64,000 nucleotides of DNA, taken from positions 44,871,109 to 44,935,108 of the forward strand of contig CM037864.1 of assembly GCA_021292105.1 (NCBI GenBank). Direction: 5' to 3'. The DNA comes from Anadara kagoshimensis (Eukaryota; Mollusca; Bivalvia; Arcoida; Arcidae). The notes under the pieces were generated by a model that was not told where the DNA came from, did not search any database, and saw only the letters and a list, made by a program, of their open reading frames with translations. The position numbers and the translations under genes were made by a program. The stretch's first letter is position 1. Each line of letters opens with the position of its first letter. Positions 1 through 64,000 of the stretch are shown one piece after another.

Positions 1-934
1 ACCATCCATTACATCCAGTTGGAAAAAAAAAAGTACCTGCCTGCCTGGTCTGTTGACAAAGAGTAGACCCGGGGGAGGGGAAACAGACAGTCTTTTAAAT
101 GTGGCCCAATACCTACAATATTTCAATACACATGCTAACTAGATCTGGTCATTCCATATTGGATATTATAGCTGGATCTTCCTGAGTAATTACCCTAACA
201 ACCCTTCTGTTGTTATTCCTCAGAAGGACTGTATATATTAACCAGTTTAACCTTGTACCTATTTAACTCATAGTAGCTTGTTTAGTACAATCTACTAAAT
301 TTAATGGAGTTTCGACACCAGTTCCTGGAGTAAGAAGAAAAGAAAAGATTGCAAGTTTCCTTTCATTGAATTTTATTCATATTCAATTTGCTAATCACAA
401 TAATTATTTTATTATCATTTTCTTTGTAATTTAATTTTAAAGTGGTTTTATTTAATGAATGTAAGTAATGAGCCAATAGTTTGTGTACTCATGTAACGTG
501 GTTAAATTATTTAACTAGTTCAGTTATATCATGTCTTTATATTGGACTTATTGTGATTTTAGTGGTTATTTGATACCAGTATTCACCTGGTGAAATAAAT
601 GATTTTGAAGTGTTTGAAGTAGTTGTTGGTGATTCAAGTTTAGTTAGTTAAGTTGCCCTCGTTTCATTGGTCTGTAAGTAGCCATAGTTTTACAGCTCTG
701 TAATTTTGCGCCAGTCTGCAGAGTGACCATGGTGTCAGTCACTGATATTTATAGTAACGATTTTTAAGTGCTGAGGTACCCCGCTTGACCATTTTGATAG
801 TGGGACGAGATCAACCTGACCACTTGACCGTCACATATATTTGAATAATTAAGTTAAAGTTAAGTGTTAAATTTGAAAAATCAATAGTTGCATTCATAAT
901 AATATTTTAATAGACAGGCACCAGAGGAAAGTTA
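1..934. other. AT-rich DNA, no gene seen
   Basis: I see no long open frame, no recognisable protein and no clear repeat here. The sequence is AT-rich and becomes the satellite at about 935. Exons too short to recognise could be missed. Confidence 0.5.
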
Positions 935-2275
935 TCAATAGGTTCATTATTCATGGTACATTGTTCTATTTATTGTATTAGTTCATAGTACATATAGGAC
1001 ATGTTCATAGTTCATAATTCTGTTTATAGAACATGTTCATGGCAGATAGTTCTATTTATAATATAAATGTTCATTATTGAAAGTAAATTATTCTATTATT
1101 AGAACATGTTTATAGCAAATTGTTCTATTTATAGTACACGTTCATTATTCGAAGTAAATTATCTTTATAAACATGTTCACAGTAGATTGTTCTATTTATA
1201 GTATGCGTTCAATATACAAAGTGAATTATTCTATTTATAGAATATGTTCCTTATTCAAAGTAAATTATTCTATTTATAGAACATGTTCATAGTATATTGT
1301 TCTATTTATAGTAGGTGTTCATTATTCATAGTACACTGTTCTATTTATAGAACATGTTCATAGTAGGTTGTTCTATATATAGTATAAGTTCATTGTCCAA
1401 AGTAAATTATTCTATTTATAGAATATGTTCATAGTACATTGTTCTATTTATAGTAAGTGTTCATTATTCAAAGTAAATTATTCTATTTATAGAACATGTT
1501 CATAGTGCATTGTTCTATTTATAGTAGGTGTTCATTATTTATAGTACACTGTTCTATTTATAGAACATGTTCATAGTATATTGTTCTATCTATAGTAGGT
1601 GTTCATTATTCATAGTGCAGTACACTGTTCTATTTATAGAACATGTTCATAGTATATTGTTCTATTTATAGAAGGTGTTTATTATTCATAGTACTGTTCT
1701 ATTTATAGAACATGTTCATAGTATATTGTTCTATTTATAGGTGTTCATTATTAATGGTACACTGTTCTATTTATAGAACATGTTCATAGTATATTGTTCT
1801 ATTTAGTAGGTGTTTATTATTCATAGTACAGTTCTATTTATAGAACATGTGTATAGTATATTGTTCTATTTATAGTAGGTGTTCATTATTTATAGTACAC
1901 TGTTCTATTTATAGAACATGTTCATAGTATATTGTTCTATTTATAGTAGATGTTCATTATTCATAGTACACTGTTCTATTTATAGAACATGTTCATAGTA
2001 TATTGTTCTATTTATAGTAGGTGTTCATTATTAATAGTACACTGTTCTATTTATAGAACATGTTCATAGTATATTATTCTATTTATAGGTGTTTATTATT
2101 CATAGTACAGTTCTATTTATAGAACATGTGTATAGTATATTGTTCTATTTATAGTAGGTGTTCATTATTCATAGTACACTGTTCTATTTATAGAACATGT
2201 TCATAGTATATTGTTCTATTTATAGTGGGTGTTCATTATTCATAGTACACTGTTCTATTTATAGACTATATTACT
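935..2275. repeat. Minisatellite, about 72-bp unit with internal hairpin
   Basis: The block is a tandem array of roughly 60-77-bp units, about 18 in all. They are degenerate at the left end and cleaner to the right. Each unit repeats GTTCTATTTATAGAAC, itself an interrupted palindrome (GTTCTA-TTTA-TAGAAC), followed by ATGTTCATAGTATATTG and a GGTGTTCATTATTCATAG segment. Units differ by small indels and base changes, so the array is not very recent. No coding function is seen; the short open frame at 2197-2382 lies in repeats. Confidence 0.9.
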
Positions 2276-2319
2276 TGACTTATTATCCGTTGTACATTAA
2301 TTTGTCAGCTTCAAAGTTT

Positions 2320-2820
2320 GTATATTGCTTTGTGATTGTGATTTGGACATGGATTGGTATGTTTGTTTTTACTTTGCTTTAGGATCGCGATCTGGGCATG
2401 GATTGGCATGTTTATTTTTACTTTGTTTTAGGATTGTGATTTGGACATGGATTGGCAGGTTTGTTTTTTACTTTGCTTTGTGATTGAGATTTGGACATGG
2501 ATTGGTATGTTTGTTTTTACTTTGCTTTAGGATTGTGTTTTGGACATAGATTGAAATGTTTATCTTTACTTCGTTTTGGGATTGTGGTTTGAACATGGAT
2601 TGGTATGTTTGTTTTTACTTTGCTTTATAATTGTGATTTGGACATTCATTGGTATGTTTGTTTTTACTTTGTTTTTGGATTGTGGTTTGAACATGGATTG
2701 TTATGTTTGTTTTGACTTTGTTTTGGGATTGTGGTTTGAACATGGATTGTTATGTTTGTTTTATGTTTTGTTGTTTTGGGATTGTGGTTTGAAAATGGAT
2801 TGGTACATTGGGTTTTGATT
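2320..2820. repeat. Minisatellite, about 49-bp unit, related to family G
   Basis: About ten tandem copies of a 48-52-bp unit are present. Each contains GATTGTGATTTGGACATGG followed by ATTGGTATGTTTGTTTTTACTTTG. The same words form the 3' end of the dispersed family called G here (for example 44735-44900 and 61735-61890). The array therefore looks like local amplification of the tail of a family G copy. The unit length of about 49 is close to a multiple of 3 in places, so an 80-codon open frame arises by chance. Confidence 0.85.
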
Positions 2821-3435
2821 CTTGCTTTGATCTGCAGATATAGAAAGGATGTTCATTGATGGAGCAATATTAGAGGAAAAAATTGAATGACGTCAACCAG
2901 ATTTTTTTAAATACTCAAACAAAATTAGAGAATAACATGCAAATCACCAGTTTGTGATGGTGTAAAATGTTCAGGCAGAAAATTTCATATGCATGCTAGC
3001 TAAAAAAGGAAAAGAAATACTATCATTTATGGATGGTATTCATAGACCGATTTCAACGTTCATTTTGTGTTTCAATGAAATTTCTATTTTTAACAGTATT
3101 ATATATATATATATATCGTCCCATACAAAATTAATTTAGTTTCAAAGCCATCGCTTAATAAAACCTAGAAAAACTTCTTTATCAATACTTTTAATACCAT
3201 TTTACTTTTTTTTAATATAAAAACATGTTTCAAAAGACTTTCACTCTTGCCCTCCACTACAATTTAGAATTTTAAATTTAACTGAAAAAAAAAAACAAAA
3301 ATAATCGAATATCATAGAATTTTTTGGTAAAAGGCTAGGTGGTACAAAAAGCACATTTACTTTATGTTTCAAGAATAGATAGTCGTTCATGAATGCATAT
3401 ATAAATATATAGTATAAAATGCATTCTAACATGAC
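2821..3435. other. AT-rich spacer with short (AT)n run
   Basis: No gene is recognised. A short AT dinucleotide run lies near 3098-3116. An open frame on the minus strand (3241-3432) has low-complexity composition and no recognisable motif. Confidence 0.4.
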
Positions 3436-4155
3436 CTACATGAAACATGAAGAAAGAAATCTAACCGTGGTAGAACAAACTTTACTCATGTTGGTTCCAT
3501 TTTACCTACATACTCCCTTACATACCTTGTGACATCATGCTTCATAAAATTATTTATTTCAATGGAGGTAATCTCAACAGCTGAATTGTTTAAATGAACT
3601 TATTTGCAAATAAGAAGTAAAATGCACTTCTGGGTAATGAGTTCTCAGTGTTAATTTCAATGCTTTAAATTTAAATAATGTTAGTATAGTAATAATTCAA
3701 CCTACTCAGGGTATATTATGGTATATCACTGAATAATGCCAGAGTTCATATATGAAAGTATCATGGCGTGATAAAGCCATCATTTGTCACTGAAGTAGTT
3801 ATGAAAACCTCATATGACACATGAAGAAAGAAAGCCAACCATGGTAGAACAAACTTTACCCATATTAGATCCATTTTATCGACATACCATCTTACTCACC
3901 TTGTGACATCATCATGCTTTGTGAAGCAATTTTTTTCATAAAATTATTTAGTACTTATTTATCACAATGAAGGTAATCTCAACGGCTGAATTGTTTCAAT
4001 GAACCTTTCTGTGAATAAGCAGTAAATGCACTTCCAAGATACAAGTTTGTAGTGTTTATTTCAATGCTTTCAATTTCAGTGATGTTAGAATAGTAATAAT
4101 TCACACATACTTTTGGTATATCATTGAAAAATACACAAGTCAGAGTTCACATGCA
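3436..4155. repeat. Direct duplication, about 373-bp unit x2
   Basis: The segment starting near 3445 (CATGAAGAAAGAAA, then GGTAGAACAAACTTTAC) recurs near 3820 with the same order of words: CACCTTGTGACATCAT, ATAAAATTATTTA, GGTAATCTCAAC, TTCAATGCTTT, ATAGTAATAATTCA. The copies differ by many substitutions and small indels, so the duplication is old. Confidence 0.8.
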
Positions 4156-4401
4156 AAAGAATATATTACAAGGTGGTAAATATATGGCAGGGGTGAAGCT
4201 TTTTTACATTGAGGGCCCAACACTATTCAGAAAAGTTGTAAAAGTTGTAAACGTAATAAATAGCAACAATTTGTTCAATTTGTTAAATTATAGGTCTATG
4301 GGCTACGGACAGGTTACGAGACCCTTGCTAATCTTTATCCCTGTATGACAGATGATGTTATTTCTTAAAAAATTCCAACACAACTTAAAATCCTAAAATC
4401 T
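4156..4401. other. Spacer, no gene seen
   Basis: An open frame of 74 codons (4124-4348, plus) overlaps the end of the preceding duplication. It has no recognisable domain and I do not call it a gene. Confidence 0.4.
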
Positions 4402-4750
4402 AAGACTACATAGTAACTATATAACCCCATCTTCTCCCTCTATAGACTACTAACAATTTTTGTGCCCTACTTTTTGCTACCAGTTTACAGGAAATATTTA
4501 TATCAAACTTACTCTTTGAGTCTCATACTACATAGTAACTATATAACCTCATCTTCTCCCTCTATAGACTACTAACAATTTTTTATGCCCTACTTTTTGC
4601 TACCAGTTTACAGGAAATATTTATATCAAACTTACTCTTCCGAGTCTCATACTACATAGTAACTATATAATCCTACCTTCTCCCTCTACAGACTACTGAC
4701 AATCTATTCATTGCTCTACCTTCTGCTGTCAGTTTTATCAAACTTTCTCT
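4402..4750. repeat. Tandem repeat, about 122-bp unit, about 3 copies
   Basis: Three units each contain ACTACATAGTAACTATATAA, TTCTCCCTCTA, GACTACTAACAATTT and ACCAGTTTACAGGAAATATT (last unit partial and diverged). The array lies immediately beyond the presumed 3' end of the photolyase gene. Confidence 0.85.
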
Positions 4751-4791
4751 TTGAAACTCAAACTTCTGATAGAATGGTCCTAAACTGCTTA

Positions 4792-4797
4792 TTTAAT
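4792..4797 (-). promoter_or_regulatory. Candidate poly(A) signal of the photolyase gene
   Basis: ATTAAA on the minus strand lies about 95 nt after the photolyase stop codon. It is the commonest variant of the polyadenylation hexamer. Its use is inferred from position only. Confidence 0.4.
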
Positions 4798-4891
4798 CTT
4801 TACTGTCTTTAAAGGCAACTCAATTCACAACAGCTATCTGATGAACAAGAAGTAGTTATTTTTAGCAGCCTTTCTTTGTAAACTGAAGTGA

Positions 4892-7800
4892 TCATTTCTT
4901 GGCAATATAGTCTGTCATCTTCTTGTTGTTAGCACTTTTCTTTGTTTTCTTTTTTGGAACATCATCACTCTCTGCCTTCCTTTTCTTAGCTTTGACTGGT
5001 GAGTTAAAATAGAAAACACATTATCATTAACAAATATGAATAATTGTACTTGGTGACAAGGCGAGTGCTGTGGAGTAATGGTGTTTTATGCAACAGCCAA
5101 GATTCTTTTACTTAAGTACACACTGTCAGTTCTTGGAAGGTGAGGGAAACAAGATGCAGGTGAAAACTAGCAATCCTCGGCAAGCAAACTGACAAAAAAG
5201 CAAAACTTTCTTTAAATAAGGATATGTCCCAGTGGTATTTTAACCTATTATTTGAGAGGCACTGTGGTTTGTAAACATCCGAAGCTTCTGTGGTGACAGA
5301 TGTACAAGTTGTATGTTAAATGATTTTTTTGTATCACCTATCACCCTGTTTCAATAAATTTGCGGTTGGACTTCAAGGGCCACATATTTTCTATTTCAAT
5401 AAGTCTATGTAGCATTTAAGGAAATAAATACAATACTTAGGTCATTATTTTCCTCTACAATCAGTTTACCACCCTTAAAAGTTCAAAATTAGTGAAAAGT
5501 CTCAATATATTTTTTTGTATACAATCATAAACAGTGATATTTATAATAGTATTTTTAAATTAAATTCATTACAAATGCATCCTAATGGTTTTCTCAAATA
5601 CTAAATATGAAGAAACTTTAAGTCATTTACTTTCCAGCTTTTATTTGTTGATTTTTACAATTTGGAATTGGAATTTCAATTTCTTGCTAAAGTTGAAATT
5701 CCTTTAGATTGTACTGTATGCAGATTAGTTAGCTGGTGACATCTCGATACAATTGGGATAGTTTACTGATAATCGTACCTGGACTGCTTGTAGTTGAACC
5801 TCCCTTAGATTCTTTGTGCTTCTTGTAAGCTTCAGCCATCTTTCCTATATTTATCTGGCGTACTTCACTATGATCGACAATTGGCTTCGGATAATCCTTC
5901 CCAATAATACAGCCTGCTTTCTCTTGTGCCTTCACTGGTGCTTTCCATGGCTCATAAATATACTGTGTAGGGAAGTTCTTCAATGCTGGTATGTATTTCC
6001 TTATATCAAAGGAGAAAGGTAAGAAATGTATAAATAAACAAGAAGCTTCTGGAAGCCATTTAAATGGGCTAAGGTCATCGGGTAAAATATATGTAATTTT
6101 GAAAACTTCTCTGTGGCTACCGATAAGTGGTCTTAAAGCCCACAGTGCCTTTCAAAAGCCAACATTGCCTATAAAAAGATCATAGTACCTATGTTTAATT
6201 CCTACTTGAGCAGATCCTAATACAATAAAGTTTGTCAATTTGCTTGTCACAGATATGTGATTTTCTCCGAGGTGTTCAATATCTAAGAACCGACTGCCAT
6301 GAAGTCATGATCAAAGTTTAATTTAAAGAATTTTGAAAAGCAGAATTGATAAATCCTGTTTTGGCTAAAGAAAACCTTTAAAACAGGTAATTATTGACCC
6401 TTCACTTTATTATAATAATACATGTATATGACCCTGAGTCATGAATTTACCTCACCTGATATAACTGCCATCTTTGTCTGTTTTCTTTCCAAATTCAACT
6501 GGACTATAAACTCTGAAGTACTGGTAGAAGAACGCTGAGGCAGATAACCACATCCAGTTACCAGCATTTAAACTCCAATCAGCATCCAAAAGTAACTCCT
6601 CAAACACCTGTCGGAATATAAATACATGTACTACCTAGGCCTGTAGTGATCACATGGTTAAGGTCAAGGTCATCAGACCTGACACTGAGGCTATAAGAAC
6701 TAATGTTATATATGAAGTTTCAAGGTTCTTGACAATTTGGTTCATGACACATTTGACACTAACAAAGTTTTACTACATCAGGCCACTGTGACATTGAATG
6801 TGATCCAAGGTCAACCAGTTCCGCAAAACTTATAAGAACTTAATGCAATGATGTTATATGAAGTTTCAAACTTTTAAACCTACTGGTTAAATAACCAGAG
6901 GCTCAGTGTGGCTGAGCCTGTATCGCTCACCTGACTAAAATGATTTTAAAGCAAATTTGTATATATGCTTTTCCAATAGGGTCCAATGTGAAACAATGTA
7001 CTCCGCTGGCAGCCATGTTTTATGGCAGATCAGAAAAATTTTGGCAATCTACGTAAAGGACCTTCTATACATCATTCCTGTAAAGTTTGGTTCAATTTGC
7101 TTCAGTCATTTCTGAGGAAATAGTCAAAAATGCGTTTTTCCCATAGGGTCCAATGTTAAACTATCTTTTGCGCTGGCAGCCATGTTTTTTGGCAGATCAG
7201 AAAAATTTTGGCAATCTATGTAAAGGACCTTCTATACATCATTCCTGTAAAGTTTGGTTCAATTTGCTTCACTAGCTTCAGAATAGATAGCATATATATG
7301 CTTTTCCCATAGGGTCCAATGTGAAACTATGTTCTCCGCTGGCAGCCATGTTTTTTGACAGATCAGAAAAATTTTGGCAATCTAAGTAAAAGACCTTCCT
7401 TACACCATTCCTGTAAAGTTTGGTTAAATTTGCTTCAGTCATTTCTGAGGAAATAGTCAAAAATGCATTTTTCCCATAGGGTCCAATGTTAAACTACCTT
7501 CTGCGCTGGCAGCCATGTTTTTTGGCGGATCAAAAAATTTCGGCAATCTAAGTAAAGGACCTTCCATACATCATTCCTGTAAAGTTTGGTTAAAATTGCT
7601 CTTGTGGTGTCAAAGGAATTAGTCAAAATAAGAAAAGTTTACGGACGGACGACGACGGACGCCAAGTGATGGCAAAAGCTCACATGGTCTTTGGCCAGGT
7701 GAGCTAACAAGCGGACGTTTATTCATTTAACTATTTCTGGTCACTGTGATCTTAAATGTAGGTTAGGATCAATCAATTTCTCTAAGTTTTAGCTTGCATT

Positions 7801-10800
7801 TCTATGCCATCAAAAACATTAACATTGGATGTCAATATTTAAATCCACCCGACACTCATGCAAGGAAGTAATTAAACGGTCTCCTGTCCTTTGTTTAGAT
7901 AAGGTTAAAACTACCTTTTGTCCTTCTTCCCAGCTTATCCACAAATCTCCACGAGTCAGAAAACAGGCAACAGCATGTCTGCCTAAGTGATGGATCCATC
8001 CTTCTTGTCTTAACTGAGTCATTAGAGCATCAATAAATGGAAATCCAGTCTTACCCTGTAGTGTAAATTATTATGACATAAATAACAAAACACAATTTGA
8101 CAACACAGGTAAGATAAAACCCAATTATATTGTTGGGCCTATGGTTATAATGCCAAAATCTGACAGAATGTTTCATGTACCATACTTGACAGTAGACAAC
8201 AGAAATAAGTATCATCAACAAAGCATATGTGCACAGTAATCATATTGAGGTTCCCTGCTGTACCACATGATCAACATCCCTTAATATTTGTATGGGATGT
8301 TTTGGAAAATGTTTACATCACAAATTCTCAAAATAATGTCATTTATGGGAGAACATTTATCGATACAATTTCATAACCAATGAAAATAATTTTTTCGCAC
8401 AAACAGTAGAGGGTATCACATGATACGGCAGCAAATCTTATTCATTAGAACTTTATTAGTATTGCTTATCAAAGTATTCCTGCCTAGTGTTCAACATTTT
8501 TCAAACCAAGTAACTTTCTCAGTCATATTTATATTCTAGGACAAATACTGAAACTTGTAATCAACTGACAGACAATATGTCACATTTATACAGGAAATGT
8601 CAAGTGTCAAAAATATTTTTCAAGATTTAATGTTTAATGAATTACTTGGAAAATTCAAATTAAAACATTACCATTTTCCAAGCTTCTAGATGATCAGGAT
8701 TGTGTTGCCATGGTATCTGTGTACAAACAGGATTTCCTTCCATTTTATCAAAGTTTGGAGTTACAGATCCCACAGTATAGAAGAACTCCCGCCATAATAA
8801 CTGACCTTCCAAGGAAACAGGGGGTAAGGAATGCTTCTAAAACAAAAATAGCAATTATATCATAATTCATGGGGTTCACTTATAAACAGTGTAGATCATG
8901 CTTAGATAGGGTGCTTAGATGAGGCCTAAGGAGGGGAGAAGACATGAAATAGTGGTATCCTATGTATATCCACTGGATATCCACAAGTTCAGAGGGGTGT
9001 GACATGGTACACTGGGAAATCCCAACAATGTGCCATTGTCATCCCCATTTCAATAGTAAAGAAAGATGAAACATCCGGAAAATAAGAGATATTTTTTGCC
9101 TTTGCTATTTCATCATGATAATACATATATGAATAAGATTTTTTTTTCAAATACATTACAAGTATTAAGCAATTATTTCTGCAAAACATAAATACATCTT
9201 TTCAATTCATGTATATACATATGTTTTATTTTCTCAAATGATCATTATATAAATTATGCACATACAAATTTTCTATAAAATGAAAATTATACATTATATA
9301 ACAATTATAAGTGTCAGTTAAACAGTGGAGTAATAGTGTTTTACACCCCAGTCAAGATTCATTCACTTTTATTAAGGCTGTCAGTTGTGGGATGGTGGAG
9401 GAAATTGGAGTGCCTAGAGAAACCACTGACCTTCGACAAGCCAAATGACAAACTTTCTAACACCAATACTAGGATCTGCTCATAAGTTAGATTCCAACCT
9501 AGGAGGTAAAAGGCAGTGTGATCAGCAAGCTTTCACTTAAGACCACTCCACCATTGATGCCACCCTTTTCTGTATAAGAATTATAACTGAAATTCTAACT
9601 AGAGAAATCTAAAATGTTCTCTATTGCAAGAAATGGCAAAATATCCCTGGTCTCTGGCTGGAGGCGGACAGATCTATATTTTGAACCATGCAAATCTCAA
9701 TCTTAAGGGTTCTCTATGGAAAAAGATGAGAATTTACATTATAAGTCATAAAACTGATAAGGTCTCAGGCTGGCGGAAGACAGGTCTAAATGTTGTAACC
9801 CTGTTGCATATTTTAGTAAAGATTCCTATTTTTCTTCAGGTACATGTACTTATTTTCCACCAACCTTATTCTGAGAGTAAATGTCCATTAACCGATGATA
9901 AAATGTTCTAGCTGATAAACATCCAAACTTGAGATAAGGACTCAATACAGTTGTACTGGGCTGTAAAGAATTTGGCTCCGTCTTTGGTTTCTCAAAGTTG
10001 CATATCCAGTTCTGAAAGATATATTGCATTTACAAATAGACATGTGTAAGTTAACAAGGTTTTTTTTATGATTGGATCTAGTGATCTACATAATGACCCA
10101 AAATTACCCATATATGTACTGCAGCTTTTGTCAAGAGAATCATTCTGAGCAAGTTGAATTAAGTTTGGACTTAAAGACCACCCACAATTTCCCTTTTTGA
10201 AACCAGCAATCTGGTACACAATATTACAAACAAATATTGTAAATAACTTGGTTACATTGTACTGAAATAGAATCATCACATATAGGAAACTTGCAACATG
10301 CTTGTCCGATACATAAAACCTGTCAGAGTGAAGGCTTTATGCTAAATATTCAAAATGTGACCCATGTGCCTATTGTGAACAATTAAATTATCTCAAATAT
10401 AATACACAAGTACTATCCAATTAATAATACTGAAGCCTTATTAAGATGTTATAATTAGCACTCTCACCGTCCGTTTAAGCATAGTTTCCATTCTTTTCAG
10501 GCCTTCTGTTTCCCCACCAGGAAAGATATTTGGACCACAATCATCTTCATTAAAACCAAGTTCTTTTAGTGATGGTACACTGTAATTTTTATCATCATCC
10601 TTTCCAGTGTAAGTTCTACATACTGAAATACAATAAAACATTATATTATATAGCAATATATGCATCGCATGGAAATTAAAGTTAAACGATAAATCCTGAG
10701 GTGTTAGCATGCAATATACATTGTATATCTATATTTGCACACAAACTTAGTACCAGTCAAAGGTATGATGCTGTTATTTATGACATCAAACAATTGTTGT

Positions 10801-13800
10801 TACATGGATGAATATGTCATCATTGTGTATATAAGAACTAGTGCAATATTAATACATTGAAAGACAAAATGGTATTTTTAGATGAAATTCTCGTGAGAAG
10901 TAAACAAAATTTATTATGCTATATAATAAAAGGGTATTAAATTGACAGCGTGAAATATTGTCCCTCGTTCACTCAAAATTTGCAATTACAAGCTCGTGCA
11001 AAAGTTGAGTTAAATCTGGACAATATTTCAAAATATCAGTTCAATAACCCTATAGTACAACATTTCTTTGTGATGTGTCTAGCAAAAGGTCATAATGACT
11101 TAGAGATTTTTATTCCTATTTTTACTAAATATTGTTTTATCAAATTGATTGTACTGCAAGTTCCAGCGCCTTAAGGTAGAGATAAGGTGGTGTTAAAAAT
11201 ATCTCCAGATGAATCCGCATGGATGCAGGTGTATGTAGTAATAAAAACTAGTAATAATTAGGACGAACACCAACATCTTCAGATATTGTGACTTTTTATG
11301 GTAGGTAGTATGGTGCTGGTCAAGCTTTTGACCTGGGGTGGCCTTTATCAGGAACAAGAGTGAATACAGATTAACATAATGTACAAAATGCGGTGTCACT
11401 ATTGTGTTAGTATTATTATAATTATAATGAATCCTCAATATCTGAAGATGTTGGTGTACGTCCCAATTGTTACTTGTTAAATATTGTTTTAATAAGATGT
11501 TACATGAAATATACACAAAATACTTAAACTAATCACCGACTCACTAGATTAGAATGCCATATGTACCAAAGATTGTTAAAATTTTAACATCTTACACAAT
11601 TAATGCTATGACAAATCATCTTCTGGGAAAAAAATTGCCAATATTTCATTTCCAAACAATCGGTGATTAAAAATTCCCCAGATCCAATGTCCGTACCCTT
11701 TGATTTTACATTGCGACCCTTGATATTGAAACTGTAACAAGAGGCCCAATAGGGCCTGTACCGCTCACCTGGGCCGTTTACAGCACAAAAACACAATAAA
11801 TACTACATTTAAGGAGCAATAACTCTGATGTGGATATTTAGATATTTATGAAACTTGCTACTCGCATCTGTGACCTTGACCTTCGAACCAATGACCATAA
11901 TCTATATATTAAAATGATCATTGCACCAATACCAACAATATTCTAATATACATGCCTACAAAAAGTTCATAGTTTTCGAGATAATGAACCTTTTTGGTAT
12001 TGATTTGCTACTGTGACCTTGACCTTTTGACCCATGACCTTTTTCTATACATCAAAATGATCGTTGTCTCAATACCTACAACATTCTAATATACATGCCT
12101 ATACAAAAAGTTAATAGTTTTCAAGATAATGAACCATTTCAGTATTCTTTCGCATCTGTGACCTTGACCTTTGAACCAATGACCTTAATCTATATATCAA
12201 AATGATCGTTACATCAATACTTACAATATTCCAATATACATGCCTATACAAAAAGTTTATAGTTTTCAAGATAATGAATAATTTTGGTATTGATTTGCTA
12301 CTGTGACCTTGACCTTTAGACCCATGACCTTTTTCTATACATGAAAATTATCGTTGTATCAATACCTACAACATTCTAATATACATGCCTATACAAAAAG
12401 TTCATAGTTTTCAAGATAATGAACCATTTCAGTATTCTTTCGCATCTGTGACCTTGACCTTTGAACCAATGACCTTAATCTATATATCAAAATGATCTTT
12501 ACATCAATACCTACAACATTCTAATATACATGCCTATACAAAAAGTTCATAGTTTTCAAGATAATGAACCATTTCAGTATTCTTTCGCATCTGTGACCTT
12601 GACCTTTGAACCAATGACCTTAATCTATATATCAAAATGATCGTTACATCAATACTTACAATATTCCAATATACATGCCTATACAAAAAGTGTATAGTTT
12701 TCAAGATAATGAACCATTTTGGTATTGATTTGCTACTGTGACCTTGACCTTTGGACTCATGACCTTTTTCTAAACATCAAAGTGATCGTTGTATCAATAC
12801 CTACAACATTCTAATATACATGCCTATACAAAAAGTTCATAGTTTTCAAGATAATGAACCATTTTAGTATTCTTTCGCATCTGTGACCTTGACCTTTGAA
12901 CCAATGACCTTAATCTATATATCAATATGACCGTTACATCAATACCAACAATATTCCAATATACATGCCTATACAAAAAGTTTATAGTTTTCGAAATAAT
13001 AAATAATATTAGAAAAGTAAAAAATTAGGTCATGACCTTCATAATTGACCTTGACACCATTTTGAAGGTAATTACAAGAATATGTCAAAACTGAAAACCC
13101 CATGTCATTATCTGGTCATATAGTCAAGTTATAGTAATTTAAAAATATTTTACGATTTTTTTCAAAATTAAACGCAAAAACACGTAACCTATTTTTAAAC
13201 CAAATTTTATGAAATGAACAAACTTAAAGGTTAAGACTATGTAGAATCCAAATATCACATCAGTTTTTGCCTCCAATGAGTGGTTCAACAGAAGAAGATT
13301 TTTTTAGGTTTTCTATTTTTAGTAACAGCGGCCATCTTGGATATTCGATCGCCATGATTTGAACAAACTATAGTTAGACTCTGTCAAGGACCTTTCATGG
13401 CAAATTTGGTTTCAGTTGGCCCAGTAGTTTCGGAGAAGAAGATTAAAGTTTACTGACACACGGACGCACGCACAGACGCACACACGCACGGACGCACGCC
13501 TCGCCATGCCATAAGCTCACATGGCCTTTGGCCAGGTGAGCTAAAAATGCATTTTTCCCATACGGTCCCATGTTAAACTATCTTCTGCGATGGCAGCCAT
13601 GTTTTTTTTGCGGATCAAAAAAATTTCGGCAATCTAAGTAAACGACCTTCTATACATCATTCCTGTAAAGTTTAGTTTAAATTTGCTTCAGTCATTTCTG
13701 AGGAAATAGTCAAAAATGCATTTTTCCCATAGGGTCCCATGTTAAATTATCTTCTGCACTGGCAGCCATGTTTTTTGGCGGATCAAAGAAGAAGATTAAA

Positions 13801-16800
13801 GTTTACTAACACACGGACGCACGCACAGACGCACACACGCACGGACGCACGCCTCGCCATGCCATAAGCTCACATGGCCTTTGGCCAGGTGAGCTAAAAA
13901 TGCATTTTTCCATAGGGTCCAATGTTAAACTATGTTCCCCGCTGGCAGCCATGTTTTTAGGCGGATCAGAAAAATTTTGGCAGTCTTTGCAAAAGACCTT
14001 CCATACATCATTCCTGTAAAGTTTGGTTAAATTTGCTTCAGTCATTTCTGAGGAAATAGTCAAAAATGCATTTTTCCCATAGGGTCCCATGTTAAATTAT
14101 CTTCTGCACTGGCAGCCATGTTTTTTGGCGGATCAAAATAATTTCGGCAATCTAAGTAAAGGACCTTCTATACATCATTCCTGTAAAATTTGGTTAAAAC
14201 TGGTTCAGGGGTTTCAGAGGAGATAGTTAAAATGTGAAAAGTTTACAGACGGACTGACTGACTGACTGACAGACTGACGGACGACGGACGCCGAGTGATG
14301 GCAAAAGCTCACATGGCCTTTAGGCCAGGTGAGCTAAAAAGGCTGATGGACCTGCTGCCAAACAATCAGTGATTGAAAGTTCCCCAGATCCAATGTCCGG
14401 GACCCTTTGATTTTACATTGCGACCCTTAATATTGAAACTGTAAAAAGGCTGATGGACCTGCTGCCAAACAATCAGTGATTAAAAATTCCCCAGATCCAA
14501 TGTCCGGGACCCTTTGATTTTACATTGCGACCCTTAATATTGAAACTGTAAAAAGGCTGATGGACCTGCTGCCAAACAATCAGTGATTAAAAATTCCCCA
14601 GATCCAATGTCCAGGACCCTTTGATTTTACATTGCTACCCTTAATATTGAAACTGTAAAAAGGCTGATGGACCTGCTGCCAAACAATCAGCGATTAAAAA
14701 TTCCCCAGATCCAATGTCCGGGACCCTTTGATTTTACATTGCGACCCTTGATATTGAAACTGTAAAAAGGCTGATGGACCTGCTGTTTTTGCCAGGATTA
14801 CACTGCCCGCTTTTTCTTTGAGAACTCATGGACTTTTCAATGTTGAAAATGGAATTTTAAAACTTTATAAGGTCGAAAATAAAGGCAATTAAAATTACAT
14901 GTATATTTGTCATTTGCATGACTGGGAGATGCCATAGTCACTCTAAATAAAGTCCAAAGTTTTTCTGTATATCACACATTATACATGTACCTTTCAGTGT
15001 GTTAGCAGGTTTAGGAGGTGGGCCCATCTGCGACACAAGAGTCTGCATCTTCTGGTATGTCAAAGGGGTCTTCCCTCCATTCTTTGAAATTGTCCTAAAA
15101 TTATAAAATTTCAAATATTTACTTGCATTTTGCAAATAGAGTGAATTGCAGTACATGTAATAGATGTTGGAAAATCTTAAGAGAATCATATCATTTCTTC
15201 TCAAAAAGATATACCACTATATGATAATGAGTTATCAGTACGCTCTTTATTTTGTTAAGAATGATGATAGATCACTTAACTATTGCTTGCTTCATACCAT
15301 CTCAGTGACTTTGTGTACAATTACTATTGAATAAAGATAGTTTCCCCTGGGGAAAAATGACTAAATTTTCCCAATTTGATCACGATAATTCCCAAAACAA
15401 CAGTGATATACTAGCAATTTAAATTTACTTAAAATTTTCCCAATTTAAAAGGCAGAAGGTAGTTTTTTTTAAAAATGTAACAAAATCTCTGCATCTACAG
15501 TAAAACCCTCATTATCATTTGTTCAGTCAAATTTTGAATTATAAAGAGGTTTAAAAATAAAGTGAGGGAGGCTTATCAAAAACATATGAAAAATTGGATT
15601 TCGGGGCTTCAAAATGTGGTTTTAGGGACAGTTGTTAGTGTGGCAATAAGCAACATGGCAAAGCTATCCAGGAAAAATAAAATATGGTTTTAGGGACAGT
15701 TGTTAAAGTAACTGACTTATCACCCATTATTCCCTACCTTTCTGTATCATACAATGTATGGGATATACATTTTACTACTTCAATTCCATGCTTCTTAGCT
15801 AGATTCTCAATCTCTTCATCCCTCTTCTTAGCATAAGGCTCAGTGTCAACTTCAAAAGTCAACTTTTTAATATTCCATTTTTTAAACAATACAGGAAATA
15901 CTTCTAATGGCTTGCCTTTGACAACAAACAATCTGAAATAATTTTAGTTCAAAATTCAATAATTGATCGATTGATTGGATGGGGGTTTATTTCCCAGTCA
16001 AGAATATTTCATTTATATTGAGAGGTCACCAGCTATAGGTAAAGTGGCAGAAATTTTTTATCTTTGCAGTGCACGCAAAGCAATGTGCCAGGAGGGTTCT
16101 TCAGTGTACCTTGCCTGTCGTGAGGCATTTTAAGGTCTCTCCCAAAGGACTCTGCGACTTTCATTTATAAAGGCTGAGTGTTTAGCAAAAGAACACTACC
16201 TATTTTCAAGTCTTGGTCAGAACCCCAACAGAATTTGAACCCACAACCTACAACATATGGAGTGAGCACTCTACCAGTCATTATGAAATACCGTCGGACT
16301 GACGGACATGTCCGATAAATTTCACGTCGGTCAGACAATCAACATTAGTAAACCGGACCAAATGTCCGACAGAAATCCGGGGCCGGTATACAACACGCAT
16401 AACACGACAATCATTTGAACACTCTAAACAAGTCATAAAAATGGGTTTACCGCAAACGTTTTAGTGATTGTAAAGCGTCTGTGTCATTTGTATTAAATCC
16501 CATTGCTTACAAACGCATAGATGATACTGATTTCAAGAACGTTAATTTAATTCGATTTCCGGTTTGTATTCCGACTGTAAACATGTTTCAGCTTAAGTAC
16601 GTCTCTGGGGCAATACCAGGAAAGCCAAACAAAAGAACCAGAAGTCCCGACGATACAAACGATCGTAAAAAAAAGTACAAAGAACACAGAAAAGACAGAC
16701 AGTTTAATATTAAGTGGCAAACGGGCCGTGAGTGGCTGAAATTTGACAGTGAAACGTCGTCAATGACTTGTCAAATCATTTTAATTTATTAATCTAAAAT

Positions 16801-17888
16801 CAAATTTATTAATTTCGGTCAGACAAAACTTTGTTCGGTCTAAAGCTGTCTGACCGAATGTCAGACAGAAAAAATTTTAATTTCGTGAAGACTGCTCTAC
16901 CAACTGAGTTACTGTTTAAAACTCAAAATAAAAATACATAGGATTGCACATTTATGTCACAATCATCTATGATTCCATTCCTGGTAGCCAAAATCGCCAT
17001 TAAAAGTAACCTGTTTTAGCAAATTTTGGAAAAATACTGTAAAAAGGACTATATTTTTACAAATTTTGGAAATTTGGCTACTAATTATTTTAAATTTATT
17101 GAAACCTAGAATCATTACATTTAAATCAGAAGTCACTAGTTACAAGTTGATCAAATTTATACATGAACTTTTAGTACAACTTTCAGTAAATATACTGTTT
17201 ATAACACACTGATAATAACATACATGTACATGTAAATGCAATGGAGTAATTGTGTTTTATGCTTCGGTCAAGATTCTTTCACTTTAATATATAAGGCAGT
17301 CAGTTCTAGGATGGTGGAGAAAATCAGAGTGACTGGAAAAAACCATTAACATTTAGCATGCAAACTGACTATAATGACAAGACGGCATGAGATTTTAGAA
17401 TCTTAAAAGGATGACCCATGTGAGGGCAAGAAATGAAAGTCACCACCGAGATGGGATTGGGATAAAAGCTATATGAAAAAACGTATTAAATGCTGGATGA
17501 CTGACAACGTGATTACAGGTCCTTTCGTAAGATGAGTTATCCAAATTATTTAAAAGCAACCTTCCCTATCTACCAACATCTAAAAATTTGTACATTAAGC
17601 CTTAATTACCAAACAGTTAAGCATTAATCCAGCATTTATGTACATGTATTATTATTTGAAAATAAGAAAACCAAACCTTGAGTTAATCTGTTTGAGGTTA
17701 TTATCTAAATCTTGTAATGACTGAAGAAGAAACCTCCATCTGTTGATTCCGACATTAGCATTACTACAAAACCAGGGATCTAACACGAATAAAGGCTGAA
17801 CACTATCTACATCCTTACAAGCAGCTAACAATGCAGGGTTGTCATGGATACGCAATCCCTTTCTAAACCAGTGAATTGATCTAGACAT
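4892..17888 (-). CDS. (6-4) photolyase (cryptochrome/photolyase family), 10 coding exons
   Basis: DNA repair flavoprotein that uses blue light to reverse UV (6-4) photoproducts; nuclear. Coding exons, in order: 17677-17888, 15738-15932, 14991-15094, 10468-10622, 9865-10011, 8672-8836, 7915-8055, 6456-6607, 5779-5999, 4892-4995. All introns are GT-AG and phases agree, giving 531 residues. The N-terminal photolyase domain starts [20 protein letters not shown]. The FAD-binding half has [37 protein letters not shown] (exon 7) and [13 protein letters not shown]. His349 and His353 match the two catalytic histidines of animal (6-4) photolyases. Details such as [17 protein letters not shown] and [20 protein letters not shown] fit (6-4) photolyase better than clock CRY1/2. 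The C-terminus is a short lysine-rich tail, probably a nuclear signal, with no long CRY tail. The start follows an acceptor at 17893, so the first exon is probably non-coding. Residue Gly351 replaces the usual Ala in HHLARH. Clock cryptochrome is the main alternative. Confidence 0.95.
5062..5230. repeat. Family F dispersed repeat copy (photolyase intron 9)*
   Basis: *The intron between exons 9 and 10. Family F members share TGGAGTAATxGTGTTTTAT, CAAGATTCxTTxACTT, CAGTTCTGGGATGGTGGAGGAAA, and CCACTGACCTTCGGCAAGC followed by CTGACAAACTTTC. This copy has the order GTGGAGTAATGGTGTTTTAT, AAGATTCTTTTACTTA, CTTGGAAGGTGAGGGAAAC and CGGCAAGCAAACTGACA. It is a non-coding dispersed repeat, possibly a SINE body; I see no tRNA-like head here. 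Confidence 0.7.
6895..7706 (+). mobile_element. Non-autonomous element with GCTCACCTG/CAGGTGAGC ends and tandem core
   Basis: The left end reads GAGGCTCAGTGTGGCTGAGCC (a hairpin) followed by CGCTCACCTG. The right end reads GGTCTTTGGCCAGGTGAGC. The terminal CTCACCTG words are inverted relative to each other. The core holds four roughly 166-bp units (starts near 6972, 7136, 7300, 7467), each with CATAGGGTCCAATGT, CTGGCAGCCATGTTTT and CATTCCTGTAAAGTTTGGTT. No transposase is present. It lies in the intron between photolyase exons 7 and 8. Confidence 0.75.
9325..9560. repeat. Family F dispersed repeat copy
   Basis: Contains GTGGAGTAATAGTGTTTTAC, CAAGATTCATTCACTTTTAT, GGGATGGTGGAGGAAA and CTTCGACAAGCCAAATGACA, in the same order as other family F copies. 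It lies in the intron between photolyase exons 5 and 6. Confidence 0.75.
11260..11465. repeat. Small foldback element, about 33-bp inverted arms
   Basis: GGACGAACACCAACATCTTC then AGATATTG near 11261-11289 is matched in inverse orientation by CAATATCTGAAGATGTTGG then TGTACGTCC near 11433-11464. The arms differ at about one position and enclose about 145 bp without coding content. A MITE or foldback insertion in the intron between exons 3 and 4 is the simplest reading. Confidence 0.7.
11652..11736. repeat. Orphan unit of the 107-bp tandem repeat, left of inserted element
   Basis: This stretch contains ACAATCGGTGATTAAAAATT, CCCCAGATCCAATGTCCG and TTGATATTGAAACTGTAA. These are the words of the 107-bp units at 14341-14784. 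It is therefore the left part of the same array, cut off by the element at 11737-14336. Confidence 0.85.
11737..14336 (+). mobile_element. Composite element with CTCACCTG termini and two minisatellite cores
   Basis: The left end is CAAGAGGCCCAATAGGGCCT (hairpin) then GTACCGCTCACCTGG. The right end is GGCCTTTAGGCCAGGTGAGC. Two inner copies of the right end occur at about 13545 and 13895, each preceded by a run of GGACGCACGCACAGACGC-type sequence. The left core (about 11858-13010) has eight units of about 146 bp with TGTGACCTTGACCTTT. The right core (about 13550-14230) shares the 166-bp units of the element at 6895-7706. No transposase is seen. The element splits a 107-bp tandem array. Confidence 0.75.
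11858..13010. repeat. Minisatellite core, about 146-bp unit, about 8 copies
   Basis: Units start near 11858, 12004, 12148, 12296, 12440, 12584, 12732 and 12878. Two subtypes alternate: one with TTCGCATCTGTGACCTTGACC and one with TTGCTACTGTGACCTTGACC, followed by ATACCTACAACATTCTAATA and ACATGCCTATACAAAAAGTT. Every unit carries TGACCTTGA, the reverse complement of the extended nuclear-receptor half-site TCAAGGTCA. Confidence 0.85.
14341..14784. repeat. Tandem repeat, 107-bp unit, 4 copies plus partial
   Basis: GGCTGATGGACCTGCTG recurs at 14341, 14448, 14555, 14662 and 14769, an exact 107-bp period. Units are nearly identical, so the array is young or homogenised. It lies in the intron between exons 3 and 4 of the photolyase gene. 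Confidence 0.95.
15975..16276 (-). mobile_element. tRNA-derived SINE, interrupted by hAT-like insertion
   Basis: Read on the minus strand, the head has an A-box-like GGTAGAGTGCTCACTCC and a B-box-like GGGTTCAAATTCTG, both hallmarks of a tRNA-derived pol III promoter. The body follows with a segment (AGTGCACGCAAAG on the plus strand) resembling the one near 21360-21400. The 5' end of the head is displaced to 16903-16915 (AACTCAGTTG on the minus strand) by the element at 16277-16894. Confidence 0.75.
16277..16894. mobile_element. hAT-like non-autonomous element with internal transposase remnant
   Basis: CTCTACCA occurs at 16269-16276 and again at 16895-16902, an 8-bp target-site duplication inside the SINE A box. 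The ends pair as CAGTCATTATGAAAT against CAGTCTTCACGAAAT (12 of 15 identical, the first two bases shared with the duplication). Inside, 16481-16792 is open on the plus strand and includes [18 protein letters not shown]. That is like the W-x-EWL-x-F/Y...M-x-C stretch at the N-terminus of TTF/ZNF862-type hAT-related proteins; the second Cys is missing. The inner words GGTCAGACA and TGTCCGA are repeated in both orientations near the ends. Confidence 0.6.
16966..17110. repeat. MITE family M copy (diverged)
   Basis: Shares TTCCATTCCTGGTAGCCAAA, TCGCCATT, AAAAAGGACTATATTTT and GGCTACTAATTATTTTAAAT with copies at 57060-57236 and 58343-58512. The ends (TTTCCAT / ATTGAAACCTAG) are inverted. It lies in the intron between photolyase exons 1 and 2. 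Confidence 0.75.
17240..17420. repeat. Family F dispersed repeat copy
   Basis: Contains TGGAGTAATTGTGTTTTATG, CAAGATTCTTTCACTTTAAT, CAGTTCTAGGATGGTGGAGA and CATGCAAACTGAC in family order. It lies in the intron between photolyase exons 1 and 2. Confidence 0.75.
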
Positions 17889-18983
17889 TATTTCTGAAAA
17901 GAGAAAATATAAAGATATCATCAAGTTGTTTAAGGCAATATATTTATATTATTTTTGGAGAATGTGACCAATAATATGACTATTTTTCTCAAACATTATA
18001 TAAGGATTGATATTAGCAGGGGCCCAGTAGCCCATGGCTCCTAAGAATCAGCCTGGGTTCCGAACTTTTTAGACATTTTAGCTATTTTTTACTACTAAAG
18101 CTTTTTTTCTGAAGTGAGCTTGGCCCTTTGGTCATAATAGTTAAGATTCATCTCCGTTATATTTCTTATTTGGTGGATGTTATTAGCATGTATTTTTATA
18201 CCCGTTTAACCGTAGGCATGTAACTTCATACATCGATTGAATAGGATTAAATAGTCCAATTTTGAATTAAACAAAATTTTATTGATATTTTTCCAAAAAG
18301 TTGCTGTCTAAATGATTGATGATCGATCTTTGATCGTGATGAACTGCAAAAAACTCTGACCGCAAGACGAAAACAAAATGGCGAATCTAAAACCGTATTT
18401 AATTTTTTTTTCAAAATAATCTATTTTATGACCCAAATATGACAAATTTCTTTTGTTTAAACTTTAATTATAAATAGATTTATAGCCAATCATAAAGTTA
18501 TAAAGCCCATGTACATGTCTACTATATAATATGGGTATAAAAATATGTGGTAATAACACATTTGTTATTGACATGTACGGGGCAATAACCACTTCATTCT
18601 TATTTTTCAAAGATAATCCAGCACGTTACAGCCAAAATTAGGGTCATTATATAATGAATAGATGATTGTGATTTGTTACATTTGTGAAGATGCATACAAA
18701 CGGACTTTCATATTATTCTATAACTAAGTTGTGCTAACAGACAACTGACAGTTACCAATGGTGAGATTTTTGCTCAAAAGTGATTTAATAAATTTAACCC
18801 GATTCAAGAACCCCATGTTTGTCTAATCGTCGAGTGGCTGAAAGCCGCTGATTTAGATACAAAAATTATATTAGCATGGTCAATCTGATAAAATTATCGA
18901 TGTTTGGGGTTTGTTAGGTTACAACCGAACTTACACTTTGCGACACACTCGACCGTTTTAAGAGTTTTTACAGACCTACTGCA
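17889..18983 (-). promoter_or_regulatory. 5' region of photolyase: acceptor at 17893 and candidate upstream donor at 18934
   Basis: On the minus strand, CTCTTTTCAG ends at 17894, five bases before the ATG, so the coding start sits just after a splice acceptor. A consensus donor GTAAGT (18934 down to 18929) preceded by CGCAAAGT is the best upstream partner that I see. It would define a non-coding first exon ending at 18935. The region between is AT-rich with no other feature that I can support. Confidence 0.4.
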
Positions 18984-19059
18984 CACGTTTAATATTCCCA
19001 GATTCCCGTGGTTCTATTCCACTGCAGCTTGTAAACATCGTGCGCACATGGTTATGTAA
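18984..19059. promoter_or_regulatory. Candidate E'-box and D-box near photolyase transcription start
   Basis: CACGTT at 18984-18989 is an E'-box and TTATGTAA at 19052-19059 is an exact D-box (PAR-bZIP/E4BP4) match. They lie 50-125 bp upstream of the candidate first-exon donor. D-boxes and E-boxes are known to drive light-induced photolyase and clock genes in fish. Function here is inference. Confidence 0.35.
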
Positions 19060-19386
19060 TAACATACTTCCGGATATCAAAATTCCCGGGAAAAGGTTTA
19101 CAACTCGTGACCATGTGACTTTGTAATACGTATACAAAACTAGTTATTCCCCTTGAATTACAAAAATGTATGTAATTATAATTATTTTATATCTTAATTT
19201 TAAAAACACAAACAATAACACTCTTAAATTTAAAAAATTATATTTAAATAAAAATATTACACATTTATATGTAAAAATGTTAAACTGTGATCAAAGAATT
19301 GATCTTATTTTGTGAAACTTTACAATAAACACCATGACCTAATTCGCCGCGAGGGATTTATATTGTAATAAGAACATTGTGTAAGC

Positions 19387-19550
19387 ATACTTACCTGGTA
19401 CAGGGGATACCGTGATCCGCAAGGCGGTTCCCCCAGGACGAGGCCTTTCCATTGCACTCCGGTTAGGCTGAATCCTGCGATTGCCCCAAATGTGGGCAAC
19501 TCGGGTACGTAATTTTTTAGTGTGGGGGACTGCGTTCGCGCTATCCCCCG
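19387..19550 (+). ncRNA. U1: U1 spliceosomal snRNA
   Basis: U1 pairs with 5' splice sites in the nucleus. The 164-nt sequence starts ATACTTACCTGG, the invariant U1 5' end complementary to the 5' splice site. Stem-loop II keeps CCATTGCACTCCGG, the U1A-binding loop. Stem-loop III has CCCCAAATGTGGG. The Sm site is AATTTTTTAG (19511-19520) and stem-loop IV is GGGGGACTGCGTTCGCGCT ending in ATCCCCC. Several stems show paired changes relative to human U1 (CAGGA/TCCTG, TTGCCC/GGGCAA, ACCG/CGGT), so the fold is preserved. The U1-70K loop is unusual: GATCCGCAAGG instead of GATCACGAAGG. A stretch like a 3' box (GTTAACAAACTCCCAAGAAA) lies about 15 nt downstream. The gene points away from the photolyase gene. 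Confidence 0.92.
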
Positions 19551-20002
19551 AAAAATCCAAATCAATGTTAACAAACTCCCAAGAAAGTGTCCAGGACAAA
19601 ACGTGACACTTAACAAATGACTTCATATTATTCAAAATCTGCATATCCATACCAGAGACACCTTCAATAGGTGATTATGACGGTTAAAAATGTACTTTTC
19701 AACAAGATCAAGAATGATCAAATTTCGGGAAATTTATGAGTAAAATAACTGCAATCAGCGTTTTCAAACGATCTTTCGAGCAACACTTGTATAGTGTATC
19801 TTATAGTCGCTGAAAATATCCAGAACATAGACGGTTCTTTCGTTGGATGAGGTCTTAAAACCAATTTATTATAATATATATTTAATGAGAGAGAAAGAAG
19901 TTATAGCTGTAATTAACTCATTGGAAATATTAAGATATGTATTTCATTCAGAACTAGCAAATGTTACATGCATGTTAAAATGACATCATAAATATCATCA
20001 TT

Positions 20003-20370
20003 TAAGAAATGACATTCTGATCATGGTATTTCAAGGGGTAATGAAAGAATTTCATTTTAAGAGTATTTCACCATGAGCAGAAATTTTAATAAATATTTTG
20101 TACCTTGGCGCTATTTTTTCCATATTAATTTTGCTCGTGTGATTTAGGGTTTTTAGCCATGCGAGATCGGCGTGTCTCACATGACCACGCGACCCCTGTG
20201 TAGGACATGACGTAATATTGCGGGCAAATTGATACACATCAAGGGTCATGACCCACATTGTCTTAGACTTTCATTGGGATTGCTTCGGTATGTTTCATCG
20301 AAGACAGGTACTGAGTCATATTGTAAATATTACCCCTTGAAATACCATGAGCAGAAATGTCATTTCTTAT
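20003..20370. mobile_element. Foldback/MITE with about 42-bp terminal inverted repeats
   Basis: AAGAAATGACATTCTGATCA followed by TGGTATTTCAAGGGGTAAT at 20003-20042 is matched in inverse orientation at 20329-20370 (ATTACCCCTTGAAATACCAT then GAGCAGAAATGTCATTTCTT). The inner 18 bp are perfectly inverted. The interior has no coding capacity. Confidence 0.75.
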
Positions 20371-20625
20371 ATTTACAATAAATATTTTGTACCTTTGCGC
20401 TATTTTGTCCATATCTGCGAGTGTGATATAGAGTTTTTAGCCATGCGAGATTGGCGTATCTCACATGACCACGCGACCCCCTGTGTAGAACATGACGTAA
20501 TATTGCGGGAAAATTGATACACATCAAGGGTCATGACCCCCATTGTCTTTCATTGGGAATTATTGAAATACAATTGCCTCTGTATGTTTCATCGAAGACA
20601 GGTCATATTGTAAATATACACCGAA
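20065..20625. repeat. Tandem duplication, about 285-bp unit x2
   Basis: ACCATGAGCAGAAAT, AATAAATATTTTGTACCTT, TTTTTAGCCATGCGAGAT, ACATGACGTAATATTGCGGG, CACATCAAGGGTCATGACCC and TATGTTTCATCGAAGACAGG occur once from about 20070 and again from about 20344, in the same order. Each copy holds the perfect 12-bp palindrome GGGTCATGACCC. Confidence 0.85.
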
Positions 20626-21118
20626 CAAAGTCAGGGAAGACTTTGGAAGAATTAATTTTTAAAAATCACATGTCGTAAAAATAGGGTTAACAAAAATTGT
20701 CTTCCAAAACCCCTTTGCATAACTAAATGGGTTGCAATAATTATATATGTTTGCGTTTTTGCTTTTTACCTGTTTAACGGTTTAGCAATAGCAGCAACCG
20801 TTGGCCTAAATGCATTGACAGGGTCTATTGGTACAAAAATTAGCCTAACCAACATAACGAGTTTACTGAAATTTGATTCCAATTAAAATGGCCCGGTGGT
20901 TTCAGAGACTGTCAGCCAAAACCATTACATATGTTCTGAGAACATGAAAATGCGTACGGACGCACGCTTCACCATGATGGCAAGCTCAGTTGGCTAAAAT
21001 TTCTGTTCACTTCCGGCACTGGGCATAACGAAAAAAAGTGTGATGAGCCGGTTCGTTTTGATCATAGTAGCTGAAATTGTGATGTTGGTTTGAGTTTCTA
21101 AACTACATTGTTGTATAC

Positions 21119-22124
21119 AGTGGCGTAGCTTGAAAGGAATAAATGTGCAAGCCTAGTGCCAAAGCCACCAAACGAGCCGTAGTCGCTACAATTGTTACAG
21201 GTTGCATCCACCCCCGGAAATTTTTTGAAAAAATGTAACAATTAAGTGCATTTTTCAGCATTTTCAATCAATATTTACATGGTTAAGATTTGTTTTTATG
21301 TCACGTGTCCTTCGATGTCTGACTCACAGTGGGTGTTGCATCGTTAAAGAGCCTTAATTGCACATAACCCTGAGCGCACTGCAAAGACAAAAATTCTGTC
21401 ACTTCACCTACACTGAGCTGGCCAGTGACCAGTCTCGATATTTACTAAAAGTGAAATATTCTTCACTTGGACGTAAAATCTCATTCAATCAATGAATCAA
21501 TCTTGCTCTCTGACGTAATCTGCGAAGAAACAACTCTATAGATCAAAGATGTAGACATATCTGGGTCTAAGGATTATAGATTAACCAATAATGTCCCGCT
21601 TAACAAGAAGATACGCAACATTGAGCGTGGTCTACACCTTGGCGGATGGCCGTGATTTCCACAGCTCGAACAACCAGTCCACTTTCTATCATTCTATTTT
21701 ATTCTGTCCGGAATCATATAGGGCCTCGGTCACCTGATTAGGAAACTAAAGTTGATTACCCAAGGTCAGAAGGTGAAGATGTCATGAAAAGTTATAGTTT
21801 AATGCTTTCATTCCTCATAACTTTAATAGTAATTTGAGCTGGATCAGGGTATTTGGGCTCACATGCATTCCAGGAAAATGTACACGGCTTACTAATTAGA
21901 CGAACACATTGGCTTATAACTACTAGACTGGCTAGGAGCGAGACCAATTTTTCTGTTTAAGACTCTTGAAGTTTGAAAAAACATAGTTTTATTTTTGCAA
22001 TATTTTGTATTTTATTTTCATTCGTACATAATGATAGGCTGAAATTAAATTTTGATTTTTTTATATATAAAAAAAAAATTATGTGCAAGCACTGGATTAT
22101 TGGCTTATATGCACGCTATGCCAC
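21119..22124. mobile_element. Possible hAT-type element with CAGTGGCGTAGC ends
   Basis: CAGTGGCGTAGC at about 21119 is matched by GCTATGCCACTG ending at about 22124. TGTGCAAGC follows the left end and appears inverted-near the right end. The interior contains a SINE-like fragment (around 21300-21500) but no transposase. I could not find a clean 8-bp target-site duplication, so this is tentative. Confidence 0.4.
21300..21500. repeat. SINE body fragment
   Basis: ACCCTGAGCGCACTGCAAAG, then TCTGTCACTTCACCTACACT, and a 3' run ending CAATCAATGAATCAATC resemble the body of the tRNA-derived SINE at 15975-16276. The tRNA-like head is not visible. Confidence 0.45.
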
Positions 22125-22262
22125 TGGGATATCTATAGGCCATATGACGGAAAGTGTCTTCTGTAAAACCTTGAATTTGACGTCAATCGTAATATTAAAT
22201 GAAGACGGAAAGTCCGAAACTGTATCATGTTTAAAACGCCTTCAGAGAAAACTTAAAGCTAC

Positions 22263-22300
22263 GTTTTTTTTTTTTGTTTTTTTTTTTTTTTTTTTTTTTT
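22263..22300. repeat. Poly(T) tract (poly(A) on the minus strand)
   Basis: A T run of about 38 bases with one G. It could be the poly(A) tail of a retroposed sequence on the minus strand, but no parent sequence is recognisable to its right. Confidence 0.6.
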
Positions 22301-22857
22301 AATGATACAACTGGTATCAAGGTCAAGACAGAGACACATAAATTGGTCAAGACAAAAAAAACTAACGTTTTAGACCAGTTCCAGAACAATCTGTTTCCTT
22401 ACCGCAAATTTTCAGAAATATATTAGGACTCGGTCTAATTGTGTTGTCCATAGAAGTAACTCCAAGACCACACTCTATACAGTAGCATTTTACAGGATGC
22501 TATACTTAGTTCGGTGATCCCAACGTGGCTGGAGTTCCACAGAAAAAGAAGAAGAATGGCCTCATGATTCCTTTCATTCGAAAACTCAAGAAAATCCATT
22601 CGAACAACGATTCGAGGAAAGAGGTAAATTATGAAAGTTATAATCTAAATTATTTTGAACTATGCTTTATCGTGTTGAGATTTCATAAACGCTCGTGCCT
22701 GATGGTATCAATATGGAATTAAAGCCATAAGTCAGGAATGAAGATTTCACGTTTTGTATCATATAAATTTACTTTCAAGGGGGATAAGATTAGGGTTCAG
22801 CAAGATAAAAAAGTTCATGTTTATTTTCATATAGGGCCTATATCTGAAACCATTTAA

Positions 22858-23655
22858 ACTCACCTGACCAAAGGGCATGTGAGCTTATGGCATAGCTCAA
22901 CGTGTGTATACATGTGTGCGTGCTGTTTTCGACTTTTCTGAAACTACCAAACAAAAATAAGGTCAAGGTCGTGATCTAATTTTTGAACTTTTTACTTTTA
23001 TTAATTATCTTGAAGACTATCAACTTTTATGTAGGCATATATATTAGAATAATCTTAGTATTGATGCAACAGCCATTTTTGACTTATAGTTGAAGGTCAA
23101 GGTCACAGATCTAAAAGAAATCTGAAATGGTTAATTTTCTTGAAAACTATAATATTTTGTGTATGCATGTATATTAGAATATTGTAGGTAATGATGTGAC
23201 ACCCATTTTGATACATAGATGAAGGTCATTGGTTCAAAGGTCAAGGTCACGGATGTGAAATAATACCGAAATGGTTAATTATCTGGAAAACTATAAAGTT
23301 TTTGTATAGGCATGTATATTGTAATATTGTAGGTATTGGCCTTACAGTCATTTTGATATATGATTGAAGGTCATAAGTTCAAAGGTCATGGCCACAGATG
23401 AAAAATGTTTGTATCCATACCTACAATATTCTAATATAATAATATTGTAGGTATGGATACAATCATTTTGAGATATAGATGGAGATCATGGGTTCAAAGG
23501 TCAAGGTCACAGATACAAAAAAATACTGAAATAGTTAATTATCTGAAAAAGTCTCAAATCTGTATTAGGTTTCACTATTTTTTATGTTTTCTTGAAGTAT
23601 ATCATCTAGCGATTACTTATCAGGTGAGCGAATCAGACGAAATGGGCCTCTTGTT
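22858..23655 (-). mobile_element. Element with CTCACCTG termini and minisatellite core, minus orientation
   Basis: The left end reads CTCACCTGACCAAAGGGCAT then GTGAGC. The right end reads CAGGTGAGCGAATCAGACGA then AATGGGCCTCTTG. These match the two ends of the element at 11737-14336 in reverse orientation. The core has several units of about 130-145 bp with AAGGTCAAGGTCAC and ATTGTAGGTATtG-like words. No transposase is present. Confidence 0.7.
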
Positions 23656-23924
23656 TATATATATGGGAAATTATTGAATTTAAATGGCATTTAAGGTCCT
23701 TTGGCAAAACAGTTATTCAGTTACATATTTTGTTGTGGGGACTGAACAGAATTTAAAATAAAGTTTATAAATCATTGATAAGAAGATTGTTCTAGTGCAT
23801 GGGGCCCTGAGTTTGTTAAACGAAATGTAAGGTTTTCGATGAAAATTTGATAATTCATGGTTGAGATATTCTACTATTTATTTGCCTTGAAGTGGCCAGA
23901 GCTGAAAAAAAACCTTTATACCAA

Positions 23925-23998
23925 GTATGGAGATCGCACCGGCCACCTTCTCCTCTAGAGTCAGATGCTCTACCACTGAGCTACCCAGGCTTACATCT
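23925..23998 (-). mobile_element. tRNA-like SINE head (diverged)
   Basis: On the minus strand, GGGTAGCTCAGTGGTAGAGC is an almost perfect A box region of a tRNA, followed by ATCTGACTCTAGAGGAGAAG and a degraded B box (GTGCGATCT). A functional tRNA would need a canonical TTC loop, which is missing. The unit sits just downstream of the 3' end of the LINE remnant on the same strand. Confidence 0.55.
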
Positions 23999-24107
23999 CT
24001 AAGGAGTGTAAATTACACTACACTCCCCTCCCCTTTATCCTTTAAGGAGCCAGGCATCAATTGTTCCTACAGACATGCATACATACATACATATCCTCTC
24101 TGGGTCT

Positions 24108-24981
24108 TCAAGGACTCGTGAGGCCGTTGAGCATTCGACGCCACCCCTGTCTGTCACTTGCTGCCGCTTCTGCTCTTTGCCATGTAATCCATCCGTTCTC
24201 AATCCTTTCTTTTTCAACTGTTCTTCTCCAGATGTTCTTTGGTCGTCCAGCTTTTCTTCTACCTTCAGGTGTCCAGGTAAGTGCTATCTTGACATTGCTG
24301 TTTGTTTCTCTGCGCAGGATGTGACCTATATATCTCCATCTTCGCACTTTGATCGTATGGGACAGTGGTGTGGTCTTGGTGCGAGTGTAAAGATCGGTGT
24401 TTGAGATCTTCTCAGGCCAAGGCCAATGTATTTTCAGTATCCTAGGTAGGCATTTGCGGTGGAAGGTGTCTAACCTCTCTTCATCTTTTCTTGTTGTTCC
24501 CCATAACTCTGCAGACGTCTGCACAATAGAGCAGTACAGAAATTACATTGGTGTTAAATATTCGTAATTTTGTGTTGGTACTGTACTTTGATGATTTCCA
24601 TACCTGGGTTAAGGCACAGTAGGCAGATCTTGCTAGCCCCAGTCTCCTTTTTATATCTCTTTCAGTACCACAATTCTTGTCTATGGTTGTTCCTAAATAT
24701 AGGAAGGAGTCTGTATCTTCCACCTCAATGTTGTTTATTCTGATTTTCTGATCGTTCTTACAGTTCATTCTTATTGTCATTGTTTTCTTGGCGTTTATGT
24801 TAAGCCCGGTGTACTTTGCAACATCATGTAACCTGTTTGTTTTCTCTTGCAAGTCTGTGAATCTGCTAGCTAATAGCACAAGTTCATCAGCGTAGTCAAG
24901 ATCTTCAAGTCTGTTGGTAAACTTCCACCTGATGCCTCTGCTTTTGTTGTTGGTGTTTCTCATTATCCATCCTACAGACAT
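24108..24981 (-). pseudogene. Non-LTR retrotransposon (LINE) reverse-transcriptase remnant
   Basis: The 5' part (24981 down to about 24481) encodes RLEDLDYADELVLLAS, the reverse-transcriptase catalytic motif with YADE in place of YADD. LNINAKKT, SFLYLGTTID and VWKSSKYSTNTKLRIF follow. The 3' part (24524 down to 24108) encodes KDEERLDTFHRKCLPRILK, VRRWRYIGHILRR, ALTWTPEGRRKAGRPKNIWR and ASDRQGWR, the usual C-terminus of such LINEs. The two parts are in different frames near 24490-24520. The N-terminal endonuclease and the palm/fingers 5' half are absent, so the copy is 5'-truncated and dead. I do not assign a clade. Confidence 0.88.
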
Positions 24982-25438
24982 GCAACAATGTATAACCTGT
25001 AACCTGTATATCAGTCATTCAGTGTATGTTCCTTTAACCTTAGGTTTATCCTCATCACCATTGAAGTGACCAGAGCTGTATAAACCCAGGATGGTGAACA
25101 ATACCCTAAAACATGAAACTAAAGTCCCCATGTACTACTTTAATTTTTTGCTTGTTGATTGGTAAACTTTATTTAAAATTGTTCAACTTCCACACTAAAA
25201 ACTGTTTAACCGCGAACGACCTAATAACGGTTGTTAAAAAGCATAATCTCAAAGATTTTTTCAAAAATGACTATCAAATGGTTTTGCTTTCCTTTCATTA
25301 AATAAAATATCTAGTGACATTAACATTTGAAAGTTTTATATATGAAAATATAACATAATTTCTTCCTCTGCTGATACCTACTTTTACCTACCCTAATGTC
25401 TTTAGCTTTGTTTATGGGGGTAGTGTATTATTAAACCT

Positions 25439-26605
25439 AGCTCACCTGAGCAAAAAGTGCTCAAGTGAGCTATTGTGACCAGTTTTTGTCCAGTGAGCAT
25501 GTTGTCTTATGTGTTGTGCATCAACATTTGCTTGTTTAAACTAGAGGTAACAATTTTTATTGAATCTACAATTTAGTCACAATGATCCTCTTGACAAAAT
25601 CTAGGTGTTTTTTATATGGGACACATTGGGTCAATAAGTAGGTCACTAGGCCAGATCATAGAAAAAAATTGTTATTACTCTTGAGGCCACAGTTTTTAGT
25701 CCAAACGTCATTAAACTTGTATATAATGGGTCATGTTGGGTCAATAAATAGGTGACTAAACCAACTCATAGAAAAATCTTGTTAACACTTTGAAGCCAAA
25801 GTTTAAGTCAAAACTTCTTCAAACTTGCTTATAATTATCATCTTGACAACAGCAAAGTCAAATTTGTATATCGGTCATATTCGGTCAATAAGTAGGTCAC
25901 TATGTAAAATCATAAAAAACCTGTTGACACACCAGAAGCCCAAATTGCACTCCAATCTTCACCAAACTTGATCAGAATGATTCTCTTGACAAAAACTAAA
26001 GGAAATGTGTGTAGGGTATGTTAGGTCAATATGTCGGTCACAAGTTCAAGTCATAGGAAAAAACCTTGTTAACACACTTGAGGCCCTAATTTCATATATG
26101 GGTTATGTTGGGTCAAATCATTGAAAATCTTGTTAACCCATGAAGCCCCAATATTACTTCAATCCTCATCAAACTTGCCTAGAATGTTCCTGTTTGCAAA
26201 AACTAGGTCAGGATAGTGTATGAGTTATGTTGGGTCACTATGTAGGTTGCTAGGTCAAACCATAGAAAAAACATGTTAATAGTGTAAAAGTCACAATTTT
26301 TATCCAATCTACATCAAATTTGGCTACAGTAACCCTCTTGACAAATTCTAGGCCAAGTTTATATATGGGCTATGTTGGGTATGTAGGTCACTAGGTCAGG
26401 CCATAGGAAATTATTAACATTTTCGAGGAGCAAATGATAAAAACACTGTAAACACTCTAGAAGTGAAATTTATTGGTAAATCGTCATCAAACTTATAAGA
26501 AATTATCTTCACATAAGCTAGGCCAATAAGTAAGTCATTGGATCAAACTATTTCAAAACTCTGGAACTAGTAAATGCATATTTTCTCAGGCGAGTATCCA
26601 AATCC
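25439..26605 (+). mobile_element. Element with GCTCACCTGAGC terminus and about 8-9 tandem units
   Basis: The left end is AGCTCACCTGAGCAAAAAGT then GCTCAAGTGAGCTATTGTGA, with an internal inverted GCTCA-N-TGAGC pair. The core repeats GTTGGGTCAATAAGTAGGTC then ACTAGGTCAA-ATCATAGAAA and a CAAACTT-type stretch at irregular intervals of about 100-130 bp. The right end is near CAGGCGAGTATCC. No transposase is seen. Confidence 0.65.
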
Positions 26606-27119
26606 TAATAATCCTCATTTTTTAAAGTCGTTTTGGAAAACATAACTTAATGCTTACCGTCTAGGAATGTGTGTTGAATACATTAGTTCATACAGCAAAA
26701 TCTGTCTCAACAGCTTCAGGACTGCTATTGGATTATGATCACGAATTATTTGTAACCTGTGTTCATCTGTTGATGGAAATTTTAAACATTCTTGTTAGCG
26801 TTAGAGCAACATGTATCTTTTATTCCCCGATAAGAAATCATCAAGGGTATATAGTAATGCATTCCGTCCATCTGTCCTTGTGTCACACAAAAAGATTTAA
26901 TAATGATATCACTATGTTATTATCACTACAATTAATACTATATAAATGGTAAACGTAACAGTGCTCATTCTATAAGATGGCCATATTTAACATTGCAATA
27001 ATGCAAAAATATTGATTATATGATGTTTTATCAGATTTGTTTTAGAAAATGGCCTCATCTGAAAAATCCTAAAATGAACACCTCTACAGTTACACTGAAA
27101 TTATAATCTGACCTTGAAC

Positions 27120-27205
27120 TATATTTGCATACCTTAATTTTTGGGGAATTTCAGATTTTAACTAGCAGCAAATTTAGACAATAGTATATTTTTAATAATA
27201 CACAA
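27120..27205 (-). repeat. Fragment of the hammerhead-bearing repeat family
   Basis: TACCTTAATTTTTGGGGAAT and AACTAGCAGCAAATTTAGAC then AATAGTATATTTTTAATAAT match the non-ribozyme part of the elements at 38080-38335 and 43845-44060. The ribozyme core is not present in this fragment. Confidence 0.65.
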
Positions 27206-27430
27206 TTAAACATAAATCTATTTTGCAGATTGAGTTAGATGATTAGGAGGATAACCCAAATGAAGTGCTTATCTCTACATAGTGGATGTTGATACTTATA
27301 CAGTTACAAAGAAGCTACTCTCTGAGGAAAAAGACAAACCAGAAAGCTTTTTGTAGATAGGTGAAAAAAACTTGTTGTGTTAGAAGAGGAACAAGTTCCA
27401 AAGTTTTGGGTCCATAAGGAAAAACAAGTT

Positions 27431-29020
27431 ATGGAAACACCGTTTTCAGTGGTTAAAGGAAATCACATTCACGGTGTTGTGGACAAGGTTGAAGAAACAT
27501 TACTGTCTGTAGTAGAGAAATCAACACTTTCTGAGATAGACCAATTATCTAATTATTATGAAAAAGAATCTTTTATTTCTGGGGTAGGGAAACCTCCTAT
27601 ATCTGGAGTAGTAGACACAGGTCAGTGGAGTTGTAATAAACGTATGGACAGTGAATCAAACCTGGAACATGAGATTGGTTCTCGACAGTTCCCTGGAATG
27701 TCTGAAGTCTTGGCGAAACCAGTTGTTAAGAAGGAAACGATAGATATTAAAAAGTGTAATATTTGTTTAAAAGAATTCAGATATGCAATGCAACTGGAAA
27801 AACATATGACTGACAATGATTGCTGGGGATTCTTATCCCAATGTGAAGACACTGGTTTTAAAAAGAAACCGAAATACTACCTTGTTGATATGCTAAGGAA
27901 AAGATCAATTTCAAGGAAAATATCTAAAAGTCAAGTGTCAAAAATTGGAAATGACTGTCATAATATCAACAATAATTTTGATAGTAAACATTTAATGAAA
28001 ACACAAAGAGAAAACACTGGTTTTAAGAAAAAATCAAATTACTACCATGTTGATTTGCCAAGAAAACGATCATTTTCAAAGAAAAAGTATGATAGTCAAG
28101 CGTCAAAAATTAGAAATGACTATTATAATATTGACAATAATATTAAAAGTATACATTCCATGGAAACACCAAGTGGTTATATTTTAAGTAATCAAAATGA
28201 CATTGGACTTCAAGTAAATATTGTAGAAGATTCTGTATGCAGTTTTTCACCAGATTTGTGTGTAAATTTAGATGACACTTCTCCTTGTGAAGATATTCAA
28301 AACATTCAAAATAATCTTAATGATACAGGTATTGAAGTAAAAGTAGAAACACAAATGATTAAAAATTATAATGCTGAAATTCCAGAATCCAACATGGAGG
28401 AATCAGATACTGAAATAAAAGAGGAATCGGAAACCACCGCAGAATCCAACATGGAGAAATCAGGACTAGCCAGTGATGATAACAGTGGGATTTATGTTAA
28501 ATTGACACTTAATTCAAGTACTTGTGTTAAGGTTACAACAGAAAGAGATGTAATTAAAGAGATTTATAAAGAAACCGAGTTGAATTCAGAAACTGAAAAC
28601 ATGGTTTCATATTCAGTACCTGAGGAAGACATGGCATTGTCAGATAAGGGTAGTCTTTTCAGTAAGACACAGAATCAGATAAAAGAAAACAGGTCAACTG
28701 AATTTGTTAGAAGGAGCCCAGTGAAAAAGAATGAATTGAAACCATTTGATTTAAATTACAAATCACAGAAAAAAGAAAGAGCAAAGAAAGGTGGAAATAA
28801 AAAATCAAAAGCGGACATGCTTTATTGCACAAACTGTGGTTTTGAATATTCAACCATATATGAGTTTTTAAAACATTATGATATTTGCCAAATAATAAGT
28901 AAAACTGAAATGCCAGAGAGAATGGTTTATAACTGTAAGATATGTCATGCAGGTTTTAAATTCAAGAATAATTTGTTGAGGCACTTGCAGATTCACATGG
29001 ATAAAGATTCCTATGAATGA
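27431..29020 (+). CDS. Zinc-finger protein, C2HC/C2H2 type, single coding exon
   Basis: Probable nuclear nucleic-acid-binding protein; target unknown. An uninterrupted frame of 529 codons runs from the first ATG at 27431 to TGA at 29018-29020; the same frame is open upstream to a TGA at 27362. The finger CNICLKEF...H-x5-C lies about residue 107-129. Near the C-terminus are CTNCGFEY...H-x3-C-like and CKICHAGFKFKNNLLRHLQIH, a full C2H2 finger. A lysine-rich middle holds two copies of a block of about 58 residues (GFKKK...YYxVD...RKRSxSxK...NDxxNIxNN). An acidic segment repeats AESNME. A possible acceptor TATTTTGCAG ends near 27229, so an untranslated upstream exon is plausible. A poly(A) signal AATAAA follows at 29335. 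I do not recognise an orthologue. Confidence 0.8.
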   Translation: METPFSVVKGNHIHGVVDKVEETLLSVVEKSTLSEIDQLSNYYEKESFISGVGKPPISGVVDTGQWSCNKRMDSESNLEHEIGSRQFPGMSEVLAKPVVKKETIDIKKCNICLKEFRYAMQLEKHMTDNDCWGFLSQCEDTGFKKKPKYYLVDMLRKRSISRKISKSQVSKIGNDCHNINNNFDSKHLMKTQRENTGFKKKSNYYHVDLPRKRSFSKKKYDSQASKIRNDYYNIDNNIKSIHSMETPSGYILSNQNDIGLQVNIVEDSVCSFSPDLCVNLDDTSPCEDIQNIQNNLNDTGIEVKVETQMIKNYNAEIPESNMEESDTEIKEESETTAESNMEKSGLASDDNSGIYVKLTLNSSTCVKVTTERDVIKEIYKETELNSETENMVSYSVPEEDMALSDKGSLFSKTQNQIKENRSTEFVRRSPVKKNELKPFDLNYKSQKKERAKKGGNKKSKADMLYCTNCGFEYSTIYEFLKHYDICQIISKTEMPERMVYNCKICHAGFKFKNNLLRHLQIHMDKDSYE

Positions 29021-29334
29021 TTTACTTGTACCAGCAAGTTACTATATTCCTACATACTGGTAAGAGCACGATTCACGATTCCTGCAAACATAAACCATCT
29101 CATCATTTGATTCCTAGAAATTGCATAAGACACTTGATTCCTATGAATCACATAATCCTCTTGATTCCAAGAACTTTCATTAGCCATTTCATAACTACCT
29201 ATCACACTACCCACTTTATTTCATGTGTGCCCTGTTCTTTCATGTGTTAATATTGTATGTGCAGGTATTTTTAGTCAAATTCACTGGTGTCTGTATTTGT
29301 TTGAAGTTGTATTTTCTGTGTAAAGTGGGTGACA

Positions 29335-29340
29335 AATAAA
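29335..29340 (+). promoter_or_regulatory. Poly(A) signal of the zinc-finger gene
   Basis: AATAAA about 315 nt after the stop codon, in GACAAATAAATTTATTG. Position fits a 3' end for the zinc-finger mRNA; use is inferred. Confidence 0.5.
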
Positions 29341-29640
29341 TTTATTGTAATAAGCCAATCAGTAAAATAATATTTGATCATCTGAGCGTTCCTGGTTGTC
29401 ATTTAATTGTGACAGTGACATAAAGTTTTATGTAAAAAACCCACCAAATTCTAATATAGCTTCTAATGTAGCCATTTGTGGGTGTCATAATTGAAGTTTT
29501 TAAGTTCTTAGGATTGATATAAAAAGACTTCTGTGATGAAATTTTGTTTTGTTTTTCGAATACAATCCTTAAATATACCTCTCTAAGAAAAAAATTTTTA
29601 ATCTTCTATAAAACATCTGCCAACTGTCAATCTCTTGTTC

Positions 29641-29859
29641 AATCTTTGCACAAGTTATCGACCTTCTAACAGTCCTTTCGCGTTTCTTATCTTGTTAGTA
29701 ATAAAGAGAGTCATTTCCGTCCGCTTTTGTGTTGATTATCGTCAGTTGAACACCTTGAATAACCACGATGATTACATAACTCTAAGGATTAAAAAGTCTT
29801 TTGAGCGTCTAATAGAACTATTATTGGCTAGGATGCAATGGGATAGTTATCTGATCTAA
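29641..29859 (+). pseudogene. LTR retrotransposon (Ty3/Gypsy-type) reverse-transcriptase fragment
   Basis: RPSNSPFAF and SVRFCVDYRQLNTLN are the conserved start of the Gypsy reverse-transcriptase domain (the xSPxA ... RFCVDYRxLN region). The rest of the frame decays after about residue 45. No LTR, integrase or second fragment is visible nearby. Confidence 0.7.
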
Positions 29860-30424
29860 TTAAACGACGTGATAAATTTGGATAAGAAGAGGAAAAACAT
29901 CTTTGTGCAGTTTTAGACCGATAGCACATGGCAGCCGAAAATTAAACCAAAAATATCACCTATTTCAGCGACACGTATACTGTAAAGTTTGGACATATGA
30001 TTTTAGAAAACACCACCTCTCCTGGCCATTTAGATTCGGTCATCGTGGTGGAGCGCTTTAACATAACTCTTAGGCCATTGCTCTCTGTTATGGTTTCAAA
30101 AATCGGACTGACTGGGTTCAAGGACGTTTTTGCAATGATGGCTAACAATCGTCCTTTACACAACTGGACTACTGGTACACGCAGTCTAATACTGCTTGAC
30201 TGTCTCCAATTGAGTTGCCATTTGATTTCATTACACTTCTGCCATAGATCACCAAGTAAATATAGAAATTTATGTCGTATACAGAATCCAGCAGGGTCCA
30301 AATTCAACGTGTAAAGTGATAGTTATGAGCTGAAGCCAAATAATTGATTTAAACATTTTGAGGCAGTAGGAGACGATGTACACACGGATTTAAAGGGAAC
30401 GAGGATGTCGAACAGAGTCATAAA
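29860..30424. other. Spacer with overlapping unsupported open frames
   Basis: Overlapping open frames on both strands (about 29960-30314) have no recognisable motif. They may come from an old repeat. I do not call a gene. Confidence 0.35.
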
Positions 30425-30620
30425 TGTTACTCAAAAACTAATTCATGTCCAAATCACAATACTAAAGCAAAGTAAAAACTTTGAAAACTTGCAAATTAAG
30501 TTAAAATGTGAACTTCCACCAGGGAAGTTTAGCTGGAGCGACACCTGCTACATTTGTAATCAAAATTGAGAATGAAAGGACCATGGAACTATGGGGCGTC
30601 AAAAATATCCATGATGACTT
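30425..30620 (-). repeat. Family G dispersed repeat copy, minus orientation
   Basis: Family G, read in its forward direction, runs TTTCATTCTCAATTTTGATT, AGCTAGCTAAACAGGAGGTG, CTTACCCTxCCGGAGCACC, CACTTCTCTGGTGGAAGTTC, TTTGCCAGTTTTCAAAGTTT, GATTGTGATTTGGACATGG. This copy has the reverse complements: CATGTCCAAATCACAATACT, ACTTTGAAAACTTGCAAATT, GAACTTCCACCAGGGAAGT and AATTGAGAATGAAAGGACC. Confidence 0.75.
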
Positions 30621-33016
30621 TAGACACAGCCATATACCCAACAATATTGTGATTGCGATCATAAAACTTTTTGAACACCTTGATAAGAAAAATACTTGCA
30701 ATAGCAGCTTGCTTTGTGTTTAAAGTTCACGTAGTGGGGACAGACGGTTGTTTTGACACAAATGAGTCAATTTAATGCATAAATGACGTTCTTTAGTATT
30801 TCATAATGATAATCGTCAAATTCGAAGTGAAGTCGTTTACACATTTTGCAATATGGTTCTGGAAAATGCAGTGTTCTTTCTTAGGTGTAACTAGCGATTT
30901 TCCGCCGCATGATTTTTTCATTTGGTTAAATTCCCATATTGTATATTAATCCGCGTTTTCTACATGTATTGCGTCTTCCAGATGCAAAATATTTATAATA
31001 AACACGAAGCACCAGATTCCATCAACAAACTACCAATGGACATTGTGATTCCAAGAACCATCGAGGATTAGTCATACACTACCAACAGATAACCTGCCAG
31101 TCGACAGCAAACACGCTCTTAATCTAGACTAAAGTAACTTTTTTGGAATCCAACTTCTTTATTTAAATCTTGAAAACAACGTTTACACTTGACTGGAAAT
31201 TTGTTACTGATGCAACCAGACGGGATGCATACTTCCGCCCTGTCCGGTCACATGACCGACCAATTGATCAACGATACATGACTATACATGGCTTTAAAAG
31301 TTAATGCCTGAAAACCTTTAAACATATTTGTCATTATCATATACATGTAATAATCAATACCCTTTTAGACTTTATCTCTAATATTTACATTTTACCTGGA
31401 AAGCTCTTTTCATGTTAAGCAATCCTTCCATTCCATTTAACACAACTGAAAATTATGTATTTTTAATATGTAACTTATCTTTATGAAAGTGTTTAGTTAT
31501 CGTGAATAGATAAATTATTAACATTTATTTGCCAATAACGGTTCTAGAAACAAACACAGGAATTGCATTGGGGGACCATTGTAAAAACACATACATTTTT
31601 TATCCCAAAGTCCTTGTTACAACCCAAAAATCAATTATGAACAATAGTTAGCTTAAAATCGAAGGGCTATACGTTATTGCATTCTAAACAAGATTACTGT
31701 TAGACGGAACAAGAAAAAAAACAAGGCAACGATTGCAAAAACCATAATTAAAATGTCAAAATTATACACCTCTGAGAAATTTGATAAGAAACAAAACTTG
31801 ATCATAATTTCAAATTCTGAGAAACATGCAAAGAGTTACCGCCTCTTCTGGTGCACACATTGTCAGATCCTATAGTAATCATGTATACTAAGTTTAGTAA
31901 AAATGTTTTGGAGAGAAACGGGCTAATTGTTGCAAAGGGTATTATTTAAAGGCGGAAGATGCCGGCGACTAACAAATGAATACGACTGCCTTTCCATCAC
32001 TTTTTTCCTTATTCATTTATTTATTTATTTTATTTATGCTGTCCAGAATATTATGAATGACACGTCGTTCAAGCGGTGTGCCCAATAAACGCCGGATTAC
32101 GGATCCCATTCGGGCAGATTCTAGTGTGATTTTAAAGCGAAACTCTTGGTTCACAGTGACTTTTGCCTTTAGTTTTATTTTTATACAAGAGAAACATATT
32201 TCTTGGCTTGCCGTGATCTATTTCCACCCATCTTATAATTGTTATATCCCCTTAAGACAATGACCATGAGTATTCAGTTTTTCTTAGTGTTCCAAAGGCT
32301 CTTCCTGATAAAATGTTGTTCTCGATCGGTGACTAGGTCCTGTCCCCAGTTGAGCAATCATTCGTTAACTAAGGTTTAACAAATGTTGGCTCTTATTGGA
32401 AAAGCGAATAATCAATTGTGTTTAAACTAAATACAGATACCATATATCATGCGAAATCTTCAAAATTTGCCAAATTTAAGTTTAGGAAAAATCTTAGTTA
32501 AGAAATGATTGTGAAAGTGTGGTACAGACCGATAGTGTTCTCTTTTTAATATAAATACTATATAACCTAGCGGATATAAGATCCCCAAGACCATAGTGCA
32601 CTTCAACCAATATAAATAATAAACACATGTGCACCCGAGCAGAGAAGATTCAGATAGCCATATATAGAACACACCGTTTTCATTTTGTGAAGTATTACTG
32701 TTCTAGTGTTAATATAAGACATATTTTGTTTAAACCGATCATAATTGGCAAATGAAACGGTGTCTAAATATAACTAGTGTATTGCTGATTGCATTAACAA
32801 AACAAATACGGTAGATCGGGATATAACTTTGACATTCTTAAATTAAACAAGACGAAGACTAGCGTGCATTGAACCCGGTTACGGTTTACTTCACATCAAA
32901 CATATATTACAGCACAGCTTGGCGATCTGGGGTAGAAGTGTAATGTCATCAGCGTCAGTCATGATTCGATATACGCATATTGTTCTTAAAATATAATGAC
33001 AATTCGTGATTTCACA
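30621..33016. other. Long gene-free stretch
   Basis: About 2.4 kb, AT-rich, with short open frames only and no recognisable protein, RNA or repeat that I can support. A short (TTTA)n-like run lies near 32015-32040. Confidence 0.4.
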
Positions 33017-33422
33017 CGAGCATATTATTTTTTAAAGATAATGACAATTTGTGATTTGACTCGAGCATATTATTTTTAAATGAAAATGACAATTCATGGT
33101 TCTGCATAGGTGTATTTTTTTAAATAATGGCAACAACAAGTTTATTGTGGATTTTTTCATGCAGACAGTAAGTATATAATAACATTTTAACTACGGCTTT
33201 ATATATCCAGAACCCGGAACAAAGATTTCCTCTAGCTTATTTGTCAATTTTTAGGATATTCATGATATGTAATTTAAAGTGTCATTTTGAAGATCAATCA
33301 AACCTTATTGTTACTTTATTACGATTTTGTCGAAACCATTTGTAGTACAAACAGGTTTAAATTGAGGAAAAACCTTAGTTAAGGTATCTTTTGTGACACA
33401 GCCTAGGGTTAACAGAGTTTAA

Positions 33423-33423
<1 letters not shown>

Positions 33424-33472
<49 letters not shown>
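33424..33472. repeat. (GT)n microsatellite
   Basis: About 24 GT units. The same site in the right copy (35044-35067) has about 12 units. Confidence 0.98.
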
Positions 33473-33473
<1 letters not shown>

Positions 33474-33776
33474 GGTTAATTGTAGAAGATAAGTTAGCTA
33501 TTATAGTAGCCAGATACCAGCGAGGGATATAATATATTAAATATCTTAGAAAAAAATGTACCCATCGTGTGCGTATTGTAGCTTATAGATACTTGATAAT
33601 TGACATCAATGGACGAGCATTGAATAAAGTTAGTCATGGTGTACTTGAATATCTTAGAAATGAGAAAACAAGTAGACTTCTGAACAACAAATTAAAATTT
33701 GAAAAATATGTGGAACAAAATGTTTCTTGCAGCATTAATTGATGGTAGCTTCGCTAAACCTACTTATTTAGAATAC

Positions 33777-33860
33777 ATTACTGGTTGAATTCAAATGCAT
33801 GGGTCGTATAAAGACTCTTTATACGAGCAATGCAATTGAATTCAACCAGTATGCATTCTA
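33777..33860. repeat. Inverted repeat (hairpin) next to Penelope-like 3' end
   Basis: TACTGGTTGAATTCA on the left is matched by TGAATTCAACCAGTA on the right, with an inner pair GTATAAAGA / TCTTTATAC near the centre. The same structure is present at about 35377-35460 in the right copy. Confidence 0.9.
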
Positions 33861-33915
33861 AATTACGACTATAATAAATTAAGAATATCGTGTTTACACC
33901 TGTATAACGAAAATT

Positions 33916-34637
33916 TAAATAATAAAATAAACACTAACGACAGCATGATTCTTCATATCGCAATATATTTCGAATACACAGTATTCCTTATCAAGCTTAC
34001 ATTATAACTGACTTAAAATTACAAAATACAAGATATATGTATAGAACATTATTTACAAATTATACAATCTAATTACATAAAAGTGTCACCTGATTAAGTG
34101 AAAACCAATTAGGGTTTAGCCTAAGGGTTATTGGAACACATTCAGTAAGAAAGTTGTCCCATCACCCGCTAATTGTTTATTTAGGGTAGGCCTTTCATCT
34201 TTGATATGTAAAGCCTACAGGATCACCAAGTCAAAGTCTGAATTACCTTTATTCAGAGTTTTGAAACACTTGGTGATCCCGAACTCTTTACATCTCTTAC
34301 AATTTTCCACATGATTGAATATGGCACTACCGGTTTTATTATGTTCAGTAATGCGTCTCTGAAGGAATCTTTTAGTTTTACCTACATAGGTAACACTTGG
34401 ATCCTCCAAGCATTGAAATTTATAAATCACAGATGCCTTCAGGACGCTATTACTTTTGTCTTTTAGTGAGAAGTAATTTTTCACCTTAAATGATGAAAAC
34501 ACTATATTGACCTGTATATTTTTACATTTGAAAATATTTTGAAGTTTTTTCTTTAATACTAGTGAAGGGTTGCCAATAAACGGTAAAAGAAAAGTGTATT
34601 TAATATCCTCTTTAGTTTTAGTCCCGAATATATTATA
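33916..34637 (-). pseudogene. Penelope-like element, GIY-YIG endonuclease part (copy 1, truncated)
   Basis: On the minus strand the frame encodes LPFIGNPS, FFSL-like KNYFSLKDKS, SVIYKFQC, VTYVGKTKRFLQRRITEH and IFNHVENCKRC. These match the linker and GIY-YIG endonuclease of Penelope-like retroelements, in which GIY-YIG reads as VIY...YVG. The frame stops at 34215 with TAG where the inverted copy at 36301-36892 has GAG, a Glu in ILEALHIK. That Glu is in the position of the conserved metal-binding Glu of GIY-YIG enzymes. The reverse-transcriptase domain is missing. The non-coding 3' region runs to about 33916. Confidence 0.88.
33945..33995 (-). ncRNA. Degenerate hammerhead-like motif of Penelope-like element (copy 1)
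   Basis: On the minus strand, CTTGATAAGGAATACTGTGT followed by ATTCGAAATATATTGCGATA has the order of a hammerhead core (CTGATGA, stem II, GAAA, stem III). Two core positions deviate (CTTGATAAG for CTGATGAAG). Penelope-like elements are known to carry hammerhead motifs in their terminal regions. Self-cleavage is doubtful given the core changes. Confidence 0.45.
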
Positions 34638-36235
34638 CGAGCATATTATTTTTTAAAGATAATGACAATTTGTGATTTGACTCGAGCATATTATTTTTAA
34701 ATGAAAATGACAATTCATGGTTCTGCATAGGTGTATTTTTTTAAATAATGGCAACAACAAGTTTATTGTGGATTTTTTCATGCAGACAGTAAGTATAATA
34801 ACATTTTAACTACGGCTTTATATATCCAGAACCCGGAACAAAGATTTCCTCTAGCTTATTTGTCAATTTTTAGGATATTCATGATATGTAATTTAAAGTG
34901 TCATTTTGAAGATCAATCAAACCTTATTGTTACTTTATTACAATTTTGTCGAAACCATTTGTAGTACAAACAGGTTTAAATTGAGGAAAAACCTTAGTTA
35001 AGGTATCTTTTGTGGACACAGCCTAGGGTTAACAGAGTTTAAATGTGTGTGTGTGTGTGTGTGTGTCGGTTAATTGTAGAAGATAAGTTAGCTATTATAG
35101 TAGCCAGATACCAGCGAGGGATATAATATATTAAATATCTTAGAAAAAAATGTACCCATCGTGTGCGTATTGTAGCTTATAGATACTTGATAATTGACAT
35201 CAATGGACGAGCATTGAATAAAGTTAGTCATGGTGTACTTGAATATCTTAGAAATGAGAAAACAAGTAGACTTCTGAACAACAAATTAAAATTTGAAAAA
35301 TATGTGGAACAAAATGTTTCTTGCAGCATTAATTGATGGTAGCTTCGCTAAACCTACTTATTTAGAATACATTACTGGTTGAATTCAAATGCATGGGTCG
35401 TATAAAGACTCTTTATACGAGCAATGCAATTGAATTCAACCAGTATGCATTCTAAATTACGACTATAATAAATTAAGAATATCGTGTTTACACCTGTATA
35501 ACGAAAATTTAAATAATAAAATAAACACTAACGACAGCATGATTCTTCATATCGCAATATATTTCGAATACACAGTATTCCTTATCAAGCTTACATTATA
35601 ACTGACTTAAAATTACAAAATACAAGATATATGTATAGAACATTATTTAAATTATACAATCTAATTACATAAAAGTGTCACCTGATTAAGTGAAAACCAA
35701 TTACAATTAGGGTTTAGCCTAAGGGTTATTGGAACACATTCAGTAAGAAAGTTGTCCCATCACCCGCTAATTGTTTATTTAGGGTAGGCCTTTCATCTTT
35801 GATATGTAAAGCCTACAGGATCACCAAGTCAAAGTCTGAATTACCTTTATTCAGAGTTTTGAAACACTTGGTGATCCCGAACTCTTTACATCTCTTACAA
35901 TTTTCCACATGATTGAATATGGCACTACCGGTTTTATTATGTTCAGTAATGCGTCTCTGAAGGAATCTTTTAGTTTTACCTACATAGGTAACACTTGGAT
36001 CCTCCAAGCATTGAAATTTATAAATCACAGATGCCTTCAGGACGCTATTACTTTTGTCTTTTAGTGAGAAGTAATTTTTCACCTTAAATGATGAAAACAC
36101 TATATTGACCTGTATATTTTTACATTTGAAAATATTTTGAAGTTTTTTCTTTAATACTAGTGAAGGGTTGCCAATAAACGGTAAAAGAAAAGTGTATTTA
36201 ATATCCTCTTTAGTTTTAGTCCCGAATATATTATA
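34638..36235. repeat. Right copy of the 1.6-kb tandem duplication
   Basis: Matches 33017-34637 end to end; the join at 34637/34638 is TATTATA|CGAGC. Beyond 36235 the right copy continues into Penelope-like sequence missing from the left copy. Confidence 0.95.
35044..35067. repeat. (GT)n microsatellite
   Basis: About 12 GT units; the shorter allele of the same repeat found at 33424-33472. Confidence 0.98.
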
Positions 36236-36300
36236 ATTTCCCGAAATTTTGTCCGAAATGAATTTTCTCACAATATTGTCAATATATATATTTATAGTCA
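35516..36300 (-). pseudogene. Penelope-like element, GIY-YIG endonuclease part (copy 2)
   Basis: Same protein as copy 1 but longer at its N-terminus. The frame begins near 36301 with IVRKFISDKISGNYNIFGTK, then YTFLLPFIGNPSLVLKKKLQ before the endonuclease. It stops at 35813 at the same TAG as copy 1, so the nonsense change predates the duplication. The 3' region again carries the degenerate hammerhead-like motif (about 35545-35600). The catalytic reverse-transcriptase domain is absent. Confidence 0.88.
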
Positions 36301-36892
36301 ATATAGTGTTTTCATCATTTAAGGTGAAAAATTACTTCTCACTAAAAGACAAAAGTAATAGCGTCCTGAAGGCATCTGTGATTTATAAATTTCAATGCTT
36401 GGAGGATCCAAGTGTTACCTATGTAGGTAAAACTAAAAGATTCCTTCAGAGAGACGCATTACTGAACATAATAAAACCGTTAGTGCCATATTCAATCATG
36501 TGGAAAATTGTAAGAGATGTAAAGAGTTCGGGATCACCAAGTGTTTCAAAACTCTGAATAAAGGTAATTCAGACTTTGACTTGGTGATCCTGGAGGCTTT
36601 ACATATCAAAGATGAAAGGTCTATCCTAAATAAACAATTAGCGGGTGATGGGACAACTTTCTTACTGAATGTGTTCCAATAACCCTTAGGCTAAACCCTA
36701 ATTGGTTTTCACTTAATCAGGTGACACTTTTATGTAATTAGATTGTATAATTTGTAAATAATGTTCTATACATATATCTTGTATTTTGTAATTTTAAGTC
36801 AGTTATAATGTAAGCTTGATAAGGAATACTGTGTATTCGAAATATATTGCGATATGAAGAATCATGCTGTCGTTAGTGTTTATTTTATTATT
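36301..36892 (+). pseudogene. Penelope-like element, GIY-YIG endonuclease part (copy 3, inverted)
   Basis: This plus-strand copy faces copy 2 head to head, about 185 bp between the matching VFSSFKV codons. It encodes KNYFSLKDKS, SVIYKFQC, VTYVGKTKRF, then a 2-bp insertion (CAGAGAGACG for CAGAGACG) shifts the frame. The original frame resumes as ENCKRCKEFGITKCF and runs through ILEALHIKDERSILNKQL to LLNVFQ and a stop at about 36682. It keeps the GIY-YIG Glu codon that copies 1 and 2 lost. The 3' region ends in GTTTATTTTATTATT near 36892 and contains the same hammerhead-like motif at about 36811-36865. Confidence 0.88.
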
Positions 36893-36997
36893 ATCTATAA
36901 AATCCTCAACAATACCTGGAGAAAATTTAAATCTTGTTAAAATAGTAGATCTAGAAATCACGTATATAAAATTGAAATTGAGTACATTTATTAACTA

Positions 36998-37378
36998 GAG
37001 GGCGCGGTGGCCTAATGGATAAGACGTCAGTCTTCAAATCCAGGGTCTCTCACCGCTGTGAGTTCGAGTCCCGCTCGGACCACATGTGGGAAAGTGAATT
37101 TTCCTTGCCGTTGGCCTTTACTGATTCACCTGGTATCAGTATAATGGACTGGGGGAGTGGTACGCTTGTCTGCGGCGTACTGACTCTGTGAGCTAGCACG
37201 GTAAAGTCGCCCTGAGTGCGCGCTAGTACAAAGCAGACCATACAACACACTCGCACTTCACATGCATACACAAAATTGTTCATAGATTAATCCATAGAGA
37301 TTAATTAAATAGTTCTCGTCGCGAATAGCTGAAAAATTGCTGATGCGACGTTAAGCAACATTCAACCAACCAACCAAC
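36998..37378 (+). mobile_element. tRNA-derived SINE with intact 13-bp target-site duplication
   Basis: CATTTATTAACTA at 36985-36997 is repeated at 37379-37391. The head has an A box TGGCCTAATGG (37008-37018) and a B box GTTCGAGTC (37062-37070), matching a pol III promoter of a tRNA-derived SINE. A body of about 290 bp ends with AAATTGCTGATGCGACGTTA, then AGCAACATT and a (CAAC)n-type tail. The intact duplication and clean promoter boxes suggest a recent insertion. Confidence 0.92.
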
Positions 37379-37803
37379 CATTTATTAACTAATAAATATT
37401 AAGTTCTACATGAGAGGCTGTGATAATGAAAGGGATAGAAGGAAGGAAACGAGTGTTAGACATGAATCGGTAGATCATTTTGATGTACATTTACCTATGC
37501 TTACTAGTATTTACCCGGTACACCAGACGGCTCACTCTCAAAGAAGATATCTGTGATAAGTTTTTTTTTATACTGTGATCATCAGGTTGTGGAAAACAAA
37601 CATTTTTTTAACACAATATGATTTTTATTTTATCTGTGTTTTTTTCAATGGAAAATGTGAATTTACATTCGGTTTTTACGGCGGTACAAATGTGCTCATG
37701 AAAAACTAAATTTATCACGTGCTCACGTAAAAGCAATTGCGTGTCACTCACGCCAATATTTTGCGCGAGTACGCTGTATGACAAATATTCATGCCACCAA
37801 AGT

Positions 37804-38422
37804 ATGCTTTGTGTCGCATTAAATCCATTCTTATATTTTAGATTCAACAAACGGTTTTGTAGAAGGCTGATTATTCGTTTAGTGTCTGGAGTCACTATAC
37901 TCTCCTTGTTTCTTATGCTATTTTCCGGTCACACTGGTAAGATAATTGTCACTATTATACAACTTAAATATGCGTAGTCTCTAATACAATTTCAACACCA
38001 TCATTGCAGTAAGCATATAAATGCATTTTGCCACACATGTTACACATAACAGTAACATACAATTACATAGTATACCAGTTTTAATTTTACAGTAATAAAC
38101 GGCCGTTTCGGAATACAATTCCTCATCAGTAGTGCTTGGACTAAAACGTTGAAAAGATACACAAGGTCCAAAATATATTTTACCAAATAGTTAAGGAAAT
38201 ACTTTGCATGAGGGAGTATACCTTAGTTTTTGTGGAATTTTGACTAGCAGCAAATTGAGACAATAGTATCTTTCTGACAATAATACTCAATTTTTGCCTA
38301 CTGAGTTTGATATCCTCGGGGAAACATCCACCAGCAGAGATACCGGCACGTGGTTTAAATTCTATATTATACGATATAAACACATAATACATGGAGAAAC
38401 AATCAAGATGGTAAGAGAGCGT

Positions 38423-38466
<44 letters not shown>

Positions 38467-41400
38467 TATATATACTAGTAATAAGTTATATGTATTATAT
38501 ACTCGACAAATAAGTTAAGGACCACATCAAAAACATTATTCCATTCTATAGAACGTAAATCATATCATTTTATCTGCGAACTTCTCGTTTTTTATTAAGA
38601 AGACTAAATTTCATGCACAAAAATTTACTTCATAACACCATTTGAAACAATAAAATACAGATGGATTTAATATTTTTTATTTTTTTAAATATTTATACAA
38701 TGTATGTATTGTTTCAATATTCATGTATAGTAATTATACAATGGATACAAGTATACTTTCTATGTTAAAACATTTCGATCCTCAGTTTTAAAGTGTAACA
38801 GAAATATTAAATATTTACACAACACTTATATAGAAAACATTTTGACATTTAATATGTTTTTAGATGAATGCCATTTTGTTCATAATCGATTTCAATTTTT
38901 TTTTCAGTTTATCAAAAAGGACACACCTATACATATAACGGAACTACCAGAATCCATGGTAAGATATTTATTTCCGTTACTATGGTAACCATTATAATAT
39001 AAGTAACTTCGCCGGACAATTGGTCTCGTCCGTAACTTCAAATTATTTGTGTGTTTTGACACGGTTTCTGATCATGTTCTTATTTCCGGAGATCGCACAT
39101 ACAAACGGCACTCACGACGAGTTTTCAGGCTAAAATATTCCTGAACTTCAGTTTTAGTAAATGTTTGGTATTGTTTTATGGGCTACTGTAAACGTATTTA
39201 TTTTCTTGGTGTACTAATTTTCGCTTATTTCGCGGTCGTTTGTTTTGCGCGAAAATTATATTTTACTTATTATGTTATATAGCATGCGAAAATTTAACTA
39301 GGCGGATATGTCTAAATATTCTATTCACGCGAAATTAAATGCATTTACAGTAAATAAATAGCCAAATCTCAACATAAAGCTGTCTTAATGTTATAAATGA
39401 CGATCGTCAGAATAATAACTGAAAGTAATTTATCTTGAAAACTACAAAATGTATTCAGATACTCTTTGCCAGATTTAACTTTAAGAAAATCTTTGTCATG
39501 GAATGATTCTTCAGGTGGGTCCAGAATTCAACAATTACATTCAACTTTATTATTTTAGATTCTCCTTGGTTAAACCGATTTTATTGGTTAAATTATTATA
39601 CGCTGTTTGTACTGATAACTTACTTTTTTCTTTGCGCTGTCTGTCAGGTAATTAAAGATTACCATAGAAACAAGGTGTCGTCCCAATCAGATGTACAGAA
39701 TAGTACAACGTCTTCAGCTCCTGAACTAGCTACAGTCAAGGTATATATTATAGAGATCTTATTATACCGTGTTTAATTTGGGATTGAGGAATAGTATATC
39801 CAAATAACAAGCCCAAAAGCAATGTGAAAAATGATTTAACCTGTGAACTCCCAACAGAGAAGAGAGACCCGGTGCTCCTAAACGCCTCCTGGTAAGCTAA
39901 CTACACCTGCCATATGTGAAATCAAAATTAAGAACAAAATGAACATCGAACTATGGGACATTAAATATATCCAAGATCATTTAGAGTATAGATACATCAT
40001 ACATATTAACAACATTGTGTTGATGGTCATAAAACTTTTAAGGACATTTAAGTCTAGGCTTGCAATATCTCTAACAAAGCAATTAATGTCAAAGCATCTT
40101 GCCTCGTTGTATAATATTCGCGAAGTTTGAACATGCTCTACCATAGCGTATTAACTGTGAAACTAATGAAATATTAGCAGAAGAGAAGAGACAAGTTTAT
40201 TTCTGTATAGAAAAGGAAAGTTGACAATAGAAAAGTGAAGGCATCACGTTTGTCATATAGCTTGTCATATTTTATTTTTGAAAAACTCTTTATAGTTGAA
40301 TGATTATTGGACGTCTGACAGTTGTTCCATGTTCCTTTCATTCTTAATTAAAATTTCACATGTGGCAAGTGTAACTAGCTAGACAGGAGGTGTATTTACC
40401 CTTTCAGAACACCCGGTATCACTTCTCTGTGTAAGTTCACATGTTTAATTTAATTTGCCAGTTTTTCTTTTTTCTTTGTTATGGGATTGTGACTTTGACA
40501 TGGACTTGAATGTTTGTTTTTGATATTTGTATTTAACTGATACAGTTTCAGTGTAGATTTTTTTTTTTGCGCATTTTATTTCCATTGTTATAATTTTATG
40601 AATGTATTGCTTATTTTTGCATTAAGATTTTGAAGCAATTTAGTTTACTATTACTTTATGAATTATGTCATACACAATTAGTTTTTTTCATTTTTCGTAT
40701 TGTTTGAAGTTGCACACTTTTCCCGTACAGAGTATCAGGTAACAATGAGAAAGATTTAAATCACGAAAACATACAAATGTTTTATTAGAAAAAGGTCATT
40801 CGGCAAGAATTTTAAACCGATTCGCAAGGTATGTTTTTCATGAAACAGTTGCATAGCTTGACAGTGATTGTTAAATTTAGATCAAAATTGTTTTCCTCTA
40901 TATTCATTAATTACTAACATACATGGACCGGTATGTTTGTTTCAGATTCATGCATCAACAATTTCGCATTTGCAAAATATGAAATAAAGGCATGTAAGTT
41001 TATGTGCCATTTTCCACTATCCGTCTTTGTCTGTTAGTAACATATTTTTTTTTACATTTTCAGGAAATGACATCTGCTGAAAAAATAAGATTGAAAGAAT
41101 TAATACAAAGAGATTCTCAAATACCAGAGAGCACTTCATCCTTGAACAAAAATCTCAATCTGTTATATGGAAAACAAAGGGGGAAAATAGGTATCCTTGT
41201 TCTATCCCTTATTAGTTACGCAAATGAATATTTATTGAACATGCTTGTACACTTCACAATTAACTAGACAAGTTTTATCAAATTTGAATTTGAAGCTGGT
41301 CAAAAAAATAAAAGAGTAGACAAGGGATACAAATTACTTCCAAGGTGAAGCCCAATATATAGCTGTTAATTGATTTTAAAAAAATGGAATGTTTAACCTA

Positions 41401-43405
41401 AGAACTGCATGTACTAATTACAAAGTTAATATGATTGATCCCACAAGTGTTATAATAATAATAATAATACAAAATTATGTTATTAAATTACAAAAGCATA
41501 TGCAGTTGTACGCTATACACGCTTTTCCCTACTCATATTAAAAATTAGATTCTCCAGATTTTGTGCGAAAACTGTCCAATTTGGGATTCTGTATTGTCAA
41601 GCAACATACTATATACTGTAGATACCATTGACAAATGTTAATAGTGTTTGATAGACACCAAATTTGTGTTTGGTGATATAACTTGGGACATGGACAATTT
41701 TGATTACACACGTGGAGGGTGTAGCTAGCTAAACAGGAGGTGCTTACCCTTCCGGATCACAAGGCCTCACTTCCCTGGTGGAAGTTCGCGTGTCTTACTT
41801 AAATTGTCAGTTCCAAAGTTTTAGCTTTGCTTCTGGATTGTGATTCGGACATAGAGTATTATATTTGTTTTTGTTTGTTATGTATGTTTTTTGGTTATTT
41901 TTTCCAACAATCGATATACTGATGGACACAAACTGTGCACCTGAAGAGAAGACTGTCTCTGTATCCAAACTTACCCTGAATATATTTGATTTCCTATATT
42001 TATATGTTCCTTTCATTCTCAATTTTCATTACACGCATGTCGGTAGTAGCTAGCTGAACAGGAGGTGCTTACCATCCCGGATCACACAGTCTCACTTTCT
42101 GGTTTAACTTTGTCAGATTCGCTTTGGGAGTATGACTTGAACATGAATGTTTGTTTTTTATTACTTACTTTTTAAAACCAATTTCATTTTTTTATTTACA
42201 TAAGTTTTGGATATAGTTTTGATATTTTATTTTGTAGGATTCCTTTCAATCGGGATTCCAACCGTAAGTAGATCGTTCAATAAAAGAGGTTATTTATATG
42301 AGACGTTAGATTCATTGATAGAAAATACAAGTGATGATGACAAAGAGGAGATTACGGTTGTCATATTTGTGGCAGATTTTAACACCTCGTGGAACTTAAT
42401 GACAGCACAAAATATTTATAATACATATAAAAACTTCTGTGACTCAGGATTCATCAATGTTATACACGCCAAATCTATAATATATCCGCAATTTTCAAAA
42501 CTAGAGAGGAGGTTTAACGATCCAATGTCGCGGGTAGTGTGGCGTTCGAAACAAAATATTGATTTTGCGCTGTTGATGTTGTATACTAAAAATATTTCAA
42601 TCTATTATATGCAATTAGAAGATGACGTCATAAGTGCAAAATCATTTTTAACCGACATCAAAAAATTTATTGTGCAGCAACCTAAACAAAATTGGGTGTA
42701 TCTAGAATTTTCACGACTTGGATTTATTGGAAAATTATTCAGAACAAATTTAGTAGATAAAGTAGCCAATCTGCTTCTAACATTATTTGACATAATGCCA
42801 TGTGATATGCTCTTGGACGGTTTTAGAACATTGTTAGGACAGAAGAAACCTATACATCCAAAACAAAGTTTATTTCAACATATAGGAAAAATATCATCTT
42901 TAAAAATAAAATTCTCCCTTTGATTGATGACACTTTTAAAGATTTTGGATCGCAAGTACTTGATGTTATGAGGGTACCAAAAGGAGATAATCCACATGCA
43001 AAAGTTGAGACAAATATGAAAGCCTCTAGTGGTGAATATTTACCTGAATATGCTTATAAAAATTCCTCATCTTTTTTCTGGGCTTCTGACCCAGGCAAGG
43101 GGAAATATTACCGCATTATTTATGATAAACCCTTAAATATTTCACGAATTATCGTGTCGACTGGAGATAGAATGAAGAAAAAAGATATTTTAAACCGTGG
43201 ATCTTTAGCGGTTGGAAAAACTCAACAGTGTAATGATTTGACAGTAATTGCAGACTTTGTAGCGGGTTATATAGATACATTAATTCAAGGCGTAACCTTC
43301 CCACCGTCGTCAGAAAATATCCAATGTATTTCAATTGATATTAGAAAATCCCAGAAGAACTGGTTGATTATAGACAAAATATCTGTGTTCATAAACAAAA
43401 GATGA
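37804..43405 (+). CDS. MGAT4C-like beta-1,4-N-acetylglucosaminyltransferase (frame break in last exon)
   Basis: A Golgi type II membrane glycosyltransferase of the MGAT4 (GnT-IV) family, which adds GlcNAc to N-glycan mannose. Proposed exons: 37804-37936, 38908-38958, 39559-39740, 41064-41190, 42238-43405. All junctions are GT-AG and phases fit. Exon 1 has a basic stretch then a membrane segment (VSGVTILSLFLMLFSG). Exon 3 has a second hydrophobic stretch (TLFVLITYFFLCAVC), unusual for the family. The catalytic domain reads SIGIPTVSRSFNKRGYLYET, VADFNTSW, VVWRSKQNIDFALL, MQLEDDV (EDD near residue 292) and FSRLGFIGKLF, then MPCDMLL and SLFQHIG. The tail (SSFFWASDP, DILNRGSLAVG, NWLIIDKISVF) is closest to vertebrate MGAT4C. 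At about 42901-42911 the frame breaks by one base at TTTAAAA and resumes in the -1 frame to a stop at 43405. The start codon is uncertain. Confidence 0.85.
38080..38335 (-). mobile_element. Retrozyme-like element with hammerhead ribozyme (copy A)
   Basis: Copy A shares with 43845-44060 the words TACCAGTTTTAATTTTA, TCATCAGTAGTG, TACCTTAGTTTTTG, GACTAGCAGCAAATTGAGAC and AATAGTAT. On the minus strand it carries a hammerhead core (see 38090-38136). No protein is encoded. It lies in the first intron of the MGAT4C-like gene. Small hammerhead-bearing non-autonomous elements (retrozymes) are known in animals; assignment here is by structure. Confidence 0.65.
38090..38136 (-). ncRNA. Type I hammerhead ribozyme (copy A)
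   Basis: Read 5' to 3' on the minus strand: stem I strand AGCACTA, core CTGATGA, stem II GGAAT-TGT-ATTCC (five perfect pairs), GAAA, stem III ACGGCCGT, then the cleavage region TTTATTACT. All invariant hammerhead residues are present. The 3' strand of stem I is TATTACT here, pairing 5 of 7; copy C keeps TAGTGCT, which would pair all seven. Confidence 0.75.
38425..38475. repeat. (AT)n microsatellite
   Basis: AT dinucleotide run of about 50 bp with one interruption. Confidence 0.95.
39825..39990 (-). repeat. Family G dispersed repeat copy, minus orientation
   Basis: Contains GTGAACTCCCAACAGAGAAG, GTGCTCCTAAACGCCTCCTG, TAAGCTAACTACACCTGCC and AATCAAAATTAAGAACAAAA, the reverse complement of the family order, inside the intron after MGAT4C-like exon 3. 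Confidence 0.65.
40315..40530 (+). repeat. Family G dispersed repeat copy
   Basis: TTCCTTTCATTCTTAATTAA, AACTAGCTAGACAGGAGGTG, TTACCCTTTCAGAACACC, TAAGTTCACATG, TTTGCCAGTTTTTC and GATTGTGACTTTGACATGGA follow the family order. Confidence 0.8.
41690..41870 (+). repeat. Family G dispersed repeat copy
   Basis: TAGCTAGCTAAACAGGAGGT, GCTTACCCTTCCGGATCACA, CACTTCCCTGGTGGAAGTTC, AAATTGTCAGTTCCAAAGTT and GGATTGTGATTCGGACATAG appear in family order, in the intron before the last MGAT4C-like exon. Confidence 0.85.
42000..42160 (+). repeat. Family G dispersed repeat copy
   Basis: TTCCTTTCATTCTCAATTTT, TAGCTAGCTGAACAGGAGGT, GCTTACCATCCCGGATCACA and ATGACTTGAACATGAATG in family order, immediately 5' of the last MGAT4C-like exon. 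Confidence 0.8.
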
Positions 43406-43524
43406 ATAAATTTATTTATTTTTAAATAAAACTATTTTGTGTATAAAGATGAATGGTTTATCCTAGGTCTCCGATTTCATAAAAGTGTTTATAAGCAAGA
43501 TATCGCTGTACCCCTGATATATTT

Positions 43525-43640
43525 GCCGTTACATGTTCCTTTCATTCTTAATAAACTTCGATTTCACAAATGACAGGTGTTGCTAGCTAAACCCTTCTGC
43601 ACAGAGCATGCCGTCTCACTTTCATGATGCAAGTTAAATG
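43525..43640 (+). repeat. Family G dispersed repeat copy (partial)
   Basis: ATGTTCCTTTCATTCTTAAT, TTGCTAGCTAAACCC and CTCACTTTCATGATGCAAGT match the family in order; the 3' half is missing. It lies just beyond the MGAT4C-like stop codon. Confidence 0.65.
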
Positions 43641-43844
43641 TGTTATTCAGTATCGTTTCATTTGTATTGCATCCAACTTGAGGATAAATGTCACATTTAA
43701 TAATTATATGACACACCTGCTAGAAACCCATCACACTAAGCACATATCATAATACAGTATGATTGTATATTTGCAAAAAGCCATTTGGAGCTTTATCATT
43801 GCTGAAATGCTCGAAATGCAATTTTTATACTATTACATTTTATA

Positions 43845-44060
43845 CCAGTGTTAATTTTATAGATGGTAGTTTCGGGATACGATTCCTCATCAGTAGTGGT
43901 TGGACCTAAATTCTTTCAAGGGGTTGAAAAAATATCCAAAATAACAAAATATTTTTAAAACAAATTTAGTTAAGAAAATATTTTACATGAAGAAGTACCG
44001 TACATGTTAGTTTTTGAGGATTTTAAACTAGCAGCAAATTGAGACAATAGTATATTTTTG
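43845..44060 (-). mobile_element. Retrozyme-like element with hammerhead ribozyme (copy B)
   Basis: Matches copy A (38080-38335) over about 210 bp and is followed by copy C at the same orientation, with the ribozyme positions about 307 bp apart. A head-to-tail pair is the arrangement expected of retrozyme dimers. No protein is encoded. Confidence 0.6.
43862..43900 (-). ncRNA. Hammerhead ribozyme (copy B), 3' strand of stem I partly deleted
   Basis: Minus strand: ACCACTA, CTGATGA, stem II GGAAT-CGT-ATCCC (four of five pairs), GAAAC, then TACCATCTATAAAATT. Compared with copies A and C, GTGCTG is missing after the cleavage site. The core residues are intact but stem I cannot fully form, so cleavage is doubtful. 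Confidence 0.6.
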
Positions 44061-44159
44061 ACAGTATAGAAATATTGCCAACCGAATGTATGAAATCTTC
44101 AGGGATGCTTAGACCACAAGCAAAAAACCGGGCTAATGGTTGATTTTGCATATCCAAAA

Positions 44160-44310
44160 AACAAATAATTTTACAGCACTAGACGGTCGATTCAGAACAC
44201 AAATTCAGTTGTGCTTAGATCAAAATTATGAAACATATCCGATATATATCTGAAAGAATTTAGCTACAGAAATACCTGTTTGAATGAGGGAGTCTACCTT
44301 GGTTTTTTAC
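44160..44310 (-). mobile_element. Retrozyme-like element (copy C), ribozyme core decayed
   Basis: Minus strand: AAGCACAACTGAATTTGTGT then TCTGAATCGACCGTCTAGTG and CTGTAAAATT. The CTGATGA core is reduced, but GACCGTC and TAGTGCT keep the stem III/cleavage and the 3' stem I strand. The body keeps TGAATGAGGGAGTCTACCTT. It helps to reconstruct which bases paired in the family. Confidence 0.6.
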
Positions 44311-44734
44311 TATCTATATGTAATATCATTATAAATTATGGTTATATAATATATGGCCCTAAAGCATCAAACTATGCAAAAATTCTGGGGTTCACAATCA
44401 TTTGCTGAAATGTCCATGTTTATGTAGTATAGTATTTATTAAAATTTGCATTGAAATATCATCAAAAGTAGCTAGAAAAGTAGTAAATGCACAAAGTAAA
44501 AACAAATTAAGTCTTGACCTTAACTGGTCATTCCTGATAGCAACATGTCATTTATTTGTTTTTGTTCAACTATGGGAGGTTTATACAACAAAGCAAGCCT
44601 AAGCTTATACAACAAAGCAAGCCTATGCTTATCAGGGCCCTCAATTTTTTTAATGCCATAACCACAATATTGTTGATAAGTATGATGTATCCAAATTTGC
44701 TTTGAATATATTTGACACCCCATAGTTCCATGAT

Positions 44735-44900
44735 CCTTTCACTCTCAATTTTGATTACAGACGTGGTTGTAGCTAGCTAAACAGGAGGTGCTTACCCCTC
44801 AACAGCACCAAGCCTCACTTCTCTGGTGGAAGTTCACGTGTTTTAACTTTGCTATGGAATTGTGATTTGGACATGAATTAGTATGTTTGCTTTTTATCAA
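44735..44900 (+). repeat. Family G dispersed repeat copy
   Basis: CTTTCACTCTCAATTTTGAT, TAGCTAGCTAAACAGGAGGT, GCTTACCCCTCAACAGCACC, CACTTCTCTGGTGGAAGTTC and GATTTGGACATGAATTAG; one of the best-preserved copies. Confidence 0.88.
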
Positions 44901-45955
44901 ATAGTGGAATTATTCTTATACAATTTCTTTTAAATTCAATGTAAAAAAGTAACCTTGTTTTTTCATGGTCATTGCCATCTCAATGGTCAGGCCAATATAA
45001 TACTTGTGAGGTTTTATTGAAGTTTATCTAATCAAAAAATGTTGTTAGGTGCGTAAATATGGGCTCAATTTTACTACCACTGGATGTAAAAATTAACAGG
45101 AGAAAATATTCACATTGTAGCTGTTGTAGCTGACTTGTCGTGATTCAGGTGTGTCTAACATTTCAACATGGATACAGTATCTCCATCATTGATTACAGTA
45201 GTTACACCAATGCATGGTCAAACAACATTCACCTGTCCATTTGACCTTTATTGCATTATGGAACAATGCATTATTTTATAGGGAAAACAAGTGGGTTTCT
45301 TTCTACCTTACGGAAAAACATGTTTAGTGCATCTTAACACTACCTACTATATACCGGGTGGGTCTCCCTATAAGAACATACCTCATGAGAGATCAATCAG
45401 ACCAGGTCAATGTTGTTTGCCTATATAAATAACTAAATTAAAAAAAAATAAATAAATAAATACAACATTTAAATGTCCCATATCAATGCTTTATTTATAT
45501 TTATCAAGGTGACTAGCATCAATGTTATTACAATTATCATAAAAATTCAAGCATGAAGTTTTTTGTTTCAGTTTTGAATTTTATAGCTACGATATATACA
45601 AATATATACAAAACCAATTTAATACATATAAAGTTTATTTTAACTACACTACCATAATTTGAATTTCCAAAAAATAATTTTCATTTGTCAATTTTGAAAA
45701 TATTTAACACACTATTTTTGTCTCCTTTGAACATATTTGCTCAAAAGGGTTTGGTCAGTTCACAATGACCAATTTTTTCAGTGTGACTCTTCAATCTGAA
45801 GGTCCATAGACATTAAACAATCAAATACATGAAGCATGAATTTTTTCAATTCACATTATAAAAACAATATGTAAGTAATTACACTGGTTTTATTACAATT
45901 ACTTAAGGAACAAAAGGGTTTTAACAAGATGTACATACATGTATTTTACCATTCT
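44901..45955. other. Gene-free spacer
   Basis: No gene, RNA or convincing repeat seen. Confidence 0.4.
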
Positions 45956-45959
45956 CATA

Positions 45960-46165
45960 TGGATGGTAGAATAATGGTGTTTTTATGCCCCAGTAAAGAG
46001 TATTTCACTTTTATCAGAGACAGTTGAAGAGTAACCAGAGAAAACCAACCAGTTCTGGGATGGCTAAAAAAATGAAGAAAAAACTTCAGCAAGTGAACTG
46101 ACAAACTTCCTCACACTAGACTCTGTCTCAGTTGGATTTGAACCTAGGCATTGTTCTGACCATTT
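45960..46165. repeat. Family F dispersed repeat copy
   Basis: TGGTAGAATAATGGTGTTTT, ATGCCCCAGTAAAGAGTATT, TCACTTTTATCAGA, CAGTTCTGGGATGGCTAAA and TTCAGCAAGTGAACTGACAA follow the family F order. Confidence 0.65.
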
Positions 46166-47985
46166 GGCACTAGTAGTGCATAGTAGAAATAAAGACACTA
46201 TAAACTTACTTACAACTACACCCCCTAAATAATCCATTTGATTTTTTTGTCACAAAGGGAGACAAAAATAAAATGACTTCATTCAACTTTTTATATATGA
46301 AATTACATTGGTTACATACTTGGAAGACACACTTATGCAAAAGTACACTAAAATCAATTATTTTTAAAAAAAATTGATACAATGTATTTAAATTCTTAAA
46401 ATTAATATTGACAAGTAAAAATAAAACATTACTATTTACATAAATCTATAGTATTACAAAATGTATTAAAACATTAAAAAGAAATAAGGATATGGTTTAT
46501 TTTATATTGAACATGAGCTGTTAAAATATCAGTAAAACGTGTCTACATATCTAGTTATTGATCCATCATAACATTTATTACAAAAACTTTGGACACTGGA
46601 TAATCAGCACTGGGGTGCAACAGTCTTCTACACTTTGTGCAGGTATACTTAAAAGTTTCTGGTCTGTGTAGGATAATAGCAAAGGTTTAATACAACTGAA
46701 TAATAACAGTAGTAGTTATTTTGCAATAAAAATACTTTTAACATCCTAGTGTTTGCAATGAAAACCATTTGGCTTGGAACAATAACAGGACCAGATCATT
46801 TAATTACAAAGGTAATCAAATACATTTTAATGTCAAAAGACTGTTTCTACAGAAATTTTGACATAATGACATCATAATTTCTATGGAGTCAGCATTTTTC
46901 ATGACACATAAGCTGAAATCTGTGACAACTAAATGATCCTGTCCAGAGATTAATTTATGCCAAATGTCCCTCATCTGTTATCAAATAATTGTGGGTATTT
47001 TTTGTTACATACATGTAGTATATTGGTGTATATATAATTGTTCTGATAAATCAGATGGATTTCTACAATGGAAATTTTATTTGAAACAAATAGTCCTGTG
47101 TATATTATTTAAGTATTAAGTACATTCTATTTCTCACCAAATCACTGATAATTCATAACACATAATATTTATATACATTTTATTCATCATTAAAACTATG
47201 CTACATCTTCTGTCACCTTGTCTAAAGACTCTGTAATAGGATTTTGATGCTCACTTTGTCTAAAGACTCTGTAGTAAAGATTGAGGCATGGTTTTTCTTC
47301 TTGTTTTTTTTTTTTTTTTTTTGGGGGGGGGGGGGGGTCAATGTAGATACTAAATACTGGTAGATAAACAATACAACTAAGTTGGTGTTTTATTCCCCAA
47401 TCCATATCATTAAATTATATCAAGGCAGTTGGTTCAAGGATGATGGAGACAAACTGAAGTTCAATGCTAGTTTATGTTGACCTCATTGATTGCAATATGT
47501 ATTGGAAACAGGAACTGACACAGTTACCGGTAGGTACTATATTCTCTTTATGGCTAAAGAAAATAAAGGAATGAAAATTGAACTGTGACACCAGTCATAT
47601 AGTATCTGTACTTGTTTGATAATTTTCTGATGAAACAACAGTCAATTCACTGAAAACCAATTTCCATATTTGTTATTAAATTTTTATGTGAAATGTAGCT
47701 CAACAAAAATCTCAAAATATGCTCATTTTTAAACAAACAAAAATATGTTGAACAATCCTTGGCAGAATGAATAATGGCGCTGTATTAGTGAAATTTATAC
47801 AAGCTCAAGCAAGACTTATTTTAAATTATTCAAAATAATTTAAGTAACAGATTCAAATATGTTTTCTAGTTTGTCTTTTTTTCAGTACTAGTAGGAATTC
47901 ATTAAACAGATTTTAAAACTAGAAAAGACAATCTAAATTTTGTTTTTTAGTTATATGTTACCAAAATATGTATTCCCATTTTTTC
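46166..47985. other. Gene-free stretch with poly(T)/poly(G) run
   Basis: AT-rich. A T21-G13 run lies at about 47300-47338. A short family F fragment (GTTTTATTCCCCAATCC, GGATGATGGAGACAAAC) is near 47380-47460. CAGAGTCTTTAGACAA occurs twice on the minus strand around 47215-47275. No gene is supported. Confidence 0.45.
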
Positions 47986-47989
47986 AATT

Positions 47990-48150
47990 CAACTGGCTGG
48001 TGTAGCTAAACAGAAGGTGATTACCCTCCCGGAGCACCTGGCCTTGTTTCCCTGATGGAAGTTCATATGTTAGACTAAATTTTGCCAGTTTTCAAACTAT
48101 TTACTTCGATGTTTTGGATTGGGCTGGTTTGTTTGTCTGTTTAGGTTTAC
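47990..48150 (+). repeat. Family G dispersed repeat copy
   Basis: GCTGGTGTAGCTAAACAGAA, GGTGATTACCCTCCCGGAGC, CCTTGTTTCCCTGATGGAAG and TTTGCCAGTTTTCAAAC in family order. Confidence 0.75.
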
Positions 48151-50920
48151 ATCTGAAGCTCAGTTCAAAATAAATATATAGTGTTAAACAAAACATATGA
48201 ACAATTAAAATATGATGTGAATAAAAAACATGATATATGTGTACAATGTACATATTGGCGAGTATTAAAACACAAAAACGATGAAATCTGCTATCTAAAT
48301 ATATATAAAAAGCAGAAACCTAGTATCATGGACTTGAAGATCCATATTACAATTTACATGTACATACACTACTACTGTGTACGCGATTTCATTCAGACCA
48401 ACATTTTCCCAAATAAATTGGTAATTTTTTTCCAAATAAATTGCAAAATATTCAATAATCCTGAATAACAAAGTTTGGTAGCATTCCTTTACTTGTCTTA
48501 TCACAACTGAAAAAAGCATTGTTCATATTACCAATGAATATTTCCATAAAGAGAATTCAGATAGGAACATATTGCATGTTGAAAGAAATTGGATTTGTAA
48601 CAACTGACAGATTAGTGTACTTTTTTCACAGGTAAAATGTCATTCTGTTCGACAACATTCTTCCGGTTCTTTTGTGATCTTCATGTAACTTAAATTTAAT
48701 ACAGTAAGGGAGACTACCCAGGATGTAAACAGCAATTTTCAGACAGTAATGACTAGACCTCAGTTCTTTATTACTACCATTTTTTTTTAAAATTTGTTGG
48801 GGAAAATGCTATTCTGATCACAATAGTCTACAAAGCAAATTTCACAAAACATAAAATGAATTATAATTACACATAATAAAATCTTTTTAATAATTCATTA
48901 TCATAAATCATAGATGAAGAATCAAAAACAAAACTAATGAAGAATCAAAGTAATGAAAGTACTGGCAGCTTTAGAATGTCCATATTTTAATGGAGTAAAG
49001 TCAAGAGTCCACTGTTCTCATAAGATAATTTATCAAATAGAAAGTTGTCCTTTTGTTTTTGTATATGATCAAGAAGTGTGTCATCACAATGAGGTCTGAA
49101 GTCTTTTTCTTTTGCCTCGGGTGATTTCCTGGTCATACATTAGGAATTTATTTACAAACACTACCAAAATGCTGTGGACAGTTTATAATGTGTTGACAAT
49201 CAAAGTACTGAAACCACTGAAAACTGGTTTGCTATAACAGGAATGTTAATCTTAATAAAATATAAAAAATGCATACAAGAAAAACACTATGTGTGGAACA
49301 CATTGGAAATATGTAGGATTCTATTTTACAATATGTTAGTTATATATAGACATACTCAAAACAAAGATTATATATAGTTACCATGGTGATATAAGGTACT
49401 GCTACAAGTAACAGAAAAATAATGTTATTGTGCAAAATGTATCCACTAAAGACTAAAATTTTATTTTTCCTATTTTCCTTTTATTTCAGCTTATCCCACA
49501 CTTTCTGCCAAAAAGTTTTATCTTTTTTTATGTATTTTTACTGTTAAGCTATTTTGCCCATTAAGAAAATTATTTATCTCCCCTTAACTTGGTGTATATT
49601 TCATCTTCCACATGTAACTGAAAGCTCCAATTTATCTCATACAACAAAACCACTTATACTATATAAAGTGTCATCAGACCCATCCTGCCACCTTCCTCAG
49701 ATCTTTATCGTACTTCCTGCCATCAATCTCAGATCTAGTTAAATTAGTTAATATTTTTTGTGATTTTCTTCTGTCTGGCTATTGCGTGAACAAGTCAACA
49801 GAAATGTTATACTGCTGTTTCCAGTAGCTAGTGCATACAAGAAGGTCTGAGTCCCAGTTTATGCTAGTAAAAAGAAGGCACATGCAAAACTTGCTACCAG
49901 TTACGGCCACAGTAGGAATCTTTGTGTTATTCAGCAAATAATAGCATTTAAGTGTGGTAATATTCTAATTAAATTCTGAATTGAAGTTAAGTTAAATAAT
50001 AAAATGGCAATAAGTCTGACATCAGCATCAACTATGTAACAATGTAACAATGATTATTTTACACTGAAATTATACATGCACAAAATCATTCCGTTCTAAC
50101 ATTACATGAATGAAATATACATCCTAAATTATAAAAAATTCATAAAATTGCAATCCGAAATTACACTGTTTCTAAAAAATTCATTTCATAAATTGCATTA
50201 ATTATAAAAACTCGAATGATATAAGCAAACATTCAAACGTCCATTTTAAAATGCAATGTTTGTAATCTGTACTAAAAAGGAACTTCCTAAGCTCTGAGTG
50301 TAAAAGTGAACACTAGGTAACACTTAACAATTTAAATTAAATTAAAAAAATGCTTAAATTTATAATTAATAAAGGTAAAAAAAATTAAATGTGATTTATA
50401 ACATTCTTTGTAAAAAAATCACACATTATGTACTTAAAAAGATGTGGCAAGATTAATAATAAATTGCTTACTAAACTTAAAATAAAAAAATGTGAAATCT
50501 CAACATGAATCTCAAATATTGGCCCTAAGTGAAACTATATACATTTAGTAAAGATTTATCATGATTCTGTAAATAAATTTACTGCTGTAAATTAGTAGAA
50601 ATATCAAGACTTTCGTAAAATACCTGAAAAATTTACTGGTCCGGAATCCACAAGAGGTTTTACCAGACTTGTCAATTAGTTTCGAAAGTCTGCAATATCA
50701 GTTCATGAGGTATGTCAAGAACATACTTGTTTTTTTTATCCAGATAACTGTGCACAGAGTTTAGTTGTTGACAAAAATTAAAAATGTAAATAACTGATCC
50801 AACAAATTTTTTAAGAACAATTTTGTTTGCTAATTTTCATAATCACAAATAAAACATCTGTATTTCTGTGTTTTAAAATTTATATATATGAAACATATTT
50901 GTCATATAACAATATGAAGA
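48151..50920. other. Gene-free stretch
   Basis: Very AT-rich, short open frames only, no recognisable protein or RNA. Part may be 3' untranslated sequence of the MOB3 gene if a distal poly(A) site is used. Confidence 0.4.
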
Positions 50921-50922
50921 AC

Positions 50923-50928
50923 TTTATT
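50923..50928 (-). promoter_or_regulatory. Candidate poly(A) signal of the MOB3 gene
   Basis: AATAAA on the minus strand, about 480 nt after the MOB3 stop codon. It is the first canonical hexamer that I find downstream; use is inferred. Confidence 0.35.
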
Positions 50929-51409
50929 TCCATAAAACAGCTGATTGCAATAAAACATTGGCATATGCTCATGGAATCATCCACAAGAAATATTGTGAAA
51001 ATGGTTATTACACCAACATATATAATCTTTTAGATTTAAACAAGCTATCCATGGAAAATCTGGCATTATGTTTACACTGGAATATATATTCTTATGGATT
51101 GAACCAAGTTACCAAACAGAAATGTTTATGCTGACATATGTATCCCCATGGAATACACTTGTTCTATGCAGCTGGCCATCTTGCAGATTCAAAAGCCCTG
51201 GTACTGTTCCAACAAATGTTTCCCATAGTGTCAGGTTATTTTTTGCTACATGTGTACCCGGTATGTGTTGGTGGATGTCTTCTATTACAACATCAATATT
51301 AGCACTCTGTGTCATAATCAATACAGTATATACATGTATATATTATGTACAATCTCTGTTATATCCAAAAATATGATTGTTATAAGAAAATCTCTTGTGT
51401 AGCACAGCA

Positions 51410-54400
51410 TCAGTGACAAATTTTGTTTGTCATTTCTTTCTGTAAATATAAAAACAAGACATAAATGTATTTATTAGCTTAGCTCCAGCCTGGATTGTTT
51501 TCACTCAGATTGAGATGACAAGTTCTTGAATAAAGGAAGAAACCAGAGTATCTGGAAAAAATATTGACCTTTAACACAGATATTTTCAAAAAATTCTTTT
51601 AATATACACAACATATTGGGTGGCTGATGGCGTTATTTTAGGTAAGATAGAAACAAAACAAAATCAGTTTTTCCCATCAGAAATTACATGTGGGTTGATC
51701 TAAGCCTTTGATTCTGCAGGGGTTACCATTACTCCCTAGAAAGGAAAGTTCCAAGTACTCCCTTAACTTAGATATGACATTACCTCTCTAAATAAGTCCA
51801 AATTCAGTTTGGTAGTTTGAAAGTTTTATCTGCACCCAATGGTGATATTCAGTTCAGATACCAAGTACAACTTGTATGATAAATACCGTAATCCTTCTAT
51901 GTATTCGGACGAATTTTAATAATTTCATTTTCAAGTGTCCGGGAACTTAGAGGAAATATGAAAATTATACACTTAAAAAAATGGGGGTGTCCGAAAATTT
52001 AGAGTTGTCCGATATTTTGGACCCGATGTCTGATCGTAAGCAAGTCTCGCTGCCCTCCCGGTAATGCAAGACACTTATCAACGACGATACGCACATAAAT
52101 ATAATCTATAATGTAAATTTTCAAATAAAGTTTAGGTTAAAATTACCTGTTGTGTTGTTTATTTTACAAAAAAAGCTATATTTGAAGTGTTTGTTGACCA
52201 ATAATCATGATCCAATGTGCAATACACATCGAGGGACGCCATTTTTTGTAAGTAAATTGCGTGATCTTAGTCAGTAATTCCCAACGTTTAAGGTTCACCG
52301 TGATCACACTTCGTCTTCTGTCACTGTCTACGGTCAAAATTTTAATGATTCATAATAGTCAAGAATATTTCTCACTCAAGAAAATTCAATATTTTGTACG
52401 CTAAGAACCAGGACATGTATGAATGAGGTTCGGCGTGATCAATACAGCTTTTCTTAAAAATCAAATTTATCACTCATGGAACAAAATAGTTTACAAATAC
52501 ATTGTTTTAAATCACATTTCAAACAATTTTCATCTTCAAAAAAACAAAAAACATTGTAATGTCTATCTTCCTGTTCTTAGACAGATAAAAGTATCAGAGG
52601 GTCGGGAATTCCCATAGTTGAAATGCACTGAATCAGAGGGAATTCCACGAGTTTTCTCATCCAATGAAATTTATTGATAATGTCACTTCCTGAAAAAATG
52701 TCTTTGATGTTGGATTTGTGTACCGACAGAACTTCTGGTCTCGTACGATGTTTCGTAGCCAAGAGTTTAAATTTCAATCAACTTTCACTTTCAAAGAAAA
52801 TTGGCCTCATTGAGCTTACATTAAAAACGTAAATACATCGTAAAATACATGTCCTCCAAGTTACAATCATGACTCCCTCACGCAAATACACAACGCAACA
52901 GACGTATAAAAATAACACATTTCAATGAAATTAACAACAAAACAACATAGTTTCTTCTTGTTTTATTCAATATTATTTATATGCAATATGTACCCCGTGT
53001 TCCGGGTGAGTTCCAGCAAAATCGTGTCCGGATTTAGATGCAAAAAATTGCCGTCCGAAATTAGAGGAAATTTGAAAATTATTGAAATTTCGAAATTGGG
53101 GTGTCCGAAAACATAGAGGGTCCGAACACATAGAAGGATTACGGTAGATTAAAAATAACACTGCAATGGAAATACCACACTCTTGAAGACATGTGAAAGA
53201 TAGATTAAAGACAAAGATTGACATTTCCCAATTTTAAACTTTTTAATTGTTGCCAACTTACCGGTAATGTTTATTATATTATGCTATTTATTAACCAGAA
53301 ACAACATATATGACATTCATATTGAGCAATATGTCGAGTTTTATACCCTAGAGAGAATTCTTTACTTATACTGAGGTGGTCTTGTATTATACTGTATACT
53401 TACAAGAGGTTCCAATTCTTTTTTATCAACAAGGTTATATTCATTTACAAAATAATAATAGTGCTTGTAACATGTGTTTACATGAGCCTCCTGAAAAATA
53501 CAAGAAACAAAATCCATTAAATTACAAGGCATAAACACTACTTTTACGTAGAATACAATAAAAGAAACAAAATTAATTAAATTGCAAGGCACAAGCACCA
53601 CTTTTACGTAACACAAAGTGGCTTCTTACTTCTTTCAAATGCATAAAATAGAAATGGTTCCGACAAAGGACATACAATGTGTAGTATGTCATACAACAAT
53701 GAACTATACACAAGAAAGAAAGAGAGAGTGGGGGGGGGGATTGTAAACATTATCATGAACCAGTTCACATATTAGGCTGGAAAAATGAAAAACAAAAAGA
53801 AACTTTACTGATGAAACGTTTTACAGTTACTGGTATAAATATGAGAGAGAGAGAGAGCATACTTACGGCATCTAATGCTACCAATTTGTCAAAGTGATGA
53901 ATATACACATGTACAAATACCCTGAACAGACGTGTTAATATTTTCTTACAAACTGGCATATAATTTTTTGGGAACGGAACACCTGAAATAAAGAAAATGA
54001 TTTTACTGTCATCAATAATTATCTTGAGAAATGCAAATGTACAAGCCATGTACATCTGGACATACTAATGAACATACAGACAAGGGTAAGTAAATTAATC
54101 CCCCTCCAGGACTATTTTCCTCAGAGGCATAAAAAACACAAAACAACAGAAACAGATTTTATCTAAGAACAATAAACGTAGAATCTTGTTCTTTTCAGAA
54201 ATTAAGATTTAATGGATACCAGTAATTTCAAATTTTCAATCTAAATTAAATTTAAATCATGTCAGAATTTCATTAAGAACTTTTTTTCTGGAATAGTTGT
54301 AATCTTTATTGACATTTAGTGTTGTGGCTTGATTTTACTTACCAACTTTTACAGGAAAAATATTTTCATCATTTATTTGTGATTCTACCCATTCCATTAA

Positions 54401-57400
54401 TAAAGTGATATATTTAGGAGCTGGAAGTGCTGTTGGTTTTTTATATGTGTGTCCATCACACCAAAGGTAATCATATCTACAAAATAAAACAATATATGTC
54501 ATAAATGCGCTGGGAGCGAATTTAGAAATTTAGGAAAATCCACCATTTCAAGACTTGTAACAGTTCCGTTGGACTTGTAATATTGTGTATATTCTCTAGA
54601 TTTGCTCTTGGACAAAATATTATAATCTGAGTCAGATCAGCAAGAATTTCAACTTAATTTTGGTCACTGACTGGGAGTGAAATGATATACATAGTAGCAC
54701 ATGCATTATTGGACATACACAATACTGTGCGTGAGCTTTGCCAAACTGACCTTGCAAATAATTTCAGAACTGCTTCACCAAAAAAAAAAAAAAAAACCAT
54801 CAAATTGAACTTCAACTGTGTTCTTTATTTAAATACACATTTGAACACTCAGTCCAGTTAACTAACTGAAACATAGCAAAACTAAGTCACCAAAGTACAA
54901 AGAATGACAGGTGGGCACACAGACACCAAGAGTGAGGAACATCAAAACATAATTCCAGGAAAGAAGATGTATGATGACATGGAGGCTCCAAGGATAATTG
55001 TGTTGTTTATCTATGCAGATAGGTTGACCAAGTAAAAGTGAACAAAAATGTAGTTAATGGCATTTTGTTCCACAGGTAGGATATTTGTACTTTGATCAAT
55101 GTAGTCAGCTCTGGGATGGTGGAGGAAACTGGAATACCAGACAAACCATAAACCTTCCACAAGCCAACTGAGAAACTTTCTTGCAGTAAGAATCTGAGTG
55201 GAATTCAAACTAGGTGGTGAGAGATACTGTGATCTGAACAAAAAGAAAAGGAATTTGTCTGGTTTAATACTTACTTTGGACCACCAGACATGGTAGGACA
55301 GGTCTGTTCTGTACAGAAATCACAAATTGTTCCATAAAGTAGATTTATTCTGTTAAAAAAGTCCACCACTGAAAAATATTTAAAAACAACAAATATAATA
55401 CACAAGTTTCTATATCATTGTGTAACAGTAATAATTACTTCCTTGTCGTATCAAATTTCTAAAGCTATTTACCGGTAAGTCCACTAAGACTATCATATGA
55501 CAAGAAACATTTTAATGTCCTTGTCCAGGACTAGTATATTTTAACTCACTTTTTGATTCCGTAAATAATATGCAATACGTGCAAATGTCAAACTGACCTA
55601 ATAGGACAAGTTCCCAGAAAAATATATAGATTTCAAGGGTAAAATCTAATTTTAAAACAGAAGATCAGCTGAATTTTCTATTTCTTATTTCAAATTAAAC
55701 AGAAGTCATATTACAGTTGCTGTATAGAATATTTACACACATTGAATACTGTTGGAAGTTAGCATTTTTTATCTAATAGGCAATATCAGTAGTTTTACTG
55801 TTGGAAGTCAATGTCAATGCCTATCAGTGATTTAACTTGTTAAGTTTATGCTATTATGTGCTACCAGTAGAACAAAGTTGTATTAAAAATGTTAAGTTTG
55901 GATCTTTATATGGCTAGTGATTATGCTAAGTGGTAACCAACAATTTTTGGGGGTGATGGGATAGGTTTTATCAGTTGAAATAATGAACTTGTCTTGTGAC
56001 CAGTGGTTTTACTGGTGAAAAAATCTATGAAATAGGCTAACTGGGTTTTGTGGCCAGTGGATTTACAATGAATCAATGAATCAATCAAGGTTTTACAGGT
56101 GGAGATAATTGGTTCTACAAATTAAAATCATTGATTTTAATAGTGGTGGTCTGTTTCACAGGTGTTTGGTATCAAGTTTTACAAAGACAACCAGGTGTTT
56201 TTTTGGCACATGAGGTTTAAAAGTGGAGGTCTTTTTGTTTGGCGATTGATAGCAATTTTACAAATGACAACCAGGTGAATTTGGTACAAGGTCAGAGGTC
56301 TTACTTACAGAGGTTCTCTGGTTATGGTTTTCTACAAAAATCAAAACTTAATGACTAAATTTGAACAAGAAATTCACATGTTATATCCAGAAAGACACAT
56401 AAATATTTATTAGCATGCATAAACTCTTTGCCACATAATGACAACTTTTGATGCTGTGACAGCCGTATCTATACCCATATAAACTTGTCATGGTTTCCTA
56501 ATACATATATAACTTAAAGATTTTACAGAAAAATCAAGTTCACATGGTCCACAACCTTAGAAATCAATACTTAAGTTAATGTCAATTAGTTGCATAATGC
56601 ACAATTTAAACAGTTTTGTCAAATGTCATGGTTCTTAAATTTAAATCCAAACTGCTTATCAACAAATAATTTCTTAAATAAATAAATAAATAAATAACAA
56701 AAATACAATTTTTCTTTTGCGTAATCACTTCTAATTTGGTTTGGATATCTTGATTTATCTTGATCTGAACATTTGAGACAGAAAAAAATCCTCATTACAA
56801 TTTATCAGTATGAACAGCACTACAGTCATCCAAAGTTGTCATTATGTGGCTACATGGATCCTTCGGGCTAACTCACCATGCACAGCTATCCAATCATTGA
56901 GATCCTCATCTGATGGTAGCTTCACAACTTCTTTTAAATCTATTCCTGAATTTAAGGATGCATTTGCCTGTTTATGTAGATTGAATTTTAGTGTCCCTTC
57001 TTCAAATCTCTTCTTGGGACGGAAAGTCTAAAATTAAATTCATAATTTCACAATATTATAATTCTATGTTTCCATTCCTGGTAGCCAAAATCGCCATTGG
57101 CTACTCATTTCTGAGGAATTCTTTCAAAAAGTAACCTATTTTAGCAAATTTGTGGAAAATACTTTAAAAAGGACTATATTTTCACAAATTATGGAAATTT
57201 GGCTACTAATTATTTTAAATTTATGGAAACCTAGTAATTGATAAGTTTCTAACCTACTAGTCAAATCTTCATCGCTTTTTAATACACATGTGAAATTCAT
57301 TCTACTGACTAAATAGTTTTATACCTGGAATGTAACTGGAATTACTGAAAGCGATAATTTTTACCCTGCATCTGGACACTCAAAACATGTTCTAGACTCC

Positions 57401-60128
57401 AATAAACCTCACTTGGTCCTTAAGGGCTCAGGAGATTCATCTTGCTTTATGCACATGATTTCTTCCTCCAATTGTGACACAATATTGACAAGGGGGTGTA
57501 AAAGAAGAATAAATCTAGGTTTAACTTTTAGTTTTCTTCCTAGGCGTTTAGGGAGGTTTTGTGTTCAAATCCAAAGCACACATGTATTGGAAGAAACAAA
57601 ATTTCTATTCAACTACTGTCTGAATCACTATTTCTGTGACAATGAATTGTGCTCTATTTTCATAGAAAATCCAATAAACTTAAATTATGTCAGATATTAT
57701 TCACTTACTTGTGCCTAGCCGTATTAAACTGAAAATCTGTATGCAGATCTCCAATTGTTATAAAGTAATTCTGTCGACAGGAAAATGTTGGCGATATGGG
57801 GATTTTACATGTCAAAAATGGCGATGTTTACACAGGAAGTGAAGTCCTTGGTGAAATTTTACTTCACATGCACAAAAGGATCTGCCACTTGCCTGACTTT
57901 TCTCCATGTTAAATCCCCATAGTGACAAAATTATACTATGTGCAGAAATATTCTACAATAATCATGGATGCACCATTTCCTGTTACAAGTAGGCTTAAGT
58001 AAGTGAAAAATATCAATCTTTATTCAAGTTCATTGGATTTTCTATAGAAATAAAACATAATTCAGTGTCACAGAAGAAGTGATTCAGACAGTAATCATAA
58101 GATTGCATTAAGTCACAAATGACATGCACTCAGATAATAATAACAAGGAAAAATTGATAACAAAAAAAGGAGATGACCTTAAAAGAATCATAACATGCAA
58201 GCTGACATTATCATTTTGACAATGTCATGCTTTAATCCCCCAGTGAATATGTAACCATCTACATTGTAAAACAAGTGATCATAATTACAATTTACATTGT
58301 GGATCCATATGTAGTGATATAGCTACATGTTATATAGTATATCTATGTTTCCATTCCTGGTAGCCAAAATCGCCATTGGCTACTCATTTTTGTGAAATTC
58401 TTTCAAAAACTAACCTATTTTAACAAATTTGTGAAAAATTACTTTAAAAAGTACTATATTTTCACAAATCTTGGAAATTTGGATGCTAATAATTTCATAA
58501 TTGTGGAAACATAGGTATATACTATGTACAGGTTAAGCGAGACGTTACTACTGTCTCACCTATGGAGTACCTGTTAGGCGATACGGTTAAGCACTCGCTT
58601 TACAAACAGGCGACCAGTGTTCGATTCCCGGCAACTGGGAAAGTGAGTTTTATAATTAATTTCATTGTAACTAGCATTTACGTTACAAAGGCGCCCACAA
58701 CGGGACCTTCCCTTTGAATGGGGGCACCCACCAAAGTGCAACTGCATAAAAGATCCCAATAAAAATTATTAAATATAATTAAAAAATTATATATATATAT
58801 ATTATATACACATATATATATATATATAATATATATATATATATATGCTACTATGTATGTGTTAGGATACGTCTTCAAGGGGCGAAGACTGAAGGGGAGG
58901 GATGTAAATGTAGTGATATAGCTACTTGATATATAGTATGTACTATGTACAGGTTAAGTGAGACGTTACTACTGTCTCACCTATGGGGCACCTTATAAGC
59001 GAAGCGGTAGAATGTTCACTTTACAAACAAGCGATCAGGGTTCAATTCCTGGCATAGGGGAGGGGGGTTTTATAGTTACTGTAGGAACCACTGTGACTGT
59101 GACAGTGAAATACTCTTTATATCCATAGAATATCCAATAAATTTGAATAAAGTTTGATATTTTTCACTTACTTGTACCTAGTCGTAACAGGAAATCTGTA
59201 TGCGCATCCACGATTAGCCCAAAATATATCTGCACAGGGTAAAATGTTGGTGCTATGAGGATTTAACATGTTGAAAAACCAGGCAAATGGCAGATTCTGA
59301 TGCGCAAATAACGTAAAACGTCACCAAGGACATCACTTCCTGTGTAAACATCATCATTTTCGCATGTGTAAAATCCCCATACCGCCAACATTTTTCTTTC
59401 TACAGACATACTTTATGACAATCGTGGATGGCATACAGATTTCCTATTACGACTAGATACAAGTAAGTGAAAAATATCAAACTTTATTCAAATTTATTTG
59501 ATTTTCTATGGATATAAAGAGTATTTCACTGTCACAGTCACAGTGGTTCCTATAGTAATTTCATTGTAACTTTCATTTACATTACATTTACAGTAATCTG
59601 ATGTCATAGTCTGTGACAAGAGAAAGTATTAATTTTCACTGTGGGATTAAAACATGATATTGTCTGTACAGGTAAAACAAAAATGTAACTCCAGTGTCAT
59701 CAACATCTATAAAAGGCAATGACTCAAATCACAAACAAGGAACTAAAATAACTTTTTAGCTGTTTAGTGATTTCCGGTTTCGATATCCACCCAGTATTCA
59801 CCAAAACACGCCTTCCGTCTCAAACTGATTTATGTCGATGGTGTTAACAACAAATATATAAGTCCAAACTGTTAAAAACAATAAACAGACGATAAACAAA
59901 CAGGCGATTCCATAGCAAAACATGCGAAACAAAAAAGAAGTTTTCAGGAGTGGGGCGACTGAGTCAACGTCTGACGGAATAAGTGAAACCTTTGATTATC
60001 AAATCTAACAGGTCATCAATAAAATAAATACATTTTTAACGACCCAATGATTTCTTAAATAATAAAATTATCATGTTTATAATCACCTTTGCACCTCTGA
60101 AAAAACCTGTGAAACCTTTCGCAGCCAT
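51410..60128 (-). CDS. MOB3-type MOB kinase activator, 7 exons, complete
   Basis: MOB proteins are small zinc-binding adaptors that bind Hippo-pathway NDR/LATS or MST kinases; MOB3 proteins are reported to bind MST1. Exons, in order: 60087-60128, 56877-57027, 55275-55368, 54343-54476, 53867-53982, 53404-53490, 51410-51439. Each intron is GT-AG and all phases agree. The total of 217 residues equals human MOB3. The N-terminus [14 protein letters not shown] leads into [15 protein letters not shown], then [23 protein letters not shown] is followed by zinc ligands Cys83 and Cys88 (CTEQTC) and, later, His165 and His170 in [28 protein letters not shown] and [15 protein letters not shown] are typical MOB3. 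The last exon encodes only KEMTNKICH and the stop. MOB1/MOB2 are less likely because of the [10 protein letters not shown] and ELEPL-KEMT sequences. Confidence 0.95.
51480..51590. repeat. Possible family F fragment
   Basis: TTTTCACTCAGATTGAGAT, GAATAAAGGAAGAAACCAGA and CCTTTAACA loosely follow family F order. Short and diverged. Confidence 0.35.
51886..53144. mobile_element. Non-autonomous TIR element, TA target site (Tc1/mariner-like)
   Basis: The ends are CCGTAATCCTTCTATGTATT then CGGAC at the left and, in inverse, CCGTAATCCTTCTATGTGTT then CGGAC at the right. TA flanks both ends. Inside each end, subterminal copies of GTGTCCGAAAA and TTAGAGG occur. The 1.26-kb interior has no transposase. 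It sits in the intron between MOB3 exons 6 and 7. Confidence 0.85.
54778..54797. repeat. Poly(A) run
   Basis: A run of about 20 A in a MOB3 intron. Confidence 0.9.
55055..55225. repeat. Family F dispersed repeat copy
   Basis: CAGCTCTGGGATGGTGGAGG, AAACTGGAATACCAGACAA, CCTTCCACAAGCCAACTGAG and AAACTTTCTTGCAG follow family F order, in a MOB3 intron next to exon 3. Confidence 0.7.
57060..57236. repeat. MITE family M copy
   Basis: CTATGTTTCCATTCCTGGTA at the left and TTATGGAAACCTAG at the right are inverted ends. The interior (GCCAAAATCGCCATTGGCTA, CAAAAAGTAACCTATTTT, GGACTATATTTTCACAAATT) is shared with 16966-17110 and 58343-58512. It lies in the first MOB3 intron. Confidence 0.85.
57611..58096. 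repeat. Long palindrome (foldback element, copy 1)
   Basis: Left arm (about 57611-57790): ACTACTGTCTGAATCACT, ATAGAAAATCCAATAAACTT, TTCACTTACTTGTGCCTA, CATTTTTGACATG-type words. Right arm (about 57950-58096) has them inverted: TAGGCTTAAGTAAGTGAAAA, AAGTTCATTGGATTTTCTAT, AGTGATTCAGACAGT. The arms differ at many positions. No protein is encoded. Confidence 0.85.
58343..58512. repeat. MITE family M copy, nested in SINE-like unit A
   Basis: TCTATGTTTCCATTCCTGGT at the left and GTGGAAACATAG at the right are inverted ends. The interior matches 57060-57236. Its removal joins TATATAGTAT to ATACTATGTACAGG, the uninterrupted order seen in unit B (TATATAGTATGTACTATG). Confidence 0.88.
58784..58846. repeat. 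(AT)n microsatellite
   Basis: AT dinucleotide run of about 60 bp with short interruptions. Confidence 0.9.
58905..59620 (+). mobile_element. SINE-like unit B with tRNA-like head, split by palindrome
   Basis: TGTAGTGATATAGCTACTTG, GTACAGGTTAAGTGAGACGT, GTCTCACCTATGG, then AAGCGGTAGAATGTTCACTT and B box GTTCAATTCCTGG repeat unit A in order. The unit is split after TTTTATA by the palindrome at 59078-59558 and resumes as GTAATTTCATTGTAACTTTC, which follows directly in unit A. Confidence 0.65.
59078..59558. repeat. Long palindrome (foldback element, copy 2), nested in unit B
   Basis: TGTAGGAACCACTGTGACTG then TGACAGTGAAATACTCTTTA, TATCCATAGAA at the left are matched inverted by TTCTATGGATATAAAGAGTA then TTTCACTGTCACAGTCACAG and TGGTTCCTATAG at the right. 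Arms of about 200 bp enclose a small asymmetric centre (about 59300-59350). It is the cleaner relative of the palindrome at 57611-58096. Confidence 0.92.
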
Positions 60129-60597
60129 CTTGGTGATGCTCTGTCCTTTAAATTTGTTCGACTTGCAATTTAAACATATAGAGATTTAAAAGGCAACCAC
60201 CAAAGGCAATATAGAGCATCCGATTCTCTACTCTTCACAGACAACGAATGCTTCTTGTTTCTATATGTGGAGATCACATATTTATGTGGATGCCAATGTA
60301 AATGACCAAGTTTACAAAAAATGTGTGTTTTGTCTATCATGTAAAATACAAACAAAATAATAATAACTATCAAGTTTGGTCACAGATGTTAAATCAAAAC
60401 ATTTCTGTAAGGATATATTACTGATATACCTATGGGTTATCATAATACATGTACCAATTCTTAAAGCTACTGCTGCTGACTTACATAGTGTAAGGATCAT
60501 TGACAGATAATGCAGCAACCTCCGCAATGGCTATCTTAGTGAGCTAGCACCTAAATGTGTATACATACATATTTCACCAGTGGTCATGGCCACATTG
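60129..60597. other. 5' region of MOB3, no promoter motif recognised
   Basis: Sequence immediately upstream of the MOB3 start codon. I see no CpG-rich block or clear TATA element. Short minus-strand open frames here have no recognisable motif. Confidence 0.35.
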
Positions 60598-60810
60598 ATA
60601 TAGCAGAGTGGAATTATAGTGTTAGTTAAGCGCAATAAAGATTCTTTCACTTATATTGTGGTCAGTTCTGGGACAGTGGGGAAACCCCAGAATCTTGAAG
60701 AAACTACTGACCTATGGCAAGTGAACCGACAAATTTTCTCACACTTGAATGTACTCAAGTGAGAGTCAAACCTAGGTTGTGAGCGAATATGTGATCCATA
60801 AGCCATAACT
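60598..60810. repeat. Family F dispersed repeat copy, upstream of MOB3
   Basis: GCAGAGTGGAATTATAGTGT, AAAGATTCTTTCACTTATAT, GTCAGTTCTGGGACAGTGGG and GCAAGTGAACCGACAAATTT follow family F order, about 0.5 kb upstream of the MOB3 start. Confidence 0.7.
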
Positions 60811-61734
60811 TAAGACAACTCTGCTACAGATGTCTAATCAATAAAGCCAAATGTAACTTTACTGGCATCACAATGTGAAGTGTAATATCCATAACAGTCT
60901 GTGCTGCATTAGGAAAAAAGAGTTATCTCCCTTAGACTATCAATGCCTTTTGTATACACCATTGTTTACAATTGTTGACAATCTGTCCAAAGTGAGAAGT
61001 ATTATAATCAGTGGTTACATGTTTATTTTGTATCTTTATGTCTTGCTTGGACATCATTTTGGTAGTGCTTCTGGTATTAACAAGTACAACAAATGTATTC
61101 AGCTTCAAATTCAAGTTTTTGTTGTGAAATTTTGCTGCTGATGGTATTGCCAAGTACACATTATTCAAGTAAAAGTACAACTCTAATACATCTTTTTGTG
61201 CAAGAAGGTCACCTGTTACAGCTTATACTTTCATGATCCATCTGGCACAAAAGTATTTAGTGCATTCCAATACAAGGTTCCTCGTGCAATGTCTCACAGT
61301 TAGTAATGTGACTAGGGAATGAATTTCCAGGTGTTGACAACTCTGTGTGGAAATTTTGTTTGGGCATTCTTTCTGCTGTTTTTCTTTACATTTTGTCATG
61401 GCTGTTGGTGCGAGTTATCACTCAGATCAAAAGTTAATTATTGTCATCAGCAATATCTATATGATTTTTATATTTTATTAACTTGAACCATAAATTATCT
61501 GCCTGTCCTCTTTACATATATATTATCCCTAGTTTCATAGCAGGATAAAACAACCTCATTACATACCTATTGTTGTAAGTCCATTGCATAGTATCAACTT
61601 TATCTATAGCTGGTAACATCTCAATATAAATGAAAACAAAATCTTAACTCAAACCCTCATTCACTTAATAAATTGATCTAGTCTTGTAAAATTAAATTGA
61701 TGCTTAGTTGGTGTATTTCTTTTTCAATGTAAGC
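60811..61734. other. Gene-free spacer
   Basis: Overlapping short open frames on both strands (60875-61180) without recognisable motif; no repeat that I can support. Confidence 0.35.
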
Positions 61735-61890
61735 AGTGGCAAGACTATTACACATATGGCGGGTGTAGGAAGTGATTACCCTTTCCCAGCACCTGGCCTC
61801 ACTTCTCTGATGGAAGTTCATGCTAAACTTTGCCAGTTTTCAAAGTTTTTAGTTTGCTTTGGGATTGTGATTTGGACATGGAATAGTATA
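61735..61890 (+). repeat. Family G dispersed repeat copy
   Basis: GGCGGGTGTAGGAAGTGATT, ACCCTTTCCCAGCACCTGGC, CACTTCTCTGATGGAAGTTC, TTTGCCAGTTTTCAAAGTTT and GGATTGTGATTTGGACATGG in family order. Confidence 0.85.
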
Positions 61891-62580
61891 CTCGTTTTTT
61901 ATTGAGATTGGTAATATTTCAACTTCTGGCTTAGATATAATCTACTACCGGTATATCCTACAACAAAAGAGGTAATCTCTAAACACATACCACTAAAAGA
62001 TAGTACTGATAGGAACTTGAATCAAAGTAATGAAAGCTATAAAATGGCTATGACGGATTGGAAATTAAGTTTTCATGTTTTCACTTTACCAAGGGATCCA
62101 TTGTTACAGAAAATAGTTGAGGGTTATCTTGTGGTACCAAAGGATATGATAATCCAAATTGTGTCACTATGCTCTGTCATTCCCCCTTCCCCCCAAAAAA
62201 GTACAAGAGATTAACATCTCATAAAACACAAACATGTTTTAAACATTAGACAATGATGTTAACTCCTAGTCCACACATTAAGATAACAGTATGGTATAAG
62301 CTCTGTTGCAGCTCTTTGTTTCCCAGAGAATTCAGAGGCATAAGTTAAATAAGTCATGACATAAGCACGTTGTCACTTCTGGCAGGTGAGCTAAGAATAA
62401 ATCATAACAAGATGTGCATGTTTCTTTTTTATATTATTTACAGTAATATGTTACAGTTATTACATACATTCACATATATACATATAAATATTCTTTATAT
62501 AATAATAATAATAGTGAGCAAAGTGTTAATAAATGTAAGTAGATGATAATAAATACTTAACATGAGGAATAATGACAGGA
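61891..62580. other. Gene-free spacer
   Basis: No gene recognised. GGCAGGTGAGCTAAG near 62382 resembles one end of the CTCACCTG elements but has no partner that I can see. Confidence 0.35.
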
Positions 62581-62675
62581 TAAAAAAAATGTGGGGGCAA
62601 AAAGGTAAGAAAAAAAAATGTGGGGACAAAAAGGTAAGAAAAAAAATGTGGGGATAAAAAGGTAAGAAAAAAGGG
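62581..62675. repeat. Tandem repeat, about 30-bp unit x3
   Basis: AAAAAAATGTGGGGxCAAAA followed by AGGTAAGA is repeated three times with small changes. Confidence 0.9.
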
Positions 62676-63467
62676 ATCTATGAAAACTTAAAAAAAAATC
62701 CATACTTCACTCACTGATCAAAGACCTATAGCTTTTAAAAATTGGTCCAAAACAAAAGACCCCTACACTAGAGAAATCTTCCGTTGCAGTAATGCCATGC
62801 AAAAAGCAGCAAAAGTCACAATCTATCCGAGCTTGAAAAATCCATTAAATTTGTAGCCCTTTACTGTTTTTAACAAGTAATCAAGGAACAGCAAAATGAA
62901 TTCAAACATTTAACATCAAATTTCAATGAAAAAAGTGAGACTAGTTGCTCTGAAGCATAAACTACCATCTTATAAATCCTTCTATTAGAGTGTAGCTACT
63001 AGTATTGTGAGGACAACATTTAAATAGTTTTGTGAACAACGAACAGTGATCCCATTCCTAACTATACAACCATCAAACTGCACAATCTGCTCAGTTTATA
63101 GAAATAGCAAAATTGTGGGGCTTACATGTAGCATAAATGTGAAAAAGTCTGATCTAAAGGAACTTTCCAATACATGTATAAATGTATTGGTTTGTTTGTT
63201 GAACACTTTAGGTACAATAACAACTCTTGTGTATATCCTTATCTATAAATTGCTAAATATCCTAACACATGTACATCTGATGTTAAATGTAACACTTTTA
63301 AACAATCATATCCTTATACAAAGTTCCAGGATACAAAAAGGTTCAAAACTAATATTACAGATCCCAAGATCGAGAACTTCATTTCTGTAATCTTTCTAAA
63401 ATCTTGCATTCTAATGTTAACTAACAAAAAAAACAACATTCAGACATACACATTTCCATAAAAGAAA
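62676..63467. other. Gene-free spacer
   Basis: A 114-codon open frame at 63046-63390 has no recognisable domain; no other feature seen. Confidence 0.35.
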
Positions 63468-63720
63468 ATGTTACTGGTATCTATCATGTACCAGAAGCCA
63501 GATGGACATCCAAAGATTGCTCTGCAATGGACACCAGCAGAAGGAAAGAGAAGAAGAGGGTGGCCGAAGGAGACCTGGCGCAAGACTGTTGAAAGGGAAA
63601 GATCGGATTTTGGACTTGGGACATGGAGTGAAGCTGCTAAAATAGCTGCCAACAGAGATTCTTGGGAGGAGAAAGATATCTGGCCCAATTCTCCACAAGG
63701 AGAGATGGACATAAGTCAAG
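63468..63720 (+). pseudogene. LINE C-terminal fragment
   Basis: The frame PDGHPKIALQWTPAEGKRRR, GWPKETWRKTVERERS, GLGTWSEAAKIAANRDSW is the same C-terminal region as that of the LINE remnant at 24108-24981 (ALTWTPEGRRKAGRPK...WRRTVEKER). The reverse-transcriptase domain is absent, so it is a strongly 5'-truncated copy. It belongs to a related but different LINE family. Confidence 0.8.
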
Positions 63721-64000
63721 TAAGTCATCTATCATGTACATGTGTAAAAGGATCATATAATGAGTTTCGCCTCGTAACTACATAATTAATACCTCTTAAC
63801 ATTTGTGTGGAACATTTTGGTAAACACAAGTGTTGCAAACCCCAGGATTAATGTCATATTGCAGGAAAACGCCATCTTATGTGATTCCATGTACACTGGA
63901 ACAAGTGCTCTACACAAACATTAGGGGATCATGTGGTACTGTGCCAAACTCCATTTTTTCATTGTGTGACTGACTCTAGGTACATGTACCACCTATGTGA

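Follow-up and report, generated by a model that had tools for sequence, protein, structure and literature searches.

Metazoan non-LTR retrozymes have been defined in PMC7229834, which, in the accessible part of its text, proposes that their circles are copied by rolling reverse transcription with Penelope or LINE enzymes. A mussel family described there has units of about 350-390 bp and about 5,000 type I hammerheads, which, according to the same text, lack most of the contacts between loops I and II that canonical type I hammerheads have. Target-site duplications (TSDs) of metazoan retrozymes, when present, are given there as longer than 4 bp, and a stable, self-paired circle is treated as a common property of retrozymes, not as a criterion. 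Plant LTR retrozymes are also non-autonomous retroelements with hammerheads; they differ, according to the available portions of PMC7229834 and PMC7761336, in having a type III hammerhead, LTRs, a PBS, a PPT, 4-bp TSDs and a length of 600-1000 bp. Penelope-like elements carry hammerheads that the same two sources describe, where accessible, as minimal. A purified Penelope enzyme is reported in the accessible sections of PMC11167929 to initiate internally, past the hammerhead cut, with an end that corresponds to the genomic tail, and to cut at AT-rich sites, and hammerhead activity was dispensable for Penelope insertion in vitro.

Here, we analyzed a hammerhead-bearing repeat in a stretch of 64,000 nucleotides of Anadara kagoshimensis DNA (hereafter, the window) and its family in the genome. 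The explanation that we prefer, with a probability of roughly 0.6, is that the window holds a decayed non-LTR retrozyme copy, and that such copies are made by Penelope-type target priming on an RNA circle produced by the ribozyme. Taken separately, membership of the retrozyme class is close to certain, a circular template is probable, and Penelope-type machinery is rather likely.

The family has a repeat unit in the range of about 150-450 bp with G+C content below 45-50%, and a type I hammerhead, which the window copy retains in part. Since these are the sequence features by which such elements are recognized in the accessible text of PMC7229834, the family is a metazoan non-LTR retrozyme, a kind already known. 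It resembles metazoan retrozymes, notably that of mussel, in its type I hammerhead, low G+C content, lack of coding capacity, thousands of copies, both in tandem and dispersed, and in sharing its genome with Penelope-like elements (PMC7229834, as accessible); it differs from them, in a comparison with the published description of the mussel family, in having no target duplication of at least 10 bp and a palindromic, 3-bp helix III. The newt and axolotl hammerhead repeats (330-350 bp, same source and extent) are similar in unit length and in a helix III that is weak, palindromic and suited to dimer formation. However, helix III is ACGGCCGU here and, in axolotl, has a single pair plus a palindromic tetraloop in Amex1 and two pairs in Amex2, and copies number in the thousands here, compared to about 120,000 in those repeats. 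Hammerhead-bearing Penelope-like elements, as far as PMC11167929 is accessible, likewise have an end fixed downstream of the cut, partial tandem copies and A/T next to the end; in contrast to them, the retrozyme unit contains no reverse transcriptase or GIY-YIG endonuclease (no ATG frame above 22 codons). The tail past the cut is 36-37 nt in the retrozyme, 64-71 nt in a Penelope-like family of the same genome (represented by locus L104), and 85-92 nt in Anolis, the last value summed from figures in PMC11167929.

The hammerhead copy in the window

The first-pass annotation had quoted a near-complete hammerhead string on the minus strand, within an element placed at 38080-38335. The string was found as quoted, by eye, at 38091-38136, and the element was widened to 38061-38372 by alignment to the family consensus. 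At least four relatives had been claimed in the window; relatives do exist, and three were found. The features, all on the minus strand, are listed below.

38061-38372, minus: whole retrozyme copy, 312 bp, about 1.04 units, running from unit position 23 (38372) to about 37 (38061), identified by blastn and by local alignment with the family consensus
38091-38136, minus: type I hammerhead motif, helix I partly decayed (eye, RF00163, Markov control)
38136-38130, minus: 5' strand of helix I, AGCACTA (by eye)
38129-38123, minus: core CTGATGA (by eye)
38122-38110, minus: helix II, GGAAT/TGT/ATTCC (by eye)
38109-38106, minus: GAAA (by eye)
38105-38100, minus: CGGCCG (by eye)
38099 and 38098, minus: U16.1 and H17, respectively (by eye)
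between 38098 and 38097, minus: predicted self-cleavage position (family alignment and hammerhead consensus)
38061-38097, minus: tail past the cut, ending in TGTAATT, the fixed 3' end of insertions of the family
43832-44181, minus: older relative with about 71% identity across the unit and with core CTGATGAGGAATCGTATCCCGAAA at 43870-43893
44239-44307, minus: fragment of a relative
27129-27208, minus: fragment of a relative, positions 105-187 of the 322-nt consensus

The hammerhead is present as claimed, in a decayed state: the cut triplet is GUU, compared to GUC in the family, helix I has lost two of its seven pairs, and the strand at the cut site reads GTT-TATTACT instead of GTC-TAGTGCT. Against the Rfam model Hammerhead_1 (RF00163), a search of 121 nt gave the window copy 17.4 bits (E = 0.066) at 38092-38135, short of the gathering score of 34, and no hammerhead was listed in a gathering scan of the whole window or in a 2.5-kb scan.

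A chance hammerhead-like string would be compatible with this lack of significance in Rfam and with the number of bare cores CTGATGA..GAAA, three in the window versus 1.35 expected by chance. Because the bare core is near its chance frequency, the weight is carried by the helices and by the existence of a family. A pattern scan for the core together with its three helices found one site in the window, the motif described above, and none in 60 first-order Markov windows; genomic copies number in the thousands, versus 0 and 22 in the controls. The family refutes the chance reading, the probability of which we consider negligible. The window copy is best regarded as a worn relic of a non-autonomous, non-LTR retrozyme.

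A near-identical twin of the window copy lies 1.8 Mb away (L001, C8:44909188, and L002, C8:46732450). The flanks of the two match as well, at 93-99% over about 2.5 kb, in inverted orientation; thus, the sequence was copied by segmental duplication, unless the twin is an assembly duplicate. MGAT4 conserved and C-terminal domains are encoded on the plus strand at 42207-43405, 3.8 kb from the element, which plausibly lies within an intron of this MGAT4-domain gene. The sole match of the Rfam gathering scan of the window was a complete U1 spliceosomal RNA (19387-19550, plus strand, 148 bits). Near-identical Penelope-type GIY-YIG frames are present at 34215-34652 (minus), 35813-36331 (minus) and 36237-36557 (plus), two of which were scanned and scored 22.8 and 22.3 bits; a 110-bp perfect inverted repeat (36000-36109 / 36297-36406) is located at these frames.

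The family and its consensus ribozyme

We searched the genome from which the window comes (1.115 Gb, 36 contigs). A DNA search with the window element yielded 43 scored places, with 76-100% identity, out of 3,324 candidates. A 68-nt pattern comprising the ribozyme and the tail had 5,130 matches with at most three mismatches, versus 0 for the reversed control, and a pattern of core, GAAA and GUC had 7,952 exact matches, versus 22 for the reversed control; nearly all of the 100 core and GUC matches listed resemble this family. The exact 25-nt core had 0 matches in a collection of viral contigs and 0 in a collection of genome contigs. The genome-wide search thus bears out the earlier proposal of a retrozyme lineage in this animal, with 5,130 pattern matches to a non-coding sequence of 34% G+C that occurs dispersed and in short arrays.

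The consensus unit is 322 nt when derived from older copies and 339 nt when derived from young ones. The young consensus has 34.2% G+C, and its longest ATG frame, read around the circular unit, is 22 codons, in agreement with the earlier statement that the element encodes no protein. The consensus ribozyme is AGCACUA-CUGAUGA-GGAAU UGU AUUCC-GAAA-CGGCCG-UC, followed across the cut by UAGUGCU. Helix I forms a perfect 7 bp, the cut triplet is GUC, and helix III is the palindrome ACGGCCGU, with 3 bp. Loop II is UGU, and a possible internal loop of helix I, GGUCCA/GU, was seen by eye before AAUUUU:AAAAUU.

The covariance model favored the hammerhead reading for the family, though not for the window copy alone. 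A copy of the consensus type (L098) matched Hammerhead_1 with 28.1 bits and E = 1.8e-5 in a 121-nt search, which supports the hammerhead; this is still below the gathering score of 34, the window copy is weaker, as noted above, and an E-value scan of 20 whole loci (L009-L028) showed no hammerhead at E<=3. It should be noted that Rfam hammerhead matches surfaced in short stretches only, not in whole-locus scans. Conservation of the core, the other property on which the first-pass annotation had staked its reading, is likewise supported for the family by the excess of exact sites over the reversed control, but a finer test, of variant avoidance, does not reach significance. Subfamily-level variants fall on 0 of 46 ribozyme positions and on 14 of 289 others (Fisher p = 0.23), so that selection on the ribozyme, as sought through shared-variant positions, was not significant.

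In fold predictions, two consensus motifs together adopt precisely the dimeric hammerhead, with 8 bp in helix III, at -34.5 kcal/mol compared to -12.3 for one motif; the lowest-energy fold predicted for a single motif alone differs from the hammerhead. Because helix III is self-complementary, cleavage is most likely to occur in dimers, as far as these predictions indicate. The predicted circle has -64.4 kcal/mol and is 67% paired, and 60 base shuffles gave -61.1 (sd 5.1); thus, the predicted circular RNA has no extra stability over the shuffles, and high self-pairing was not seen.

Insertion ends, lengths and arrays

We examined the ends of insertions in 48 loci obtained with the exact pattern (set B, young copies) and in 40 loci obtained with the window query (set A, older copies, L009-L048). 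There were 109 chained matches, 12 of which ended outside unit positions 30-45 and were dropped (two of them were cut by the locus end); the remaining 97 were reduced to 87 by deduplication on the 3' flank, and to 86 by dropping one at a locus edge.

The 3' end is fixed. In set A, the query for which stops at unit position 18, 29 of 37 ends are at unit positions 36-40; in set B, the pattern for which requires the tail up to position 36, 47 of 49 are at 36-41, and run-on occurs as further units only. Measured from the ribozyme cut, insertions therefore extend for about 36-37 nt. Of 69 ends, 78% have T and 19% have A directly after position 36, which makes 97% with either base. No LTR architecture was seen among the 86 insertions.

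The 5' ends of set B are evenly spread over the unit phase (KS p = 0.76). Among these 49 copies, 30 are shorter than one unit, 2 are of 1.0-1.1 units, 11 of 1.1-2 units and 6 of at least 2 units. A pile-up at unit position 1, as would result from run-off on cleaved linear RNA, was not found in set B (one end at 1 and one at 335, n = 49); both queries span the cut and at least 60 nt was required, so that 36-nt run-off copies of cleaved linear RNA are missed. Copies of 1.0-1.1 units are more frequent in the older set A (14 of 37) than in the young set B (2 of 49; Fisher p = 1.1e-4), the two sets having been chosen differently; the pile-up of set A just past one lap is not fully separable from the way in which that set was chosen.

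Exact repeats of at least 10 bp at the junctions were found in 0 of the 86 insertions. Shorter repeats are slightly in excess: at least 7 bp in 5 of 86, compared to 1.1% of shuffled pairs, and at least 5 bp in 20 of 86, compared to 15.5%. Local similarity of the flanks at score 8 was observed in 39 of 86, compared to 30% of shuffled pairs, the excess at low scores being weak. The weak excess of repeats and of flank similarity leaves room for short target duplications. One locus (L041) has a 17-bp near-repeat in its flanks. A long flank repeat at L015 was considered as a target duplication and rejected, as it lies in an apparent tandem satellite. Paralogous empty sites show a junction without duplication or deletion at L070 and a gain of about 4 nt at L067. 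At L079, two copies of the retrozyme, 1472-1626 (minus) and 1625-3051 (plus), stand head to head with no gap, one of them 88% and the other 98% like the consensus; L024 contains a tail-to-tail pair.

Arrays of about 3.5-4.8 units were found in L063, L075, L078, L079 and L084, and four full units in L105. The spacing in arrays is near-constant at 338-339, and the region C3:9335233-9339359 has 11 exact matches and room for 13 units. Such regularity would be accounted for by a satellite repeat that DNA-level processes have spread and whose hammerhead is a relic. However, dispersed monomers and 5'-truncated pieces share a common 3' end at unrelated sites, and the helices are intact in the consensus. 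The fixed 3' end and the genome counts led us to reject the satellite-only reading, which we regard as very improbable.

For comparison of units, 12 loci were reduced to 8 with at least two units; L014 was left out and L085 duplicates L084, which leaves six independent young arrays, in some of which only part of the units was compared. In five of the six, the mean within-array differences between units are 1.0, 2.0, 4.5, 5.0 and 9.3, compared to 16.3 between arrays, and the units share 5-16 variants. The exception is L075, with an intra-array difference of 19. The four units of L105 share 9 or 11 variants, depending on the way of counting, and its terminal tail also carries the variant of unit position 33. 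One template unit per array is consistent with copying from a circle; unequal crossing-over is also possible.

Every copy studied spans the ribozyme cut, which suggests a template with a closed cut junction; it should be noted that the queries themselves span the cut. Such a template could also be an uncut, tandem linear transcript of the same retrozyme family, with the ribozyme unneeded for insertion. The in vitro work favors this possibility, as the Penelope enzyme used unprocessed RNA and needed no hammerhead activity (accessible text of PMC11167929). However, 32 of the 49 copies of set B are below 1.1 units and are unable alone to template multi-unit arrays, and the set A excess at 1.0-1.1 units, with the same reservation about differently chosen sets, would be a natural stop past one lap on a circle. 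We consider the linear template unlikely.

Candidate enzyme and proposed route of copying

The genome contains Penelope-like elements, with 83 GIY-YIG matches. One of them (L104) has reverse transcriptase (5.7e-10) and GIY-YIG (6.9e-8) domains and, near its 3' end, a hammerhead-like motif, CTGATGA..GAAAC AT GTC, recognized by eye. Copies of this family end 64-71 nt past the cut of the motif in seven different flanks (L104 and 6 of 16 fetched stretches); the other 10 of the 16 share a continuation beyond that point, which is presumably the next unit. In a second Penelope-type group (L107, L111 and L113), the motif CTGAAGA..GAAA was seen, also by eye. Rfam recognized a hammerhead in neither group, and comparison by eye of the retrozyme tail with the Penelope tails gave no convincing match.

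Penelope GIY-YIG domains and 3' ends often occur in oppositely oriented neighboring pairs, e.g., C15:54986423(-)/54989902(+), C3:1658447(+)/1660515(-), and C4:16808610(-),16810560(-)/16811083(+),16813040(+), some with tandem units at a spacing of about 1.95 kb on both sides. In L103, a retrozyme copy (120-345) and a Penelope GIY-YIG domain are about 1.2 kb apart and oppositely oriented, which could be due to chance.

Target-primed elements in general have a fixed 3' end and a variable 5' end. This pattern would equally fit insertion by a LINE-type enzyme, instead of a Penelope enzyme, through target-primed reverse transcription. Conversely, the printed 3' flanks have no poly-A or simple-repeat tail, no junction repeat of at least 10 bp was found among the 86 insertions, and the end is located beyond a hammerhead cut, like that of the Penelope family of the same genome; a LINE-type enzyme therefore appears improbable to us. 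We favor a Penelope-type enzyme, as a fixed internal end and AT-rich sites match the behavior of the Penelope enzyme described in the accessible part of PMC11167929.

Under this Penelope-type reading, copying could proceed as follows. The DNA of the element would be transcribed, and type I hammerheads would cut the transcript between GUC and UAGUGCU, most likely as dimers, as the fold predictions indicate. A host ligase would then close the unit-length RNA into a circle of about 339 nt, by analogy with what the accessible text of PMC7229834 describes. A reverse transcriptase, supplied most likely by a Penelope-like element of the same genome, would initiate at one site within the RNA, about 36-37 nt downstream of the cut, where the fixed end is observed, probably with AT-rich target DNA as the primer. 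The enzyme would cross the re-joined cut and circle for a variable distance, and may so produce the observed pattern of 5'-truncated copies, monomers and short arrays.

What is new in this family is the fixed tail past the ribozyme cut, the scattered 5' ends, the arrays with private variants and the lack of duplications of at least 10 bp. In literature of limited subscription coverage, we found no paper that joins retrozymes, Penelope and target-primed reverse transcription. As to how animal retrozymes re-enter DNA, the accessible text of PMC7229834 suggests either LINEs or Penelope-like elements, with priming on the circle. The many copies of this family, its young arrays and its fixed end make this question testable. 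More generally, and tentatively, with somewhat less than even confidence, animal retrozymes may live off Penelope-type internal initiation on a ribozyme-made circle, so that copies would record the start site and the laps run. In this family, the end would then mark the start of reverse transcription and the length of an array the number of laps, with the co-resident Penelope elements as the candidate enzymes.
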